Below, piece after piece: positions 1 to 64,000 of a stretch of 64,000 nt of DNA. The number at the start of each line of letters is the position of its first letter. The stretch's first letter is position 1. The notes beneath the pieces are model-generated. The model had not been told where the DNA came from and ran no database searches. It saw only the letters and a list, made by a program, of their open reading frames with translations. The DNA is from Heligmosomoides polygyrus polygyrus (Eukaryota; Nematoda; Chromadorea; Rhabditida; Heligmosomidae). The stretch lies in the NCBI GenBank assembly GCA_947396885.1, contig OX377201.1, forward strand, positions 29,117,923-29,181,922. Reading direction: 5' to 3'. A program made the translations under genes and the position numbers.

Positions 1-560
1 CCCCGCATAAAGACCCCCTTCTTGGAAAACGGTTCTTATATGGTTAGAAAGCATATTTGCTCTATTTTTTGATGAGCAAGCGGAATTTTCGATTTTTGAA
101 AAAATAGCCTATATATGATCAATTTTTGCAAGTCGTGAACTGAATCGCGCATCGACTCTTCGCCGTCGTCATCGGAGTGACCTCACAAAAATATTCATAA
201 CTCAGCAAGTTTTTCGAAATTCAAAAATCCCGCTAGCTTTTTGAAAAGTAGATAAACAGCGCTTCTTTATGGTTACAAACACTTTTAGCAAAAAAGGGAT
301 CTTCATGCGGGGCGGGGGGGGGTTCGATTTCTGGTCGATTTTCGGCAAAAATGGAAAAAAATAACCGAGTTATGAATATTTTTGTGAAATTACTCCGATG
401 ACGCCGGTGAAGGATTCAGTTCACGACCTCCGAAAATTGATCATATCTCGGCTATTTTTCCGAAAATCAAAAATCGCCCTTCAAAAAAGAGAGCAAATAT
501 GCTTTCTAACCATATAAGAACCGTTTTCCAAGAAAGGGGTCTTCATGCGGGGCGGGGGGG
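1..560. repeat. inverted repeat at the left edge
   Basis: Bases 1-180 recur as reverse complement at about 360-556. The two ends share the stretch with GGTTCTTATATGGTTAGAAA and its complement, and runs of G follow CTTCATGCGGGGCG at 305 and 545. The interior (180-360) carries a degenerate further copy of the same motifs. The element continues beyond the window, so its ends and class cannot be named. Short open frames here (for example 481-771 minus, 499-690 plus) fall inside the repeat and are not credible genes. Confidence 0.7.
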
Positions 561-2100
561 GGGGTTCGATTTTCGGTACGTATTTTCGCGACATGGAACC
601 GAAATTGAACCTCCCCTGCCGCGTATGAATACCGAATTTTTGGACATTAGTTTTTATATAGCGAAAAAGAGCTTTTCCCCTAGTTTCTGAAAAGCTAGCG
701 GGATTTTGAAACTTCGAAGAATTGGTCAAGTTATGAATATTTTTGTGAAGCCACTTCAATTTTTTTCGCACAAACCAGCAGCCACGCGTGACGACTCCTT
801 TTCTGGAAAACGATTTTTACACCATGAGAAAGGGCGTTTTATCTACTTTATGAAAAGCTAAAAGAATTTTCAAAATTCAAAAAACTTACCGAGTTATGAA
901 CCTTTTTGTGAACGTTAATTTTATGCTCCGATGACGTTGGTGCAAAGTCGACCAGAGGTCGATTCAACCTGTTCTATCCAGAAAATCACAATTTTTTCAC
1001 AGTTAATTGATCAAAACTTCTAAGTTCTTGTGGCTAAATTTTATCCGTATGGGTACTGCTTCGGCTAAAAAATAATATTTTCATGAAAAATGAGAATTTT
1101 GTATGCGATCCATCCTCGTCATATCTTCATCGCAGCGGAGAAGCATAGTTTTTATTGTATGTTAAGCACGACTTAAAATTTCATATGATGCAATTCCACA
1201 CTCTGTCGTCCTGTCCTTCAGAAGGCAGAAAAAAAATTTCCAGCGAGTAGTCCATCCATATTTCAATTGCGATTGATCATGTCAGAGAACGCAGTAGCCG
1301 CATGTAAACTGCCGTAACACGGAGATTTTTTGGGGCTCCTGGAAAATTCATAAAGCTTTAGTAGATGTGTTTTCTATGCTTTAAAAGGCAGTTTCTAAAA
1401 GTAACATGTTCCATGTGATTAGTGTGTCGACATCTTTTCGGTAAATCGAGACGTCTGATCATATAGAATATCGTTTCAGAGAAACATAGTTTTATCACTG
1501 TGTGTCAAACGGGCTTAAAATTTTATAGGGTGCGATTTCATTTTCTGATGCTGTTTCCTGCAGGAGAGAAATTACTTTTCAAGCAAGTCCGTCCTTCGGT
1601 TGCCATTCCATCATCGACTCGAAGAGCGCTTCAAAAATCTTGTAGGGAAAGCACTTAGGTCGTCATCAGTAATTAACACTTGAAATTTTATAGAGTGCAA
1701 TTCTGGAAGTATATGTCGCTCATCAGGCAAAAAACTGCCGTGTCCATGATGTCCTGGAAAAATCTGAAAAAATGAAAATCTCTCTTTGACTATAAATCTG
1801 CAGACAGGAAATCTTTATTTTTCACTGCACAGTAATCGGCATTAAATTTTTTTTTGATATTCAATCCTATTTTTTTAACTCCAGGAAACGCAAGTGCTTG
1901 TAAATCTCCGCATTGTCGTAGTCACACCTGGAAAAAACAACTTATTAATAGATGCAAACATCATCTAAAAACCTGAATTTGGAGAGAGTCCTCTGCCAAA
2001 ACCGAGGAGTACGACCCCCCTCCCCCTCCATTTGAGGCTACAGTACGACCCGACCCCCCCCCCCCCCCTTCGATTCCCGAACCTCAAGCTTGACCCTGGG
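560..2100. repeat. degenerate direct repeats, no gene
   Basis: From 560 to 950 the arm motifs of the left-edge inverted repeat return in the forward direction (TCTGGAAAACGATTTTTACA, ACCGAGTTATGAA). From about 1130 to 1770 three diverged units contain a run like CTTAAAATTTYATAKRGTGC followed by a CTGTCGTCCTG or CTGTTTCCTG block. Around 1985-2105 there are homopolymeric C runs and two CTTGACCCT motifs. I see no gene-like coding potential. Confidence 0.5.
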
Positions 2101-2414
2101 AGGGGGTCGTAAACATTCGGCAAAAATCGAACCACACGCTTGACCCTCGGCCCGGCTGCGTGACGTGGGTACAGACATTGTCAAGAAGAAGGGAGGCACC
2201 GTTGCGCTTCCGACGTTTCAGTTGAACAACTTTGTCCAACTTCTGAAAAAAAAACAGCGGCCACCTGATCCATGACTATGGTTTCAGCAGAATGGAGAAA
2301 GTACGGCGTCCCCCGTAATCCCTTCAACAACAGAGTCGGATATTCTTCTCTTGTGCGTGATCTTTGCCATCTGAGGTTTGTCGCTGAGCAAGCATAGGCG
2401 GTGTCGAGTATACA
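2100..2414. other. stretch with no recognised feature
   Basis: About 300 bases between the C-rich repeats and the first foldback element. No long reading frame, repeat or terminal motif was recognised. Confidence 0.4.
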
Positions 2415-3330
2415 TACAATACCGGCCTTATCTTTTGGTCTTTAGGCGGAAAAAGCGAAAAAAACCGCCTTTTTCGCCGCTTTTCTGTAGCGCTCTTCAA
2501 ATTGAGCGCATTGCAAATTGAATGACATATTCGTGATCAGCACCGAGCTCTCTTCCCGGTGAGCTGAAAATCGCATAGCGAGCGTCTGAAATGCAGTTCA
2601 GTGACCTAATTTCTGCCCGACGCGGCTGACCCCTGTGCTCGCGGGAGATAATTACACCCACAGCTCCCAAGTGGCTAATGAAGGAACAGATTCGGCCTTT
2701 TAAAGCCTAGTTTCTGCATTATATACATAGTCACACATAGTTCTCTGGATTCCCTAGTATTTCACGATCACAATGATCTACTTCCTTAAAGGATCCGACA
2801 ATTTAAGTGTTGTTATTTTCAGAAAATGCCTCCGCTTCGGAGGACTCTAATTTCGTCATATCAAGATTGTATGTGCTTACACTCGTTTGTCACGTTGGAG
2901 GCGAGAGTGAAAATCAAGCTGCGAAGTTGGAACCTTCAAGGTTGAAATCGTTAGCGATTGTACGCTGCCAAAGTTGCCCATATGACACTTCCTCGTAGTT
3001 AGCCGTACACTTTTCGTATCATTAAAGTGGGCACAAATTGGTTTCCATGAAGACAGGAACGTAGATATCTGGAGGCCTATGAAAACACCTTATAGTCTTC
3101 TACAGGTGTGATTTCGACTGGCCCGGAGGACATTTTGGTCACCCAGTTACAGAGCAAACTCACCTCAAATGCTAACTGAGAGTCACTTTAAAAAATGTCT
3201 AAAAACAAAAAAATTGTCTACGAGGCCATTCCCTAGTTAATTCTGACTCGAAGGATACTTCGATTTCAAATTTACGTTCATTTGTACCGGTTTTTCACGA
3301 GTCAAATGTGCCATAGCCCTGGTCGGGACC

Positions 3331-5232
3331 GAGACCTCCTAAAAGCAGGAGCGCCCGGGGATTTGGTGGACTGGGGCGCGATTGTTGGGCAGACCGGCGC
3401 TGAGCATTGCATCTCATAGTTTTCACAGTAAAACGCTATTCTTGCACTGAGACACCAACTCTACATCCGCGAAACACCTTGGTATCCAGAGACAACTATC
3501 AGCACATCTACAAGGCACTGATGGAGCAGATGTGCAGTGATAAGCGACCTGCTACAGACACCGACAAACACAAATATCAGATTGGAGAGGACCAACGAAA
3601 CCGTGGAACACATTGTCATAACTCTGAGTAGCACACTCTGAGAAGGATGAGAATGTCGTTTGTCTGGCTGACCTAGTTCACTCTCACTCGTGCCCGCATC
3701 AGTTTTCTAGAAGAAGGAAGCTGAGTAGTGTATGACTTTGTTCAATATTATTTTCCAGTACATAATAAAGAGTGGCGCTAACACATTACGGTCGAAAAGT
3801 TTTTACATATTTATATCCTATAAATAAATAAATAAATCCTACGCACATGGGTCAGTTCCATAATAATTCCATACCGGGCTATTGCCTCATATAGTTTTCG
3901 AACACATGGTAGACGACATACGGTTGTGACATTAAAGAAGCTCTATTTCTTGGACTTTTATTAATATATTGTTAACGGGGACGCTTATTCACCGAAGTTT
4001 ATCAGGACGGCATATATAGTTGTTATTAATACTATCACATCGACTTCACCATTTACAACTAATAAGACGAGCGTTCCGTGCTGCTTCACGAGAAGCTCTA
4101 ATGAAGACGCTGAGTGTAATGGATTCAAACAAGGCACTAAATGGCGCTTCCACGGGACCAAACAGTAAGGCATCTGTTATACTCCCGCGGAAGGGCGGGA
4201 ATCGCGCCGAGATCCCTCACCTGGCCAATCGCCGCGCCCCGCCACGCCCGTCGTCCGAGGTGCACCTTTAGTCCGCGGACGTTCCGCGGATGCTCCCGCG
4301 GGAGTATAACAGAGGTCTAAGTGTACCGGTTTTTAAACAGCAACAAACAATTAGCAAGTAACTGCACTCCAACAGCGAATGCAATGAGCGAGTCATGGAT
4401 ACATGGCACATCAGCCCAAAATCCGTCTGGACAGCTACAATTTATTCGAAGCGCCACATTGTAGCAGTGCGAGTTCATCTAAATCTTAAGCGCTATTGTA
4501 CTGTATCACGGATAGCAAGGCAATTTAGAGAGACAACCTCTTCGTCACAGTTGCATGGCGACTCACTTATATAATAGTAGCAGTATGTTCTGCATCTGCC
4601 GTCTCTCAGATGGCCTTCCATTATCTAACGCCGTCACTCTTGATGAGGCCCTGCGAAAATTTATTCATCTATTCATTTTAAAAATGTGTAGTACAGCAAG
4701 TTTCATAGGTAACACTATTAAAACAAGCCTCTTTTTCACTATAATGAGTCATAGCATCTCTGTGAGATTGTTTTTGTTAATATATACTGGAAAATAATAT
4801 TGAACGACGTCATACACTACTCATCTTCCTTCCTCTAGAAAACTAACGCGGGCACGAGAAATAGTAAACTAGCTCAGCCAGACAAACGACTTTCTCATCC
4901 TTTTCAGAGTGTGCTACTCAGAGTTATGAGAATGTCTTCCACGGTTTCGTTGGTCCTCTCCAATCTGATATCTGTGTATGTCGGTGTCTACATCAAGTCG
5001 TTCACCACTGCACATCTGATCAGTCACTGCCTTGTAAATGTGCTGATAGTTGTTTCTGGATACCAAGATGTTTCACGGAAGTAGAGTTCGTGTTCCAGTG
5101 CAAAATAGCATTTTAATGTGGAAACTATGGGATGCAATGGCCAGCGCCAGTCTGTCCAACAATTGCGCCCCAATGAGAATCGCGCGCCCCAGTCTACCAA
5201 ATCCCCGGGCGCTCCTGCTTTTAGGAGACCTC
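3331..5232. mobile_element. Mutator-like foldback element with 9-bp target duplication
   Basis: The element starts GAGACCTCCTAAAAGCAGG at 3331 and ends with its reverse complement at 5232. It is flanked on both sides by the 9-bp direct repeat GTCGGGACC (3322-3330 and 5233-5241). Terminal inverted repeats run roughly 470 bp (3331-3795 and 4795-5232). The opposite arm of F1 holds the uninterrupted site at 8097-8105, which confirms the boundaries. A 9-bp duplication with long terminal repeats fits Mutator-like elements, although no transposase frame is present. A (TAAA)n run near 3820-3836 and a small GC-rich palindrome (4174-4312) lie inside. Confidence 0.85.
4174..4312. mobile_element. 139-bp GC-rich palindromic mini-element
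   Basis: Perfect 17-bp terminal inverted repeats (CTGTTATACTCCCGCGG at the left, its complement at the right) enclose a GC-rich core, all inside the Mutator-like element. An 18-base stretch of the core (4215-4232 region) recurs inverted at 39189-39207, so the family is dispersed. No target duplication was seen. The 83-residue frame 4020-4271 crosses its edge and is not considered coding. Confidence 0.65.
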
Positions 5233-5559
5233 GTCGGGACCCAGATTAGTTCTGGAGCCAGTCCACTCTCCTGCCTCTGTGACCCCTCGCGCCATCTGAG
5301 AGCGCCGTAAATCGCCTAACTACAGTTTTCACACTTTCGGTGCCGCGGCGCCATATTGATCCTTCCAAACGAGGGTGGAGTAGAATAGTACACCAAACAA
5401 GGTTTGGACAACTACGACTTCTCCCTTATACTTATACGATTGTGTTTTTCATTTCGCATTTACGCTTTAACAATGTTTAGATGCGTGGCGCATCCAAGAA
5501 AGACTGCTCGAACTCGCTTCACTTTCACAACGCTCAGTCTACAAGTTGTCCCTCTCCCT

Positions 5560-6840
5560 CGATTGAAAGATTCGATTCTGTATGCATTGTTCGCGGCGCA
5601 CTCCAAAGGCCAGCTGGACAGCCTTAAAGCAACTCCTGAGAAAGGCGGTAGGAATCTTCTGGTAGAACTCCCCAAACGCTCAGTCCACAAGCTGTCCCTC
5701 TCCCTCGATTGAAAGATTCGATTCTGTATGCATTGTTCGCGGCGCACTCCAAAGGCCAGCTGGACAGCCTTAAAGCAACTCCTGAGAAAGGCGGTAGGAA
5801 TCTTCTGGTAGAACTCCCCAAACGCTCAGTCCACAAGCTGTCCCTCCCCCCTCGATTGAAAGGTTCGATTCTGTATGCATTGGTCACGGCGCACTCCAAA
5901 GGCCAGCTGGACAGCCTTAAAGCAACTCCTGAGTAAGGCGGTAGGAAACTTCTGGTAGAACTCCCCAAACGCTCAGTCCACAAGCTGTCCCTCCCCCTCG
6001 ATTGAAAGGTTCGATTCTGTATGCATTGTTTACGGCGCACTCCAAAGGCCAGCTGGACAGCCTTGGAGCAACTCCTGACTAGGGTGGCTGCATATTTCTG
6101 ATAAAACTCCCTAACCGCTCAGTCTACAAGCTGTCGCGCCCACTCGATTGAAAGGTTCCATTCTGTATGCATTGTTCATGGCGCAGTCCAAAGGCTAGCT
6201 GGACAGCCCTAGAGCAACTCCTGACTAGGGCAGCTACAAATTTCTGACGAAACTCCCCAAACGCTCAGTCTACAAGCTGTCCCTCCCCCTCGATTGAAAG
6301 GTTCCATTCTGTATGCATTGTTCACAGCGCTGTACAAAGGCTAGCTGGACAGCCCTAGAGCAACTCCTGACTAGGGCGGCTGCAAATTTCTGACAAAACT
6401 CCCCAAACGCTCAGTCTACAAGCTGTCCCTCCCCCTCGATTGAAAGGTTCCATTCTGTATGCATTGTTCACAGCGCAGTCCAAAGGCTAGCTGGACAGCC
6501 CTAGAGCAACTCCTGACTAGGGCAGCTACAAATTTCTGACGAAACTCCCCAAACGCTCAGTCTACAAGCTGTCCCTCCCCCTCGATTGAAAGGTTCCATT
6601 CTGTATGCATTGTTCGCAGCGCAGTCCAAAGGCTAGCTGGACAGCCCTAGAGCAACTCCTGACTAGGGCAGCTACAAATTTCTGACGAAACCCCCCAAAC
6701 GCTCAGTCTACAAGCTGTCCCTCCCCCTCGATTGAAAGGTTCCATTCTGTATGCATTGTTCACAGCGCACTCCAAAAGCTAGCTGGACAGCCTTAGAGCA
6801 ATTCCTGACTAGGGTGGCTGCATATTTCTGATAAAACTCC
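5560..6840. repeat. 146-bp minisatellite in F1
   Basis: Nine starts of the motif CGATTGAAAGRTTC occur at 5560, 5706, 5853, 5999, 6145, 6291, 6437, 6583 and 6729, a period of 146 bp with one step of 147. Each unit also carries TGTATGCATTGTTC, GCAGTCCAAAGGC or GCACTCCAAAGGC, and CTCAGTCTACAAGCTGT. The last unit runs into a different block at 6841. Frames of 75-138 residues here simply read through the repeat. The same core motif occurs singly in F2 and F4. Confidence 0.9.
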
Positions 6841-7449
6841 CCACTGAAACCATGCAAATCAAGGGTGAGCAGACCAAATGGTTCACAGCTCCACACAGCT
6901 GGACCATAATGAGATTCTAGTAAAAGGCGAACAAATGTAAAAATGTCCGAAGTTTCAGAATGACTACACGCTTCCGCTCGTTTCAGCCGAAACTGGAGTC
7001 AATTTTGAGTTTAGAAAAATAAATCAAAAAATTAAAGGTAGAGCAATTAAAGGTAGCTAGAGCAACTCCTGACTAGGGCAGCTGCAAATTTCTGACGAAA
7101 CTCCCCAAACGCTCAGTCTACAAGCTGTCCCTCCCACTCGATTGAAAGGTTCGAGTCTGTATGCATTGTTCATGGCGCAGTCCAAAGGCTAGCTGGACAG
7201 CCCTAGAGCAACTCCTGACTAGGGTGGCTGCATATTTCTGATAAAACTCCCCACTGAAACCATGCAAATCAAGGGTGAGCAGACCAAATGGTTCACAGCT
7301 CCACACAGCTGGACCATAATGAGATTCTAGTAAAAGGCGAACAAATGTAAAAATGTCCGAAGTTTCAGAATGACTACACACTTCCGCTCGTTTCGGCCGA
7401 AACTGGAGTCAATTTTGAGTTTAGAAAAATAAATCAAAAAATTAAAGGT
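6646..7449 (+). repeat. 410-bp direct duplication in F1
   Basis: Two consecutive copies offset by 410 bp (block CCACTGAAACCATGCAAATC at 6841 and 7251). Each copy ends in AAATAAATCAAAAAATTAAAGG near 7038 and 7449. Each begins with part of a 146-bp unit, so the duplication joins minisatellite and flanking spacer. Near-identity suggests it is recent. Frames 6708-6896 and 7118-7381 on the minus strand are its by-products. Confidence 0.8.
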
Positions 7450-7700
7450 GAGGATTGAGTCCGCTCTTGGTTTTGGCAGAGCACTGTCTCGTTTACCCTT
7501 CATCACATCGAAGCTAGCTGCAGAGAAGCTCGGCCTTTTAACGAATACTAATCAATGTTAAAAGCTTTATGGAAAGCAATTTCATTTTGTGACGTTGCCC
7601 CTAGTTCTCAACAATTATTTCGTGATAATTCAATTCTTCGCATATGACCGACAAACTCAGGAAACGCAGTTGCCGGCATATAAACTCGGAGAGTTTTTGA
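7450..7700. other. F1 central spacer
   Basis: Unpaired central segment of foldback F1 between the duplicated blocks and the right inner arm. No coding or repeat signal was recognised. Confidence 0.4.
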
Positions 7701-9059
7701 AATCTTTGAAAAGCCTTTGGAGTGCGCCGTAAACAATGCATACAGAATCGAACCTTTCAATCGAGGGAGAGGGACAGCTTGTAGACTTAGCGTTGTGAAA
7801 GTGAAACGAGTTCGAGCAGTCTTTCTTGGATGCGCCACGCATCTAAACATTGTTAAAGCGTAAATGCGAAATGAAAAACACAAGCGTATAAGGGAGAAGG
7901 GAGAAGTATAAGGGAGAAGTCGTAGTTGTCCAAACCTTGTTTGGTGTACTATTCTACTCCACCCTCGTTTGGAAGGATCAATATGGCGCCGCGGCACCGG
8001 AAGTGTGAAAACTGTAGTTAGGCGATTTACGGCGCTCTCAGATGGCGCGAGGGGTCACAGAGGCAGGAGAGTGGACTGGCTCCGGAACTAATCTGGGTCC
8101 CGACCAGGGCTATGGCACATTTGACTCGTGAAAAACCGGTACAAATGAACGTAAATTTGAAATCGAAGTATCCTTCGAGTCAGAATTAATTAGGGAATGG
8201 CCTCGTAGACAATTTTTTTTGTTTTTAGACATTTTTTAAAGTGACTCTCAGTTAGCATTTGAGGTGAGTTTGCTCTGTAACTGGGTGACCAAAATGTCCT
8301 CCGGGCCAGTCGAAATCACACCTGTAGAAGACTATAAGGTGTTTTCATAGGCCTCCAGATATCTACGTTCCTGTCTTCATGGAAACCAATTTGTGCCCAC
8401 TTTAATGATACGAAAAGTGTACGGCTAACTACGAGGAAGTGTCATATGGGCAACTTTGGCAGCGTACAATCGCTAACGATTTCAACCTTGAAGGTTCCAA
8501 CTTCGCAGCTTGATTTTCACTCTCGCCTCCAACGTGACAAACGAGTGTAAGCACATACAATCTTGATATGACGAAATTAGAGTCCTCCGAAGCGGAGGCA
8601 TTTTCTGAAAATAACAACACTTAAATTGTCGGATCCTTTAAGGAAGTAGATCATTGTGATCGTGAAATACTAGGGAATCCAGAGAACTATGTGTGACTAT
8701 GTATATAATGCAGAAACTAGGCTTTAAAAGGCCGAATCTGTTCCTTCATTAGCCACTTGGGAGCTGTGGGTGTAATTATCTCCCGCGAGCACAGGGGTCA
8801 GCCGCGCCGGGCAGAAATTAGGTCACTGAACTGCATTTCAGACGCTCGCTATGCGATTTTCAGCTCATCGGGAAGAGAGCTCGGTGCTGATCACGAATAT
8901 GTCATTCAATTTGCAATGCGCTCAATGTGAAGAGCGCTACAGAAAAGCGGCGGAAAAGGCGGTTTTTTTCGCTTTTTCCGCCCAAAGACCAAAAGATAAG
9001 GCCGGTATTGTACGTACTTAAATACTCACATGACTCGTATTCAGTGGTCGTGCGGGCAG

Positions 9060-9725
9060 CACGGTCGCTTTCATTCGTTTCACTGTCTCGTCATTGCCGT
9101 CCAGCACATTGCTGCCATTCGAACTTGGTGACGTGACGAGAAGTTTGATTCGTTCTCAACTGTAATGCAATCTGGGTCAGCCGTGTGACAAATGCATCGT
9201 CCCACCTGGTTGGAAGTTGTTGGTATCCTCCCCAGGGCCCTATGGTCCATCGGTGGCCTCGTCTTCTCATGACGTAGCCGGCCACTAGGCTTTAGCCTTC
9301 CATGCTTAATATGTAGGATCACGAAGACGAGACATTCCCCTTATGTCAGAGCTTCAAAATCCGACTTGATGCTTTGCCGAGTGTTCTTCAGAAGACGTTT
9401 ATTTGCGTGGTCTTTAACAATTAGACGGCCAGCAGAATCGGCTCAGGACCCCGCTGCGTAACAGAGCGCAAGAAGAACAGTCTAGTCGAATAGGTGTGCT
9501 CGGAGGTCCGGGTGCGTCGGATGGCCTGTAGCATCTTTGAGAGGAGAATATACGGCTAATATGGATCTTCTTGCCCTGTCCATCTCCTTTTTCATGTCAT
9601 TCTCCATGTTCATCGAACGTTCGAGGAACGGAACGCCAAAACCATTTAGCAAACGGGTTTTTAAGGCTTTCTCTTCTGAACACTCGCTGAATGTTCCCCA
9701 CCACCGAACAAGGGTTGGAAAACTT
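9060..9725 (-). pseudogene. RTE-type LINE reverse transcriptase, C-terminal relic
   Basis: Read on the minus strand in broken frames, the segment encodes pieces typical of the region after the RT domain of nematode RTE-like LINEs. These include RSMNMENDMKKEMDRARR, then LRAHLFDSTVLLALCYAA, and near the end GYVMRRRGHRWT followed by TRWDD, which corresponds to the conserved WAGHVMR..RWT..TRWSDF tail. Several frameshifts and a stop make it a relic. It lies immediately right of foldback F1. Similarity is judged from memory of the family. Confidence 0.65.
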
Positions 9726-9954
9726 CCGATTTATCAATTATGTAAAAAACACGCAAAAAGTTACACAGTTCTTTTATTTATACAAAACACTGATGACATA
9801 CTTAAAAGGCGATGTCCGTTCCTCCACGTGGTGCCACTGGAAACTGATTGCTTTTGCGAACCGAGCTAGACGCGTACAATCGAATACGGGCGACAGGCAC
9901 TAGAGATAGGCCGGCCTACGAATATTCCGTGTCACACCATAGTTGATGACGTTA
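9726..9954. other. short unassigned gap between two LINE relics
   Basis: A gap between the minus-strand RTE relic and the plus-strand RTE copy. I recognise no gene; the overlapping frames at 9537-9869 and 9691-9903 are on the strand opposite the relic. Confidence 0.35.
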
Positions 9955-10135
9955 CGGAACTCGCGAGATAATGCTACGGCGTCCGCTGTAGCCGATGCGC
10001 ACTCGCAAAGCCCGGCGAGTGTGGTAAGTATGCGAGGAACCCTGGTGAGGGGAGGGCATCGGGGGCAAGCGAGCCAGCCCGAAATCCCTGCAAGGGAAAA
10101 CAAGCGAAAGGAAAGGAAAGACCCGTGTAGCAACG

Positions 10136-10830
10136 TTGAATGTGGGTACGATGACGGGTCGCTCGTGCGACTTGGTAGAAACATTGGAGCGAAGAAGGAT
10201 AGATTTCTGTGCGGTGCAGGAGACGAGGTGGTCCTGCTGCAAGTCGAGGGACATTGGCCGCGGCTTTAAGGCCATTCTGTGCAGCAGTCCCAGGACCACG
10301 AGTGATGTCGGTATGATCTTCTCCGAGCGTTTCCGTGACGCGATTGCAAGCGTGGAACGTTTCGATGACCGCTTGATGAAGATTGTAGCCGCCGTAGAGA
10401 AGCAACGATGCCATTTCTTTTCTGCATATGCTCCGCAGACTGGTTGTTCAGAGAAAACCAAGGACGAGTTCTGGTCCCTGCTTGATGAGAGGCCTCAGAA
10501 GTATTAGCAAAAGATATGCTTGTTGTGGCAGATGACCTTAATGGTCACGTCGGAGCAACGAAAGGCGGTTATAGCTGCTATGGTGGTTTTGGCTATGGGT
10601 CCCGCAACGCCGATGGTGAGCTTGCGCTTGAGTATGCAGACTCAGAAGACCTCACCATCGTGAATAGCAAATTTCGAAAGCTTGACTCCCACCTCATTTC
10701 GTTTTATAGTGGGAACTCCAAAACGCAGATTGACTTTGCCCTTGTTAGGCATCGTGACCAAGGCTTGTCACAGACGCGAAGTCCGTGTCGTATGAGACGG
10801 CTGCCAAATCGTCCACTGGTCTGCCGCTGA
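10136..10830 (+). pseudogene. RTE endonuclease domain (broken)
   Basis: Two successive frames, 10136-10507 and 10516-10830, give an exonuclease-endonuclease-phosphatase domain. Visible landmarks are CAVQETRW near residues 26-33, FSAYAPQTG near residues 93-101, then GHVGATKGG, the Y.SRNADGE block and ALVRHRDQ in the second frame. A stop and frame change separate the two halves, so no active protein is expected. In intact RTE elements this domain nicks target DNA for target-primed reverse transcription. Confidence 0.8.
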
Positions 10831-11322
10831 AGATCACACCTCCGATGTGTAATCGTATCGAGCGGTGTGGAACCGCTAGAATCAAATGGTGGCGTTTGGA
10901 AAAAAAGGAAGCGGCAGTTATTATATTTTTCGCATTCGGTTGCCGGCGGTAACAACTGCCCACGAAACCTGGAAAGAGGCTACCGAAGCGACAGTTTTGG
11001 CTGCACGCTTCGAACTCGGCACCACGAAGCCTGGAAGGCGCTGGTTCGAGGTCGATGCAGCCATGGCTGTAGACTGACTATGTCAGAGAAATATCAAAGG
11101 AAAGAAATGACTCTATCACGTTCTATTGTTGATAAAACACTCCATAATTGGAGGAATTATCGAAATCGAAGAAAGCGGCAAAGAGGGCAATGGCCGCTGC
11201 TAAAGTCGTATACTGCGCTATCAGCGAAACACTGGGAACGCGCGATGCTTTGGCATTAACGACGAGAACGGCCATCTTCTGATGGATCGTAAGCGGGCTG
11301 TGAAAAACTCAGCATTCGAGGA

Positions 11323-11729
11323 TGTTATGGCTGGACGATCACAGTGGTGATCGTGCGTAGCGCGCCCGTAGCCGGCTAGTAGAAAGCCAATGACCACCGA
11401 CGTAGGCGCGGTGGTAATCCGCCAAGGCAGGTCAAAATAACGACCGGCGATAAAGCGAGGCGCATATAAGGCCGTTGCCGAGACCCTCAAGGGTCGTCGT
11501 CGCAGGTCGTCGTCGAGGGTCATCGAGGCCCGTCGCCAAAGAGTTCCAGCTGCCGCCAGCCTACCTCCTGTCGTCTCCAGCCGTCATCGTCGTTGTCGAC
11601 TATTATTCTAATAAAGCTGTAATGTTCCTGCTGCATCTACGCACGCGGACGTGAGCTCTCTGTTAGCACAGAAAGCAGAAAGAAGAGACCCTAGAGGTCT
11701 AGTGAAAGTGTACCTTCAGGGATACAACA
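11323..11729 (+). mobile_element. solo LTR-like element with 5-bp target duplication
   Basis: A 407-bp unit starting TGTTATGGCTGG and ending GGATACAACA, so it has the TG..CA ends of an LTR. It is flanked by the 5-bp direct repeat GAGGA (11318-11322 and 11730-11734). It contains a TATA-like GCATATAAGG and a polyadenylation-like CTAATAAAGC. It interrupts the RTE copy. A second copy lies at 56074-56499. No gag or pol sequence is present, so the retrotransposon family cannot be assigned. Confidence 0.75.
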
Positions 11730-11810
11730 GAGGAAATCTCGAATGTTAAGTTTGCCCATTCTGCTATTCCTTTTGCACCTCCTATATACGGTCCCGTTCC
11801 GAAGATCACA

Positions 11811-12508
11811 GTGAGCGAAACCGAAGCTGCCTTGAGGAAGACGAATTCAGGCAAAGCCACTGCTCCCGATGACCTTCCAGCCAACTTGTGGAAGTCAAAG
11901 AGCTGGTGCCCTGCTGACTGGCTGACAGAATTTTTCATTCAGGTTGTTGCCGAGAAGAAAGTGCCTAAGAGTTGGCAGCAAAGCACGACTATTCCGAATT
12001 CGAAGAAGAAGGGCACCCTGCGAACTGCTGTAGTTACCGTACAATTCGACTTCTTTCGCACACCATGAAAACCTTTGAGCGAATTGTCGATGGATGTATT
12101 CTGGATGTCGTCCAGTTTTCCAATAATCAGTGTGGTTTTGTCTCTGGCAATGGCATCGTCCATGCCACCCACGCCGTTCGTATTCTGCTAGACAAGCACC
12201 GCGAAAAACAGAAACCGGTTCATTTTGCTTCCCGGACTTAGAGAAGGCCTTCGACCACGTTTCGCGAGGTGGTATATGGTACGCGTTACGACAACATGGT
12301 ATCCCTGAAGAGCTTATTGAGTTGGTGCGCATTCTTTACTCTTACCCAGGACTCGAGTGCTAGCGCCGGCGGGCACCTCGATGGAGTTTCCAATCTCTCT
12401 CGGAGTGCATCAGGGGTCTGCGCTCTCTATACTGCTCTTCGTGGTTGTGATGGATGCAATCTCACGAGATCTCCAAATGGCGGCACCTTGAACGTTGTAG
12501 TATGCTGA
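11811..12508 (+). pseudogene. RTE reverse transcriptase domain (broken)
   Basis: Successive frames 11811-12068, 11972-12241, 12130-12363 and 12269-12508 cover the RT fingers and palm. Visible motifs are NSGKATAPDDLPANLWK (LKNGKAPGPDG-like), YRTIRLLSHTMKTFERI, and EKAFDHVSRGGIWYALRQHG around the first catalytic aspartate. Each frame change is an inactivating shift. It continues into thumb-region fragments at 12726-13130 (YKWRSMTGVLCDK, RQRFGVVPIGDKLREAL), which closely match the better copy at 58138-58896. Confidence 0.75.
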
Positions 12509-13254
12509 CAACGTCATGCTTGCATGTGAAGACAAAGCCGAACTTAAGCGGCAGACACAGGCATGGTGCCATTGTTCGGTCTCAAGTTGAACGTCAAAAA
12601 GACTAAATAGTTGCTGACGGATGTGAATGTGCACGGATTTATCAAAATCAATATTACTGAGCTCTCACGGGTTAAGTATCTTGGATCAACAGTCGCGTTC
12701 TGCGGCACCCTGAAGTTGGAGGTGAATGCGGGCGAGTTCAGCCAGGTACAAATGGCGCTCGATGACTGGGGTGCTCTGCGATAAGCCAGTACCTGTGTAC
12801 CTCAAATCGAAGGCTTATAGGACAGTCGTCAGCGCTATTGCGACGTACGGTGCTGAGTGCCGGCTCGTGACGAAGGAAATTGAAAGCCGCCTCAGTGTAA
12901 CAGAGATGAAGATGCTAAGGTGAACGGCCGGAGTTACGCGTTTGGACCGCGTTAACAACGACATCATGCGGCAGAGGTTCGGCGTCGTACCGATAGGCGA
13001 CAAACTGCGTGAAGCTCTCTTCGATGGTACGGGCACGTTCTTCGAACTAACGACGACACCATCCGGGAGATGCGCACGACTGAGGTCTCTTGAAAGTGAC
13101 CGAGATGACGCCGGAAGCGACGTGGGCTAGATACGTTGCACCTGGTGTTGCAAATAGCTGGTGTGCATCCTGATTAAGTATTTGATCGGGAGAATTGGCG
13201 CCACATCAGTAGCGCGGACTCCGCCACCAAGCAGAAGGGACACTAATGAAAATA

Positions 13255-14640
13255 ATGATGAAGCAGTACAACGTCGTCATAAAAGTATATGCTGATGATG
13301 TAGTAAAGATTTACAAAACTATTGCAGGCTCAGATGATGTGTGTTTCAAAACGCAATAGATTTGATGGTTGCTGGCGAAAGAGTGGTAGTTGCCGCTATC
13401 TCCTCAAAAGACTGTAGTCTCACATCTTTCTTATGGAATGGACACATTACCTCATAGGTACAACATTGAAGGGCATGCTTTACGAGGAGTCGACTCTGTT
13501 AAGGATTTGGGTTTTCTTATAGCAATAACCTAGACACTGGAAAGCATATCCGTGTTATATGTAATACGGCTGTGTTACGAAAATCAAACTTGTTTAAGGC
13601 ATTAGGCACTAGGAATAAATCTGTTCTCCTTAGGGTGTGCAAGACTTATACACGTCCCCTTGTTGAATCAAGTGTGTCCGTATTTGCCCCATGTAAGGAA
13701 AACCACATCTATACTATAGAACAGGTATAGAACAACTTCACTTGAGAGCTTATTGTTAAAACGGGGAGTTTCTCACATTCACGTGTACCGAAAGCATCAA
13801 TCAGAAAAAAATATGCCGAACTACCATCTCTGGAATCTCGCCAAAGGGTTTTTTCACGTATATCTTGTACATAAGTTGTTATACTTTAATACCGATTCTG
13901 GGCCTTGTAGATTCTTTAGGATGAAGAATTCACACACAAGATATGGCTCTGCTAAGTTACGACTACATCTGAAAAGAACCAATTCACTAGCAATACCTTT
14001 CACTCATAAGACAGGTAATTTGTACCTAAAATTCTTTAAGCACCTTCAGCTCCCCTTAACACCGAGACCATTCAAAAGCCGAGTTGAAAGTTTGTCGCTT
14101 ATGTAATAAACCTATCCCTCAGGTTTATTCACATATAGATTACACAGCCTCATGGGCCCTTACATAAGAAAACACAGAGATAACGTAAGGATTTTTATTA
14201 ACAGTAGTGACACATATAACGGCAACAAGGGACCACGGATGTAAGGCCGGGGGAGGAGGGGAAGAAGAAATCCTCAGGGCGGGGAGGCGCCGGAGCCGAC
14301 ATCACACGGCCGGCGATCGGACTACGACGAACCTCACAGCATTCCTAGAGGTTCTTTTATATCCATCAGCCATTGGGGCGGAACAACGGCTGTCACTTTT
14401 ACAACATGCTGAAGACATTCGAGAGTTGATTCCGGAATAGATGCGCTCATTACACTTACGATTAGTTCTGAAATTGGTTGAATAGTATGATTGTTTGCAA
14501 GCACCACCCCCCTGTTTTCTGTTTGCGTCCCTGTGTTATTTCTGATGTTGATGTGACTACTATTGTGTTTGCTTTCTAACGTATTACCTTATGCGTATTA
14601 CCTTCGTCGTAAATAATAACAATAACAATAACAACAGGGG
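13255..14640 (+). pseudogene. CR1-like LINE 3' part, relic
   Basis: The plus strand shows a catalytic box VYADDVVKIYKT at about 13289-13325, then SNLFKALGTRNKSVLL and TRPLVESSVSVFAPC. The last 117-residue frame (13753-14106) ends in FKSRVESL, like the end of CR1 and related non-LTR RTs. Several stops interrupt it. A short repeat tail AATAACAATAACAATAACAAC near 14615-14636 probably marks the 3' end. A GC-rich interruption around 14225-14330 was not identified. Confidence 0.65.
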
Positions 14641-14783
14641 CGAATGGAGACGTTGCTGGCGCCCGCTCGAGAACAATCAACGTGGCGACAGATAACACAA
14701 GTGATACTCACTTTTTTGTTTTTATAATTTTGTCGGGCATTCTAAAAAGTATTTTCCTAATCAGCAAAATATTCAAATGTTCA

Positions 14784-15083
14784 TTAGAAAACGACTGTTA
14801 CGTTGGCTCGATCGTCATCTGCTACCACGAACACGCCAGAATGCCGTCTATCTACAGCAGACGCAGTCGAGTTAGCATTAAAACCCCTCGACACAAACGG
14901 AAGGGTACTCGACTTTAAACGAAAATCCTTCACAAAATACATGACGGCTATGGCATTGAGCACAGGTGACCAGGAAAAAAGGAATGGAAGAAAGTCGGCA
15001 AGCACGCCGGTTTCGATCTGGAACAACGGAGCCAAACAGCAGGAGCAGAACGGCAACTGAATGAAGAGGAAAGGAATGATGAA
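14784..15083 (-). CDS. receptor exon 5 with stop
   Basis: Acceptor GGTGTTTCAG before TTCATCATT. Encodes FIIPFLFIQLPF (segment 6), LFQIETGVLADF, segment 7 and KDFR, then about 45 polar residues to a stop at 14784. The polar tail is longer than usual, so a further splice within it cannot be excluded. Confidence 0.78.
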   Translation of the reverse strand, partial: FIIPFLFIQLPFCSCCLAPLFQIETGVLADFLPFLFSWSPVLNAIAVMYFVKDFRLKSSTLPFVSRGFNANSTASAVDRRHSGVFVVADDDRANVTVVF

Positions 15084-18000
15084 CTGAAACACCATTCGTT
15101 TGCTTGCGTAAAAATTTTCAGCGTAATGCGACTAACAAACCTGAATGACCAAGGATTTCTGGAGCTGACGTTGGAGCTGCATGGTTTTTGCGCTACAGGC
15201 GAATTGAACAGCGGACAGAATAAGTCGCGAGCAGACAAGCATTGTCGTCAGGCAGAGCACAAGAATTACGACCAAATACATGCATGATATGAGAAGCACT
15301 CTTGCCCGGTCATCATCGCCAAACTTGTCTGTTGGCTGAAAAGAGAAGGATATCCTACATTTTTCTGCAAGGTTTTTAAGTTTTAAACTTAAAGAAAGCA
15401 CAAATCAATCGCCCACTCTGTGGAGAAACTATGACAAGAACTCAAGCAAAACACAATCAATCAATTGTTAAATGCAGGAGTTCAGACGAGTGCATGCTGC
15501 ATTCACTACCCTTATACGTTGGTACATTTCTGTTTTCTTGCGCTTTCGTATGAGCTTCTAAAGTCTTCACTACCTTTGCTCACAGCAAGGTCACTACCTT
15601 TCAATCAGCGCTTCCATTTTTTGGGACACTATGTATTTTATCATCGAATCAGATTCAAATACAAGCTTTATCCCCCCCTACGACTTTTGAAATCAATGCA
15701 AACTCTCCCAAGTCAAAATGACCTTCTGCAGTTTGAACTAGAGACTCATTAAAATGTCTAACGCTTTGTTCAAGGAAAATTTGGTATGTAACATTCTTCA
15801 AAACTTTTTAGCTTACCTGACACAATGAGAGTAATAGTTTTATAAAAGTTTTAATAGTGAGATAAAATAATAAATCAAAATTTTCCTTAAACCACAGCTA
15901 AGAAGCAGAAAATCACCACAGCTTTTATTTGATTGATAGTGTTAATGCCACTTACATGAATCGCCAAAGTGGGGATATGTGTGTTCCTTACAGTTGTATT
16001 TGTTGTTTAACTTCTGCTATCAACCGAATAAAAATCGCAACGTCTTGGAAGAGTGTCCAATTCGAAGTAAAAGTTCTGTCGTAACAAATGAATTGGATAT
16101 TTATTACCTTGCTAGCAGAATGTAGCAGCGTGGAAGTCACTCAATATTCAATGGAATTATGCATTATTTGCGAAATCATTTATAGTATTTCTATACGATT
16201 ATGGCGAAAAATCTTAATACTGTTTTGAAACGGAGCGAAGATAATTGTTGAAAGATTGAGCAGTGTCAAATATTAAGATCAGATCGCGACCAACTTTATG
16301 ACACAACTGATTATGAATGAAGATAGAGATCTATAGCTCATGCGAATCACGAATACGCAAACCAAAAATAATTAATGTTTTCACATAGGGACACTTAATC
16401 TTCATCTTAAATTTGTTTAACCACACTTTGCGTTGATGTGCGTTTCAAAAGTATGTATCCACTTGTGAAAAACAAACTCTTACTAAATTAAAAAGCTGAC
16501 CGGACTATCATTACTTCTTATAACATCGTGCATCGTATTATTCATGCTATTGACAAAGTTCAAAATTTGACAAAGTTAGGGTGCGTGTAGCGCAGTCGGA
16601 GGAGGCGCGGCTGTCGCGTGCACCCGATACCAGGTTCCTGGTTCGGATTTCCCGCCCAGGCCAACCAAGCCTTCCATCCCTCCGGGGTCGGTGAATTGGT
16701 ACCAGACTTGTCTGGGAAGGATAGAGCGCTGACTTGTTCATCGGCTGGCCACTGCAAGTCATTGTATGGCCAAATACGCATTCATGTCGCCTCCACGACA
16801 TCCCGTAGAAGTAGAATGCGCTGGCGCATCCCAGAAGGGAACACCGTCCTTTATCCTTTATCCTCATTGTCCTTATTGACAAAGTTCAGGATGATTTTGT
16901 CTCCGCTGATGTCCCATGAAATCAAAATTGCTACCACGACATTGATAATTCGGTTATTCGAGTAGACTTCTCGAACCACGATCCCCCACATGTTCTCCAT
17001 TGGGCTGCTGTCAGGACAGCAGACCGGCCAGTCCGTCACTTGAATGTTGTGGCGGTGGAGCTACTCTCTGGTCGGCCTGGACGCATGGACTGCACCGTTG
17101 TTCTGCTGCAGAATATGTGTCTGCCGTTTTCGCCTCTCAAGAAAGGTATAGAGCTAGACTCCACTACACTTTGTTGTTAAAATCCGTGCTGATACCTTCC
17201 CACCCCTATTCAATGTCCATCGTTCAGGTCTCGCTTATATTAAGCAAAATTTCCATCTCCTGTGTTATCACAAATTTTCTTCTCCCCTTCGCCTTGCTAT
17301 AAGCACATCTAGCAGCTGACCCCTTTTCAACACCTCCGCCGTTTCGCTTCATCTACAACCGCTGAATCACGCTGCCATCGAACCTCAACTGCGAACTGTG
17401 AGTTCAACCTCCGCCGTTGCATTTCTGTTTCTCATTTTCTCCCACAATTCCTACTTCTCCTACTTACTTATTTTCCCATTTACCTTTTTCTGCTCCTTCA
17501 CGTCCTCACCCTCCACAGCCTCTCACGCTTAACAATCCACGCTGCCATCGGTGCCCACCATTTCCATTACATTTGCTTCTTGCCGACGCCCGCCGCAGCC
17601 AGCTAGCTTGGCGTGGCCCTTGGAGCCGATGCCGGCGTAGTCGGCTAGCCTGGATCAGCGCTGGTAGGTGATATACAACCAAAGGTGTGAGCATGTGTAT
17701 GTTGCGTGCCTTGTGCGTTGTGTACGTGTTCGTGTGTGAAGTGGGAGGGGCTTTCTATTAGATGAATAAAAAAGTACATAACTGGAGAACACAATTCTTA
17801 GTTGCGTGGATGGTGAGGAAAGCTGATGCCTTGAGTGTGGTGTTTTCTTTGTTTTCATTAAAGGAAATACATTGTCGAGAAGATGATAACAATAATTAAT
17901 TAGGAGTTGATCCAGCAACAACCTATTAACATGAAGAGCGAGACTGTTATCAACTTTCCTTTCCTCGACGACGCGCCCTTGGCTTCCTTAATTTTTTGGT

Positions 18001-21000
18001 CAATGCAGTGCTGAAGGTAGGTGGGACTTGAGATAATGTTAGCTGGAAAGAAACCATCACCCAGTGCAAGCTGCGAAATAAGAAGGCCCTCATGTTGCCC
18101 ACTAACTTTGCGCGAATGGACGGGAGGAACTCCAAACGGCATGGCTTGATCGCTTGATGGAATAGGGTACCTGAGGCTTAGCGTCACTGAAAATCAAGGG
18201 AAAATCCTCTATGAGGCTAAGTAACGCAAATGCACCATACAACTGGGCTGGGAAGGGAACTGAGGTATGAACAGACACGTCTTGCGAAACCTCGTCATAT
18301 TTGGGCTCTTTGGTGCTACTATCAACAATCTTGGACGGCTGCCAAATGTCCCCAAACTTGGGTGATTAAACCGGCGAGGCTGGGCAGCATGCGAAGTAGG
18401 GGTAGCTAACTTCGGACCAAAAATCCTTCCTCTTCATAGGGGGATGAACCCGACGTCGATTATGATAATTTGGACCCGTCGTTTTGTTAAGCTTCGAACA
18501 AATGGATCATGCAGGTAGTTCCATTATTAAAAACCAGACGTTCAGCGGCCTACTGGCCACCAAACGTCTGATTGAGGGCTTTGCTCCCAAACCCGGAGAA
18601 TAGAACACCCCGACCGTCTTCTTGTCCTCTTTAGGCCTTTTCTCATTCATTTGAGTAAAGAATTGGTTTTGCAATATAGAACAGTATAGCAGGATACGCT
18701 AGGGCAGAATCTTCAAAACTGCTTCTATGGGGCCTGGCTCCAGGCCGTAACTCCAACGCGACGTCGCGGCGTTGAAAGACGTGCGCTCGGTGACGCATGG
18801 ACTAGATACGGAGCACGAAATTTAGCCACTTTTTAAGCTTCTCGATTAGTTTTTTTTTTTACGTATTCTGGCACATCAGAGGCTACTTCTAGCTCCCCAT
18901 AACTGTGGCCGTGGCCGCTTTGTTCTTCAAGGTTCTGTGAAGTTTTATGTACTGTATAGTGCATTAAAGTACAACTAAAAGTGTGGTACGGATATGCTTA
19001 AGTCCTGATGCTTTATAGGTGGGGCCAGAATGCCTTGACGGCTATTATTCTCCGATTTTTCTCCGAAGACACAAATGAAATCAATTGGTACTTTTGCACC
19101 GCTCGATGCAGTTCACAGTCCGACGGGAATAGCATTACTCCGATTCCTTTACTCATTCTCCCTACCCGCTCCTCCCCCCCCCCACCAATACCCCCTTAAA
19201 CATGTGACGGCAGAAAACGGAAGTGAGGATCAAGTACGCACACACTCGTTGTTGCACGTAGTCTTTCAAAAGTCATCTGAAAATCTCATGGATGCTGTGC
19301 AAAGTCTTATCTGTGGCACGTCTTGTGGATCCGGATGCACTTTGGATAAGGTCTGTGACACATTTGCTGAGTCCGGACGCATATGTCACGACGTCTACGA
19401 CACGTCTTTTGCACCTAGACACACATAGCATGACGTCTGTAGCACGTCTTCTGACGTCACTTTGGACGACACTGAGAGAAAAGACTGATCCCCTTACTGG
19501 TCCCTTTCACGGATCCCCTTCATTACCCTTTACTGGTTCTCCCTTTAATGGTTCTATTACAGGACCGTTTACTGAACCCTCTTAAAGGTCTCCCCATTAT
19601 TGGCTCCCTTACTGGTCCCCTCTTGACTGGTAATTCATTGGTACCCCATTTATTGGTCCCCCATCACTGGACCTCCCCCCCCCCCCTTCACCGCTCCCCA
19701 TTACTGGTCCCACTTTTACTACTCTCCCCCTTATTGTTCAACCCTTTACAGCTCCCCCTTCAATGGACCCCCTCCTTCACCGGTCCCAGCCTCAGTGGTC
19801 CACCATTACTGGCCTCTCTTCATTGGTCAACCCTCTACCGGTTCCCCCTCACCGGACTCCTCCTCCCTTCACCGGTCCCTATTACTGGTCCCTCCTCATC
19901 GGTCCTCCTTCACCTGGTCCCCTCTTCGCTGGTCAACCTTTTGCCGGTCCCTCCTTCACTGGACCCTTCCCCCTCCACCGGTCCCCCTTCACCAGGCCTC
20001 CTCTTCACTGGTCAACCTTCTACCAGTCCCCCCTTCCCTGGACCCCTCCTCTTCCTTCACCGGTCCCCCATTACTGGGCCACCTTCACTGGTAACACGTC
20101 GTGTGAATCTGGAACCCCTGGCGCGACACTGGTGACACCTCTTCTGAATCCAGGCACCTGATAAACGACGTCGGTGACATGCCTTCTCAAGCCGGACGTG
20201 CTTTGCGCGACATCGTTGACACGTCGTGTGAATCCGGAGCTCCTGGCGCGACACCGATGACAGGTCGTATTAATCCGGACAGTCCTTTCGCGAGATCGGT
20301 GACACCTCTTCTGAACCCTCCTTTGCGCGGCATTGGTGACATGTCTTCTGAACTCAGACCCCTGTTGAACGACGCCTGTGACTCCTCATCTGAACTCGGA
20401 CGCTCGCCTTCACGACGTCGATGACACATGTTCGGAACTCGGACGCCCTTTGCGTGACATCGGCGACACGTCTTCTCACCCCTCTCAACACGGCGTAGGT
20501 GACACTTTGCCTGAACCCGGATGGCTACTACTGGACGTTCACGAAAGGCCAAATAGACAGACGGAAGGACAGACGGAAGAACAGACACAACCGCTTACTC
20601 TTTTATATATAGTAGGATACCGAATCTGAGGATAGTTCAGATAAGGGCTTCATATAGAGTTCTGGGCGTCAAAAATTTTAGACGAATTTTTAAACGAACA
20701 TTTTCCTTAAAACTCCTGCGAATCGTTAAATTCCTATAAAAATACTATTCGCTACTCTCCAAGTTCTCTCTTCGTAAAGCCTCGGCATTATTTAGATGTT
20801 TCGATTACTGCTGTGCCGAGCGAGGATGTGACGTGGATCAGCATTTATTGAGCGGCCTAACGTTTCGACCTGTTCGTCGTCTTCGGAGGTCTCACAACCT
20901 CATCACAGCAGAGCACTAATCGAAACTAATAGCTATTATTCCAAGTGAAAAGCCAGGAAAACGTTTTATGTTCCTACTTCAACAGGTCAACAAGTTAAGC

Positions 21001-24000
21001 TCAACCAAAGGCAGCTTCTCACACTATGATTGCCGTTGCATGTGAAATGGCCGATTTTGCTGTCTCAATTTCTGGTCGATTTTTTTGTAGCTACGAACGT
21101 TTCAGGCATTGTATATAGATTTTGAGAGCTCATAATCTCCGCTTTCTTACCATTTATAGATTTTTTGTGACATAATTGCCTCCTGCCGACTTTTGACGTA
21201 GTTTTTAAATCCTGAATCAAGGTGATACTCGGGTGCTCTGATCTTTTTAGGAAGCGCGAAGATTCTGCACCACAGGGGACTCGAACCATAAACCACCCCG
21301 TTTCACCACGTTGCCGCTCTACCCCTGCGCCACCACTGCTCGGCCGTCAGCGCAGCGCCCTACTTGAGCTCGGCCTCTTGTGACTGGCCCGCTCTGCGTA
21401 GACCTAGAGGGCAAAGGAGCCTGCTACGAAAATGGTTCGTAACTCCGTTCACAGATGCGCACAGCATAAACGAAACATATACTTGGAATCAGCGTCCAGA
21501 GATATACGTATCATCTCAAGCTCACCTAGTATCGTTCCCTTGTTAGATGAATGAAAACTGGATACAACGCCGAAGCTGCAGTTCTTCACACCAAAACTGT
21601 ACTTGGGAGGATTTCGCTGAGGTACGCACAATTTGCCATTGGTTCGAAAGGTTTCGCTTAGGTGATGAAAGTCTCGAGGATTAAGATTGAGGTGGGCCGC
21701 AATCACTCTTTATCGGACAAAGCCATGGCAGAAAGCGAATCCGCGTCAAACTGTCAAAGAGCTAGCACAGCATGTCGGCGTTGAGGGCAGCACTATCATT
21801 CGCCATTTATATGCAATCAAAAAAGTAAAGAAATTGGATAAATGGATCCCGCACGAACTGACCACCGGGCAGATGCTGAAGCGCCATGACACCTGTGTTT
21901 CGTTAAGGTTGCGCAATCTAGGAGAGCGTTTTAGACAGGATCGTGACGTGTGACGAAAAATGGATCCTCTATGGCAATCGTCGTCACTCCGCACAATGCC
22001 TCCTGCCTCCCCCCCCCCCAGACCAAAAACAGTAGGCTTTGGTCAATCGAAGGGGCCCAATCCTACTGCATGATAAAGCGCGTCATGTTTCAAAAATTGT
22101 TGTCCAGAAACTGGATGAATTGGGATACGAAACTCTGCCACGTCCAGCATATTCACCACATCTGTTCCCTACTGATTACCATTTTTCAAACATTTGGGTC
22201 GTTGTGTGAAGGATAAAAAATTCAGCAGCCCCGATGATGTCGAAATTCACTTCTTATGTTTTACTAATTCTCGTAGTTCCAATTTTTATAAAGATGGAAT
22301 GTCTAAGTTATTGTCGGTTGGGAAAAGTGTATTAATTGTAATGTGCTTATTTCAATTAATAAAATAGCTTCCAAGCAAAGTTATGATCTGTCAAAGTTTT
22401 CACACAAAATCCTCATTTCATATGCAAAGACAGACTATTATAATGTAGAGCAAATAGGAATGGATGATGAATGACAATTATCATGCTTAGGAGAACAATA
22501 TATTTAAAATATATTTATTTATTTATTTAATATATTATACAATATATTTATTACACAATATATTTATTTATTTATTTAATATATTTAAAACAAATATCGT
22601 TGCATAACATCTACACAGGTGTAATCCACTCAGTTCATGAAAAGCGGAAGTATTTCATAGAGAATAACGGCAATTACTTTGTTTAAGTAAATCATTTTTC
22701 TTTTGTGCTATAGTCTTATTTTTGCTGGAAGACAAATTTTGTTGCAAAATTTATGATTATGACTACAGTACCGGACGCGTCTTTTGAATAGACACCAAAA
22801 AAAACTTTTGCGGGTTTTGCGTATTTTTGCTATAACAGCGGTAATCCGTTTGAAAAACCAGGAGTATATTTGAGCTTAGGAGATCGAGCTCTATCGTTTG
22901 GTATATACATTTCATATGAAAGATCAAAAATGGTCAAAATTGAAAACTTGCGCTCCATTGAGAAGGCCAGCCGCGGACGAGTTGTCGGCCGCAAGGCGCC
23001 AAAAACCGTTGCATGCTCACAATTCCTCCAATTTAAGGATTTTCGAGAAACGGTTGGTACCGTTCGATTCGCCTCCTCGAGATCTACACAACCATATATA
23101 CATCTTCGCCAAAACGCCGCATTTTCACAGTGGGTGGTCAAAAATGACGGGAGCAGACTTTTTGCTATTGGAGAAGCTTATATTCCAGGACTTGCATGTT
23201 TTCGGAGCATCTCAAGCATGGCGTAAAATGGTTTGTCATGCCAGGAATCCTCTGAGAGTGCGCCGTGCACAATGCATACAGGATCGAACCTATCAATTGA
23301 GGGGGATGGGACAGTTTGTAGAATGAGCATTTAGGGAGTTTTATGAGAAATCCTCAGTCGTCTTACCCAGCAATTGCTGTACTCTGTCCCGGCAAGACTT
23401 TGGAGTGCGCTGCACAATGTAAATAGGATGGAGCCTATAAATGGAATGGGCGCGACAGCTCGCAAATTTCACCGTGAGCGTGTTATGAGCGTAATAACTC
23501 CGTCACGTTTTAATTTTTCCTGCTGCAACTTGTGCAACTACACAGCGACGTAGCTCGTGATTGAACAAAGCTCCAGCGGTGCGAAAATGCAGTTTGGCCT
23601 TGTGTGACATCACTTTTTTCCAAGTTCAGTCGGCTACTGCGGGAAGAAAATGAGAGCTAACGGCATGCAAATGCGTGTGCGAGCACGAGCCTGCCTTAGT
23701 CCCAGCTGCCATTTTAGAGCTGCGGAGGGCAGCGGTGAAGATTCTTCCGCCCTTATTCACATTCGAGTTTTTGACACAAGAAGTAGTACCGTTCTGTTCA
23801 GCTCGGAAGCTCTATCAAACGGTCCACTCTCGTCCAATTCCGGGAGAATTGATTTTTTGCCAATTTCCCTCGAGAACGAGAGTGCTCGCTCTTCGCCGAG
23901 CCTGCCCGGACGATGGCGTCATCGAAAATCGATTATTTGGAAATTTGCCAAATTTTCTTGTCCAAACTTCGTCCTAAATCGTCTGGGGTTATTTCGAGCG

Positions 24001-27000
24001 GCGATTACGAATTCGACATCCGTTTTTGAAAATTCTACCGATTTTTGGCATGTTGCAGCCGTTTGAGGTTTTTAGGATCAGGATCACTGACCACCCTCAG
24101 TTATCGGTATGGGGGATCTCCTGCCATAATCGGCCAAATGCACTTCGGCATCGTATCCGACACCCTGAATAACCCCTGCCTTTATAGGAAGTTTGAGCTA
24201 AATCGGTGTTCCTGTCCCGACCACCCTCAGTTATCCAGAAGGAAATCCAAAACCTATCGAAATCGGCGGAATTTTCGAAAACTCGTAATCAGCGCACCAG
24301 ATAGCCCCCAGATGATTTTGGATGAGGGCATTTGGCCAATTTCGAAAATGTCGATTTTCGATGACGTCATCGTCCAGGCAGACTCGACAAGGTGCGCCCT
24401 CGTCCTCGAGGGAAATTGTCAAAAATCAATTTTCCCGGAATTGGCCGAGATTGATACCGTTCGGTAGAGCTTTTCGAACTGAACAGAACGATTCTTTTGT
24501 CAAAAACTCAAATGTGGGCGGGTAAGGGGGGAAGAAACTTCACCGCTGCCCCCGCAGCTCTAAAATGGCAGCTGGGACTAAAGCAGTTTACGCAGCTGGA
24601 AAGTTATGGGCACTTCATCGTAAAGTACCTTAGCTGTTTTGCTAGTTTACGCATTCGTAGGCCGCTAGATGATCGCGTGTTCGTACAGTGGTCGACTGAA
24701 ATCGGAAAAAATAGTGTCACACAATAGTGCCAGCATATTCGCACCGCTGTAACTTTGTCCATTCATAGGCTGCATTACTGCGTTTCAGCGCACCTATAGA
24801 GCTTTCTAAGAGCGCGGGTAGCGCAGTCGGAGGAGGCGCCGGCTGTTCCGTGCACCCGATACCAGGTTTCTGGCTCGGATTTCCCGCCCGGGTTGAAGTG
24901 AACTCACGCGTGAGTGCAGCTTGGTCCAAGTGGCGTTCGCTGACTGGTGTGCTCTGCGATAGGAAGATACCAGAGCACCTGAAGTCGAAGATCTACAGAG
25001 CAGTCGTGCGGCCAGTAGGCTGTACGGCGCTGAGTGTTGGCCTGCGACTAAGGAAGTTGAAACGCGCCTCAGCGTCATGGAGACGAAGATGCTGCGCTGG
25101 ACGGCTGGAGTCACCCGCATGGACCGCATCAGAAATGATGCTATCGGCAGAAGTTCGGTGTCGTGCCGATAGCGGATAGGATGCGCGAAGCTCGCTTACG
25201 ATGGTACGGCCACGTTCTGCGTGGAAAGGAAGACAGCGTCCGCAAGATAGGCCTTGAGTTGGAAGTGTCAGGAAAGCGGCCTAGAGGACGCCCGAAGCAG
25301 CGTTGGTCGGATACGTTACACATAGCATGAAAGTAACTGGCGTCCACACCAGAAGAGCGGACCCTGCGACGAAGCGGGACAAACGCTGAAGAAGAAGAAG
25401 AAGAAGAAGAAGGGAGCATGCAACGGCTTTCGACCCCTTGCGGCCGACAACTCGTCCGCGGCCGGCCTTCTCAATGGAGCGCAAGTTTTCAATTTTGGCG
25501 ATTTTTGATCTTTCATATGAAATGTATATACCGAACGATAGAGCTCGATCTCCTGAGCTCAAATATGCTCCTGTTTTTTCAAACGGATGATTTTGGGCGA
25601 GTTATAGCAAAAAGACACAAAAACCGCAAAAGTGCGGTTTTTTCGGCGTCTATTCAAAAGACGCGTCCGGTACTGTACGCGTGTATAGAGAATGGATTGT
25701 ACCTAGAACCAACTGAAAACAAAATGAAAATTTCAAATAGTTTCTGAAGGCTACATCTTTGTCAGTCTCGTGTAAGCTTAAACGTATAAGCCCATTTGCT
25801 TACCCGAAGACAAGCAACGAGAAATGCTCGGTTTCCATCCAGGTTCACAGTGAAGGCAACGTTTTTGAAATAGTCGAGATCCCTTTCAGACGGATACGCT
25901 GAATACAAAAGCATCGAAGCAGCCGACCAAGCGAGTGACATCGGAATGACGAATACGAGAAAGAGTCGTCCTCCGTACGTGAGCACCCAGTTTCTCCTAA
26001 ATCGACGAGAAACTACGATTCCTAGTCACCTGAATCGCTATTTTATGCAAATCTCAGTGCGCCGTTCGACTGATTTCCCTTAATTGTCAAACCTGCAGAC
26101 TTGTAAATATCGGAAAATGAAGAGCGATGGCGACACTATGATGGATGTGCAAAGCAGGACGATCCAAACAATCAGAAACGTGCGTCCGACGTACAACGAC
26201 ACGAGAAAACCTCCTTTTACGAACAGCACTGACGAGGTTTTGCTGTCAGCAGCGACGGTCTAAATATTTAGCTGGCAGCAGCACTGGCTAAACACTAGTC
26301 GTACTTCAGATCACAATTACTAAACATCGAAGTAAAATTTCATCTTGCGAACAGCTAAACGGTTCATTCGTAACCATTATAATAAAAAATTGATTTTCCT
26401 ATACATAGCAAAACTGTGGCATAAATTATTCAAAAAAGTATGGAATGTGTTATAAATTTTGAGCAGAACACATTCCTCTCTGTGTTTGTCTCAAAGGATT
26501 TTGGGCAGCATTTTAAACAATTCAATATAATGGAGATTCTGTTGATATCATTTACCTCGATTTGTCCAAAGCTTTCGACAAGGTGTGTCATAAGAAACTT
26601 CTAGCCAAATTTTATCAAGAGGGCATTAGGGGATCTCTTCTAGCATGGATTCGCTCTTACTTGAGTGGGAGACATATGCGTGTTAAGGTGGGAAACTCCT
26701 TTTCTAGTTGCTATGATTGTACAAGTGGAGTGCCTCAGGGAGGTGTATTATCTCCGATTTTGTTCCTTGTATATACTTGCGATCTTCCTTCCTGTTTAAT
26801 TACAGATCCTTGTGTGAAGGTGCAAGTGTATGCTGATGATATAAAGATTTACGGCGCTTACAATGATGGCAATAAGGCTCAGGTCTATCAAGCTTTATCT
26901 CAGTCCATCAACAATATGATGGTGTGGGCCAACGCTTGGGAGCTACCTGTGAATCTTTCGAAAACATCAGTTTTTCATGTTGGAAATTCGGACAGCAACG

Positions 27001-28341
27001 AGTACTGTTTCAACAACTGTGTTCTAACCTCCATATCAGAGGTACGGGATCTTGGAGTGTTTCTAGATTGTGGGTTAACATTTGAAAAACACATTGATAC
27101 TATTGTGCAAAAAGCTTTTGCCACACTTTTCCTGATTTGCAGAAATATTAAGTGTGATGACCACTCTATACTGATCACTCTATATAAATCGTTTGTCATT
27201 CCTATTCTAGAGTACTGTTCTAATGTTTGGAGTCCTTTTACCAAAAAGTCTCAAACCAAAATTGAAAAAGTGCAAAAGACCTTCACAAAAATTCTATTTT
27301 ATAGATGCGTACGTACTCCAAACGATACACGAATGATTCCCAACTACTGAGGAAAGGCTTAGACTTTTCAACCTCAAAAGCCTGTTTTATAGGCGTGTTT
27401 TCAGCGACCTAGTTTTCTGCTTTAAAGTACTAAAAGGCGAATCAAGACTTAAAGCTAGCAAATATTGGACGTTCTTGCCAACGCTGGGTCACCGTAATCA
27501 CTACCGTTTTCACTACCCTAGGGTGAAAAAGAGATGTCGTGATAAAGTGTTCAATTCGCTTTTTTACCGTGGCGCTCGCTGGCTGCAAATGTTGCCTGCA
27601 AGCTTATTAGAATCGCCAAATGCCAAAATTTTTCGTAGTAGGTTGAGGAAAATAAACCTACTCTCGACGCTGCATTTAAAGGACATTTCCTGAATATATG
27701 CATCATTGCTTTCCTTTTTTTGGCAGATTTTACTTCCGTTTTACTTTTATTTACTTTAAAAAAAACTTACTTTGGTTTTTTTGTGCTGTTAAGTGTTTTT
27801 TGTTCACTTGTTGTTTGATTTATACTTTACTTTAAGTTACTAATCTGGTTTCTGTATTGATGCCTAATTAGTTCCCCAATGTTATCTGATTTCTGGCATT
27901 GTTGTTCACTCAATTTCCTCAACACTTTTCTTTGCTGTCCTTGGTTTTTTGTCAATTGTAATGCCTTTGTAAACTCATTTGCCACTTTTCCACTGCGTCC
28001 CCTAGCAGCCGTCATGTGGGCTTCAATGGGAGCGGCGGACCTACTAAGATGGTATCCGGAGCCGTTCTCCCTTGCGACTTGCAGTGTTGGGGGGCCACTG
28101 CTCGTGTCCCATTGAACTGCCCACTCCATAAACCTTTGTTTCTGCGTTTTCCTCTTCCTTTATTTCTAAGTCGACCCCTGTTGATCAATTTTTTCTTGTG
28201 AGCTATCATCACTAAACGCTAGGTTGAGTTAATGAGGAGTTTAGTTGTTTGTTTTTGTTCTCATTTTCTAAAGATCGTTGCCTTGTTTTCACCGTGTCCA
28301 TGTTTGTTAACTGTTGATCATGGCGCACTATATAGTGCAAA

Positions 28342-28384
<43 letters not shown>

Positions 28385-31300
28385 ATTCACACGACACGAA
28401 ACAAGCCTTTCGCTACCCCTTGAAATGCGATAACCAAGACTGCTGACCTGATGTAAATATACCATTTTCTCGTAAAATTGAACAGTCTTCTAAACAAGCC
28501 TAAAGCTTTTAAAATAACACTGAACTTCTTCCAAATTAAAATGAGCTTCATACACATTACACTGCAGGCTCTCCGAGAATGTTAGAATAACATGTTTATG
28601 TTAAAGAAAAATTTAGTTAGACTTTCATTAAAACTTTTTATTCGCCTGCTCCAACAAGTGAACAAACTCTCTAAAATTTTGCAAAATTTCTATTTTTCAA
28701 TGTTAATTTTCCATTTTAAAAAATCGTACGGAATTTCAAGCCGGGTTCACTTATAGGGGTGGGTAACTTTAAAAACATTTGAAGAAAGTCGTAGTAAGCT
28801 TTCTTGAACAAAAAGTTGTCGTAACCCTTATGAAGAGACTCGCTCGTTTTGTTCGTGTTTGGAAGATGTTAAATCCGTAGGTATCTCAAGCTGTATATGT
28901 GTGCTATTGATCGATACGTGTGAATGGGCATGCAAATCCCGCAGATGTAAGCTATGCCTAAGAAGGTCACAGTCTTTCGGAGGCGCTATGAATGCGAAGA
29001 AAAGAAAAAAAGAAAATTGTAAGCCATTAAAACGGTAACGAACGTTCTGCTTCTAGAGTAGTCCGAAAACGGCTTATTTAAGAAACCCGAATCGCATATA
29101 CGATTTTAGGCTAGGTAATTTTCTTTTTGAAGCCACATTTCGACCCAAATATTGTCCCATAAGTCTCCGCCGTATTTTTCAACGATTCATTGCGAATTTC
29201 GCCGGCGGTCTGTTGCACAGCACTATACAGCTTTCGAAAGAGAATGATTTGCTCTATCAGAATGTGTGTTGCATTTATTTTTCATCCTGAATTTTGTCAA
29301 TTTTTAGGTCGTTGAAGTGAAAAGTGAAAAAGTGGAAAAGTGACCATCTGCGCAGTCGCTTCTCTCCGCTTAGGTTTGGAATTTTCTGCGCAGTTTTTAT
29401 AGCATTTGGAAGTCAGTGTTCTGTACTACAATAACACGTGTTGGTCCTATTTGCTCAATTGTCCTTTATTGATTTTTAGGCCTTCAAATTGGTACGTCCG
29501 AAGGAGAAGATTTGTTTATAACGACAGTTCCTGCTCTGTGGTTGGACTTTTTTGCTCGGTGTTATAAGTCGTTCGAGAGAGAATGTCTTGCTCTATAAGA
29601 ATTTGTGACTCGTTTGACGCGTTTATTGGATCATTCTTCAATACTCGCATCTAACATTTTTCGGAAAATCTTGTGGACGTGCACGACGATTTCTGCCGTC
29701 GTACGCTTTCATAACTTCTTTTCGATGACATGTGCTCAAAGGAGCAGGCATTTTGCTCCAAGATGATGCAGATAGCAAAGTTTTGAGATCAGGAGTTTAA
29801 CTGACACCACCTGCTTTACAGCAACCCAGAAACCTTGTCTCCACTGCCTTTTCAGCGTACATAGTTGACTGATTACCAGAGAAAATGCCCGAACCGCGTC
29901 GCGTCTGTTTCGGTGCGAGAAAATGCCCGCAACCAGGGGAGAAAAGGCCCGTGACCAGGGGAGAAAATATCTGCTGCTATTGAATGGTTTGGTTTTCGAT
30001 AAGGTCCACTACAACAACCACTACAGGAAAGACAACGCCGTGTCCATGAAGAAATTGAAAGATCAATTCCAGCCGCTGATGTAACTCCTAGAGTGTGTTA
30101 GCGTTGTTTGGATTCATGGCAGACTTAATGGCCTTACCGTGATCGAGAAGCTTTGGGGAAGATTCTCGTTATGAAAGGTATACTCAATGGTTAAGATATT
30201 ATCAACGGTGTTTTATATGAAAAGAATACTTGAAAACACTGAAAGGAGCGAAAGAAGCGTTTTCGCAGAGGTCTCAATTTTTAAGTCGTAAAGCTAGAGA
30301 ACAAGCACATCAGCGGAATCTGGTAACTTAGAGTTACTTTTCGAAGCAATGAGCTGCGGAACTGTAAGCCACCTCAATTTTTGAGTTTTTTGAGTCACAT
30401 GAACGCCACATGGAGTGAACAGTAAGGAATATGCACTTCAAAGTCATGAGAAGTAGAAAATGAAAAGTGACAGAACTTACTTGGGAATTTATTTACAAAT
30501 TGGTTTCAAGGTTGTACAGAGGTCTTTCTGATAAAGTCTTCATTTTGGACCAATCATTTCTTTCTTTACTAAAACAGGATTTGAAGACAAATTTTTCAAC
30601 TTTCATTGCTTTTCAAATATTTTTATCTGACAACTGCTGGTTTCGTAAATACTTGTTGTGCTCTTTTTAATTAAAGTTTTTCTTAGTACAGGATTTTTAT
30701 TTTGATTTGCTTTGTTGTTGTTTTTCTGATATTTCCACTTTTTTATCTAAATAAAAGATTTAAATATCTGAATGGTTAGTTACAACATGGGTTTTACCAA
30801 AAAGGTTATTAAAATGACCAGAAATTACGATGTAGCACCTTGCCAAAAATCTTTCAAGTCCCCTTCTCGAAATATAGAGTGGTTTTCGAACATGAAATCT
30901 TGCTATCAACTTCTTATTAGAGCTTTGATACGAATGAAACGTTGCGGAAATAGAGAATTATATAATAGTAACGATACATTCGGTTAAGGGTCTCCTAATA
31001 AGCGGATTTCCCACAGTTTCAAACTTTTCTTAGTTTCCTAAGTGGTGTTTACCGCCCAAAGTTGTTTTCTTAATGGGGCGCTTTTGCTAATCACCACACG
31101 ATGGTGTCTTCTGGTGTGCTATACGTTCTTTTCGTCAACCCGGGCATTTTCTCCGCACGCAGTGCGCGCCGTGAGATTCGGGCATTTTCTCCGTAGACCA
31201 CTTTCGCCACTGTTCATGCATACCACATTGTACGCCTCTTAACTCAGAAAATCGTCTAATTTTATGCGAAGATGCTAATGGTAGCAATCATCATTTGATA

Positions 31301-31742
31301 TGTCGAAACTGTTATAAAAATATGAGTAAAAATGGGACTGCAAGAAACGAAACGTCATGACGGGGTTCGATGGTTTTTTCTTCAAAGTCGGAGCACTTAT
31401 GCATTATTAGAGAGAGCTTCACTGGCTTCGTAAATTCGACAATTTTGAACAGGTAAAACTTCGTTCAACTCAAGGTGGGGAAAACTAGCCCTGCTCTGAA
31501 CAAGACCTCAAATTGTGCAGTTTGCGAGATTAAGTGGGCTCACTCACTGGACACGACACGGCAGTCCATATGCTGAAGAGCAGATCGACGCATGTTGCGA
31601 AGATCATCATCCACTTGTATAGTCCGATAGTCTTCGACCTTGCCTTTGATATAGCAATGATCAGGAGGACGTTGACGAATACGGAGATGGCACCGCTGAT
31701 GTAGGCGTTGAAATTAGCTATCAGACCTACGTCTACGGTCAT
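14784..31742 (-). CDS. nematode Str-type serpentine chemoreceptor, five exons
   Basis: Joining 31742-31548, 26259-26093, 25996-25804, 15335-15141 and 15083-14784 gives 349 residues with no stop and consistent phase (0, 2, 0, 0). Seven hydrophobic segments appear at about residues 15-33, 41-59, 84-112, 131-152, 196-222, 251-275 and 281-303. Family-like landmarks are IGLYKWMMIF after segment 1, SLFIFRYLQVCRRNW after segment 3, AKTMQLQRQLQKSLVIQ after segment 5, and SPVLNAIAVMYFVKDFR at segment 7 (compare YPxxDPLxxxxxIKDYR in Str receptors). Length matches the family's usual 330-350. Such receptors sit in the ciliary membrane of sensory neurons and detect odorants through G proteins; the ligand is unknown here. 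A pyrimidine-rich CTCTCTTTCAG lies five bases before the ATG, as for trans-splicing. Introns 1 and 3 are swollen by mobile elements. The last 45 residues after segment 7 are less certain. Confidence 0.82.
15141..15335 (-). CDS. receptor exon 4
   Basis: 195 bp, acceptor CTTCTCTTTTCAG, donor ATTCAG|GTTTGTT. Encodes PTDKFGDDDRARVLL, transmembrane segment 5 and the basic third inner loop (AKTMQLQRQLQKSLVIQ) that in this class precedes segment 6. Phase 0 at both ends. Confidence 0.85.
15336..16400. other. intron 3 sequence, no recognised feature
   Basis: A+T-rich intron sequence of the receptor gene. The 95-residue plus frame 15465-15752 has no recognisable motifs. A TTGGAAGAGTGTCCAATT motif at 16044-16061 recurs in a hairpin at 38127-38178, hinting at a decayed small element. 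Confidence 0.4.
16400..17170 (-). pseudogene. Tc1-like transposase 3' fragment
   Basis: On the minus strand, 17170-16851 encodes QQNNGAVHASRPT (second catalytic aspartate region), then TDWPVCCPDSSPMENMWG, which is the DWPxxSPDLNPIEN(V/L)WG block containing the final catalytic glutamate, then VVREVYSNN. The closing ILNFVNSMNNTMHDVIRSN (compare NLVNSMxxRxxxVI) is split by a SINE inserted at 16563-16874 and resumes below 16549. The N-terminal half is missing, so it is a relic. It lies in intron 3 of the receptor gene. Confidence 0.75.
16563..16874 (+). mobile_element. tRNA-derived SINE with 14-bp target duplication
   Basis: A tRNA-like head carries an A box (TAGCGCAGTCGGAGGAGGC) and a B box (GGTTCGGATTTCC). 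A body follows with GTCGGTGAATTGGTACCAG, CATCGGCTGGCCACTGCAAG and GCATCCC, and a tail TTTATCCTTTATCC. Direct repeats ATTGACAAAGTTCA flank it (16549-16562 and 16875-16888), as expected from LINE-assisted retrotransposition. It sits inside the Tc1 fragment. Relatives: 24813, 35458, 52205, 61835, 62365, 62755, 63085. Overlapping frames such as 16618-16965 are not genes. Confidence 0.88.
17170..19300. other. intron 3 sequence, unassigned
   Basis: More receptor-intron sequence. It contains pyrimidine-rich stretches (17420-17530), a hairpin-forming pair CCAGACGTT / AACGTCTGATT near 18534-18575, and the minus frame 17900-18187 (95 residues) that I cannot assign. No recognised transposase or receptor exon was found; a missed small exon is not needed because exons 3 and 4 join in phase. 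Confidence 0.4.
19300..20617 (-). mobile_element. Helitron-like non-autonomous element, minisatellite-rich
   Basis: On the minus strand the unit begins TCCTACTATATATAAAAGAG at 20617, preceded by A, as for Helitron 5' ends (TC.., insertion between A and T). The same first 16 bases start the element at 39924. The interior is almost all tandem repeat: a roughly 43-bp GACACGTCTTCTGAAYYCGG unit on both sides (19310-19470 and 20090-20520) and a short pyrimidine-rich repeat between. The 3' end was not pinned down. No Rep-helicase frame is present. Confidence 0.6.
19490..20095 (+). repeat. TTCACCGGTCCC minisatellite
   Basis: Irregular repeats of CCTTCACCGGTCC, TTACTGGTCCC and similar units, roughly 24-30 bp apart. 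The plus strand is nearly free of G except in the GGT core. It stays open in several frames (up to 195 residues at 19548-20135), giving proline-, leucine- and serine-rich pseudo-proteins. It is embedded between copies of a different 43-bp repeat inside the Helitron-like element. Confidence 0.8.
20790..20930. mobile_element. possible small inverted-repeat element
   Basis: GTTTCGATTACTGCTGTG at about 20798 pairs imperfectly with CACAGCAGAGCACTAATCGAAAC ending about 20927. The core contains CCTAACGTTTCGACCTG, and a related CTGACGTTTCGACGG occurs near 38010. Termini are imperfect and no target duplication is clear. Confidence 0.4.
21235..21345 (-). repeat. tRNA-like sequence (A and B boxes)
   Basis: Minus strand: GTGGCGCAGGGGTAGAGC (A-box-like) followed after about 35 bases by GGTTCGAGTCC (B box). 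Acceptor and anticodon stems do not pair as in a working tRNA, so this is a tRNA-derived repeat or pseudogene, not a tRNA gene. It lies in intron 3. Confidence 0.55.
21550..22330 (+). pseudogene. mariner-family transposase relic
   Basis: The plus strand gives TICHWFERFRLGDESLED, then VKELAQHVGVEGSTIIRHL (second helix-turn-helix), KKLDKWIPHEL, and DRIVTCDEKWILYGN with the first catalytic aspartate. A degraded stretch with a C run follows, then FFKHLGRCVKDKKF near the third catalytic position. Many stops and shifts are present and the second aspartate block is not recognisable. It is an old copy, unlike the copy at 52989-54308. It lies in intron 3 of the receptor gene. Confidence 0.75.
22480..22620. 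repeat. TATTTATTTAT-rich low-complexity tract
   Basis: Two blocks of TTTATTTATTTAATATATT around 22513-22532 and 22563-22585 make a local imperfect duplication of about 50 bp. It could be remains of LINE tails, but no coding remnant adjoins it. Confidence 0.6.
22764..25677. mobile_element. foldback element F2 (TACAGTACCG ends)
   Basis: Begins TACAGTACCGGACGCGTC at 22764; the reverse complement ends at 25677. Outer arms are 22764-23020 and 25415-25677, inner arms 23690-24060 and 24230-24560, leaving a centre of about 170 bp. The right side is interrupted by a chimeric retroelement (24813-25411). Internal modules shared with F1 and F4 include GCACAATGCATACAGGATCGAACC at about 23266. It lies in receptor intron 3. 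Frames such as 22870-23226 are not supported as genes. No transposase is present. Confidence 0.8.
24813..25411 (+). mobile_element. chimeric element: SINE tRNA head joined to RTE 3' end
   Basis: Bases 24813-24893 match the tRNA-like head of the local SINE family (GTAGCGCAGTCGGAGGAGGC, then CTCGGATTTCCCGCCC). At about 24893 the sequence switches to the 3' coding end of the RTE element (WSKWRSLTGVLCDRK in plus frame 24850-25179). It runs to the RTE terminus GGGACAAACGCTGAAGAAGAAG with a GAA repeat tail. Codons are shifted, so no protein is made. This is the product expected if a reverse transcriptase switched templates, or a SINE that gained an RTE tail. Confidence 0.75.
25804..25996 (-). CDS. 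receptor exon 3
   Basis: 193 bp, acceptor CGATTTAG, donor CTTCGG|GTAAGC. Encodes RNWVLTYGGRLFLVFVIP with transmembrane segment 4 and the second extracellular loop, ending RAFLVACLR in phase 0. The right end of foldback F2 is only about 126 bp away, inside intron 3. Confidence 0.82.
26093..26259 (-). CDS. receptor exon 2
   Basis: 167 bp, acceptor ATATTTAG before ACCGTCGC, donor TGCAG|GTTTGAC. It encodes TVAADSKTSSVLFVKGG, transmembrane segment 3 and FIFRYLQVC, with two bases left over that join the next exon in frame as an arginine codon. It is not visible as an ATG-initiated reading frame. Confidence 0.8.
26260..26528. other. intron 1 sequence, no feature
   Basis: A+T-rich start of receptor intron 1 on the low-coordinate side, adjoining the LINE that begins near 26529. 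Nothing else was recognised. Confidence 0.4.
26529..27350 (+). pseudogene. CR1-like reverse transcriptase, palm and thumb
   Basis: A 262-residue open stretch from the first catalytic aspartate (LSKAFDKV) through YADD to the thumb. N-terminal endonuclease and RT fingers are absent because of 5' truncation. The stop after MIPNY separates it from a C-terminal piece (27355-27693). It is among the best-preserved RT fragments in the window, suggesting a relatively young insertion. Confidence 0.8.
28338..28384 (+). repeat. (AAAT)n LINE tail
   Basis: About eleven tandem AAAT units directly after TATAGTGC at the end of the CR1-like LINE; the terminal simple repeat of the element. Confidence 0.95.
28386..28950. 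other. intron sequence with a dispersed repeat
   Basis: Bases 28475-28700 resemble 36235-36440: both contain a CTTCTAAA..AAGC/CTTT block, CTTCCAAATYAAAA and a TTAAARTTTTwATTC end. This suggests an old dispersed repeat, class unknown. Otherwise no gene-like signal. Confidence 0.4.
28950..29645 (+). repeat. dispersed repeat of ~170-bp degenerate units
   Basis: Units at about 29222, 29391 and 29560 share GAAAGAGAATG.TTTGCTCTAT.AGAAT, TTTATTG..TTTTTAGGTC and TGGTTGGACTTTTTTGC. The same sequence occurs at 63360-63715 and, inverted, at 63770-64000. It lies in receptor intron 1. Class unknown; possibly the arm of a foldback family. Confidence 0.6.
29878..31196. mobile_element. inverted-repeat element with GAGAAAATGCCCG motifs
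   Basis: The left end has three spaced copies of GAGAAAATGCCCG or a variant (29882, 29919, 29940). The right end has two copies of the complement CGGGCATTTTCTC (31143, 31179). The spacing between the outer and second copies is similar at the two ends (about 35 bp) and the intervening bases are GC-rich at both. Repeated short motifs near each end are typical of transposase-binding sites. The interior has no recognisable transposase. No target duplication was identified. Confidence 0.5.
31200..31547. other. intron 1 next to exon 1, no feature
   Basis: Sequence between the short-motif element and receptor exon 1. Nothing recognised apart from the donor GTGAGTG at 31547-31541. Confidence 0.4.
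31548..31742 (-). CDS. receptor exon 1
   Basis: 65 codons beginning MTVDVGLIANFNAY, covering transmembrane segments 1 and 2 and ending ..TAVSCP. The donor is CCA|GTGAGTG, phase 0. The acceptor CTCTCTTTCAG ends at 31748, leaving a five-base leader before the ATG. Confidence 0.82.
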
Positions 31743-32850
31743 TTGTCCTGAAAGAGAGGAGGTAGCCGGTATACAGTTACTACTGCACGTATTTTAAAAC
31801 AAATAAAAAAGACGGGAGATAAAAAAATAAGCAGTGGAAGTGAATTATAATTTCAAAGCTTTATGGAGAACAAGTGCCGATTGAACATTGCAAGTGATGA
31901 ATAGTATTGACACCGAATCTTTCTCATAATCTTACAAATTCGCCAATTTGAAAAGAATGAAGCAGCCAAATCGCTTGTTTCGTCCGCTGGAGTTATTTCG
32001 ATACATCTTCTAGATTGAAAGGCCGGTATGTTGCGTGCCTGTGTTAACGCTCCGAAATAGCTGTGAGGGAATTCAATGACAAAGCACAACAAATTATACC
32101 ATTTGTAGAATAATTCTTGCCATGTTGCTTACTGCAAACTCATGGTTGATTTATGATAATTAAAACAAGCTCTGAGTTTGAGTTCCTGAAGAGCGTCGAG
32201 TATTGCAACATGATTTATGCTTATATTCTCCTTGACAAGAAGTAAGCAGTGACAAGCAGGTGTCCGCTCGTGATCTCCCATTAGGGTCGCCTTGGGTCGT
32301 ACTAGCTTAAAGAGGCCTCTGGGACACAAGGCTCGCCGTGGTCAAAGCTATAATAGCATCGACTGTGTGGTTTCCGTGCGTTTGCGCTTATCCGAAATCG
32401 GGCCTATGTTATTCAAACTTGGCACCATTTAGTACCACAGTGACACTTGATGCGTAACAAATACAGATCTGCTGAAACCATAGAGGATTTCTGAGTTTCG
32501 ATGAATCTCGTCAACGAAAAGGACATGCCACTGGGGATCTCGGAGGGGTCGTAAATCAGTTAACGAAGCCGAGGAAGCAAAAGCTTCATAACTAGGTAAC
32601 TGTGCAATCGTTTTAGAAGATGTTTAGATCGCTGGATAGAAAATGATACGGGGCTTCTAATGGTGTTAGATTTTAAACAAATAACTTTGAAAAGAGTTAT
32701 GGCAATGCAACGCTTTCTGACAGATTATTCCGTCGCAAAGCGTCTTTTTTTTGCAAAGAATTTGAGCGGTATTGTAGTAGCACCAGAGCTGACTTCTCAA
32801 CTCGTAAACTGAAATTCCGTCGAAACTGATGGATTTCTGGCTTTCAGCCG
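31743..32850. promoter_or_regulatory. upstream region of the receptor gene
   Basis: About 1.1 kb upstream of the receptor start on the minus strand. A trans-splice-type acceptor (CTCTCTTTCAG ending at 31748) is the only defined signal. The minus frames 31853-32092 and 32129-32329 lack recognisable domains. The promoter presumably lies here, but no specific element can be shown. Confidence 0.4.
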
Positions 32851-34010
32851 CATCAGGAGAGTAGTAACTTCACACTGTCGTGCATTGGTTTAGCAGTTTC
32901 GTTTTTTTTGCGTTTTTAATGCCCGTTTCGGTTGCTGTTTGTTAGCCGTTTGTTTGCTTATAATTGCATTGGTAAATAAATTAAATAAGTAAACTAAACA
33001 GTCTTCACTCTGAGCCTTTCACAAACTGAACACTTTTGAAAGGAATATGTGCAACTTCAGAAAGGACGTCTTTAAATTCAGACTAGAAACAAAAAAGAAA
33101 ACCAAAATTTTGATTTGAAAATAATTTTCCCTCTCGAAAAATTATTAACCGACTGTACAGGTATATAAGAGCCCATCAAGGAGAAAATTACTGAAGCTAT
33201 AAGGCTGTTACGAAACAGCAAAGCTTCCGGAATTGATGGTGTGATAGCTGAAGGCTGGCGGAGAGGTACTGATCATTCCTTTACATTCCCTGCTGAAGTT
33301 GGAGAGCTGAGAATGCAATTATGCGAAAATTGTTTAGCAGATAACAAGGAGTGCAATTTGGAGAAGATCAATTCGTTACAGATCTCATGTTCGTTGAATA
33401 TAGTGCTATCTTTACAGACAGTGGTGCGGAGGCAAATGATATTCTTCAAGAGATTGCCGCTATAGCTCTTCCTTACGGACTGACTATAAACGCTGAAAAG
33501 AAAAAGGTTCTCACAACCGACGGCTCACCTTGCATACTCTATCTGGGCAACCCACAGATCGAACAAGTCGAAGAGTTCAAATACCTTTGTAGTACAGCAG
33601 AAGTTTGAAATTATTATAGTACTCTCCTGATGCGGCTGGCATAACAGCCTTGGAGCCTCATTAATTTCCTCTTTGACGGGCTCTTATATACCTGTGCAGT
33701 CGCTTAATTATTTTTCGGGACGGAAAATTATTTTCAAACCGAGCTTTTGGTTTTCTTTTTTGTTTCTAGTCTGATCTGAAAATGTCTGTTATGAAGTTGC
33801 ACATATTCCTTTCAAAAGCGCTCAGTTTGTGAAAGGCTCGGAGTGAAGACTGTCTAGTTCATTTGTTTATTCGTACCAAGCAGCCATAGGCAAGCAAATG
33901 GCCAGCAAAAGAACAACAGAATCCGGCATTTAAAAAGAAACGCAATGAACGAAACTGCTGAACTAATGCACGAGAATTTGAAATTAGTACTCTCCTGATG
34001 TGGCTGACGG
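32850..34010. mobile_element. foldback element carrying LINE fragments
   Basis: The left arm 32850-33180 reappears inverted at 33660-34010, with imperfect matches such as GTATATAAGAGCCC at 33161 and its complement at 33682, and GTCTTCACTCYGAGCCTTTCAC. The unpaired interior (33183-33610) encodes pieces of a LINE RT. Arms start near CACATCAGGAGAGTA. Whether the LINE pieces were captured, or an inverted duplication of a LINE relic formed, is unclear. Confidence 0.65.
33183..33610 (+). pseudogene. LINE reverse transcriptase fragment inside a foldback
   Basis: EKITEAIRLLRNSKASGIDGV matches the xAIxxLKNGKAPGPDGI fingers motif. After a deletion the frame 33351-33608 reads DLMFVEYSAIFTDSG, where the catalytic FADD has become VTDL. 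It continues with YGLTINAEKKKVL and VEEFKYLCST, the region after the catalytic box. So two RT parts that are normally about 150 residues apart are joined. It is inactive. Confidence 0.65.
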
Positions 34011-34167
34011 CACACGTCTTAGCGAAAGAGTACAGAGTCGCTCTTTCATAGTATTGCACGCATGAACCGGAACACATTCGAAATTGCTTTTTCATCAGTC
34101 GTTCGTAGTGTAGAGGCGGGGAAAGAAACACTAGTATTTTCGCTATCCTATACTCTGGACAGAGTAA

Positions 34168-34464
34168 AGCCCTCCGCACACTTTTGCGGCAACGCGGCAG
34201 CCCTATCTTTAAGCATGGGGCGGAGGCACAGAGTCGCCGCGCGAGGCAAAACTAGCCTCGCGCGGCTTGCCGCTGATGTGTCACCTACGCGGCAGATGCG
34301 GCAGACGAGGTGCGCCTAGGCGGTGGCAGCGGCAGTAATCCTTCAAGGCATTGTTGCCGCATTGCCGCGTTGGTGATTGAGCGAGCGGGAGGAGTGCCGC
34401 GTGAGCTCTAGCACGCGGCAGTGATAGCCGCGTACGCGGCTGCCGCGAAAGTGTGCGGAGGGCT
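34168..34464. mobile_element. GC-rich MITE, PIF/Harbinger-like
   Basis: Terminal inverted repeats AGCCCTCCGCACACTTTTGC and GCGAAAGTGTGCGGAGGGCT enclose about 260 bp rich in GCGGC motifs. The 3-bp direct repeat TAA flanks it (34165-34167 and 34465-34467). A TWA-type 3-bp duplication and this size fit Harbinger-type MITEs. No coding sequence. The strong GC content contrasts with the flanks. Confidence 0.75.
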
Positions 34465-34469
34465 TAAGC

Positions 34470-35450
34470 TGCGAAGGCTGCGCCAAAACTGCTCAGCGCG
34501 CAGTTGTGTTCTGCGCTCTGCGACTCTTCATTCCTTTTGAAATCAAAAATTGCGCGTCCTAGGCGGCCCGACCAGGCGCATGCTGGTAGAAGCTGCCCTT
34601 CGCCAAAATCATTCACATTGTAGCTGGTGTCCCCCCGGACTGCGCTGCAACACGAGCACTGTCCTCCATTCACGCACAAAATGGTCGCACCATTTACAGA
34701 GCATATGTGGTCGACCAAGGCGCTTTTGTAAAAAAAAAGAAGATAAACTAACAGGAGTCAAACGTGAAGAGCTTGTGGCGTCTATAAGCGAAGTCGTTTT
34801 TGTGTGTGATGAAATATCGTTTTTAGAAGGCAGCGGGACTCATTTCCGCGCCATCTATTTCGAAATTGGTTGAAATGCGTTGTCGATGAGCGGATAGGCC
34901 TTTTCAATAATTTCAAAAAAGCAACCTTAAGTGCAAATGATATGGAGAGTGCAATAAGAAAAGTATTTACACATAACTATAGTATCATTAGAGACCATTC
35001 AACTTTGAATGAGAGATAGCAATTTCCTTTAACATTTTCTTCTACGACAATTTCGTTTATGACGCACGCTTCCGTTAATCGTACGAGTCAGAACGCTGCT
35101 GTATAGATGGAACAGAATGGCTAGTGGATATGCTTTATCCGTCCTTTCCACTTTACACTAATGGTCAGACAATTCGCAAAAGTGCTCTATTCTCCGAACT
35201 TCTTCCTCCTCTTCGTGATGTCCCCTCAGCAACTCAGGAAACGCGAACCGAATGACGTGAGCATTTAACAACAAAGTGGTGTGATTAGCAGGTCTTCGAA
35301 AGAACGTCTCTCTTTGAAATGCCGTTCGAAGTTATTACGTCTTGAAAGAAGAATAGGTCACCCTTCCGCAATTTTCCTCTGACAAGAGATGTCCGCTGCG
35401 ACAAGGTCAGAGTCCCATGATGCCTACTTACCATCCTCAAGTTTGGGTAA
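34470..35450. other. unassigned stretch
   Basis: No convincing gene. Frames 34464-34718 (minus) and 34550-34873 (plus) are short and lack domains. Sequence is A+T-rich after 34860. Confidence 0.35.
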
Positions 35451-35457
35451 ATAAACT

Positions 35458-35728
35458 CTCGGTCCGTGGCTTCCTGGTCTAAGAAGGCGAAGGCTCTTGC
35501 GCGCACACGATACCAGGTTCGTGCTAGGGATTTTCCGCCCTGGTCAGCCGAACCTTCCATTCCTCCAAGGTCGGTGAATTGGAACCACACTTCTCTGGGA
35601 AGAATAACGTATTTGCTTTTTCCATCGGCTGGCCTTCCCAATTCATTGCATGGGTCCTATCGAAGGAGAGTGCATGCACGCATCCTACAAACGAATTCAC
35701 TAACACCGTTCCTTACTCCTTATCCTTT
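35458..35728 (+). mobile_element. diverged tRNA-derived SINE
   Basis: A degraded head (GCTTCCTGGTCTAAGAAGGCGAAG) is followed by the B-box region (ACGATACCAGGTTCGTG). The family body is present: AGGTCGGTGAATTGGAACCA, CATCGGCTGGCC, GCATCCTACAAACG and the tail TTACTCCTTATCC. Overlapping frames (35466-35996, 35285-35641) are spurious. Confidence 0.75.
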
Positions 35729-35729
35729 G

Positions 35730-36460
35730 ATTTTCCTTTGCGTTTTTGACACTGCTGAAATGTCGATAAGTACCATAGGGCTGTTGGGGGTTACACTACC
35801 CGACCAATCACTGTCGGGTGGTTCCGTGCTATCCCTTGCAGAAGCGAAGAGAAACAGGCGAAAAGAGAAGGGAATGAATTCCGAGATCGGTCCGAGGATC
35901 ATGCAATCTCCCCAGCCCATAAAAAACCGTCGTAGCATTTCGTCCTTCAATTGCTGTAATTGCTCCTTGCACAGGGACGCTTATCATACAATTTAATGGC
36001 AATGGACTGTGATTCTTCTAGCTGGCTAGGAGGTGTTCTCCATTATCTGTTCATTTTCAGATTGAGCGTAAATTCCGACATCCTGTCTCATCCTAATTTC
36101 CGGACAACTGGATGGAACTTCTAGATTGCAGATTCAGTGCTATGAATGGTGGGCATCGATAGTGTTTTGTAAAAATCCGAGAGACGGAATCTGAATGCCT
36201 AAAAGTTAGTTGATTTATGTCGTTACACATGGGATGGACGCTTTTTCACATCAAATTGGGCACTCTTCTAAATAAACTTTACGTTTTCGAAACCAGACTG
36301 AACATCTTCCAAATCAAAACGAGTGTCTTCCGCAATAAACTATGGACTCTAAAAAAGGTCAGAATATTTTTTGTTCAAGAAGAATTTAGTATGGCTTTCT
36401 TTAAAGTTTTAATTCACCCGCCCAAGTTCTTATTTTTCGAAGAAAGATAATGGATCAGAT
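35730..36460. other. unassigned stretch with a dispersed repeat
   Basis: A minus frame at 35950-35720 (76 residues, KDEMLRRFFMGWGDCM..) has no recognised domain. Bases 36235-36440 resemble 28475-28700 (see that entry). Confidence 0.35.
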
Positions 36461-36461
36461 C

Positions 36462-36622
36462 CTGTAAGCTCGCATAGCGATATTTTGTTGCAATCAAAAC
36501 TCTAGCGCGCGGCGGGGCTTCGAACTCGCACGCTATGCTGACCGAGAAGAGATGCTCTGCTCCATTACACCACCAGCGCAGTTTGATCGAATGCGACATC
36601 CACACTTCGTGTGACACGGTAT
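36462..36622 (-). repeat. lone copy of the tRNA-like 281-bp repeat family
   Basis: On the minus strand the order is CTGGTGGTGTAATGG (A box), GAGTTCGAAGCCCCGCC (B-box region), then TTTTGATTGCAACAAAATATCG. That is the same order and flanks as each unit of the array at 48350-49942 (TTTTGATCGCAACAAAACATCG). It is a single diverged unit, showing the array unit exists as a dispersed repeat. Confidence 0.75.
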
Positions 36623-36794
36623 GAACCTTGTTTTAACCCTTCCACGACATTCTTATGATGGTGTCCGACGATGTCGTCTGACACCATCATAAGAATTGTC
36701 TACCGGATGTTATTTAAGTGCAAAAGAAGGGATTGTGCCGTGCCCTCGTCCAAGAAGTCGCGATTTTTATTTGATAGACAGCTAAACTTTTGTA

Positions 36795-37620
36795 TTTATT
36801 TATTTATTTATTTATTTATTGGCGTGTAACATAAACACACGTAATAATCGATCGAAAAAGGACATTTCAGAGATGAACATCAGATAAACAGTAACACTTA
36901 GAAAAACCAATATGCGGAGGCGGAGAGAAGAAAGGAGAGTTTACTTAGCCTTGATGAATTAAAATAAGCAGCTGCAACTGGTTGAAAATCAAATCTGAAT
37001 AGAGAAGGATCCATCAAATTTAACCAAACATTTTGCGAGTAATAAGATTTTGAAAAGCTTGAAGTCCTAGGATATCTTTTTCTTCACTAGGTAACTTGTT
37101 GAACCCCCGAAGGCACCAAAAAAAGCTATTGGATCGATTAAAACTCTTTTTGTCAGAATCTTGAACATCATAATCAGATCTACTTCCCTACGTCTGTTCT
37201 GGAGAGTTTGAAGACCAAGGTCTCTTGCCCTCCTAATGCCATCTGGAACGGCTTTATAATCTCTCTCAAAACATCTCATATATAGCTTCCGAGTAAAATT
37301 ATCTTGGACACTTTCAAGCAGCTCTATGTCTTTCTTTTTAAATGGGTTACATACTGTTATCCAAACTCCACTATGGGGCGAACGTAGGATTTGTAAGCTT
37401 GTAAAAGTAATTTGGGTTATTCATAGTCAGAATCTTAAACAACCATATCGTGTCATCTTTGCCTCGGGGTGCAACTATGAGATATTTGGTCTTTTCCGCA
37501 GAAAGGGATAGTTTCCAGTCCCTAGACCATTGATTCATGTAGTTAATTGCTGCTGTAGGAATTGCATGGAGTTTCACACCTGTAAATGGTACAAGAAAAA
37601 TCAGTGTAAAGAGCACATAT
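36795..37620 (-). pseudogene. CR1-like LINE 3' end, relic
   Basis: The minus strand begins with INYMNQWSRDWKLSLSAEKTKY (after the catalytic box, 37616-37371). It continues with NPFKKKDIELLESVQ, DNFTRKLYMRCFERDYKAVP and LGLQTLQNRRREVDLIMMF (37279-37067). The (TAAA)n tail is read as TTTATTTATTTATT at 36797-36826. It is 5'-truncated and frameshifted. Confidence 0.7.
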
Positions 37621-39100
37621 CCTCACATATCCTATCTCTATCTGATGCTTCATACAGGCAGCATTTACATTATCAGTCAAATAAGAATCGCGACGACCTA
37701 ATAGAATGCATGCGCGATCTCATTTTTAGTGCACTAAATGACCGCTACATACCTTGTTTCGCTTTAATAAAAATTTCAGTGCATCATTTTTTCTCAAGAA
37801 GTTTTTCTGTAAGTAAAATTATTCCACACATTTAGGCAGCTGGCCTGAAAATTTCCAAAGAAAGTTATACCAAATTTTTCTTCAACAAAAGAATTATTAT
37901 AACCAAGTCTTCATGATCGACTATCACAAAACCTGGGCATTTTCGGTGGAATGATTTCAAATCTTCTGGGCCACCCAGTTTTGTTAAAATTGAACTTTAT
38001 TACGCCTGACGTTTCGACGGTAATGTTGTTACCATTTCGGGCCGTTTTGGAAAGTCTGAAGTTTAACCTGTAAGAAACTCGTTTCGGTTTCGAAGACGTT
38101 CATTTTGATTCCAGAAGCATCATCATTTGTTTGGAAGAGTGTCCAATTTGACGTGAACTGGACATTCTTCCAAACAAACAAATTTCAGCCTTATTTGCCA
38201 CAGAAGAAGCGCCCATATTACGGAAATTTTTCTCCTCACAAGTCCTCATCTTTGCTGAAAGCTGCCACATTGTGCGCCAATGAGGTTATAATTAGTGACA
38301 AAATCTCGTAATTTCCAGCGTTTACCATTAAGCGTAGAATATACTCTAATAGGAAGCATATTGAAATAGATTTCAAAGGTGACTTTTGAGCGAGGCAGTG
38401 TAAGATTAGCTGAATTTGAGGCTGGTCGCAGATAAGGGCAACCTAGGCACAGCGTCGCGCTACAGAGGCACTATCACTGAATTTGCTATCTCCAGGGCGT
38501 TGAAAGCCACAAGCTTGAGGCATTTACGTAAATGCTAGAGGTCCCTTTGACATATCGTACAAAATGGCTGCCGCTTGTGCAATGAAAGTTCTGAGAATTA
38601 GGATAAGAAGGGCTGACAATGGATCACAGAAAACCATTACAGAGCTGACTGTCCCGCGTCTTTCGCTGCCTCGCTGTCTCTCGAATTATGGATATGTAGG
38701 TGGTGCATACCTCGGTATGGATATGTTTGAGCCTTGAAATCACTTTGACTAGCACTTTCCACGCTGACGTCAGAAATCTCATATATAGGGGATGCGAGCC
38801 AGGTAGATGTCCACCACAGTTGTGCTTTTCAGAAATTTTCACAAACGAATGAATGAACGAACAAATTCGATGTCGAGGATTTTCGAACGAATGAATGAAC
38901 GATTAATATCGATGTCAATAATTTCCGAACGAATAATAGAGCAATTCTATTCGATGCCGAAATTTTTTAAACAAACGAACGATCGAATTTACTCGACGTC
39001 GAAATTTTCGAACCATCAAAAATCGAGTTAGCTTCGATTTGTGCCTATACTAATCAGACCAGGCCAGTATTTCAACTCTGCAGAATGTTAAGTGAGTAGA
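37621..39100. other. unassigned stretch with small repeats
   Basis: It includes a near-perfect hairpin at 38127-38178 (TTGTTTGGAAGAGTGTCCA pairing with TGGACATTCTTCCAAACAA) and a short degenerate tandem repeat at 38820-39025. No gene recognised; frames 37530-37835 and 38105-38311 are not supported. Confidence 0.4.
38820..39025 (+). repeat. degenerate 42-45-bp tandem repeat
   Basis: About four units of TTTTCGAACGAATGAATGAACG..ATTCGATGTCGA, changing progressively along the tract. It stays open in one frame (38807-39031), giving a repeated FERMNERLISMS-like peptide, but codon-level conservation is not evident. Confidence 0.65.
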
Positions 39101-39106
39101 AGACTA

Positions 39107-39486
39107 CTCAGACAAACGAGCACTAGGACCCACACAACCAGTTGCTATTGTGGTGAGAACCTGTTGCTGTGGGTGTGGCGGGCTGCGCCGATTGGCCAGG
39201 TGAGGGAGCCCGACGCGATTACCTGCACCCCGTTGACGCTCCTGTGGAAGTATACCATTAGGCTTAAGGATCGGCTCCTGTTGCTAGAGTGTTGCAAGAT
39301 TCTTGTGCAGCCGTATATCTACATATATCCAGCTCGTAGTTACATATATATGTGCATACGCATATAAGTAGGTATACACTATGCATACACATACATATAC
39401 ATATGTATATACAGGTATATACATAGAAACAGGTTGTCACCACAATAGCAATTGATTGTACGGGTCCTAGATAACGAATGTCTGAG
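39107..39486. mobile_element. TA-target inverted-repeat MITE
   Basis: 380 bp with roughly 58-bp terminal inverted repeats starting CTCAGACAWWCG and containing TTGCTATTGTGGTGA. It is flanked by TA on both sides (39105-39106, 39487-39488). This fits a Tc1/mariner-type non-autonomous element. Part of the left interior (39180-39270) is related to the GC-rich mini-element at 4174-4312. Confidence 0.7.
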
Positions 39487-39489
39487 TAT

Positions 39490-39922
39490 ATTGCCATATC
39501 TTTTTGAAAAGTGCCACTCATTCTAGTTCTGCTTGACATTGTGGAAAATTTGAACAACTCCTTGTCCTTTTCAAAGGTCTACGAGGATTCCATAATACAT
39601 GACGATCTTCTTTTTTTGCCTTTTCCTTCTTAGCTCGCCGCCGACAAGCAGGACAGCACAGGCAAGCACAACTTTGCTTGTTACGGATCGACCAGTACTC
39701 GCATTGCCAAGGACAACTTCCTTGCAGTGTCTGATGTGCATTTCCCGTCTCGCCTAAATGTTAGGAAGGCGAATTGAGTAATATACGGAACAAAAAAGCC
39801 AATATGATTAACATGTCAGTGAGATTAATTACTCCTACAAGAAAACTACGGATCTTTAAAACAATCTTCACGTGTAATTGGGTTTAGACACAACATTTCC
39901 TCTCAAATGAGAGGTCCCTATT
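39490..39922. other. unassigned stretch
   Basis: No recognised coding or repeat feature between the MITE and the Helitron-like element. Confidence 0.35.
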
Positions 39923-39923
39923 A

Positions 39924-40500
39924 TCCTACTATATATAAAGCAGCAAGCGTGTGTGTGTGCGTGTGTGCGTGTGTCACAGTGTCCGTCCGTCCGTCACACC
40001 TGAGTTGGGGCGCGGCAGCCGAACACGTCGGCAACCGTGCATGGCGAGCCGTAGACGTGCCGAACACGTCGGCAACCGTGCATGGCGAGCCGTAGACGTG
40101 CCGACCACGTCGGCAACCGTGCATGGCGAGCCGCAGACGTGCCGAACGCGTGGGCGGCCCAAAACTTCGGCCCTGGGGGTAATCGAGGTCGCTGAACACG
40201 AATCTAAAGTCGACCAATCGATATCGATCGACATTATCGATTTTTTGAGGGTGCCGTTTAAGTGGCGCGAAACTTCGGCCTTAGGTGTAATCGAGGTCGC
40301 TGAACACGAATCTGAAGTCGGATCAATCGATCCATCTCGATTAACATAAAGGTCGGAAGGCCTAGGGAAGAATAGGAAACCCGTAGCGGCCATGGGTTCC
40401 TATTCTCGGGGTTTGGGGGCGAAGCCCCCAACCAGTCGTAGGCGGCCGCTAGGCCGACGTACGACTGGTTCTCAAATAGAATGGTTCTCAAATAGAATTT
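39924..40500 (+). mobile_element. Helitron-like non-autonomous element
   Basis: Starts TCCTACTATATATAAAGC after an A, sharing 16 terminal bases with the element ending at 20617. Internal structure: a (GT)n/GTGTGCG run, a 41-bp repeat three times (40025-40140), and a roughly 110-bp repeat twice (40160-40335). Near the 3' side there is the hairpin GGGGGCGAAGCCCCC (about 40420-40434), with CTAG at 40449-40452. A second inverted pair, ACCAGTCGTA / TACGACTGGT, surrounds it, and TGGTTCTCAAATAGAA is duplicated at 40467-40498. Exact 3' end uncertain. No Rep-helicase sequence. Confidence 0.65.
40022..40145 (+). repeat. 41-bp tandem repeat
   Basis: Three units of CACGTCGGCAACCGTGCATGG CGAGCC plus a GTAGACGTGCCGAA end, nearly identical, inside the Helitron-like element. 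The frames covering it are repeat by-products. Confidence 0.85.
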
Positions 40501-41290
40501 AGTGTTTCTTCGTGTAAGAGAGGTCACCTTATGAAAAGTTTCAGTATCTCTGAAAAGAAGAAACTAGACTCACTGATGATAATGAAGGCAAATGAGGAAT
40601 GCCACAGTTGTGTTCTATGTTGTCCTCCGCGTCAGTAGAAGACAGCGCAGAATACATCTACAGCATTGTTTGTTTGCTTGTTTTGCACAGAATTGCGCAG
40701 AAATGTAGACTACGGTCTGTGGCACCACTAAGCATCCGTGCTTAAAATTGCATACATCTTGGAGTTCCTTCTGCTGCCCAACGAGGAAATAAATTAAAGG
40801 CGGATCGGCGCAGATTAGCTTGGGGTGGGGGCTCGCCAAGTGAGGTGACCCTCTTGCGGCATTTTGCATGGCGCGAAATTGGAAATGTTGGTTAACGCTA
40901 TTCTGTTCAAACCCTCTGGTAAACTGCGTTAGGACATTTCTGACGTGATTCAGCATTCATGGAAAACCACTGAATACATGGTGACTTCTCCCCCCCCCCC
41001 ACCTTCTCCCGGGCCTGTTTGCCTGCTGGCGGATCTGGAATCGAAACGAGACAGAAATATATTAGCACCAGACGTGACTTCTAAATCAAGACACACTTTA
41101 GGCGACGTCATCGGCAAGACTTCCGAATACCGGAGCTTGGAATTTGGAGCTTGCAGCTTCTAGCACCGCTTCGGTAGCGCCCTGCCAGGTTTCTTCTGTC
41201 GGCAACCGAATACTACGACCTGTCATAGCTGCTTCATTCTCCTTCAATCGTCACCGCTTCTTACTAAACTGCAACGCTCGGTCTGCCTAC
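40500..41290. other. unassigned stretch
   Basis: No supported gene. The minus frame 40956-40615 and plus frame 40945-41163 lack motifs. A C-run occurs at 40990-41000. Confidence 0.35.
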
Positions 41291-42172
41291 GCTCACAGGA
41301 GCGATTTTTATCGTGCAGATCGTCGGGCGATGTTACGTGGCGACCGCCTCGTACGGCACGATCTTCGCATCAGTAACTAACCCTTGGTCTCGATCCTCAC
41401 AAAGACAAAGTCAATTTCCATTTTAGTGTTCCCGCTATAAAACGAGATGAGATGGGAGTCATGTTTTCAAAATTTCGTGTTCACGACGGTGAGGTCTTGT
41501 GAATCTGCATATTCAAGTGTGCGCTCACCATCGACGTTACGTGACCCGTATCCGGGACCACCATGACGGCTGCAACCGCCTTTACTTGCTCCAACGTGAC
41601 CATTAAGACCACCTGCAACAATAATCATGCCCAGTGACTGAATTTCTGCTGTCTTCTCATCAAGCAGGCTCCAAAACTCATCGTTGTCTCTTTTGTAGCA
41701 CCTGATCTGGGGCATATGCAGAAAAGAGGTAATACATTCGCCGTTCCGCAGTGACAACGATCTTCGTCAAGCTGTCGCTAAAACGTTCCACGCTTGTAAT
41801 CGCGTCTCGGAAACGTTCGTAGACGATTATACCAACACCGCTGGTGAACCTGGGACACAGAACTGCATTGAAGCCTCGCCCTATGTCCCTTGACTTGCTG
41901 CAGGACCACCTCGTCTCCTGCACCGCACAGAAGTCAATCTTTCATTGCTCCAATTCCTCTACCAACTCTCAACTCAGAGGAGCGGCCCGACAACGTATTC
42001 ACATTCAGAGCTGCTAGGCGAGCCTTTTCTACGTTGCGGGCTTTTGGACTAATACAGATTCTGTCCCGATGTCGTCCTCTATCAGGGATCCTCGCATACT
42101 TACACACTCGCCGTGATTTAGTGCATGTCGGCTTCCGCGAACGCCGTAGCATCATCTCGCGATACAAGAAGC
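41290..42172 (-). pseudogene. RTE LINE 5' fragment (endonuclease)
   Basis: The minus strand reads from the family 5' region (CGCGAGATGATGCTACGGCG at 42172) through AALNVNTLSGRSSEL and VQETRWSCSKSRDIGRGF to FRDAITSVERFSDSL. It continues with FWSLLDEKTAEIQSLG, AGGLNGHVGASKGGC and SQDLTVVNTKF. Frames change at about 41930 and 41700. It stops near 41290 without any RT, so only the 5' third is present. 5'-end fragments of LINEs are uncommon compared with 3' ends, so the 3' part was probably lost by deletion. Confidence 0.75.
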
Positions 42173-42379
42173 ACAAGCAACTAGGTGATGTGACAACGGG
42201 TATTCGTAGGCCGCCCTGTCACAAGGGAACGTCGCCTGCATTTGAGTGTCCGGGTTCAGCTCGATTCGCAAAAGCGGGCAGTTTCCGGTGGCACAACGTG
42301 GAGGCAGGTACGTCATAGAAATTGACAGAGCGATGCTCACATTGAGAAGATTAGCGCAAATGTGATGGAACTTCCTCAG

Positions 42380-42640
42380 GTCCTGGCTCCGTCGACGTTC
42401 GAAGATTAGAGACGCTGTTGCACGGGCCAAGTCGTAGAAGATTAGGTGGGCCGGCCACGTAATGCGCTTCGAGGACATCCGATGGACGAGACCTAGATCT
42501 ATCAACGACGGGGTACTCAAGGAACACTGATGTAAGACGCCCCACGAAAGCGTTGGTCAGACTCTTTCGGAAAGCCCCAAACGAAAGGCTCGACGTAATT
42601 CGGGTCCCTAAAGCGACGAGGATTCATCGGATCAAAGACG
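42380..42640 (+). pseudogene. RTE-type LINE C-terminal fragment
   Basis: The plus strand encodes RDAVARAKS, a stop, then KIRWAGHVMRFEDIRWTR, and after another stop HERWSDSFGKA, the usual tail of nematode RTE-like RTs. It lies head-to-head with the 5' fragment at 41290-42172, so the two are not one rearranged copy in simple order. Confidence 0.65.
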
Positions 42641-43945
42641 ACTGGAATTGTTTTCGGCGCCATTTCAAATAAATCGACAATTAGAGGGAGAACAAGTGAT
42701 ACATCTTTATCTTAACCGTCCGCATGAACCCCTTAGCAGACGGAGGACAGCCTCTAAAACGTTTAAAAAGCCTACACATCCTGCACTCGCCTGTAATACT
42801 TTTCACTATATAGCAACGTTAAGTAGTGTGCATTCCTCGATCATGCACAGTGTTCAGCTTCACATTACTAACTACAAACAGAAATAATTGCAAGCGGATA
42901 AGACTCCATATCTGTGAGAATGCATTAAGCAAATGTAAGTGTAAAGGATTAACACCAGGGATGGCCTTAATCCTCTTGACATTAAAGGTATTCAATTTAA
43001 ATGTGATACTGTACGCGCGTGCACTCCTCATATTGCCACGAGAAAGGCAAATGATACGTCTTTACATCAATTCGCCGAATCTGCAACGATGAAAACCACT
43101 AGAGCGGTGTCGTACTCGTGTCCAGTGTGAAAGACGATTCGTATACTATGCCACATTCAGCTGCGTATCAAAAGCAGTTCGATTATAGGAGTTGCGGTTT
43201 GTTGTTCTGTAAAGCTTGCACCAATCTGGGACCACACCTTCTCACATGGACTTACAGAAAGGTGAGGAAATGCCCTAGAAATTTCGAAGGAGTGAGCACG
43301 CCACCTAAACACGAATCGTCCAGGGTTGGCCAGCACGCCGCTAACGCTTCAGTTGGCTGCATTTGCTCCCTGTTTTTTACCCCACTGCCATGCGATCAAC
43401 AAGAGACGCTGTTAAAGCAGAAGACGATGAATGTCAGTTAAGTGGCGAACACTTTGGTCACCACTGGTACAGAGAAAAGAAGAACTAAACTAGGACATGT
43501 GACGAAGCACAAAACAACGCGATAATAAACATGAGGAAAGGATAAAGAACGGATCAGCTCAGCTTTGGTGTGCTATTTGAAAGCGTGTTTGTCTTACAAT
43601 GATACACTATGGATTATTATATTTTACATTATATTATACATCATAACGTAAGGCTGGAAAGTGTGTTTCGCAAGTTCCTGCGAGTACCTTTTGAGAACAA
43701 ATCTCCATTTCAAAAGCATAGTATTAGGTTGATAGAATAGACTTGATAGAGTCTTCATCTTTCTTCTTTACTTCTTTATTCAGCATATAGTGCAATTGAA
43801 TCACTACAATATTGTTTAACATTGTTAGTCACCACAGTGGTCCACCTACTGGGCAGGTCAAGAATCCCTTCTAGGGAGACCGGGAGTCGATGAAGTCGGC
43901 AACCGCCCGACTTGAGTCTTCATACTACTTTTCTTAGGCAAGAAA

Positions 43946-44004
<59 letters not shown>

Positions 44005-44218
44005 GATTTCGTAGAGTGACCCTAGCATGTGTTTGTGCAAAGGCTCACATCGCCTGGATCAATGCTTAACGAGCTATGCGTTCATCTTACCATCCAGCCA
44101 CCATCGCACTCCTTGTGGAGGAAGGACTTTCATTTTTTTACGGTTGAGGTCGCACATAACAGTCAAAGACGTCGGCAACTTCTGCTCCCGACCCTCAAAA
44201 AACATCGAGAACACCGTG
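42641..44218. other. unassigned stretch with TA microsatellite
   Basis: A (TA)n run occupies 43951-44001. I find no convincing gene; frames 43118-43441 and 44029-44298 have no recognised domain. Confidence 0.4.
43951..44001. repeat. (TA)n microsatellite
   Basis: About 25 uninterrupted TA units. Confidence 0.95.
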
Positions 44219-45377
44219 TACAATACCGCTCGCGCCGCACGGTCAAAAGTGGGCGAAAAAGCGCCAACATAGCGTCGCAAAGCGTCGCACGCTCATAACT
44301 CCTCAATTTTACGTTTTTTGAATAAAGGTTGGTACCATTCGATTCGCCTATTCGAGATCTACACAAACGTATGTGAGACTTTACCGGAACACCCGTATTT
44401 TCGCCGTGGGCGGTCCAAAATTGGCTGGACGGGCGATTAGAGCAGCTTATTTCCCAGGATATGCGTGCTTTCAGAGTATCTCAAAGATGGCGTACGTCGA
44501 CAGTGCTCTGTCATGCCAGGGATTCCCTGAGAGTGCTTTGTGCACAATGCACACAGAACCTAACCTATCAATCGAGTGGGCGAGCGCATGTCCCCTGCGC
44601 TTCTATCTTCTCTTACTGGGAACTGCGACGTTTTCAAGATTATTTCGAGCCGTTTGGAGAATGTTATCAGGAATCACCCACCACCCCACTCAGGATTAAC
44701 TCCAATCTGTCCCAGCGAAACTTTGGTGTGCGCCGTGAACAATGCATAGAGAATCGAACCTTTCAATCGAGGGGGGGGGGGGGCGACCGCTCGCAAATTG
44801 CACGCGCCGGCGTCTTCGGAGCACAATAGCTCTGTCAAGTTGGAACCTTTCAGGTTGCAGCTTGTAGGTCTTGTAGGCAGTCGAACGTTCTGCTAGCACA
44901 CCAAAGCAGAATGGTTTAGCATAGGAGGGGCAATGTTATAGGGGTGCGAAGCTGCAGGTGAGGCTTGTGTGAAGCATTTTTTTCCGATTTCCGTGGACCA
45001 CTGCGAGAAGACGCCACAAGCTAACAGCCTCAAAATGCGTATGCGGACAGACCACTTAAGGTACTTTACGGCGACGGGCTCAGAACTTCTCAGCTGCCTA
45101 AATTGCTTTAGCCCCATCTCCCGTTTTAGGGCAGCGGACTTAGCGGTTGAAGTTGCCTGCCCTCTTACTCGCCCATATTTGGGTTTTCGACACTCCCAAT
45201 AACACCTTTCTGTTCTGCTTGAAGAGCGCTATCGAATTGTATCAATTTTGACCGATTTTTGGAAACATCGATTTTTCGGCAATATCCTATCGAGGACGTG
45301 GGCGCCCTAGGCCGAGCTGCGCGGATGATGACGTCATCGAAAACCGATATTTTCGAAATTGGCTATTCCAAACCAGA

Positions 45378-46457
45378 ACAAAAACACAACAACTATATTA
45401 ATGTTGGAACCACATATATAAATAGTGTTCTAGACAAAGTTAACTTGAACAAAATGTTTAATAAAAGCTATATACGTAGAGTGATAGAAAATAATTTTAA
45501 TAAAAAAGTTTTACCTTTTAGATGTGCATTTAAATCACAACCTTCTTTTTCCAAAAAAAAATGTTTAATTATAATACATTAATTAGAAATACAAGATTGT
45601 CAGAATTAAATTCAATCTTTAATAGTAAATGCTTATGTATCAAAGAAAAGTATAAAAAATTTGTTGACAAAACACATGAACACATTATCACAGGTAATTT
45701 AGAAATAATTTCAGATAAAGTTATTAAAAATTTAATTATGAAAGGCACGAAATTTGTCCCAAAACATAGTGTCTCAAAAGAAAACATACAATTCTGGTTT
45801 GAAGATGTTTTTTCTTTATTTTTAGACAAAATTAAAAATAAATATAAGTTAAAAGATTTTCACCTCAATTTAATAAAACAAAAACTCAATATTCTAATGA
45901 AAAAGATATGGAAATCTTTGCTATATCATATTACTGTGAAAAACAATAGATCTTTTAAAAAATTAAATACACATAATGTAGAATACCTAAATTTTTTAAA
46001 AGAAAATTTTGTTATATGCCCTATTGACAAAGCAAATAATAATTATAGTTTTATTTGTAATAAATTCTATTTAATCACTTTGGCGGAAGAAATGGGAATT
46101 GTTTCAGAAAATAGTAAGTTAAAAATTTCTAACTTTAATCAAACATATGAAATATATAACAAAGAAAACGAACTTGAAATTATCAACAGGCATAAAACCT
46201 TATGCTTAAATAATAAAATTAAGGTTGATGGAACAGAAAGAGTTCCATTGATATATTGTTTACCAAAACTACATAAAAATCCAGTCAAATTCAGATTTAT
46301 TACTGGAGCGTATAACAGCTCCTTAAAACCTCTTTCAAAAGAAATAACTATAGTTTTTACGTTCTTAAAACAGCATTTTGTTAAATATGTTAATATAATT
46401 ACATCAAGAAATAAAAATTTTATTGGTTATTGGTCTATTAATAACAAATATATCTGA
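45378..46457 (+). pseudogene. Penelope-like RT, N-terminal part (frameshifted)
   Basis: A short upstream frame (to 45582, ..FSKKK) meets the main frame 45561-46457 at a run of nine A (45553-45561), a probable slip. The 298-residue stretch is lysine- and asparagine-rich. Landmarks: ICPIDKANNNYSFICNKFY at about residues 152-170, and PLIYCLPKLHKNPVKFRFI at about 229-247, matching the PKLHK-type RT finger region, then SLKPLSKEI. The frame ends at a stop at 46457, and the next part continues in another frame, overlapping from 46423. Confidence 0.7.
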
Positions 46458-47415
46458 AAAAATCAGTAAAATTAATATCGAAAACTGTAGACTTTTTTCA
46501 GCAGATTTTACTAATATGTTTACTAGTCTTCCACATAATATTATATTAAAAAACATAAAAGAATTAATAAAAATATGTTTTCAAAATGCAGGTAAAAAAT
46601 ATATTGCATATAATGGACACAACAACATTTATTACACTAATAATAATACACTGAATAAATATAGATATTATACAGCCGAAGATTTAATGTTTTTTACTGA
46701 ATACTTACTCAAAAATAGTTTTACAATTTTTGCGGGCACAATTTATAAACAAATTGAAGGAGTACCTCAAGGAAGTAATTGCAGTCCATTACTTGCTGAT
46801 CTTACATTATCAATGTTTGAATATAAATTTTGTAAAAGGTTAGTAACACAAAATCGTTACATAAACATACATCCATTTAGATACGTGGATGATATTCTTA
46901 TAATTCACAATAAAAACAATCAATATATACAAGAACTACTTTGTGAAACATACGAAAATTTCCTTCAGTTTGAGACAACACATGAGTCAGATTACGACTG
47001 CAATTATCTCGATCTAAATATTAAAATTGTTAACAATAAAATAGTTACAAGATTATACAATAAAACAGACAATTTTAAATTTCATGTAATCAGATTTCCA
47101 CATTTCTATTCAAATATATCAATAAAAGTTAAAAAATCAATCATATTTACAGAAACATTGAGATTAATTAGATGTTGCACTGCTTTCAAGGATTTTGTTG
47201 AAAACCTTATTAAGTTGATAACTAGACTTATCAAAAGTGATTATCCAGTTGATATAATTATAAGAAATATAGTAAAATGTTTGAATAGAAATAAATATTT
47301 ATTACAAAATTATGATCAGGATAATATACTACATTTCATTCCTAATTTACTTAATTATAATATAAGATTTAAATACAAAAATAATAGTAATAACATTTTA
47401 TCTATAAATCAATAA
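46423..47415 (+). pseudogene. Penelope-like RT, catalytic part
   Basis: 330 residues. FSADFTNMFTSLP (about 25-37) carries the first catalytic aspartate, GVPQGSNCSPLLADL (113-127) follows, and FRYVDDILII (152-161) carries the other two. YLDLNIKIVNNKI and LYNKTDNFKFHVI make up the thumb region. All three catalytic positions are present. It ends NNILSINQ with no GIY-YIG domain. It needs a frame change from the preceding part, so the copy is probably inactive, unless the shifts are programmed or sequencing errors in A runs. Confidence 0.72.
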
Positions 47416-48029
47416 TGATATGTTTGTTAGAAATAACTTCAAAATGAGAGCAAAAACTACATTCTGGATGATAATGATAGGGGTGTGGATATAGTTGATA
47501 AACTTTAGCATAAACTTAGTAGGTTTCATTTTATCGGAACTTTCATTTCATCGACACCGTTTAGAGTGAGTGGTAAGTTGTAATTTAAAATTCACAGAAT
47601 TGCACATAAGATATTTTTATAAATAATATTTAAAATAAATAATTAATTAATAATAGAAAAGTTTTAAAAACAATTTCCAAAAAATAATATAAATAATTTT
47701 TAAAATTTTTCTATAAATATTTTTTTGAAAATAATAGCAATTTAAAAATATATATAAATTTAATTTAAATTTAAAAAAATATATATATATATATAAAATT
47801 TTAAAAATATATAAATAAATATGTAAATATGGTTATATATAGAGAAATAAAAGAAACGTTCATAAACATCTGTTTCATGTCAAGTGTAACGTATTTTACA
47901 GTTTTAAGACCTGTGTTTTAAGAAATGTGTTGTAATATTAAGCTAGGCATTATTAAGTTACCTGTTTTATTTTGTTCTGTTAATTTCGTGTTATAACATA
48001 GGTTGTTAATTTTGTCTTGATTTGTAAAA

Positions 48030-48200
48030 TTTAGTTGTTAGTACATAAGTTTAAACACATAAATAATATGCCACCTAATATTGTACTAACAACTAAATTA
48101 ATTAGTTACCTTCTTCACTGATGAGCCTCGGGGTAACTAATTATAAACATGTTTTGTATGAAGGTAGAGGCGAAACAAAACATGTTTAAATTGTTGTTAG
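48030..48200 (+). ncRNA. structured RNA with hammerhead ribozyme core
   Basis: 3' of the RT. The core CTGATGA (48118-48124) is flanked by CTTCA and GCCTC. The complements TGAAG (48159-48163) and GAGGC (48167-48171) follow downstream, then GAA plus A (48172-48175). A 12-bp helix AAACATGTTTTG / CAAAACATGTTT (48145-48156 / 48176-48187) forms stem III next to the cleavage triplet GTA (48156-48158). Two outer hairpins (TTAGTTACC / GGTAACTAA at 48102 / 48132, and TAGTTGTTAGTACA / TGTACTAACAACTA upstream) add structure. All conserved core bases fit, but the strand order is unusual. Confidence 0.65.
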
Positions 48201-48349
48201 ACGTCGATGTTTCGGGTGGTGTTGTTGTCCTTTGTCCAAAATTGTTGTGTCTTTGTATTCTATGTTATTGAAAAGTTATGAAAATAATTATTTTAATTAA
48301 AAAATAACAATAATATATTATTTATTTTAAGTAATTTAAAGCATAGATT

Positions 48350-49942
48350 CAAATCAGATTCGTTAAGCCTCAAGTGGCTGGTATCGAGGTTGTGAGCTGT
48401 CATAACGATGTTTTGTTGCGATCAAAACTTCTAGCGCCAGGCGGGACTCGAACCCGCACCTCCCTCTAACCGGGCGGGAATGCTCTACGCCATTACACCA
48501 CCGGCGCCGTTTGATCGAACGCAACATCCACACCTCGTGGGACCGATCAGCAGTCACCCGTATCCGGGATGACCTGGCCGCTGATATCAGCATGGAACCA
48601 GTCAAGCTGATGGTCTTGATAGAAACGATTCAAATCAGATTCGTTAAGCCTCAAGTGGCTGGTATCGAGGTTGTGAGCTGTCATAACGATGTTTTGTTGC
48701 GATCAAAACTTCTAGCGCCAGGCGGGACTCGAACCCGCACCTCCCTCTAACCGGGCGGGAATGCTCTACGCCATTACACCACCGGCGCCGTTTGATCGAA
48801 CGCAACATCCACACCTCGTGGGACCGATCAGCAGTCACCCGTATCCGGGATGACCTGGCCGCTGATATCAGCATGGAACCAGTCAAGCTGATGGTCTTGA
48901 TAGAAACGATTCAAATCAGATTCGTTAAGCCTCAAGTGGCTGGTATCGAGGTTGTGAGCTGTCATAACGATGTTTTGTTGCGATCAAAACTTCTAGCGCC
49001 AGGCGGGACTCGAACCCGCACCTCCCTCTAACCGGGCGGGAATGCTCTACGCCATTACACCACCGGCGCCGTTTGATCGAACGCAACATCCACACCTCGT
49101 GGGACCGATCAGCAGTCACCCGTATCCGGGATGACCTGGCCGCTGATATCAGCATGGAACCAGTCAAGCTGATGGTCTTGATAGAAACGATTCAAATCAG
49201 ATTCGTTAAGCCTCAAGTGGCTGGTATCGAGGTTGTGAGCTGTCATAACGATGTTTTGTTGCGATCAAAACTTCTAGCGCCAGGCGGGACTCGAACCCGC
49301 ACCTCCCTCTAACCGGGCGGGAATGCTCTACGCCATTACACCACCGGCGCCGTTTGATCGAACGCAACATCCACACCTCGTGGGACCGATCAGCAGTCAC
49401 CCGTATCCGGGATGACCTGGCCGCTGATATCAGCATGGAACCAGTCAAGCTGATGGTCTTGATAGAAACGATTCAAATCAGATTCGTTAAGCCTCAAGTG
49501 GCTGGTATCGAGGTTGTGAGCTGTCATAACGATGTTTTGTTGCGATCAAAACTTCTAGCGCCAGGCGGGACTCGAACCCGCACCTCCCTCTAACCGGGCG
49601 GGAATGCTCTACGCCATTACACCACCGGCGCCGTTTGATCGAACGCAACATCCACACCTCGTGGGACCGATCAGCAGTCACCCGTATCCGGGATGACCTG
49701 GCCGCTGATATCAGCATGGAACCAGTCAAGCTGATGGTCTTGATAGAAACGATTCAAATCAGATTCGTTAAGCCTCAAGTGGCTGGTATCGAGGTTGTGA
49801 GCTGTCATAACGATGTTTTGTTGCGATCAAAACTTCTAGCGCCAGGCGGGACTCGAACCCGCACCTCCCTCTAACCGGGCGGGAATGCTCTACGCCATTA
49901 CACCACCGGCGCCGTTTGATCGAACGCGCCGTTTGATCGAAA
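48350..49942 (-). repeat. 281-bp tandem array of tRNA-like units
   Basis: Five full units and a partial one, nearly identical, period 281 bp. Each has, on the minus strand, GGCGCCGGTGGTGTAATGGC (A box) and GCGGGTTCGAGTCCCGC (B box in a perfect T arm), and the acceptor stem pairs GCGCCGG with CTGGCGC. The anticodon arm cannot form a normal seven-base loop, so these are tRNA-derived repeats rather than ordinary tRNA genes. The whole array is bracketed by TTAAAGCATAGATT (48336-48349 and 49943-49956). The identical 79-80-residue frames on both strands are by-products. Confidence 0.85.
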
Positions 49943-51339
49943 TTAAAGCATAGATTTACACCAAATTCTATTATATATCGTTCTACTGCCTACAACACAC
50001 AAGTTGCAGCCGAAATGATTCGAACTCGACAGAGTTATTGTGCTCCGAACACGCCCACGCGTGCAATTTAGCGCAACAACGGCAGACGCTCTCCGCGCTG
50101 TTTCTCACCCAGATTACAGTTTTTCCCACTCTAAATGACACCATTCAATTCAGCATGAAAAGCTCTTTCGCATGGTATCAAGCATAGCCCAACTCGAAGA
50201 CATCGATTTTTCGATGACGTCATCGTCCTTCCGCCCGGCCTCGTCCTCGATGCTAAACAGTCAAAAAATTGATGATTCCAAAATCGGTCGAAATTGACAC
50301 CGTTCGATAGCGCTTTTCATGCTGAATGGAGCGGTGCCATTCCGAGTGTCGACGACTCAAATCTGGGCGAGTAGGAGCGCAAGAAACCCTAACCGCTAGG
50401 TTTCGCCGCTCTAAAACGGCAGCTGAGGCTATGCAGTTTGGGCAGCTGAAGAGCTACGAGCACGTCGTCGTAAAGTACCTTAAGCGCTCTGTTCGCGTAC
50501 GCATTTTAAGGCCGTTAGCTTGTGGCGTCTTCTCGCAGTGGTCCACGGAAATCGGAAAAAAATGCTTCACACAAGCCTCACCTGCATCTTCGCACCCCTA
50601 TAACATTGCCCCTCCTATGCTAAACCATTCTGCTTTGGTGTGCTAGCAGAACGTTCGACTGCCTACAAGACCTACAAGCTGCAACCTGAAAGGTTCCAAC
50701 TTGACAGAGCTATTGTGCTCCGAAGACGCCGGCGCGTGCAATTTGCGAGCGGTCGCCCCCCCCCCCCTCGATTGAAAGGTTCGATTCTCTATGCATTGTT
50801 CACGGTGCACACCAAAGTTTCGCTGGGACAGATTGGAGTTAATCCTGAGTGGGGTGTTGGGTGATTCCTGATAACATTCTCCAAACGGCTCGAAATAATC
50901 TTGAAAACGTCGCAGTTCCCAGTAAGAGAAGATAGAAGCGCAGGGGACATGCGCTCGCCCACTCGATTGATAGGTTAGGTTCTGTGTGCATTGTGCACGG
51001 CGCACTCTCGGGGCATTCCTGGCATGACAGAGCACTGGCGACGTACGCCATCTTCGAGATACTCCGAAAGCACGCATATCCTGGGAAATAAGCTGCTCTA
51101 ATCGCCCGTCCAGCCAATTTTAGACCACCCACGGCGAAAATACGGGTGTTCCGGTAAAGTTGTATACAAGTTTGTGTAGATCTCGAAGAGGCGAATCGAA
51201 TGGTACCAACCTTTATTCAAAAAACGTAAAACTGAAGGAGTTATGAGCGTGCGACGCTTTGCGACGCTATGTTGGCGTTTTTTCGCCCACTTTTGACCGT
51301 GCGGCGCGAGCGGTATTGTACGTTCAAGGACCCTACTTC

Positions 51340-51645
51340 TGAAGTCTGTAATGGTACGGGTTGGAATAACATCAAAATGCAAGACGGCACGTGTTTTCGC
51401 GGGTAGAAATGTCAAAGTCAACTCCGATGTCTCCCAGAACATTATTCTGAGGCCAAATGTGATTCATTCTGTGGGCTAAAAAACACTTTGCAGGACGAAG
51501 GTCTGTTCCACGGCAGAACGGGGTACCGTTAAAATAGTCTAAAGGCAGGCTGCTGAGAGAATGAAAGAACATCGACAACGAGTACCTGCAGCCTACACTT
51601 GAAGCAGTCAAATCACTAGAGGCCTGAATCCTTAAGCAGATCAAT
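51340..51645 (-). pseudogene. possible LINE C-terminal relic
   Basis: The minus strand reads DLRPAKCFLAHRMNHIWPQNNVL, resembling the xxFFxxRVVxxWNSLPxxVV end of CR1-like RTs. Too short and decayed for certainty. It lies just outside the right end of F4. Confidence 0.4.
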
Positions 51646-52200
51646 GCGAACAGCCTCTTGATCGATTAATCCAACATCGTTTTGTAGTGCATTAGTAAAG
51701 TTATTATCAGGGTATCTGATATCATTCCAATGTTATGCTAAAAAAATCAGTGGAACATACTTTCCAGCTTTTCCAGCATTTTCGATTGAGGTATTCGTTT
51801 TCCGTTCCAACTACTCTTGAAATCAGCGGTCCTGGACTACGATGTCGTATCTCGACCTCATTCTCTTTGTAGTTCCAGTAGCAAGCAAGTCTTCCGTTCA
51901 GGGGTTCTGCATCAGAGTTGGGCGGATAACGAAATTTCAGAGCTCGGATAACGGTTAACAGCTAATTTTGCCCAAAGGATGGGAAAGCGGAAAACGGACA
52001 ACGATCAAACAACAAAAAACGGTTTTTAAATTGCTCTAATTTCAACGCCAGATCACGAATTATGTGCACTGCAAATTTATAAGCCATTCCTAACGGTATT
52101 AATAGCGTTTTCAGAAAACAGTGTAGTCACGGCATTTGCGATGCTCTGCGAGATTTTCTGAGTGGAAATCATGAATTGGGCCTTCAACAGTCTTTATATT
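51646..52200. other. unassigned stretch
   Basis: No supported gene or repeat between the LINE relic and the SINE. Confidence 0.35.
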
Positions 52201-52204
52201 TAAT

Positions 52205-52500
52205 TAAAAAAGGATAAAGGACGGCGTTATTCAATCCTCTTTGGGATGTGCCACGCATTCTACTTCTACGGGATGTCGCGGAGGCGCGTTGAATGCGTAT
52301 TTGGCCATACAATAACTTGCGGTGGCCAGCCGATGTACAAGTCAGTGCTTTATCCTTCCCATAATTCACCGACCAATTCACCGGCCCCGGAGAGATGGAA
52401 GGCTTGGTTGGCCTGGGCGGGAAATCCGAACCGGGAACCTGCTATCGGGTGCAGACGACAGCCGGCGCCTCCTCAGGCTGTGCCGCACGCGCCCCGTCTT
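52205..52500 (-). mobile_element. tRNA-derived SINE, minus strand
   Basis: Complement of the family: CTGAGGAGGCGCCGGCTGTCG, then the B-box region (GGTTCCCGGTTCGGATTTCCC), CCGGTGAATTGG, CATCGGCTGGCCACCGCAAG, GAATGCGTGGCACATCCC and the tail CCTTTATCCTTTTTT. The A box is damaged. It lies immediately upstream of the CR1-like LINE. Frames 52246-52533 and 52184-52381 are by-products. Confidence 0.85.
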
Positions 52501-52565
52501 TCTATTTACATAAAATTACTCATGAAACTTTGAAATAAAACAATTGCTGCTCAACTGCTCAACTG

Positions 52566-52988
52566 TATTAGTGATATGATGTCATGTAATCAGCAATGCG
52601 TAATTTCAGGTGATTTCAATTTTCCAGAGATTAGTTGGAGAGGTGTCCCTAAGCTCAAATCCCCTAGTGCCATGGCGCAAGCTTTCTTTAATATGCGCGA
52701 AACTCATGCACTAACTCAAAAAGTGCATTCGAGCACATTAGGTGACAATACGCTTGATTTAGTATTATCGAATGACAAAAAACTTATACGGTCGCTAGTT
52801 ATTAATCCACCTTTGGGTTCAAGTGACCACTGTGTCCTAAAAATTTTAATTAACACTAAACCACCTTTTAGCCGAACTGTACCTAGGCGCGACTTTTCCA
52901 GGGAGAACTACTCTGACATATTAGGATATTTGAAAAATGTCGACCGTTATGACTCTCTCAACAGCGTGGAAACAGTAGATGAGAAATA
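52566..52988 (+). pseudogene. LINE endonuclease C-terminal part
   Basis: CVISGDFNFPEISWRG (GDFN motif) and GSSDHCVLKI (SDH motif) are the last two conserved blocks of the apurinic-type endonuclease. The frame ends artificially in the mariner insertion at ..VDEKY. The N-terminal third of the domain is missing. Confidence 0.8.
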
Positions 52989-53065
52989 TTAGGTTGTAAC
53001 GAAATAAATGGCACTGAACCACTGTAAACTTAAACAGTTAATATCTCGGCTTGTAGGCAAGTTTA

Positions 53066-54129
53066 TTATTCGAAATAAAAACCTTCTGATTCTACACATA
53101 TTTGCCAACGTGACACATGCTTTTTTAACCCAGTAGCATAAAAATCAGAAGTTCTGGAATTGACGAAATCTTCAAAGGCACTTTCGGCATCCTGTTGGTA
53201 TTTGAATATTTTCCCTACCAAGAAGTCACCAAGATGCTTGAAGAAATGGTAGCCTGTTGGGGAGAGGTCGGGAGAAAACGGAGGATGTGGTAGAGTTTCA
53301 ATGCTCGGCTCATTCAATTTCTGCAACGCCATTCGTGCTACATGGGGGCGAACATTGTCGTGCAGAAGGAGAACTCGCCTTCGGTTTACCAAGCCCGGCC
53401 GGATGTCCTTCAACTTTTTCATCATTTCTTCAATTTCAATGCAGTACTTCTCTGCCGTGATGGATTCACCGGGAGGGAGGAAGCTGTGGTGAATAACTTC
53501 CAGCGAACACCACCATGCTGTCACCATTACTTTCCTTTGTTGCAATTCCGGCTTCGCAAAAACCTTGCGGCTCTCATCGCTGTCCACCCACTGTACCGAT
53601 CGTCGCTTGTTGTCCATTTCTACAACAAGCGACGATCGGTACAGTGGGTGGACAGCGATCCATTTCTTGTCACAGGTTACGATGCGATCAAGGAATGGGT
53701 CCGCTTCGTTCCGTAGAAGCAGTGCGGACGAGATCTCATATCGTCGGTTTCTTTGCTCCTCAGACAGCTCGCACCCATCTTTCCAGCTTTTTGGTCTTTC
53801 CAATTTCCTTCAGATGCCGGGCAGCTGCGTTGTGACTGACGCCAAGAACCTTTGATATCTCCCTGGTACCTTTGTGTGGATCCTCCTCTACCACATCTCT
53901 CAACCACATCTCTGTCCTCATCAGCATCACTATGCCTCCCACGACCTTCATGTTCTTCCAAGCTCTCATCTCCATTCCGGAACTTCTGATACCAACGATA
54001 CGCCATCCGAATTGTGGAACATCCTTGACCGAATGCGGCGTTGATCTTCTCGTCCGCCTCCTTAGCTGTAGTGCCCAGCTTGAATTCATACAAGTAAATG
54101 CCTCGGATTACCCTTTTGTCCATCTGCAA
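53066..54129 (-). pseudogene. mariner transposase (DD34D), frameshifted
   Basis: N-terminal part 54129-53900 has a helix-turn-helix region (RGIYLYEFKLGTTAKEADEK and RMAYRWYQKFRNGDESLEEH). A shift leads to the second helix-turn-helix (ISKVLGVSHNAAARHLKEIG), and another shift to the catalytic half (53803-53066). The catalytic residues are all present: IVTCDKKWI, LLLHDNVRPHVA and PPFSPDLSPTGYHFFKHL. A perfect 38-bp inverted duplication sits just after the first aspartate and adds foreign residues (VHPLYRSSLVVEMD) in frame. Two frameshifts plus this insertion make it inactive. Confidence 0.9.
53576..53659. repeat. perfect 38-bp inverted duplication with 8-bp loop
   Basis: 53576-53613 is the exact complement of 53622-53659, separated by CCATTTCT. 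It lies within the mariner transposase, directly after the codons for the first catalytic aspartate block, and keeps the frame open. One arm encodes the normal NKRRSVQWVDSD; the other is its inverted copy. Confidence 0.95.
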
Positions 54130-54308
54130 AAAGTCAATAAAACTCTAAAGTTTTCCCACTTTTGCATAAAAAATTTGGTACTCACCGGTAGAGCAAAGTT
54201 TGCGCTTCTAAATGATATACCACATGTTACGGTTTGTTCTTGATCAAACGCGTAAAGACGCGCCAAAAAATGGCGCGAGCCAGTGCCATTCAATTCGTTA
54301 CAACCTAA

Positions 54309-56073
54309 TATGAACTGTTCATAGGAGTCCTACAACACTGCGTTGAGCTGTTTGTACCTACTATAAAGACCAGGTCTAAGAAGTCCTTCCTTTCACCTCA
54401 CATAAGTAGTACACTTGCAGCAAGAGACCGGGCATGGTTCCAAGCTAGGCAAACAGATAACTCGGTGGACTGGGAGCGATTCCGCCTTTTAGCCACGAAG
54501 TTTGAGAAGAAGCTAAGAAAGTACAATGCCTTAGTTGAAAAGAAAGTAGTAGATCCGAATTGTAAGCAGGCATTCTTTAAGCTGATGAGGACTCGTTTGC
54601 GAGAAAAATCCCGCATAGTAAGCCTGCGTACTTCCAACGGAGTAGTCCTCTACTATGACGAGGATAAGGCAGAGCTTCTTGCGAGCACCTTTGAGAATAC
54701 CTTTGTAGTCGGCGAGGATGAAATTGAAGGCCTCCGTAATATAGAGACGATTTTTCCCATCATGGAAGACTCTGTTTGGTTCCACGCGGAAGAAGTTCTT
54801 AACGTGCTCTTGCGATGGCCGCAGTCAGAAACTCTTGCACCTGATTATATTCCATTATCGTTCATTAAAAAGGTGGCCCCAACTATAAGCGGTTCCCTGG
54901 CCTTCATTTTTAATCTCAGTTTCATGAGGTCAGAGGTACCAACTCGATTGGCCTCTTCCATTATTACACCTGTTCCTAAAAACCTCCATCTGACCTGCCC
55001 ACGAGCTACAGACCTGTGAGCATCACATCTATATTTGCAAGACTCTTTGAGAAAATTCTAAAGAAAAGAATTGAGGATCACTTACGAAAACACCTACTGA
55101 TATATTTTTATACATATTTCAAAAAGGAAGTTCGACAGTCACCGCAATGATTCAAACGCTCAATCACTGGACTAAATGGATGGATGAGGGGAAAATGTTG
55201 ACTTTATATACTTTGATTTTAGCTAAGCCTTTTACAGGGTCTCTCATCGTTTACTACTCTCCAAAATGAATGTTGTCAGTATCCATCCACGTATTATCTC
55301 ATGTGTAAAGTCGTTCCTATCCGGTCGGAAGTATGTCGTCCGAGTAAATGCCTCCTTTTCAAGTCCAAGATCAGTACATAGTGGCGTGCCTCAGGGTGGA
55401 GTACTTTCTCCAGTTTTGTTCAACATTTACACCCATGATCCCATGATCTGCTAAGACTTCTTTCACTGAATGGCGTTGACCATTGTGCTTTTGCAGACGA
55501 TTTAAAAGTTTACCGTCCAACAACTAACGAAAATGATGTCAAAGCTCTTCAAGAGGTAGTGGACCTTGTACAAAAATGGTCCACTGATCGGAAACTGCCA
55601 CTATCTCAGGATAAATCTAAAATACTCTATTTGGGCAAACCCAATAAAAAATACCAGTATTTTGTGGATGGAACTTCTATTAGATGCGTCAAGGAAATAG
55701 AGGACTTGGGGTTTGTGATAACAGATGATCTAAAACTTGACAAACATTGCGAAATGATTTCCAAAAAGGCTACAAGGGTTTTACACAGTTTATTCAGAGC
55801 GCTGTCGACAAGAAATAGCGCTGTTCTCCTTCATGCTTATAAGTCCTACATCAGACCTATCCTGGAATACGGCACCCCAGTCTTTAATCCCTACACGTGT
55901 AAACTCATTAATATGCTGGAAAAGGTTCAAAATAATTTCACTAGAAAACTTATGATACGTGCTGTTGATCTCACTTATGACCTAATTCCATCCAGTTCTG
56001 TTCGTAATCTGAATTTTGGCTTGAAATCACTTGCCTTCAGAAGGAAGAGAAACGATCAATTACTTTTTCATAA
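54309..56073 (+). pseudogene. CR1-like reverse transcriptase (broken)
   Basis: From YELFIGVLQHCVELF the frame runs through RDRAWFQARQTD and FERLR-type linker sequence to RSEVPTRLASSIITPVPK at 55018. It shifts to YRPVSITSIFARLFEKILKKR, then LAKPFTGSL (first catalytic aspartate damaged), 55266-55454 with SGVPQGGVLSPVLF, CAFADDLKVY at about 55485, and 55559-56073 with LGFVITDDLKLDKHCEM and YKSYIRPILEYGTPVFNP. Motif order is that of CR1/Rex-type RTs. At least three shifts inactivate it. Confidence 0.8.
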
Positions 56074-56499
56074 TGTTATGGCTGGACGATCACAGTGGTG
56101 ATCGTGTATAGCGCGCCCGTAGCCGGCTAGTAGAAAGCCGATGACCACCCACGTAGGCGCGGTGGTAATCCGCCAAGGCAGGTCAAAGTAACGACCGGCG
56201 GGAAAACGGGGCGCCGAGACCTTCAGGGGTCGTCGTCCCAGGTCTCCGCCGAGGGTCACCGATGACCGTCGCTAAGGAGTTCCAGCCGCCGCCAGCCTAC
56301 CTCCCGTCATCTCCAGCCGTCGTCGCCGTTGTCGACTACTATTCTAATAAATCTGTAATATTCTGCTGCCTCTACGCACGCGAACGTGAGGCTCTCTGTT
56401 AGCACAGAGAGCAGTAAGAAGAGACCCCAGAGGTCTAGTGAAGTTGTATCCTCAGGGATACAACTTCACTAGACCTCTGAGGTTTCTTCTTACTGTACA
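56074..56499 (+). mobile_element. LTR-like element, second copy with terminal hairpin
   Basis: Starts TGTTATGGCTGGACGATCAC like the copy at 11323, to which it is closely similar. At its 3' side the last ~43 bases are followed at once by their inverted copy (CTAGTGAAGTTGTATCC TCA GGGATACAACTTCACTAG), giving an end TACTGTACA. CATAA occurs on both sides (56069-56073 and 56500-56504), a plausible 5-bp target duplication. It interrupts the CR1-like RT. Confidence 0.7.
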
Positions 56500-56759
56500 C
56501 ATAATACACATAAAATACACATAAAATCGTATTTGGTAAGACCAGCATCAAGATTGGTGATCTTCTTTCCCTGAGAACCGCAATAACTCGAGGAGGCACC
56601 GTCAAATTTGACATCGGCGGAGCCAAACCTAATTGCCGACGTTACTTTTTCACTGCTAGAACTGTATCTTCCTTTGAGACGATCCGTATGAAGCACAAAA
56701 TCTCATTTAGCCTCAACACATTTAAGAAAATACTCTATTCAACTCTAGGCTTCTGATAC

Positions 56760-57480
56760 CTCAAATGTGTTCCGATTACATTTCCCGCTCTTGAAGTCTC
56801 TTCGTTATTTTCTGTGTTTCGACTCTGTTGAATACCTCTTCTCAAACAATCAGGTCGTTATTTATTTTGTTAGTTCCAGTTGAGCTTTATTTTTGATGTT
56901 GCTAGTGTTTCGCTGCTGCTGTTGGATCTTTGTTCTTTGGTTTTACTAAGTATCCTTTATGGAATCACACAAGGTAACTTGTGTAATTAATATATATAAT
57001 TTGATCAAGGAGCACATCCTCATTAAGAAAGAACTTTTTCGAGTGGAACGGTATGACCACTGTTGGAAAAAAGTGAAGTCATGGACCAAACAATTGTGAA
57101 CAATGGATGCTTGAGCCTATTTTCGAAGTTTCTGATGCTTTCTAAGTCTTAGTAGGTTCGAGGTGTAGCATCGAGGAGGCGTTTTAGCAGTTAATGATTA
57201 ATGCGTCATTACTTTTGTATTTTATTTTTTTACTTTTCTTTTGTTGTTGCGTTAGCGTTTTACATACTCACCGTTAACGTTTTAGAGAGCAATCATATAA
57301 GAGCATCACTACTGGAAGATCTGTAAAGATTCCACGGATTCAGGCGTAATCAGGCATTTTTTAAAGATAATATAGGGTTGCTATACTCAGAATACCAGGC
57401 TTATCCTCAGGGGTGTTTAGTGCTGAATGCTTGTTAATCTAATTCATTAGTATTTTCACTGAATTGGATTATCCTATTTT
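56760..57480. other. LINE 3' untranslated region or unassigned
   Basis: A T-rich plus strand with no open frame of interest. The first part is probably the 3' untranslated region of the CR1-like LINE ending at 56755. Confidence 0.4.
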
Positions 57481-57834
57481 TTATTTCAGTACGCTTCCTA
57501 CGGCAGCTGTCTACATACCTGGCGTTGCAGAATCTTCCATGTTTACGAACTATTTTGAACTTACGCACAGGGCAAATTGCGTACGGCGTTCCATTGGGTC
57601 ACAGGTCTTATGTTCCAATATATTCCATAGTCCGCCTGGAATTGTTCGCATACCATTGAAATCCTCTTCTTTACGACTGTCTAGGGGAAATGCTCTTCGT
57701 TGGCCCTCGCCGGCACGTGCGCTGCCCGTAAAGGCTGGTTTATTTAATTTATTTAAATAGCGGTCTGCAAACTTCTTACCGAGGCTTTAAATCCACTGTC
57801 AGGTCCTTTAAACATCAGGATTTTTCTAAATCTT

Positions 57835-58905
57835 CCGCTGCACATAGCTTTTCTCGACTTAGAGAAAGCATTTGATCGTGTACCGCGTGAGGTTATATGG
57901 TACGCCTTACGACAACACGGTGTTCCCGAAGAGCTTATTGAGTGGGTGCGCATACTTTACTCTGGTCCAAAGAGTAGTGTGCGAGCGCCAGCCGGCACAT
58001 CGGCGGAGTTTCCTATCTCCGTTGGTGTTCACCAGGGCTCTGCGCTTTCCCCGCTCCTATTCATTGTCGTAATGGATGCCATTTCGAGAGACCTTCAGAA
58101 GCCTGCCCCCTGAACTCTACTGTATGCAGATGACGTAATGCTTGCAAGCGAAGAGAAGAGTGAACTCGAGCGACAAGCGCAAGCTTGGTACGACCGCTTG
58201 TCGATGTTCGGGCTCAAGCTAAACGTCAAAAAATCTGAGTACTTGACGACAGACATAAACGAAGCCGGGTCCATTGAGATCAATGGCACTGCGCTAGTGC
58301 GAACGACAAACTTCAAGTACCTTGGATCTGCAATTGCGTCTGATGGTAGTCTGACGTTCGAGGTGAACTCGCGCGTGAGCGCAGCGTGGTCCAAATGGCG
58401 CTCGATGACAGGCGTTTTATGCGACAGGAAAGTACCGAAACGCCTTAAATCGAAGATCTATAGAACCATCGTCCGACCAGTAGCGATGTATGGAGCTGAG
58501 TGCTGGCCTGCAACCAAGGAGGTTGAGACTCGCCTCAGCGTAATGGAAACGAAAATGCTGCGATGGACGGCTGGTGTTACGCGTCTGGACCGTACTCGCA
58601 ACGATGAAATACGCCAGAGGTTTGGTGTCGCTCCAATTGCTGACAAGTTACGTGAAGCTCGCCTTCGGTGGTATGGCCACGTTCTTCGAGCTAGTGGTGA
58701 CACTGTTAGGAAGATTGGCCTTAACATAGATGTGCCCGGAAAACGGCCTAAAGGGCGGCCGAAGCAGCGATGGCTTGATACGTTGCATGTGGACCTAAAG
58801 GTTGCTGGTATCCATCCCGATCAAGCATTTGATCGCGTAAAGTGGCGTCACCAAACCAAAATAGCGGACCCCGCCTCGAAGCGGGACAAACGCTGAAGAA
58901 GAAGT
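57835..58905 (+). mobile_element. 5'-truncated RTE LINE with 14-bp target duplication
   Basis: 1,071 bp, flanked by TTTTTCTAAATCTT (57821-57834 and 58906-58919). It encodes the RT from AFLDLEKAFDRVPREVIWYAL through GVHQGSALSPLLF and LLYADDVMLAS to the C-terminal end KRDKR, ending GGGACAAACGCTGAAGAAGAAG. There is only one stop (58112) before the 252-residue frame 58138-58896. It is the best RTE copy here and clearly young. It defines the family 3' end used to interpret 13265 and 25411. Confidence 0.92.
57846..58896 (+). pseudogene. RTE reverse transcriptase, palm to C-terminus
   Basis: The palm starts at FLDLEKAFDRVP (first aspartate). One in-frame stop (..KPAP then stop) precedes TLLYADDVMLASEE. 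Thereafter 252 residues are open: LKLNVKKSEYL, FKYLGSAIASDGS, WSKWRSMTGVLCDRK, RLRWYGHVLRASGD and PKGRPKQRWLDTL. The N-terminal endonuclease is missing through 5' truncation, so it could not act alone. Confidence 0.88.
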
Positions 58906-59207
58906 TTTTTCTAAATCTTTTACACTTCCTTCCGCACTAAGCACCTCGGAAACACCTTTTTTGTTCGCTTTCATAACTCGGTGAACTCGGTGGTCAGTGT
59001 TTACTCTACTGATAGGTGGACAACGGTTGTTTCCGTCGAAAACTCGCTTAGATTATCTTTAAAATGTTCGTCTGCTGCTTCCTCTTATGTGGCTTTTCCC
59101 CTTTCCCCTCTTATGACGTATTCAATAAATAAATAAATAAACAACGGGCTAGGAGCCCTCTGCTATCCATCATCAATTTTAGGTCGGAATCGCGTGCACA
59201 GCTATAT

Positions 59208-60404
59208 TAGGTTGTCGGGAAAGTTCTCAGCGTTCTGAGTGCTCCGCTTTGAACTACCATAATTCTCAAATCATATCGGGTTCAGTCCAAATAAGTCGCG
59301 CTCGGATCAGCACACTTCTGCCTACGGGCCATCAGACTTATTCCATCAGCGAATAAATTAGGCGGTCAAGATTCGACAAGATCCACGAAAGCTGTTTTGG
59401 GTTGTTACTGATTGGTAAATGTTTTACGAGCGAGAGAGTTCTGAGAGTGTTTGAAAAGGTGGTAGTCGGATGGTGAGATGTTCGGAGAATATGGCGGGTG
59501 AGGCAGAACTTCAACCCTCGATTCCTTCAATTTTCGTATAGTGGTTTGTAAAACGCGTGGGCCGGCGTTATTGTGCAAAAGAATCCTGTTTTGTTGACCA
59601 GTGCTGGCTGAAGCTGCGGCAATTTTCGGTGCAGCTCGTTGATTTCCTGTACGACTCTGCCGTGATTGTTTGGCCTGGTGCCGCCGACCACCACACAGTC
59701 TCCATCACCTTTTTTGGTGGAGGTCCGCCTTTGGAAAATGCCTAAGGGGTTCGTCGGCGTCCAATCACTGTCTGGAAAGTTTCCTGTTATCATACACGAA
59801 TACACCATAATTCCTTCGGCTACTATAAGAAATAAAGTCTACAACCTACCTACACTCGCGCTCCGTAGGAGAAAGTATGATCTTGTCATGGTTTATAAGA
59901 TGGTACTGGTATGTTAGGCATCCCAGTTCACGAATTCTACTCCGTTTCTCCTTCTAACACGAGAGGTGGCCAGTGGAAGATCAGAATCCCAAGGGCAAAA
60001 TGTAATGTAAGATTGGGTTTCTTTACTAACAAAACAACACACGACAAAAAACTCGTTGACAGGTATCTCCAGGACGCTTCTTATTTTACTCATTTGATGA
60101 CTTCAAATTGTTTCGTTCATTGTGCTTTACATACTGTTTGTTAACCATATTTGATTTGTTATCTGCGTAGCTCTCCACGTAAAAAATAAGTATAAATAAA
60201 TAAATAAATACAGAATCCACTTTTCATCGCAAGTGATGATTCGATCCAAAAAGAGGTCAGTTCTGTTACGTAAAAGCAGAGACGAACAAATCCCGAAACG
60301 CGACAATTCTTGCCGCTCAATCAACTCGTGGTGCACCCACTTTTCGAGCTTTTTCATCTTTTCGAAGCTTTCAAAGCATCCGCAACAGCAGTTCTACTGA
60401 CGTG
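59208..60404 (-). mobile_element. second mariner copy, split by a LINE tail
   Basis: The left end TTAGGTTGTCGGGAAAGTTC at 59208 is a mariner terminus. On the minus strand the transposase reads WKKLEKWVHHELIERQELS and DRIITCDEKWILY (60357-60215). It is then interrupted by a LINE 3' end (59820-60210), and resumes with VQEINELHRKLPQLQPALVN and the degraded second aspartate block (59700-59560), down to SP..SPSDYH-like remnants near 59440. The right terminus is missing where foldback F3 begins at 60405. Confidence 0.75.
59820..60210 (+). mobile_element. CR1-like LINE 3' end nested in mariner
   Basis: Frame YNLPTLALRRRKYDLVMVYKM, a shift, then LGIPVHEFYSVSPSNTRGG and RLGFFTNKTTHD, followed by the (AAAT)n-type tail ATAAATAAATAAATA at 60193-60210. 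Only the last ~100 codons were inserted (strong 5' truncation). Confidence 0.7.
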
Positions 60405-61450
60405 TACAATACCGGCCTTAACTTTTGATCTTTGGGCGGAAAAAGCGAAAAAACCGCCTTTTCCGCCGCTTTTCTGTAGCACTCTTCAAATTGAGCGCAT
60501 TGTAAATTGAAGCTCGTATTCGTGATCAGCACCGAGCCCTCTTCCTGATGAGCTGCAATGCGCCTAGCGAGCGCCTAAAAAGTAGATCAGTGACCTAATT
60601 TCTGCCTGGCGCGGCTAACCCCTTCCCTCGCAGGAGATAACTACACCCACAGCTCCTAAGTAGCTAATGAAGGAGGAGATTAAAGCCTATTAAAGCCTGT
60701 TTTCTATCTTATATATAGTAACAGGTAGTCATCTGGATTCACTAGCATTTCATGAACACAATGATGTACCTTTTTAAAGGATCCGGTAATTAAACTGCTA
60801 ACATTTTCAGAAAATGTCTTCACTTTGGAGGGCTCTAATTTTAAAATATGAAATTTTTGTGTGCCTATATTTGTTTGTGCCGTTAAGCGCGGTAGTTGAA
60901 AACAAGCTGCAAAGGTGGACCCTTCAGCTTCGAATTCCTTAATAATTATACGCTAGCAATGTTGCCCATACGACACTTCTTCGCAGTTAGTCGCGCACTT
61001 TTCTCATGATTAAAGTGGCCACAGAATCATTTCTTTGAAGAAAGGAGCACAGGGCTTTGGAGGCCTGTGCAAACTCCTTATAGTCTTACACAGGTGAGAT
61101 TTCGACTTGACTAGGTGACATATTAGCCACACAGTGACGCAGCAAACTCACTATAAAAGTGAACTGAGTGCCGTTTGAAAAAATTTCAAAAATTGAAAGA
61201 TTGTCTAAGAATGCATTCACCAATTAAATTTAACCCGAACGGTAGTTCAATTTTAATTTTGCGTTCATTTGCACCGGCCTAGCACGAGTCAAATACCCAG
61301 TAGCCGTGGTCGGGACCCAGATTTGTTCCGAAGTCAGTCCTCTCGCCTGCTCTCGTGACCCCTCGCGCCATCTAAGGACGCCGTAAATCGCCTAACCAGG
61401 GTCTTCACACTTCTGCTAGTATTATTGATCCTACCAAACACCGTAGAGGT
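60405..61450 (+). mobile_element. foldback-family arm F3
   Basis: Begins TACAATACCGGCCTTAAC at 60405 and follows the F1 left arm to about 61450, e.g. GCGGAAAAAGCGAAAAAACC, CAGAAAATG, GTAGCCGTGGTCGGGACCCAG and GCGCCGTAAATCGCC. No inverted partner was found in the window, so this is a solo arm or a decayed copy. It contains the site (GGTCGGGACCCAG at about 61309) that in F1 received the Mutator-like insertion, here empty. Confidence 0.75.
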
Positions 61451-61830
61451 GGCTGCTCCAGGACCGAGTTTTGACCAAATCTAGACGGCTTTTGTCTTAT
61501 TCATTTTAGTGTACATTTTTACCAATGCTTGTGCATTCTCGCTCGTTCTATTTTCAATTTCAATTCAATTTTACATAGGCTTTCTATTTTTAATTATTTT
61601 TATTTCTATTTTTAGGAGCATGGGTGTAAGGAGCTGAATAATGCGGAAATAGAGTGCATGGCGCATCACAGAAAGCTTTAAGTTCTAATACCGATCGTCG
61701 ACCTTCTCGTAAGCACCGACTAGAACTTTATCCCATTCTTTTTATTTTTCTGCCCCAACACCTATTCTTACTCACACCCACCGTAAGATACCGTATTTGG
61801 TCCATGTTACACAAAATGGACGCGTGGAAA
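61451..61830. other. unassigned stretch
   Basis: A+T-rich. A fragment GTGCATGGCGCATCACAGAAAG near 61655 resembles the SINE body motif TGCGTGGCGCATCC, as does 5474 in F1. Confidence 0.4.
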
Positions 61831-61834
61831 CGCT

Positions 61835-62110
61835 AGTGGAGGAGGCACCGGCTATCGCGTGCACCCAATTCAAGGCACTTTGTTAGGATTTTCCTCCTAG
61901 GCCAATCAATTCTACTATACCTCCGGAGTAGGTGAATTAGTACCGGACTCGTCTGGGAAGAATGAAACACAGGAATGTTCACCGGCCGCTCACCGAAAAC
62001 CATTGTGTGCGTCATGCACGCTTTCATTTTACCTCCACGGGATTCCATGAAAGTAAAATGTGCGGCGCACCCCAAAAGGGGTTGATTAATGCCGCCCCTT
62101 ATTCATTGTC
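61835..62110 (+). mobile_element. tRNA-derived SINE (diverged)
   Basis: Head GGAGGAGGCACCGGCTATCGCG, a decayed B box, then body GGTGAATTAGTACCGGACTCG, TACCTCCACGGGATTCC, GCGGCGCACCCCAAAAGG and the CCCTTATTC tail. Confidence 0.7.
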
Positions 62111-62364
62111 ACAAAGATAGCACTTATGGATAGATGTCTTGCAAGGATACCAAATAGTGCACATAACTGCCTGCGCCTCCCCTGGTTGAGCTACCACGCT
62201 CCATTGTTTAGATGTAAGATACAAAAAATTTTCCGAAGGAAAAAGCCTGCATAACAACAAGGCTAACTAGTGAATGCGATGCACGATGTCTAAGAGCCTT
62301 ACACGATGTCTGAGAGCAAATCAAACACTTCAATGACCTCTGGAGTCCTGAAAATACTACAGTG

Positions 62365-62700
62365 TTCGACGCTGCCGTCCACGAATCAAGTTCTCGGTTC
62401 GGATTTCCCGCCCAGGCCAATCAATCCTTCTATCCTTCCATGATCTCTCAGTTGGTACCAGACTTCTCAGGAAAAAACAAAACACTGTCTGTCGACTGGC
62501 CACCAGCAACTCATTGTACAGGCCAAATCCGAGATCCTCGAATAGGTACCGGACTTTTCTGAGAAGTTGTGACCTTTGACATGTCCATCGGCAAGCCATC
62601 GCAAGTCTCTGTGCCAAGTGTGCCAAGTGCTTCGACGACATCTGTAGATATAGGATACGTGGCGCATCCTATAAACGGATTCGTTGAGGTCTGCCTTCAC
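62365..62700 (+). mobile_element. SINE with internal duplication
   Basis: Begins at the B-box region (GGTTCGGATTTCCCGCCCAGG). The body AGTTGGTACCAGACTTCTC..GGCCAAATCC is followed by a second, partial body (ATAGGTACCGGACTTTTCTG..CATCGGCAAGCCATCGCAAG..CGTGGCGCATCCTATAAACG). This makes a nested or duplicated copy. Confidence 0.65.
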
Positions 62701-62754
62701 TGAGAAGAATGAATCTCCCCGAAGGTAAGGTAAAAATTTTCTTTTTTTTTTTGT

Positions 62755-62935
62755 TGGAAAATTGTTACCAGCCTTGCCTGAGAAGGATGAAACACTGACT
62801 TAAACATCAGTTGGCCAAGTCACTGTATATGCCAAATACGCAATCAAATTACCTCCACGACATGCGTACAATTGGAATGCGTGGCGCATCCCAAAAGAGA
62901 TTGATTTACGGCGCCCTTTATCCTTAATCCATAAG
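62755..62935 (+). mobile_element. 5'-truncated SINE
   Basis: The body only: TTGTTACCAGCCTTGCCTGAG, GGCCAAGTCACTGTATATGCC, GGAATGCGTGGCGCATCCC and TTTATCCTTAATCC. The tRNA-like head is absent. Confidence 0.7.
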
Positions 62936-63084
62936 TGTTATACCTTATACTAAATAGTTTGAACGCGAAAATATTTCCTAAGCGTTGTAGGTTACGCCGT
63001 GCGCTGGTCCAGCATCGCGTGGCGTTTCCGTGATTGACGGCTAAAGGATATTTTCTAGGTGTTCATCTAATAAATTTTAGAGAA

Positions 63085-63340
63085 TGGGCGAGTGTAGCGC
63101 AGTCGGAGGAGGTGCCACCTGTCGCGTGCACTCGATATGCGGTTCCTAGCTCGGATTTCCCCCTCTGACCCGCTCCAACCAAACCTTCCTTCCGGAACTT
63201 GTCGGTCATCCTGTATGGGAAGGATAAGGCGCTGACTTATTCATCGGCTGGCCACAGCAAGTCATTGTATGGCCAAACGCATTCAAATTGCCTCCACAAC
63301 ATCCTTAGAATGCGTGGCGCATCCTAATAGGGTTGCTCTA
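63085..63340 (+). mobile_element. tRNA-derived SINE, well-preserved head
   Basis: A box (TGTAGCGCAGTCGGAGGAGG), B-box region (GGTTCCTAGCTCGGATTTCC), then CATCGGCTGGCCACAGCAAG and AGAATGCGTGGCGCATCC. It is the fourth SINE in 1.5 kb. Confidence 0.8.
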
Positions 63341-63359
63341 TCAGATCATATATTGCATT

Positions 63360-64000
63360 TCTTTTCTCATAATGGAATTTGTCAATTTCTAGGTCGTTGA
63401 AGTGAAAAGTGAAAAGGTGAAAAAGTAGTCATTTGCGCACTTGTTCTCTCCGCTTAGGTTTGTAATTTTTTGCGCAGTTTTTTATAGCACTTAGAAAACA
63501 ATGTTCCGTACTACAAGAATATGTGTTGGTCCTATTTTCACACTTGCCCTTTATTGATTTTTAGTCCATCAAATTGGGAATTCCGACTTTTCCGTCCGAA
63601 TTTTTACCAAAACTCCGGTTCTGTGGTTGGACTTTTCTGCTTGGTGTCATATGTCGTTTGGAAGAGGATGTCTTGCTCAGTAAGAATTTGTGTCGCGTTT
63701 ATTGGCACACGCTGATTTCTGTCGAATAACAACAGCTGAAGAAGGAGAAGTTGTTGGTGAAGACGATTTTTCTCTTTTTGGCATTTTGTTAATATTCAAA
63801 AGAAGTCAATAAACACACACACATATTCTTACAGAATAAGACATTCTCTTTTGAATGACATATAACACCAACACAAAACAAGTCCAACCACAGAGCAGGA
63901 GCTATCGGCAAAAATAACCATTCTCCTTCGGACGCCCCACTTTGATGACCTAAAAATTAATAAAGGACAAATGAGCAAATAGCACTAACACACATTTTTG
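63360..64000. repeat. inverted repeat at the right edge
   Basis: 63360-63715 matches 28950-29640 in the same orientation. 63770-64000 is the inverted copy (for example TCCAACCACAGAGCAGGAGC against CTCTGTGGTTGGACTT). The pair makes a foldback that runs off the window. Shared motifs: TCCTTTATTGATTTTTAG and GAATGTCTTGCTCTATAAGAAT. The frame 63521-63715 is not credible as a gene. Confidence 0.65.

Follow-up and report, generated by a model that had tools for sequence, protein, structure and literature searches.

Among the Penelope-like retrotransposons (PLEs), Naiad and Chlamys are reportedly permuted-domain elements, described by Craig et al. in 2021, in which the GIY-YIG endonuclease precedes the reverse transcriptase (RT). 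Hammerhead ribozymes can be divided into three blocks, C, G and S, and all six of their orders have been named (Eckert et al., 2023; PMC10085705). The same study reports 583 predicted type-SGC ribozymes and one doubtful type-GCS. Type CSG was represented by two similar sequences, known from metagenomes only and both active, with kobs of 0.004 and 0.026 per min; both RNAs were cleaved during transcription, at the place homologous to the H17 cut (PMC10085705). No later report on type CSG was found by title in the literature searched, from which most subscription journals and bioRxiv fall outside.

The ribozyme motif and its strand order

The window, by which we mean the whole 64-kb stretch of Heligmosomoides polygyrus DNA that was analysed, holds a complete hammerhead core at positions 48102-48187. 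Direct reading gives the block order CUGAUGA, cleavage site, GAAA, with the following parts:

48102..48110, plus strand: 5' arm of the bridging helix (hairpin A), TTAGTTACC; read directly, with two-sided changes in most helix pairs of related copies
48113..48117, plus strand: stem I strand adjoining the CUGAUGA core (block C), CTTCA; read directly
48118..48124, plus strand: catalytic core CUGAUGA (block C), CTGATGA; read directly, mostly intact in near copies
48125..48129, plus strand: 5' strand of stem II (block C), GCCTC; read directly
48132..48140, plus strand: 3' arm of the bridging helix (hairpin A), GGTAACTAA; read directly, with pair changes in relatives
48145..48157, plus strand: stem III strand, ending in U16.1 at 48157 (block S); read directly, with pair changes in relatives
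48158, plus strand: H17, an A, with predicted cleavage on its 3' side; hammerhead consensus position
48159..48163, plus strand: stem I strand after the cleavage site (block S), TGAAG; read directly
48164..48166, plus strand: three-base link between stems I and II; three bases in nearly all aligned rows
48167..48171, plus strand: 3' strand of stem II (block G), GAGGC; read directly
48172..48187, plus strand: GAA (48172-48174), A15.1 (48175) and the second stem III strand (block G); read directly

Overall, block C spans 48113-48129, block S 48145-48163 and block G 48167-48187. A15.1 (48175) pairs with U16.1 (48157); stem III is formed by 48145-48156 with 48176-48187, and an additional pair, 48144-48188, is possible. 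This C-S-G order cannot be obtained by circular permutation of types I-III. When the sequence was re-read, every position given in the preliminary description proved accurate: all conserved core positions are present, the non-circular strand order is C-S-G, and the cleavage predicted after 48158 agrees with the hammerhead consensus position. The link to PLEs that it had drawn is likewise borne out.

Immediately upstream of the ribozyme lies a perfect 18-bp inverted repeat (48028-48045 / 48082-48099). CTAACAAC (48086-48093), overlapped by the 3' arm of this repeat, might pair instead with GTTGTTAG (48193-48200); such a pairing would close the whole ribozyme and represents a possible alternative fold.

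A scanner covering all six block orders, in which the score is the summed stem length with stem III counted to 10 at most, assigns the window motif a score of 21, the sole match of any order at 14 or above in the 64 kb. Dinucleotide shuffling of the window (150 shuffles, both strands, 19.2 Mb in all) yielded ten matches of 14 or more, three of them CSG, and none above 17. All scanner matches in the window and 29 loci are CSG, as are those in a second set of 20 loci, except for one weak CGS match (score 15) that overlaps the CSG site of locus L087.

In neither the window nor ten related loci did any Rfam hammerhead family reach its gathering score. The type I family RF00163 had no match among 73 scored of 115,222 whole-genome candidates, a negative that carries no weight, since the 14 control genomes gave no match either. 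A RAGATH-1 match at 48092-48163, with 20.5 bits against a gathering score of 56.3 and with block C used in a different fold, was rejected. Motif-pattern searches returned 0, 0 and 17 records from viral_contigs and 0 and 2 from genome_contigs; by the scanner, these 19 loci contain no hammerhead of any order. Two strong hairpins also form on the complementary strand of the window (z -6.2 vs -5.0); with plus and minus strands folding equally strongly, folding energy cannot tell which of them carries the motif. At locus L053, z was -1.7 and 12 of 200 shuffles folded equally well or better. Energy by itself is therefore a weak witness for the motif.

The carrier element and its copies

The motif follows the ORF of a PLE in which the GIY-YIG endonuclease comes before the RT. 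Three features of this element were placed in the window:

45364..48349, plus strand: PLE copy carrying the motif; borders from 38 related loci
45561..46457, plus strand: upstream ORF piece of the broken PLE ORF; without Pfam match
46423..47415, plus strand: reverse transcriptase part of the PLE; PF00078, 6e-9

The window copy retains the RT part only; it is 5' truncated and, where it meets a tRNA-bearing repeat, lacks the final ~14 nt of the usual 3' end. Across related loci, the 3' end of the carrier repeat is constant while its 5' ends vary. At L017, an unbroken ORF of 1,004 aa has a GIY-YIG match in its N-terminal piece, before the RT part (PF01541, 1.4e-7), while a single Pfam scan of the whole 1,004-aa ORF gave no match. 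The same layout is found in another family, at L067 (PF01541, 5.1e-8; PF00078, 9.4e-10), and the two families are 43% identical over 697 aa. Judged by these predicted domains, GIY-YIG before RT is the permuted-domain PLE layout. The position of GIY-YIG on the N-terminal side of RT, the tandem and partial-tandem copies and the 5' truncation are all features of endonuclease-N-terminal PLEs. Ten relatives of the RT are present in the protein collection, none informatively named, and the main text of the published H. polygyrus assembly paper contains neither 'Penelope' nor 'ribozyme' (PMC10682056).

The repeat at whose edge the window PLE copy ends is a tandem repeat of ~281 bp in six copies (48335-50039), every one of which holds a minus-strand tRNA-like gene (Rfam tRNA, 38.4 bits; tRNA-Thr, anticodon ggt, according to ARAGORN with the bacterial code). 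Similar-looking pieces occur in the 5' flanks of L029 and L041. Remnants of other mobile elements in the window include a transposase piece (PF01359, 2.4e-21; 53066-53803, minus strand) and a further RT piece (PF00078, 4.9e-18; 26562-27350, plus strand).

The motif is part of a dispersed repeat, with at least 40 scored matches (1083 first-look candidates); this and every other copy count is a lower bound. The RT protein has at least 121 scored matches in the genome (3,234 first-look candidates), 100 to 45% identical. From the 121 matches listed, 40 RT loci outside the window family, 45-86% identical to the window RT, were hand-picked to span the identities, and the DNA downstream of each was taken. 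Of these 40 loci, 35 have a CSG ribozyme or the recognisable remains of one; because the loci were hand-picked and several are near-identical or neighbouring, this proportion does not come from randomly sampled, independent events. Model R1, whose only pairs are those of the bridging helix and stem III and which was partly built from the same sequences, matched the sense strand at 18 of 20 loci and then at 16 of 20 in the second set. One locus, L088, was missed at first, and its extension by 1 kb (L108) reveals a CSG ribozyme with an exact core.

With L108 included, the scanner finds an exact core at 25 of the 40 loci (24 before the extension). The ten remaining positives are decayed or altered; they include L064, L096 and L099, where CCGATGA replaces CTGATGA (U4-to-C) in all three copies seen (L064:248-336, L099:246-334, L096:247-335) and the stems are still paired. 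In this L064 sub-family, the change may weaken cleavage. Five loci have no motif (L054, L059, L091, L092 and L100). At L059, similarity to its relative L053 ends before the place of the ribozyme, and L054 and L092 are alike over 452 nt only. L091 and L100, from one family and 91% alike over 1.1 kb past the RT, contain no hammerhead of any order, with either an exact or a relaxed core, and extension of L100 by 1.1 kb gave the same result. The motif thus recurs in several sub-families of one element lineage. The L055 ribozyme has at least 40 scored matches (1,394 first-look candidates), of which 28 are identical over all 101 bases, which suggests recent activity.

Some of the elements are arranged in tandem. 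L067 is a head-to-tail array with a unit of 4,329 bp, 99.9% alike, and one ribozyme at the same place in each unit; the cleavage sites are 4,329 nt apart, and a DNA search located a third ribozyme 4,327 bp further. At L010, a truncated copy of 673 bp lies upstream of a long one, with the ribozymes 5,602 nt apart. L010 and L023, which are on two chromosomes, share an identical head-to-tail junction.

Between copies, the helices change in sequence while remaining paired, so that the compensatory changes in stems I-III that the preliminary description had proposed looking for are indeed found in related element copies of the same genome. Stem I occurs as CTTCA/TGAAG, CCTTA/TAAGG, CCCTTA/TAAGGG and AGTCA/TGATT; stem II as GCCTC/GAGGC, GCCACC/GGTGGC, GCCAC/GTGGC, GTTCC/GGAAC and GCAC/GTGC; and stem III as several sequences of 6 to 15 pairs, including A15.1-U16.1 (scanner count). 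This listing is descriptive only, since the scanner demands a minimum of pairing. In 43 distinct rows, mostly of the window family, 94.1% of cells are paired, compared with 40-49% when the strands are slid, all five covariation measures exceed those of all 500 shuffles, and the bridging helix has two-sided changes in 10 of its 12 pairs.

In 27 distinct rows across families, 89.5% of cells are paired (40-51% slid), and there are 185 two-sided cells against a shuffled mean of 57. Counts for the bridging helix and stem III lean towards R1, which contains both. Stems I and II are absent from this model and so provide the fairer test: taken alone in the 27 rows, they are 94.4% paired (27-52% slid), with 40 two-sided cells against 9.7 in shuffles. 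Related rows in these pair counts are not independent events, and families with a six-pair stem II are one column out of register at stem II pairs 4-5, so those pairs are undercounted. In the 27-row set, further pair types were not above shuffles (234/500; stems I and II, 497/500), nor was the number of pairs with two-sided changes in stems I and II (206/500).

Conservation is concentrated on the ribozyme. Across 15 copies of an older sub-family, identity to the window is 95.9% within the block 48097-48188, which is sharply bounded, and 80.9% over the remainder of 47930-48349; in 22 nearer copies, the values are 99.3% for the block and 97.1% for the surroundings. Selection has probably acted on the ribozyme while neighbouring sequence drifted. 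CTGANGA, the GAAA block and the cleavage-site block are all intact in 30 of 39 near copies, in a test that includes the first stem II G; the core or the first stem II pair is changed in the other 9 of 39. With this proportion intact, older copies decay like dead insertions.

Proposed fold and role

The core, its order, the helices, their covariation and conservation, the spread over sub-families and the tandem spacing are direct observations. On these comparisons, we consider it highly probable that the motif is a type-CSG hammerhead, placed downstream of the PLE ORF, which would fold as an intramolecular double pseudoknot and cut read-through transcripts to unit length. Two hairpins would form during transcription, hairpin A first and hairpin B next. 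The loop of hairpin A would present the CUGAUGA strand; hairpin B would have hammerhead stem III as its stem, and its loop would present the cleavage site and the partner strand of stem II. The two loops would then pair as stems I and II, producing a double pseudoknot within one RNA, and the stem of hairpin A would tie the outer ends of stems I and II, replacing the usual loop-loop contact. Stems I and II run alongside each other in a folded hammerhead, so the link 48164-48166 and the bridging helix would both join ends that are already near. Catalysis, which we infer together with the chemistry of the ends, would cut the RNA after A48158 and leave a 2',3'-cyclic phosphate and a 5'-OH.

A transcript that runs through a tandem array, or across two copies, would contain two ribozymes, each able to fold alone. 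Because some elements are head-to-tail or stand behind a truncated ribozyme-bearing copy, two cuts would release unit-length element RNA, and such processing could in turn be used in transposition. The released RNA may act as the template, become circular or simply be trimmed.

In an Anolis PLE of another clade, reverse transcription begins within a stem-loop and hammerhead mutants have no effect on insertion in vitro, the hammerhead being dispensable there (PMC11167929). These results, together with the location of the motif in the 3' part of a retroelement whose 3' end is constant among copies, would fit a conserved folded RNA that acts as a binding or priming structure for the element protein, with little or no cleavage. 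We nevertheless regard this as improbable: a binding hairpin would need no CUGANGA, GAAA, A15.1-U16.1 pair or non-G H17, all of them kept while the stems change.

A smaller probability still, indeed a very slight one, is attached to action as a dimer or in trans, between two RNAs or neighbouring copies, as proposed for minimal PLE hammerheads; one review describes PLE type I hammerheads as possibly cleaving as dimers (PMC7761336). Pairing between loops could link two molecules, the window family has a partly palindromic stem III, and the elements occur in tandem. Against this, each copy is complete in its blocks and bridging helix, with 6-15 pairs in stem III by the scanner's count, so that one strand suffices; moreover, type-CSG RNAs were cleaved during transcription (PMC10085705). 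The preliminary description had deduced a kissing-loop or dimeric hammerhead. Its two hairpins with mutually pairing loops hold, while the dimer is not needed, given that the four helices can form in one strand and that the type-CSG RNAs of Eckert et al. were cleaved as they were transcribed. That reading was also incomplete, in that it overlooked the named type CSG, the identity of the first hairpin as a bridging helix and the recurrence over sub-families.

A chance hammerhead likeness in a repeat with two palindromes can be set aside with near certainty: the element does have other inverted repeats (48028-48045 / 48082-48099), but none of 150 shuffles reached the motif score, elements with proteins 43% identical over 697 aa share the order and differ in their stem sequences, and the covariation makes this reading untenable.

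Type CSG in a permuted-domain PLE

The type-CSG order has already been described; its PLE setting is new. As a PLE ribozyme it is a new variant, since the PLE hammerheads treated in two reviews are minimal type I (PMC7761336, PMC6155905), and it widens the picture of PLEs given there. Until now, type CSG consisted of two metagenome sequences without host or role. It can now be assigned to a host genome and a mobile element, in many copies and several sub-families that show compensatory changes, with tandem arrays occurring naturally, so its activity and purpose can be tested directly. Cutting element RNA is a likely job for this rare form, whose presence here also suggests that an animal mobile element can pass on a non-circular RNA rearrangement stably.

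A broader proposal, to which we give even chances, is that type CSG is the standing, self-sufficient, single-copy ribozyme of the whole permuted-domain PLE clade, kept to ~45% protein identity, and that CSG-1 and CSG-2 are stray pieces of such elements. If this were true, the tying together of stems I and II would let element RNA be cut even from solitary copies, in contrast with other PLEs, for which dependence on dimers has been proposed. The elements described here resemble Naiad and Chlamys in having GIY-YIG before RT and tandem copies.

By every feature that can be tested in sequence, the window motif is type CSG: it has the C-S-G order on one strand, conserved CUGANGA, GAA-A15.1, U16.1 and H17, stems I-III with compensatory change, and a helix that brings stems I and II together. 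Compared by published description, it shares with CSG-1 and CSG-2 the order, the conserved core, the three stems and the helix joining stems I and II, and the published 3' cleavage products of 29 nt have the length of 48159-48187 (PMC10085705). CSG-1 and CSG-2 differ in being metagenomic, with no element or host given, whereas the window motif is PLE-linked and present in many copies and several sub-families, one of which carries U4-to-C.

Type SGC (HRIMA-1) likewise combines a non-circular order with a double pseudoknot and a helix bridging stems I and II, but its order is S-G-C and it is almost exclusively metatranscriptomic, near hairpin ribozymes (PMC10085705). In these published permuted forms, the counterpart of hairpin A of the window is the helix bridging stems I and II (PMC10085705). 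The minimal type I hammerheads are also found in PLEs, in tandem or repeated-end settings; in the reviews cited here, they are C-G-S, without helix III or the tertiary contact, and may act as dimers (PMC7761336, PMC6155905). The window motif departs from this form, in which stem III is absent or very short, by its C-S-G order, its long stem III of 6-15 pairs and its bridging helix.
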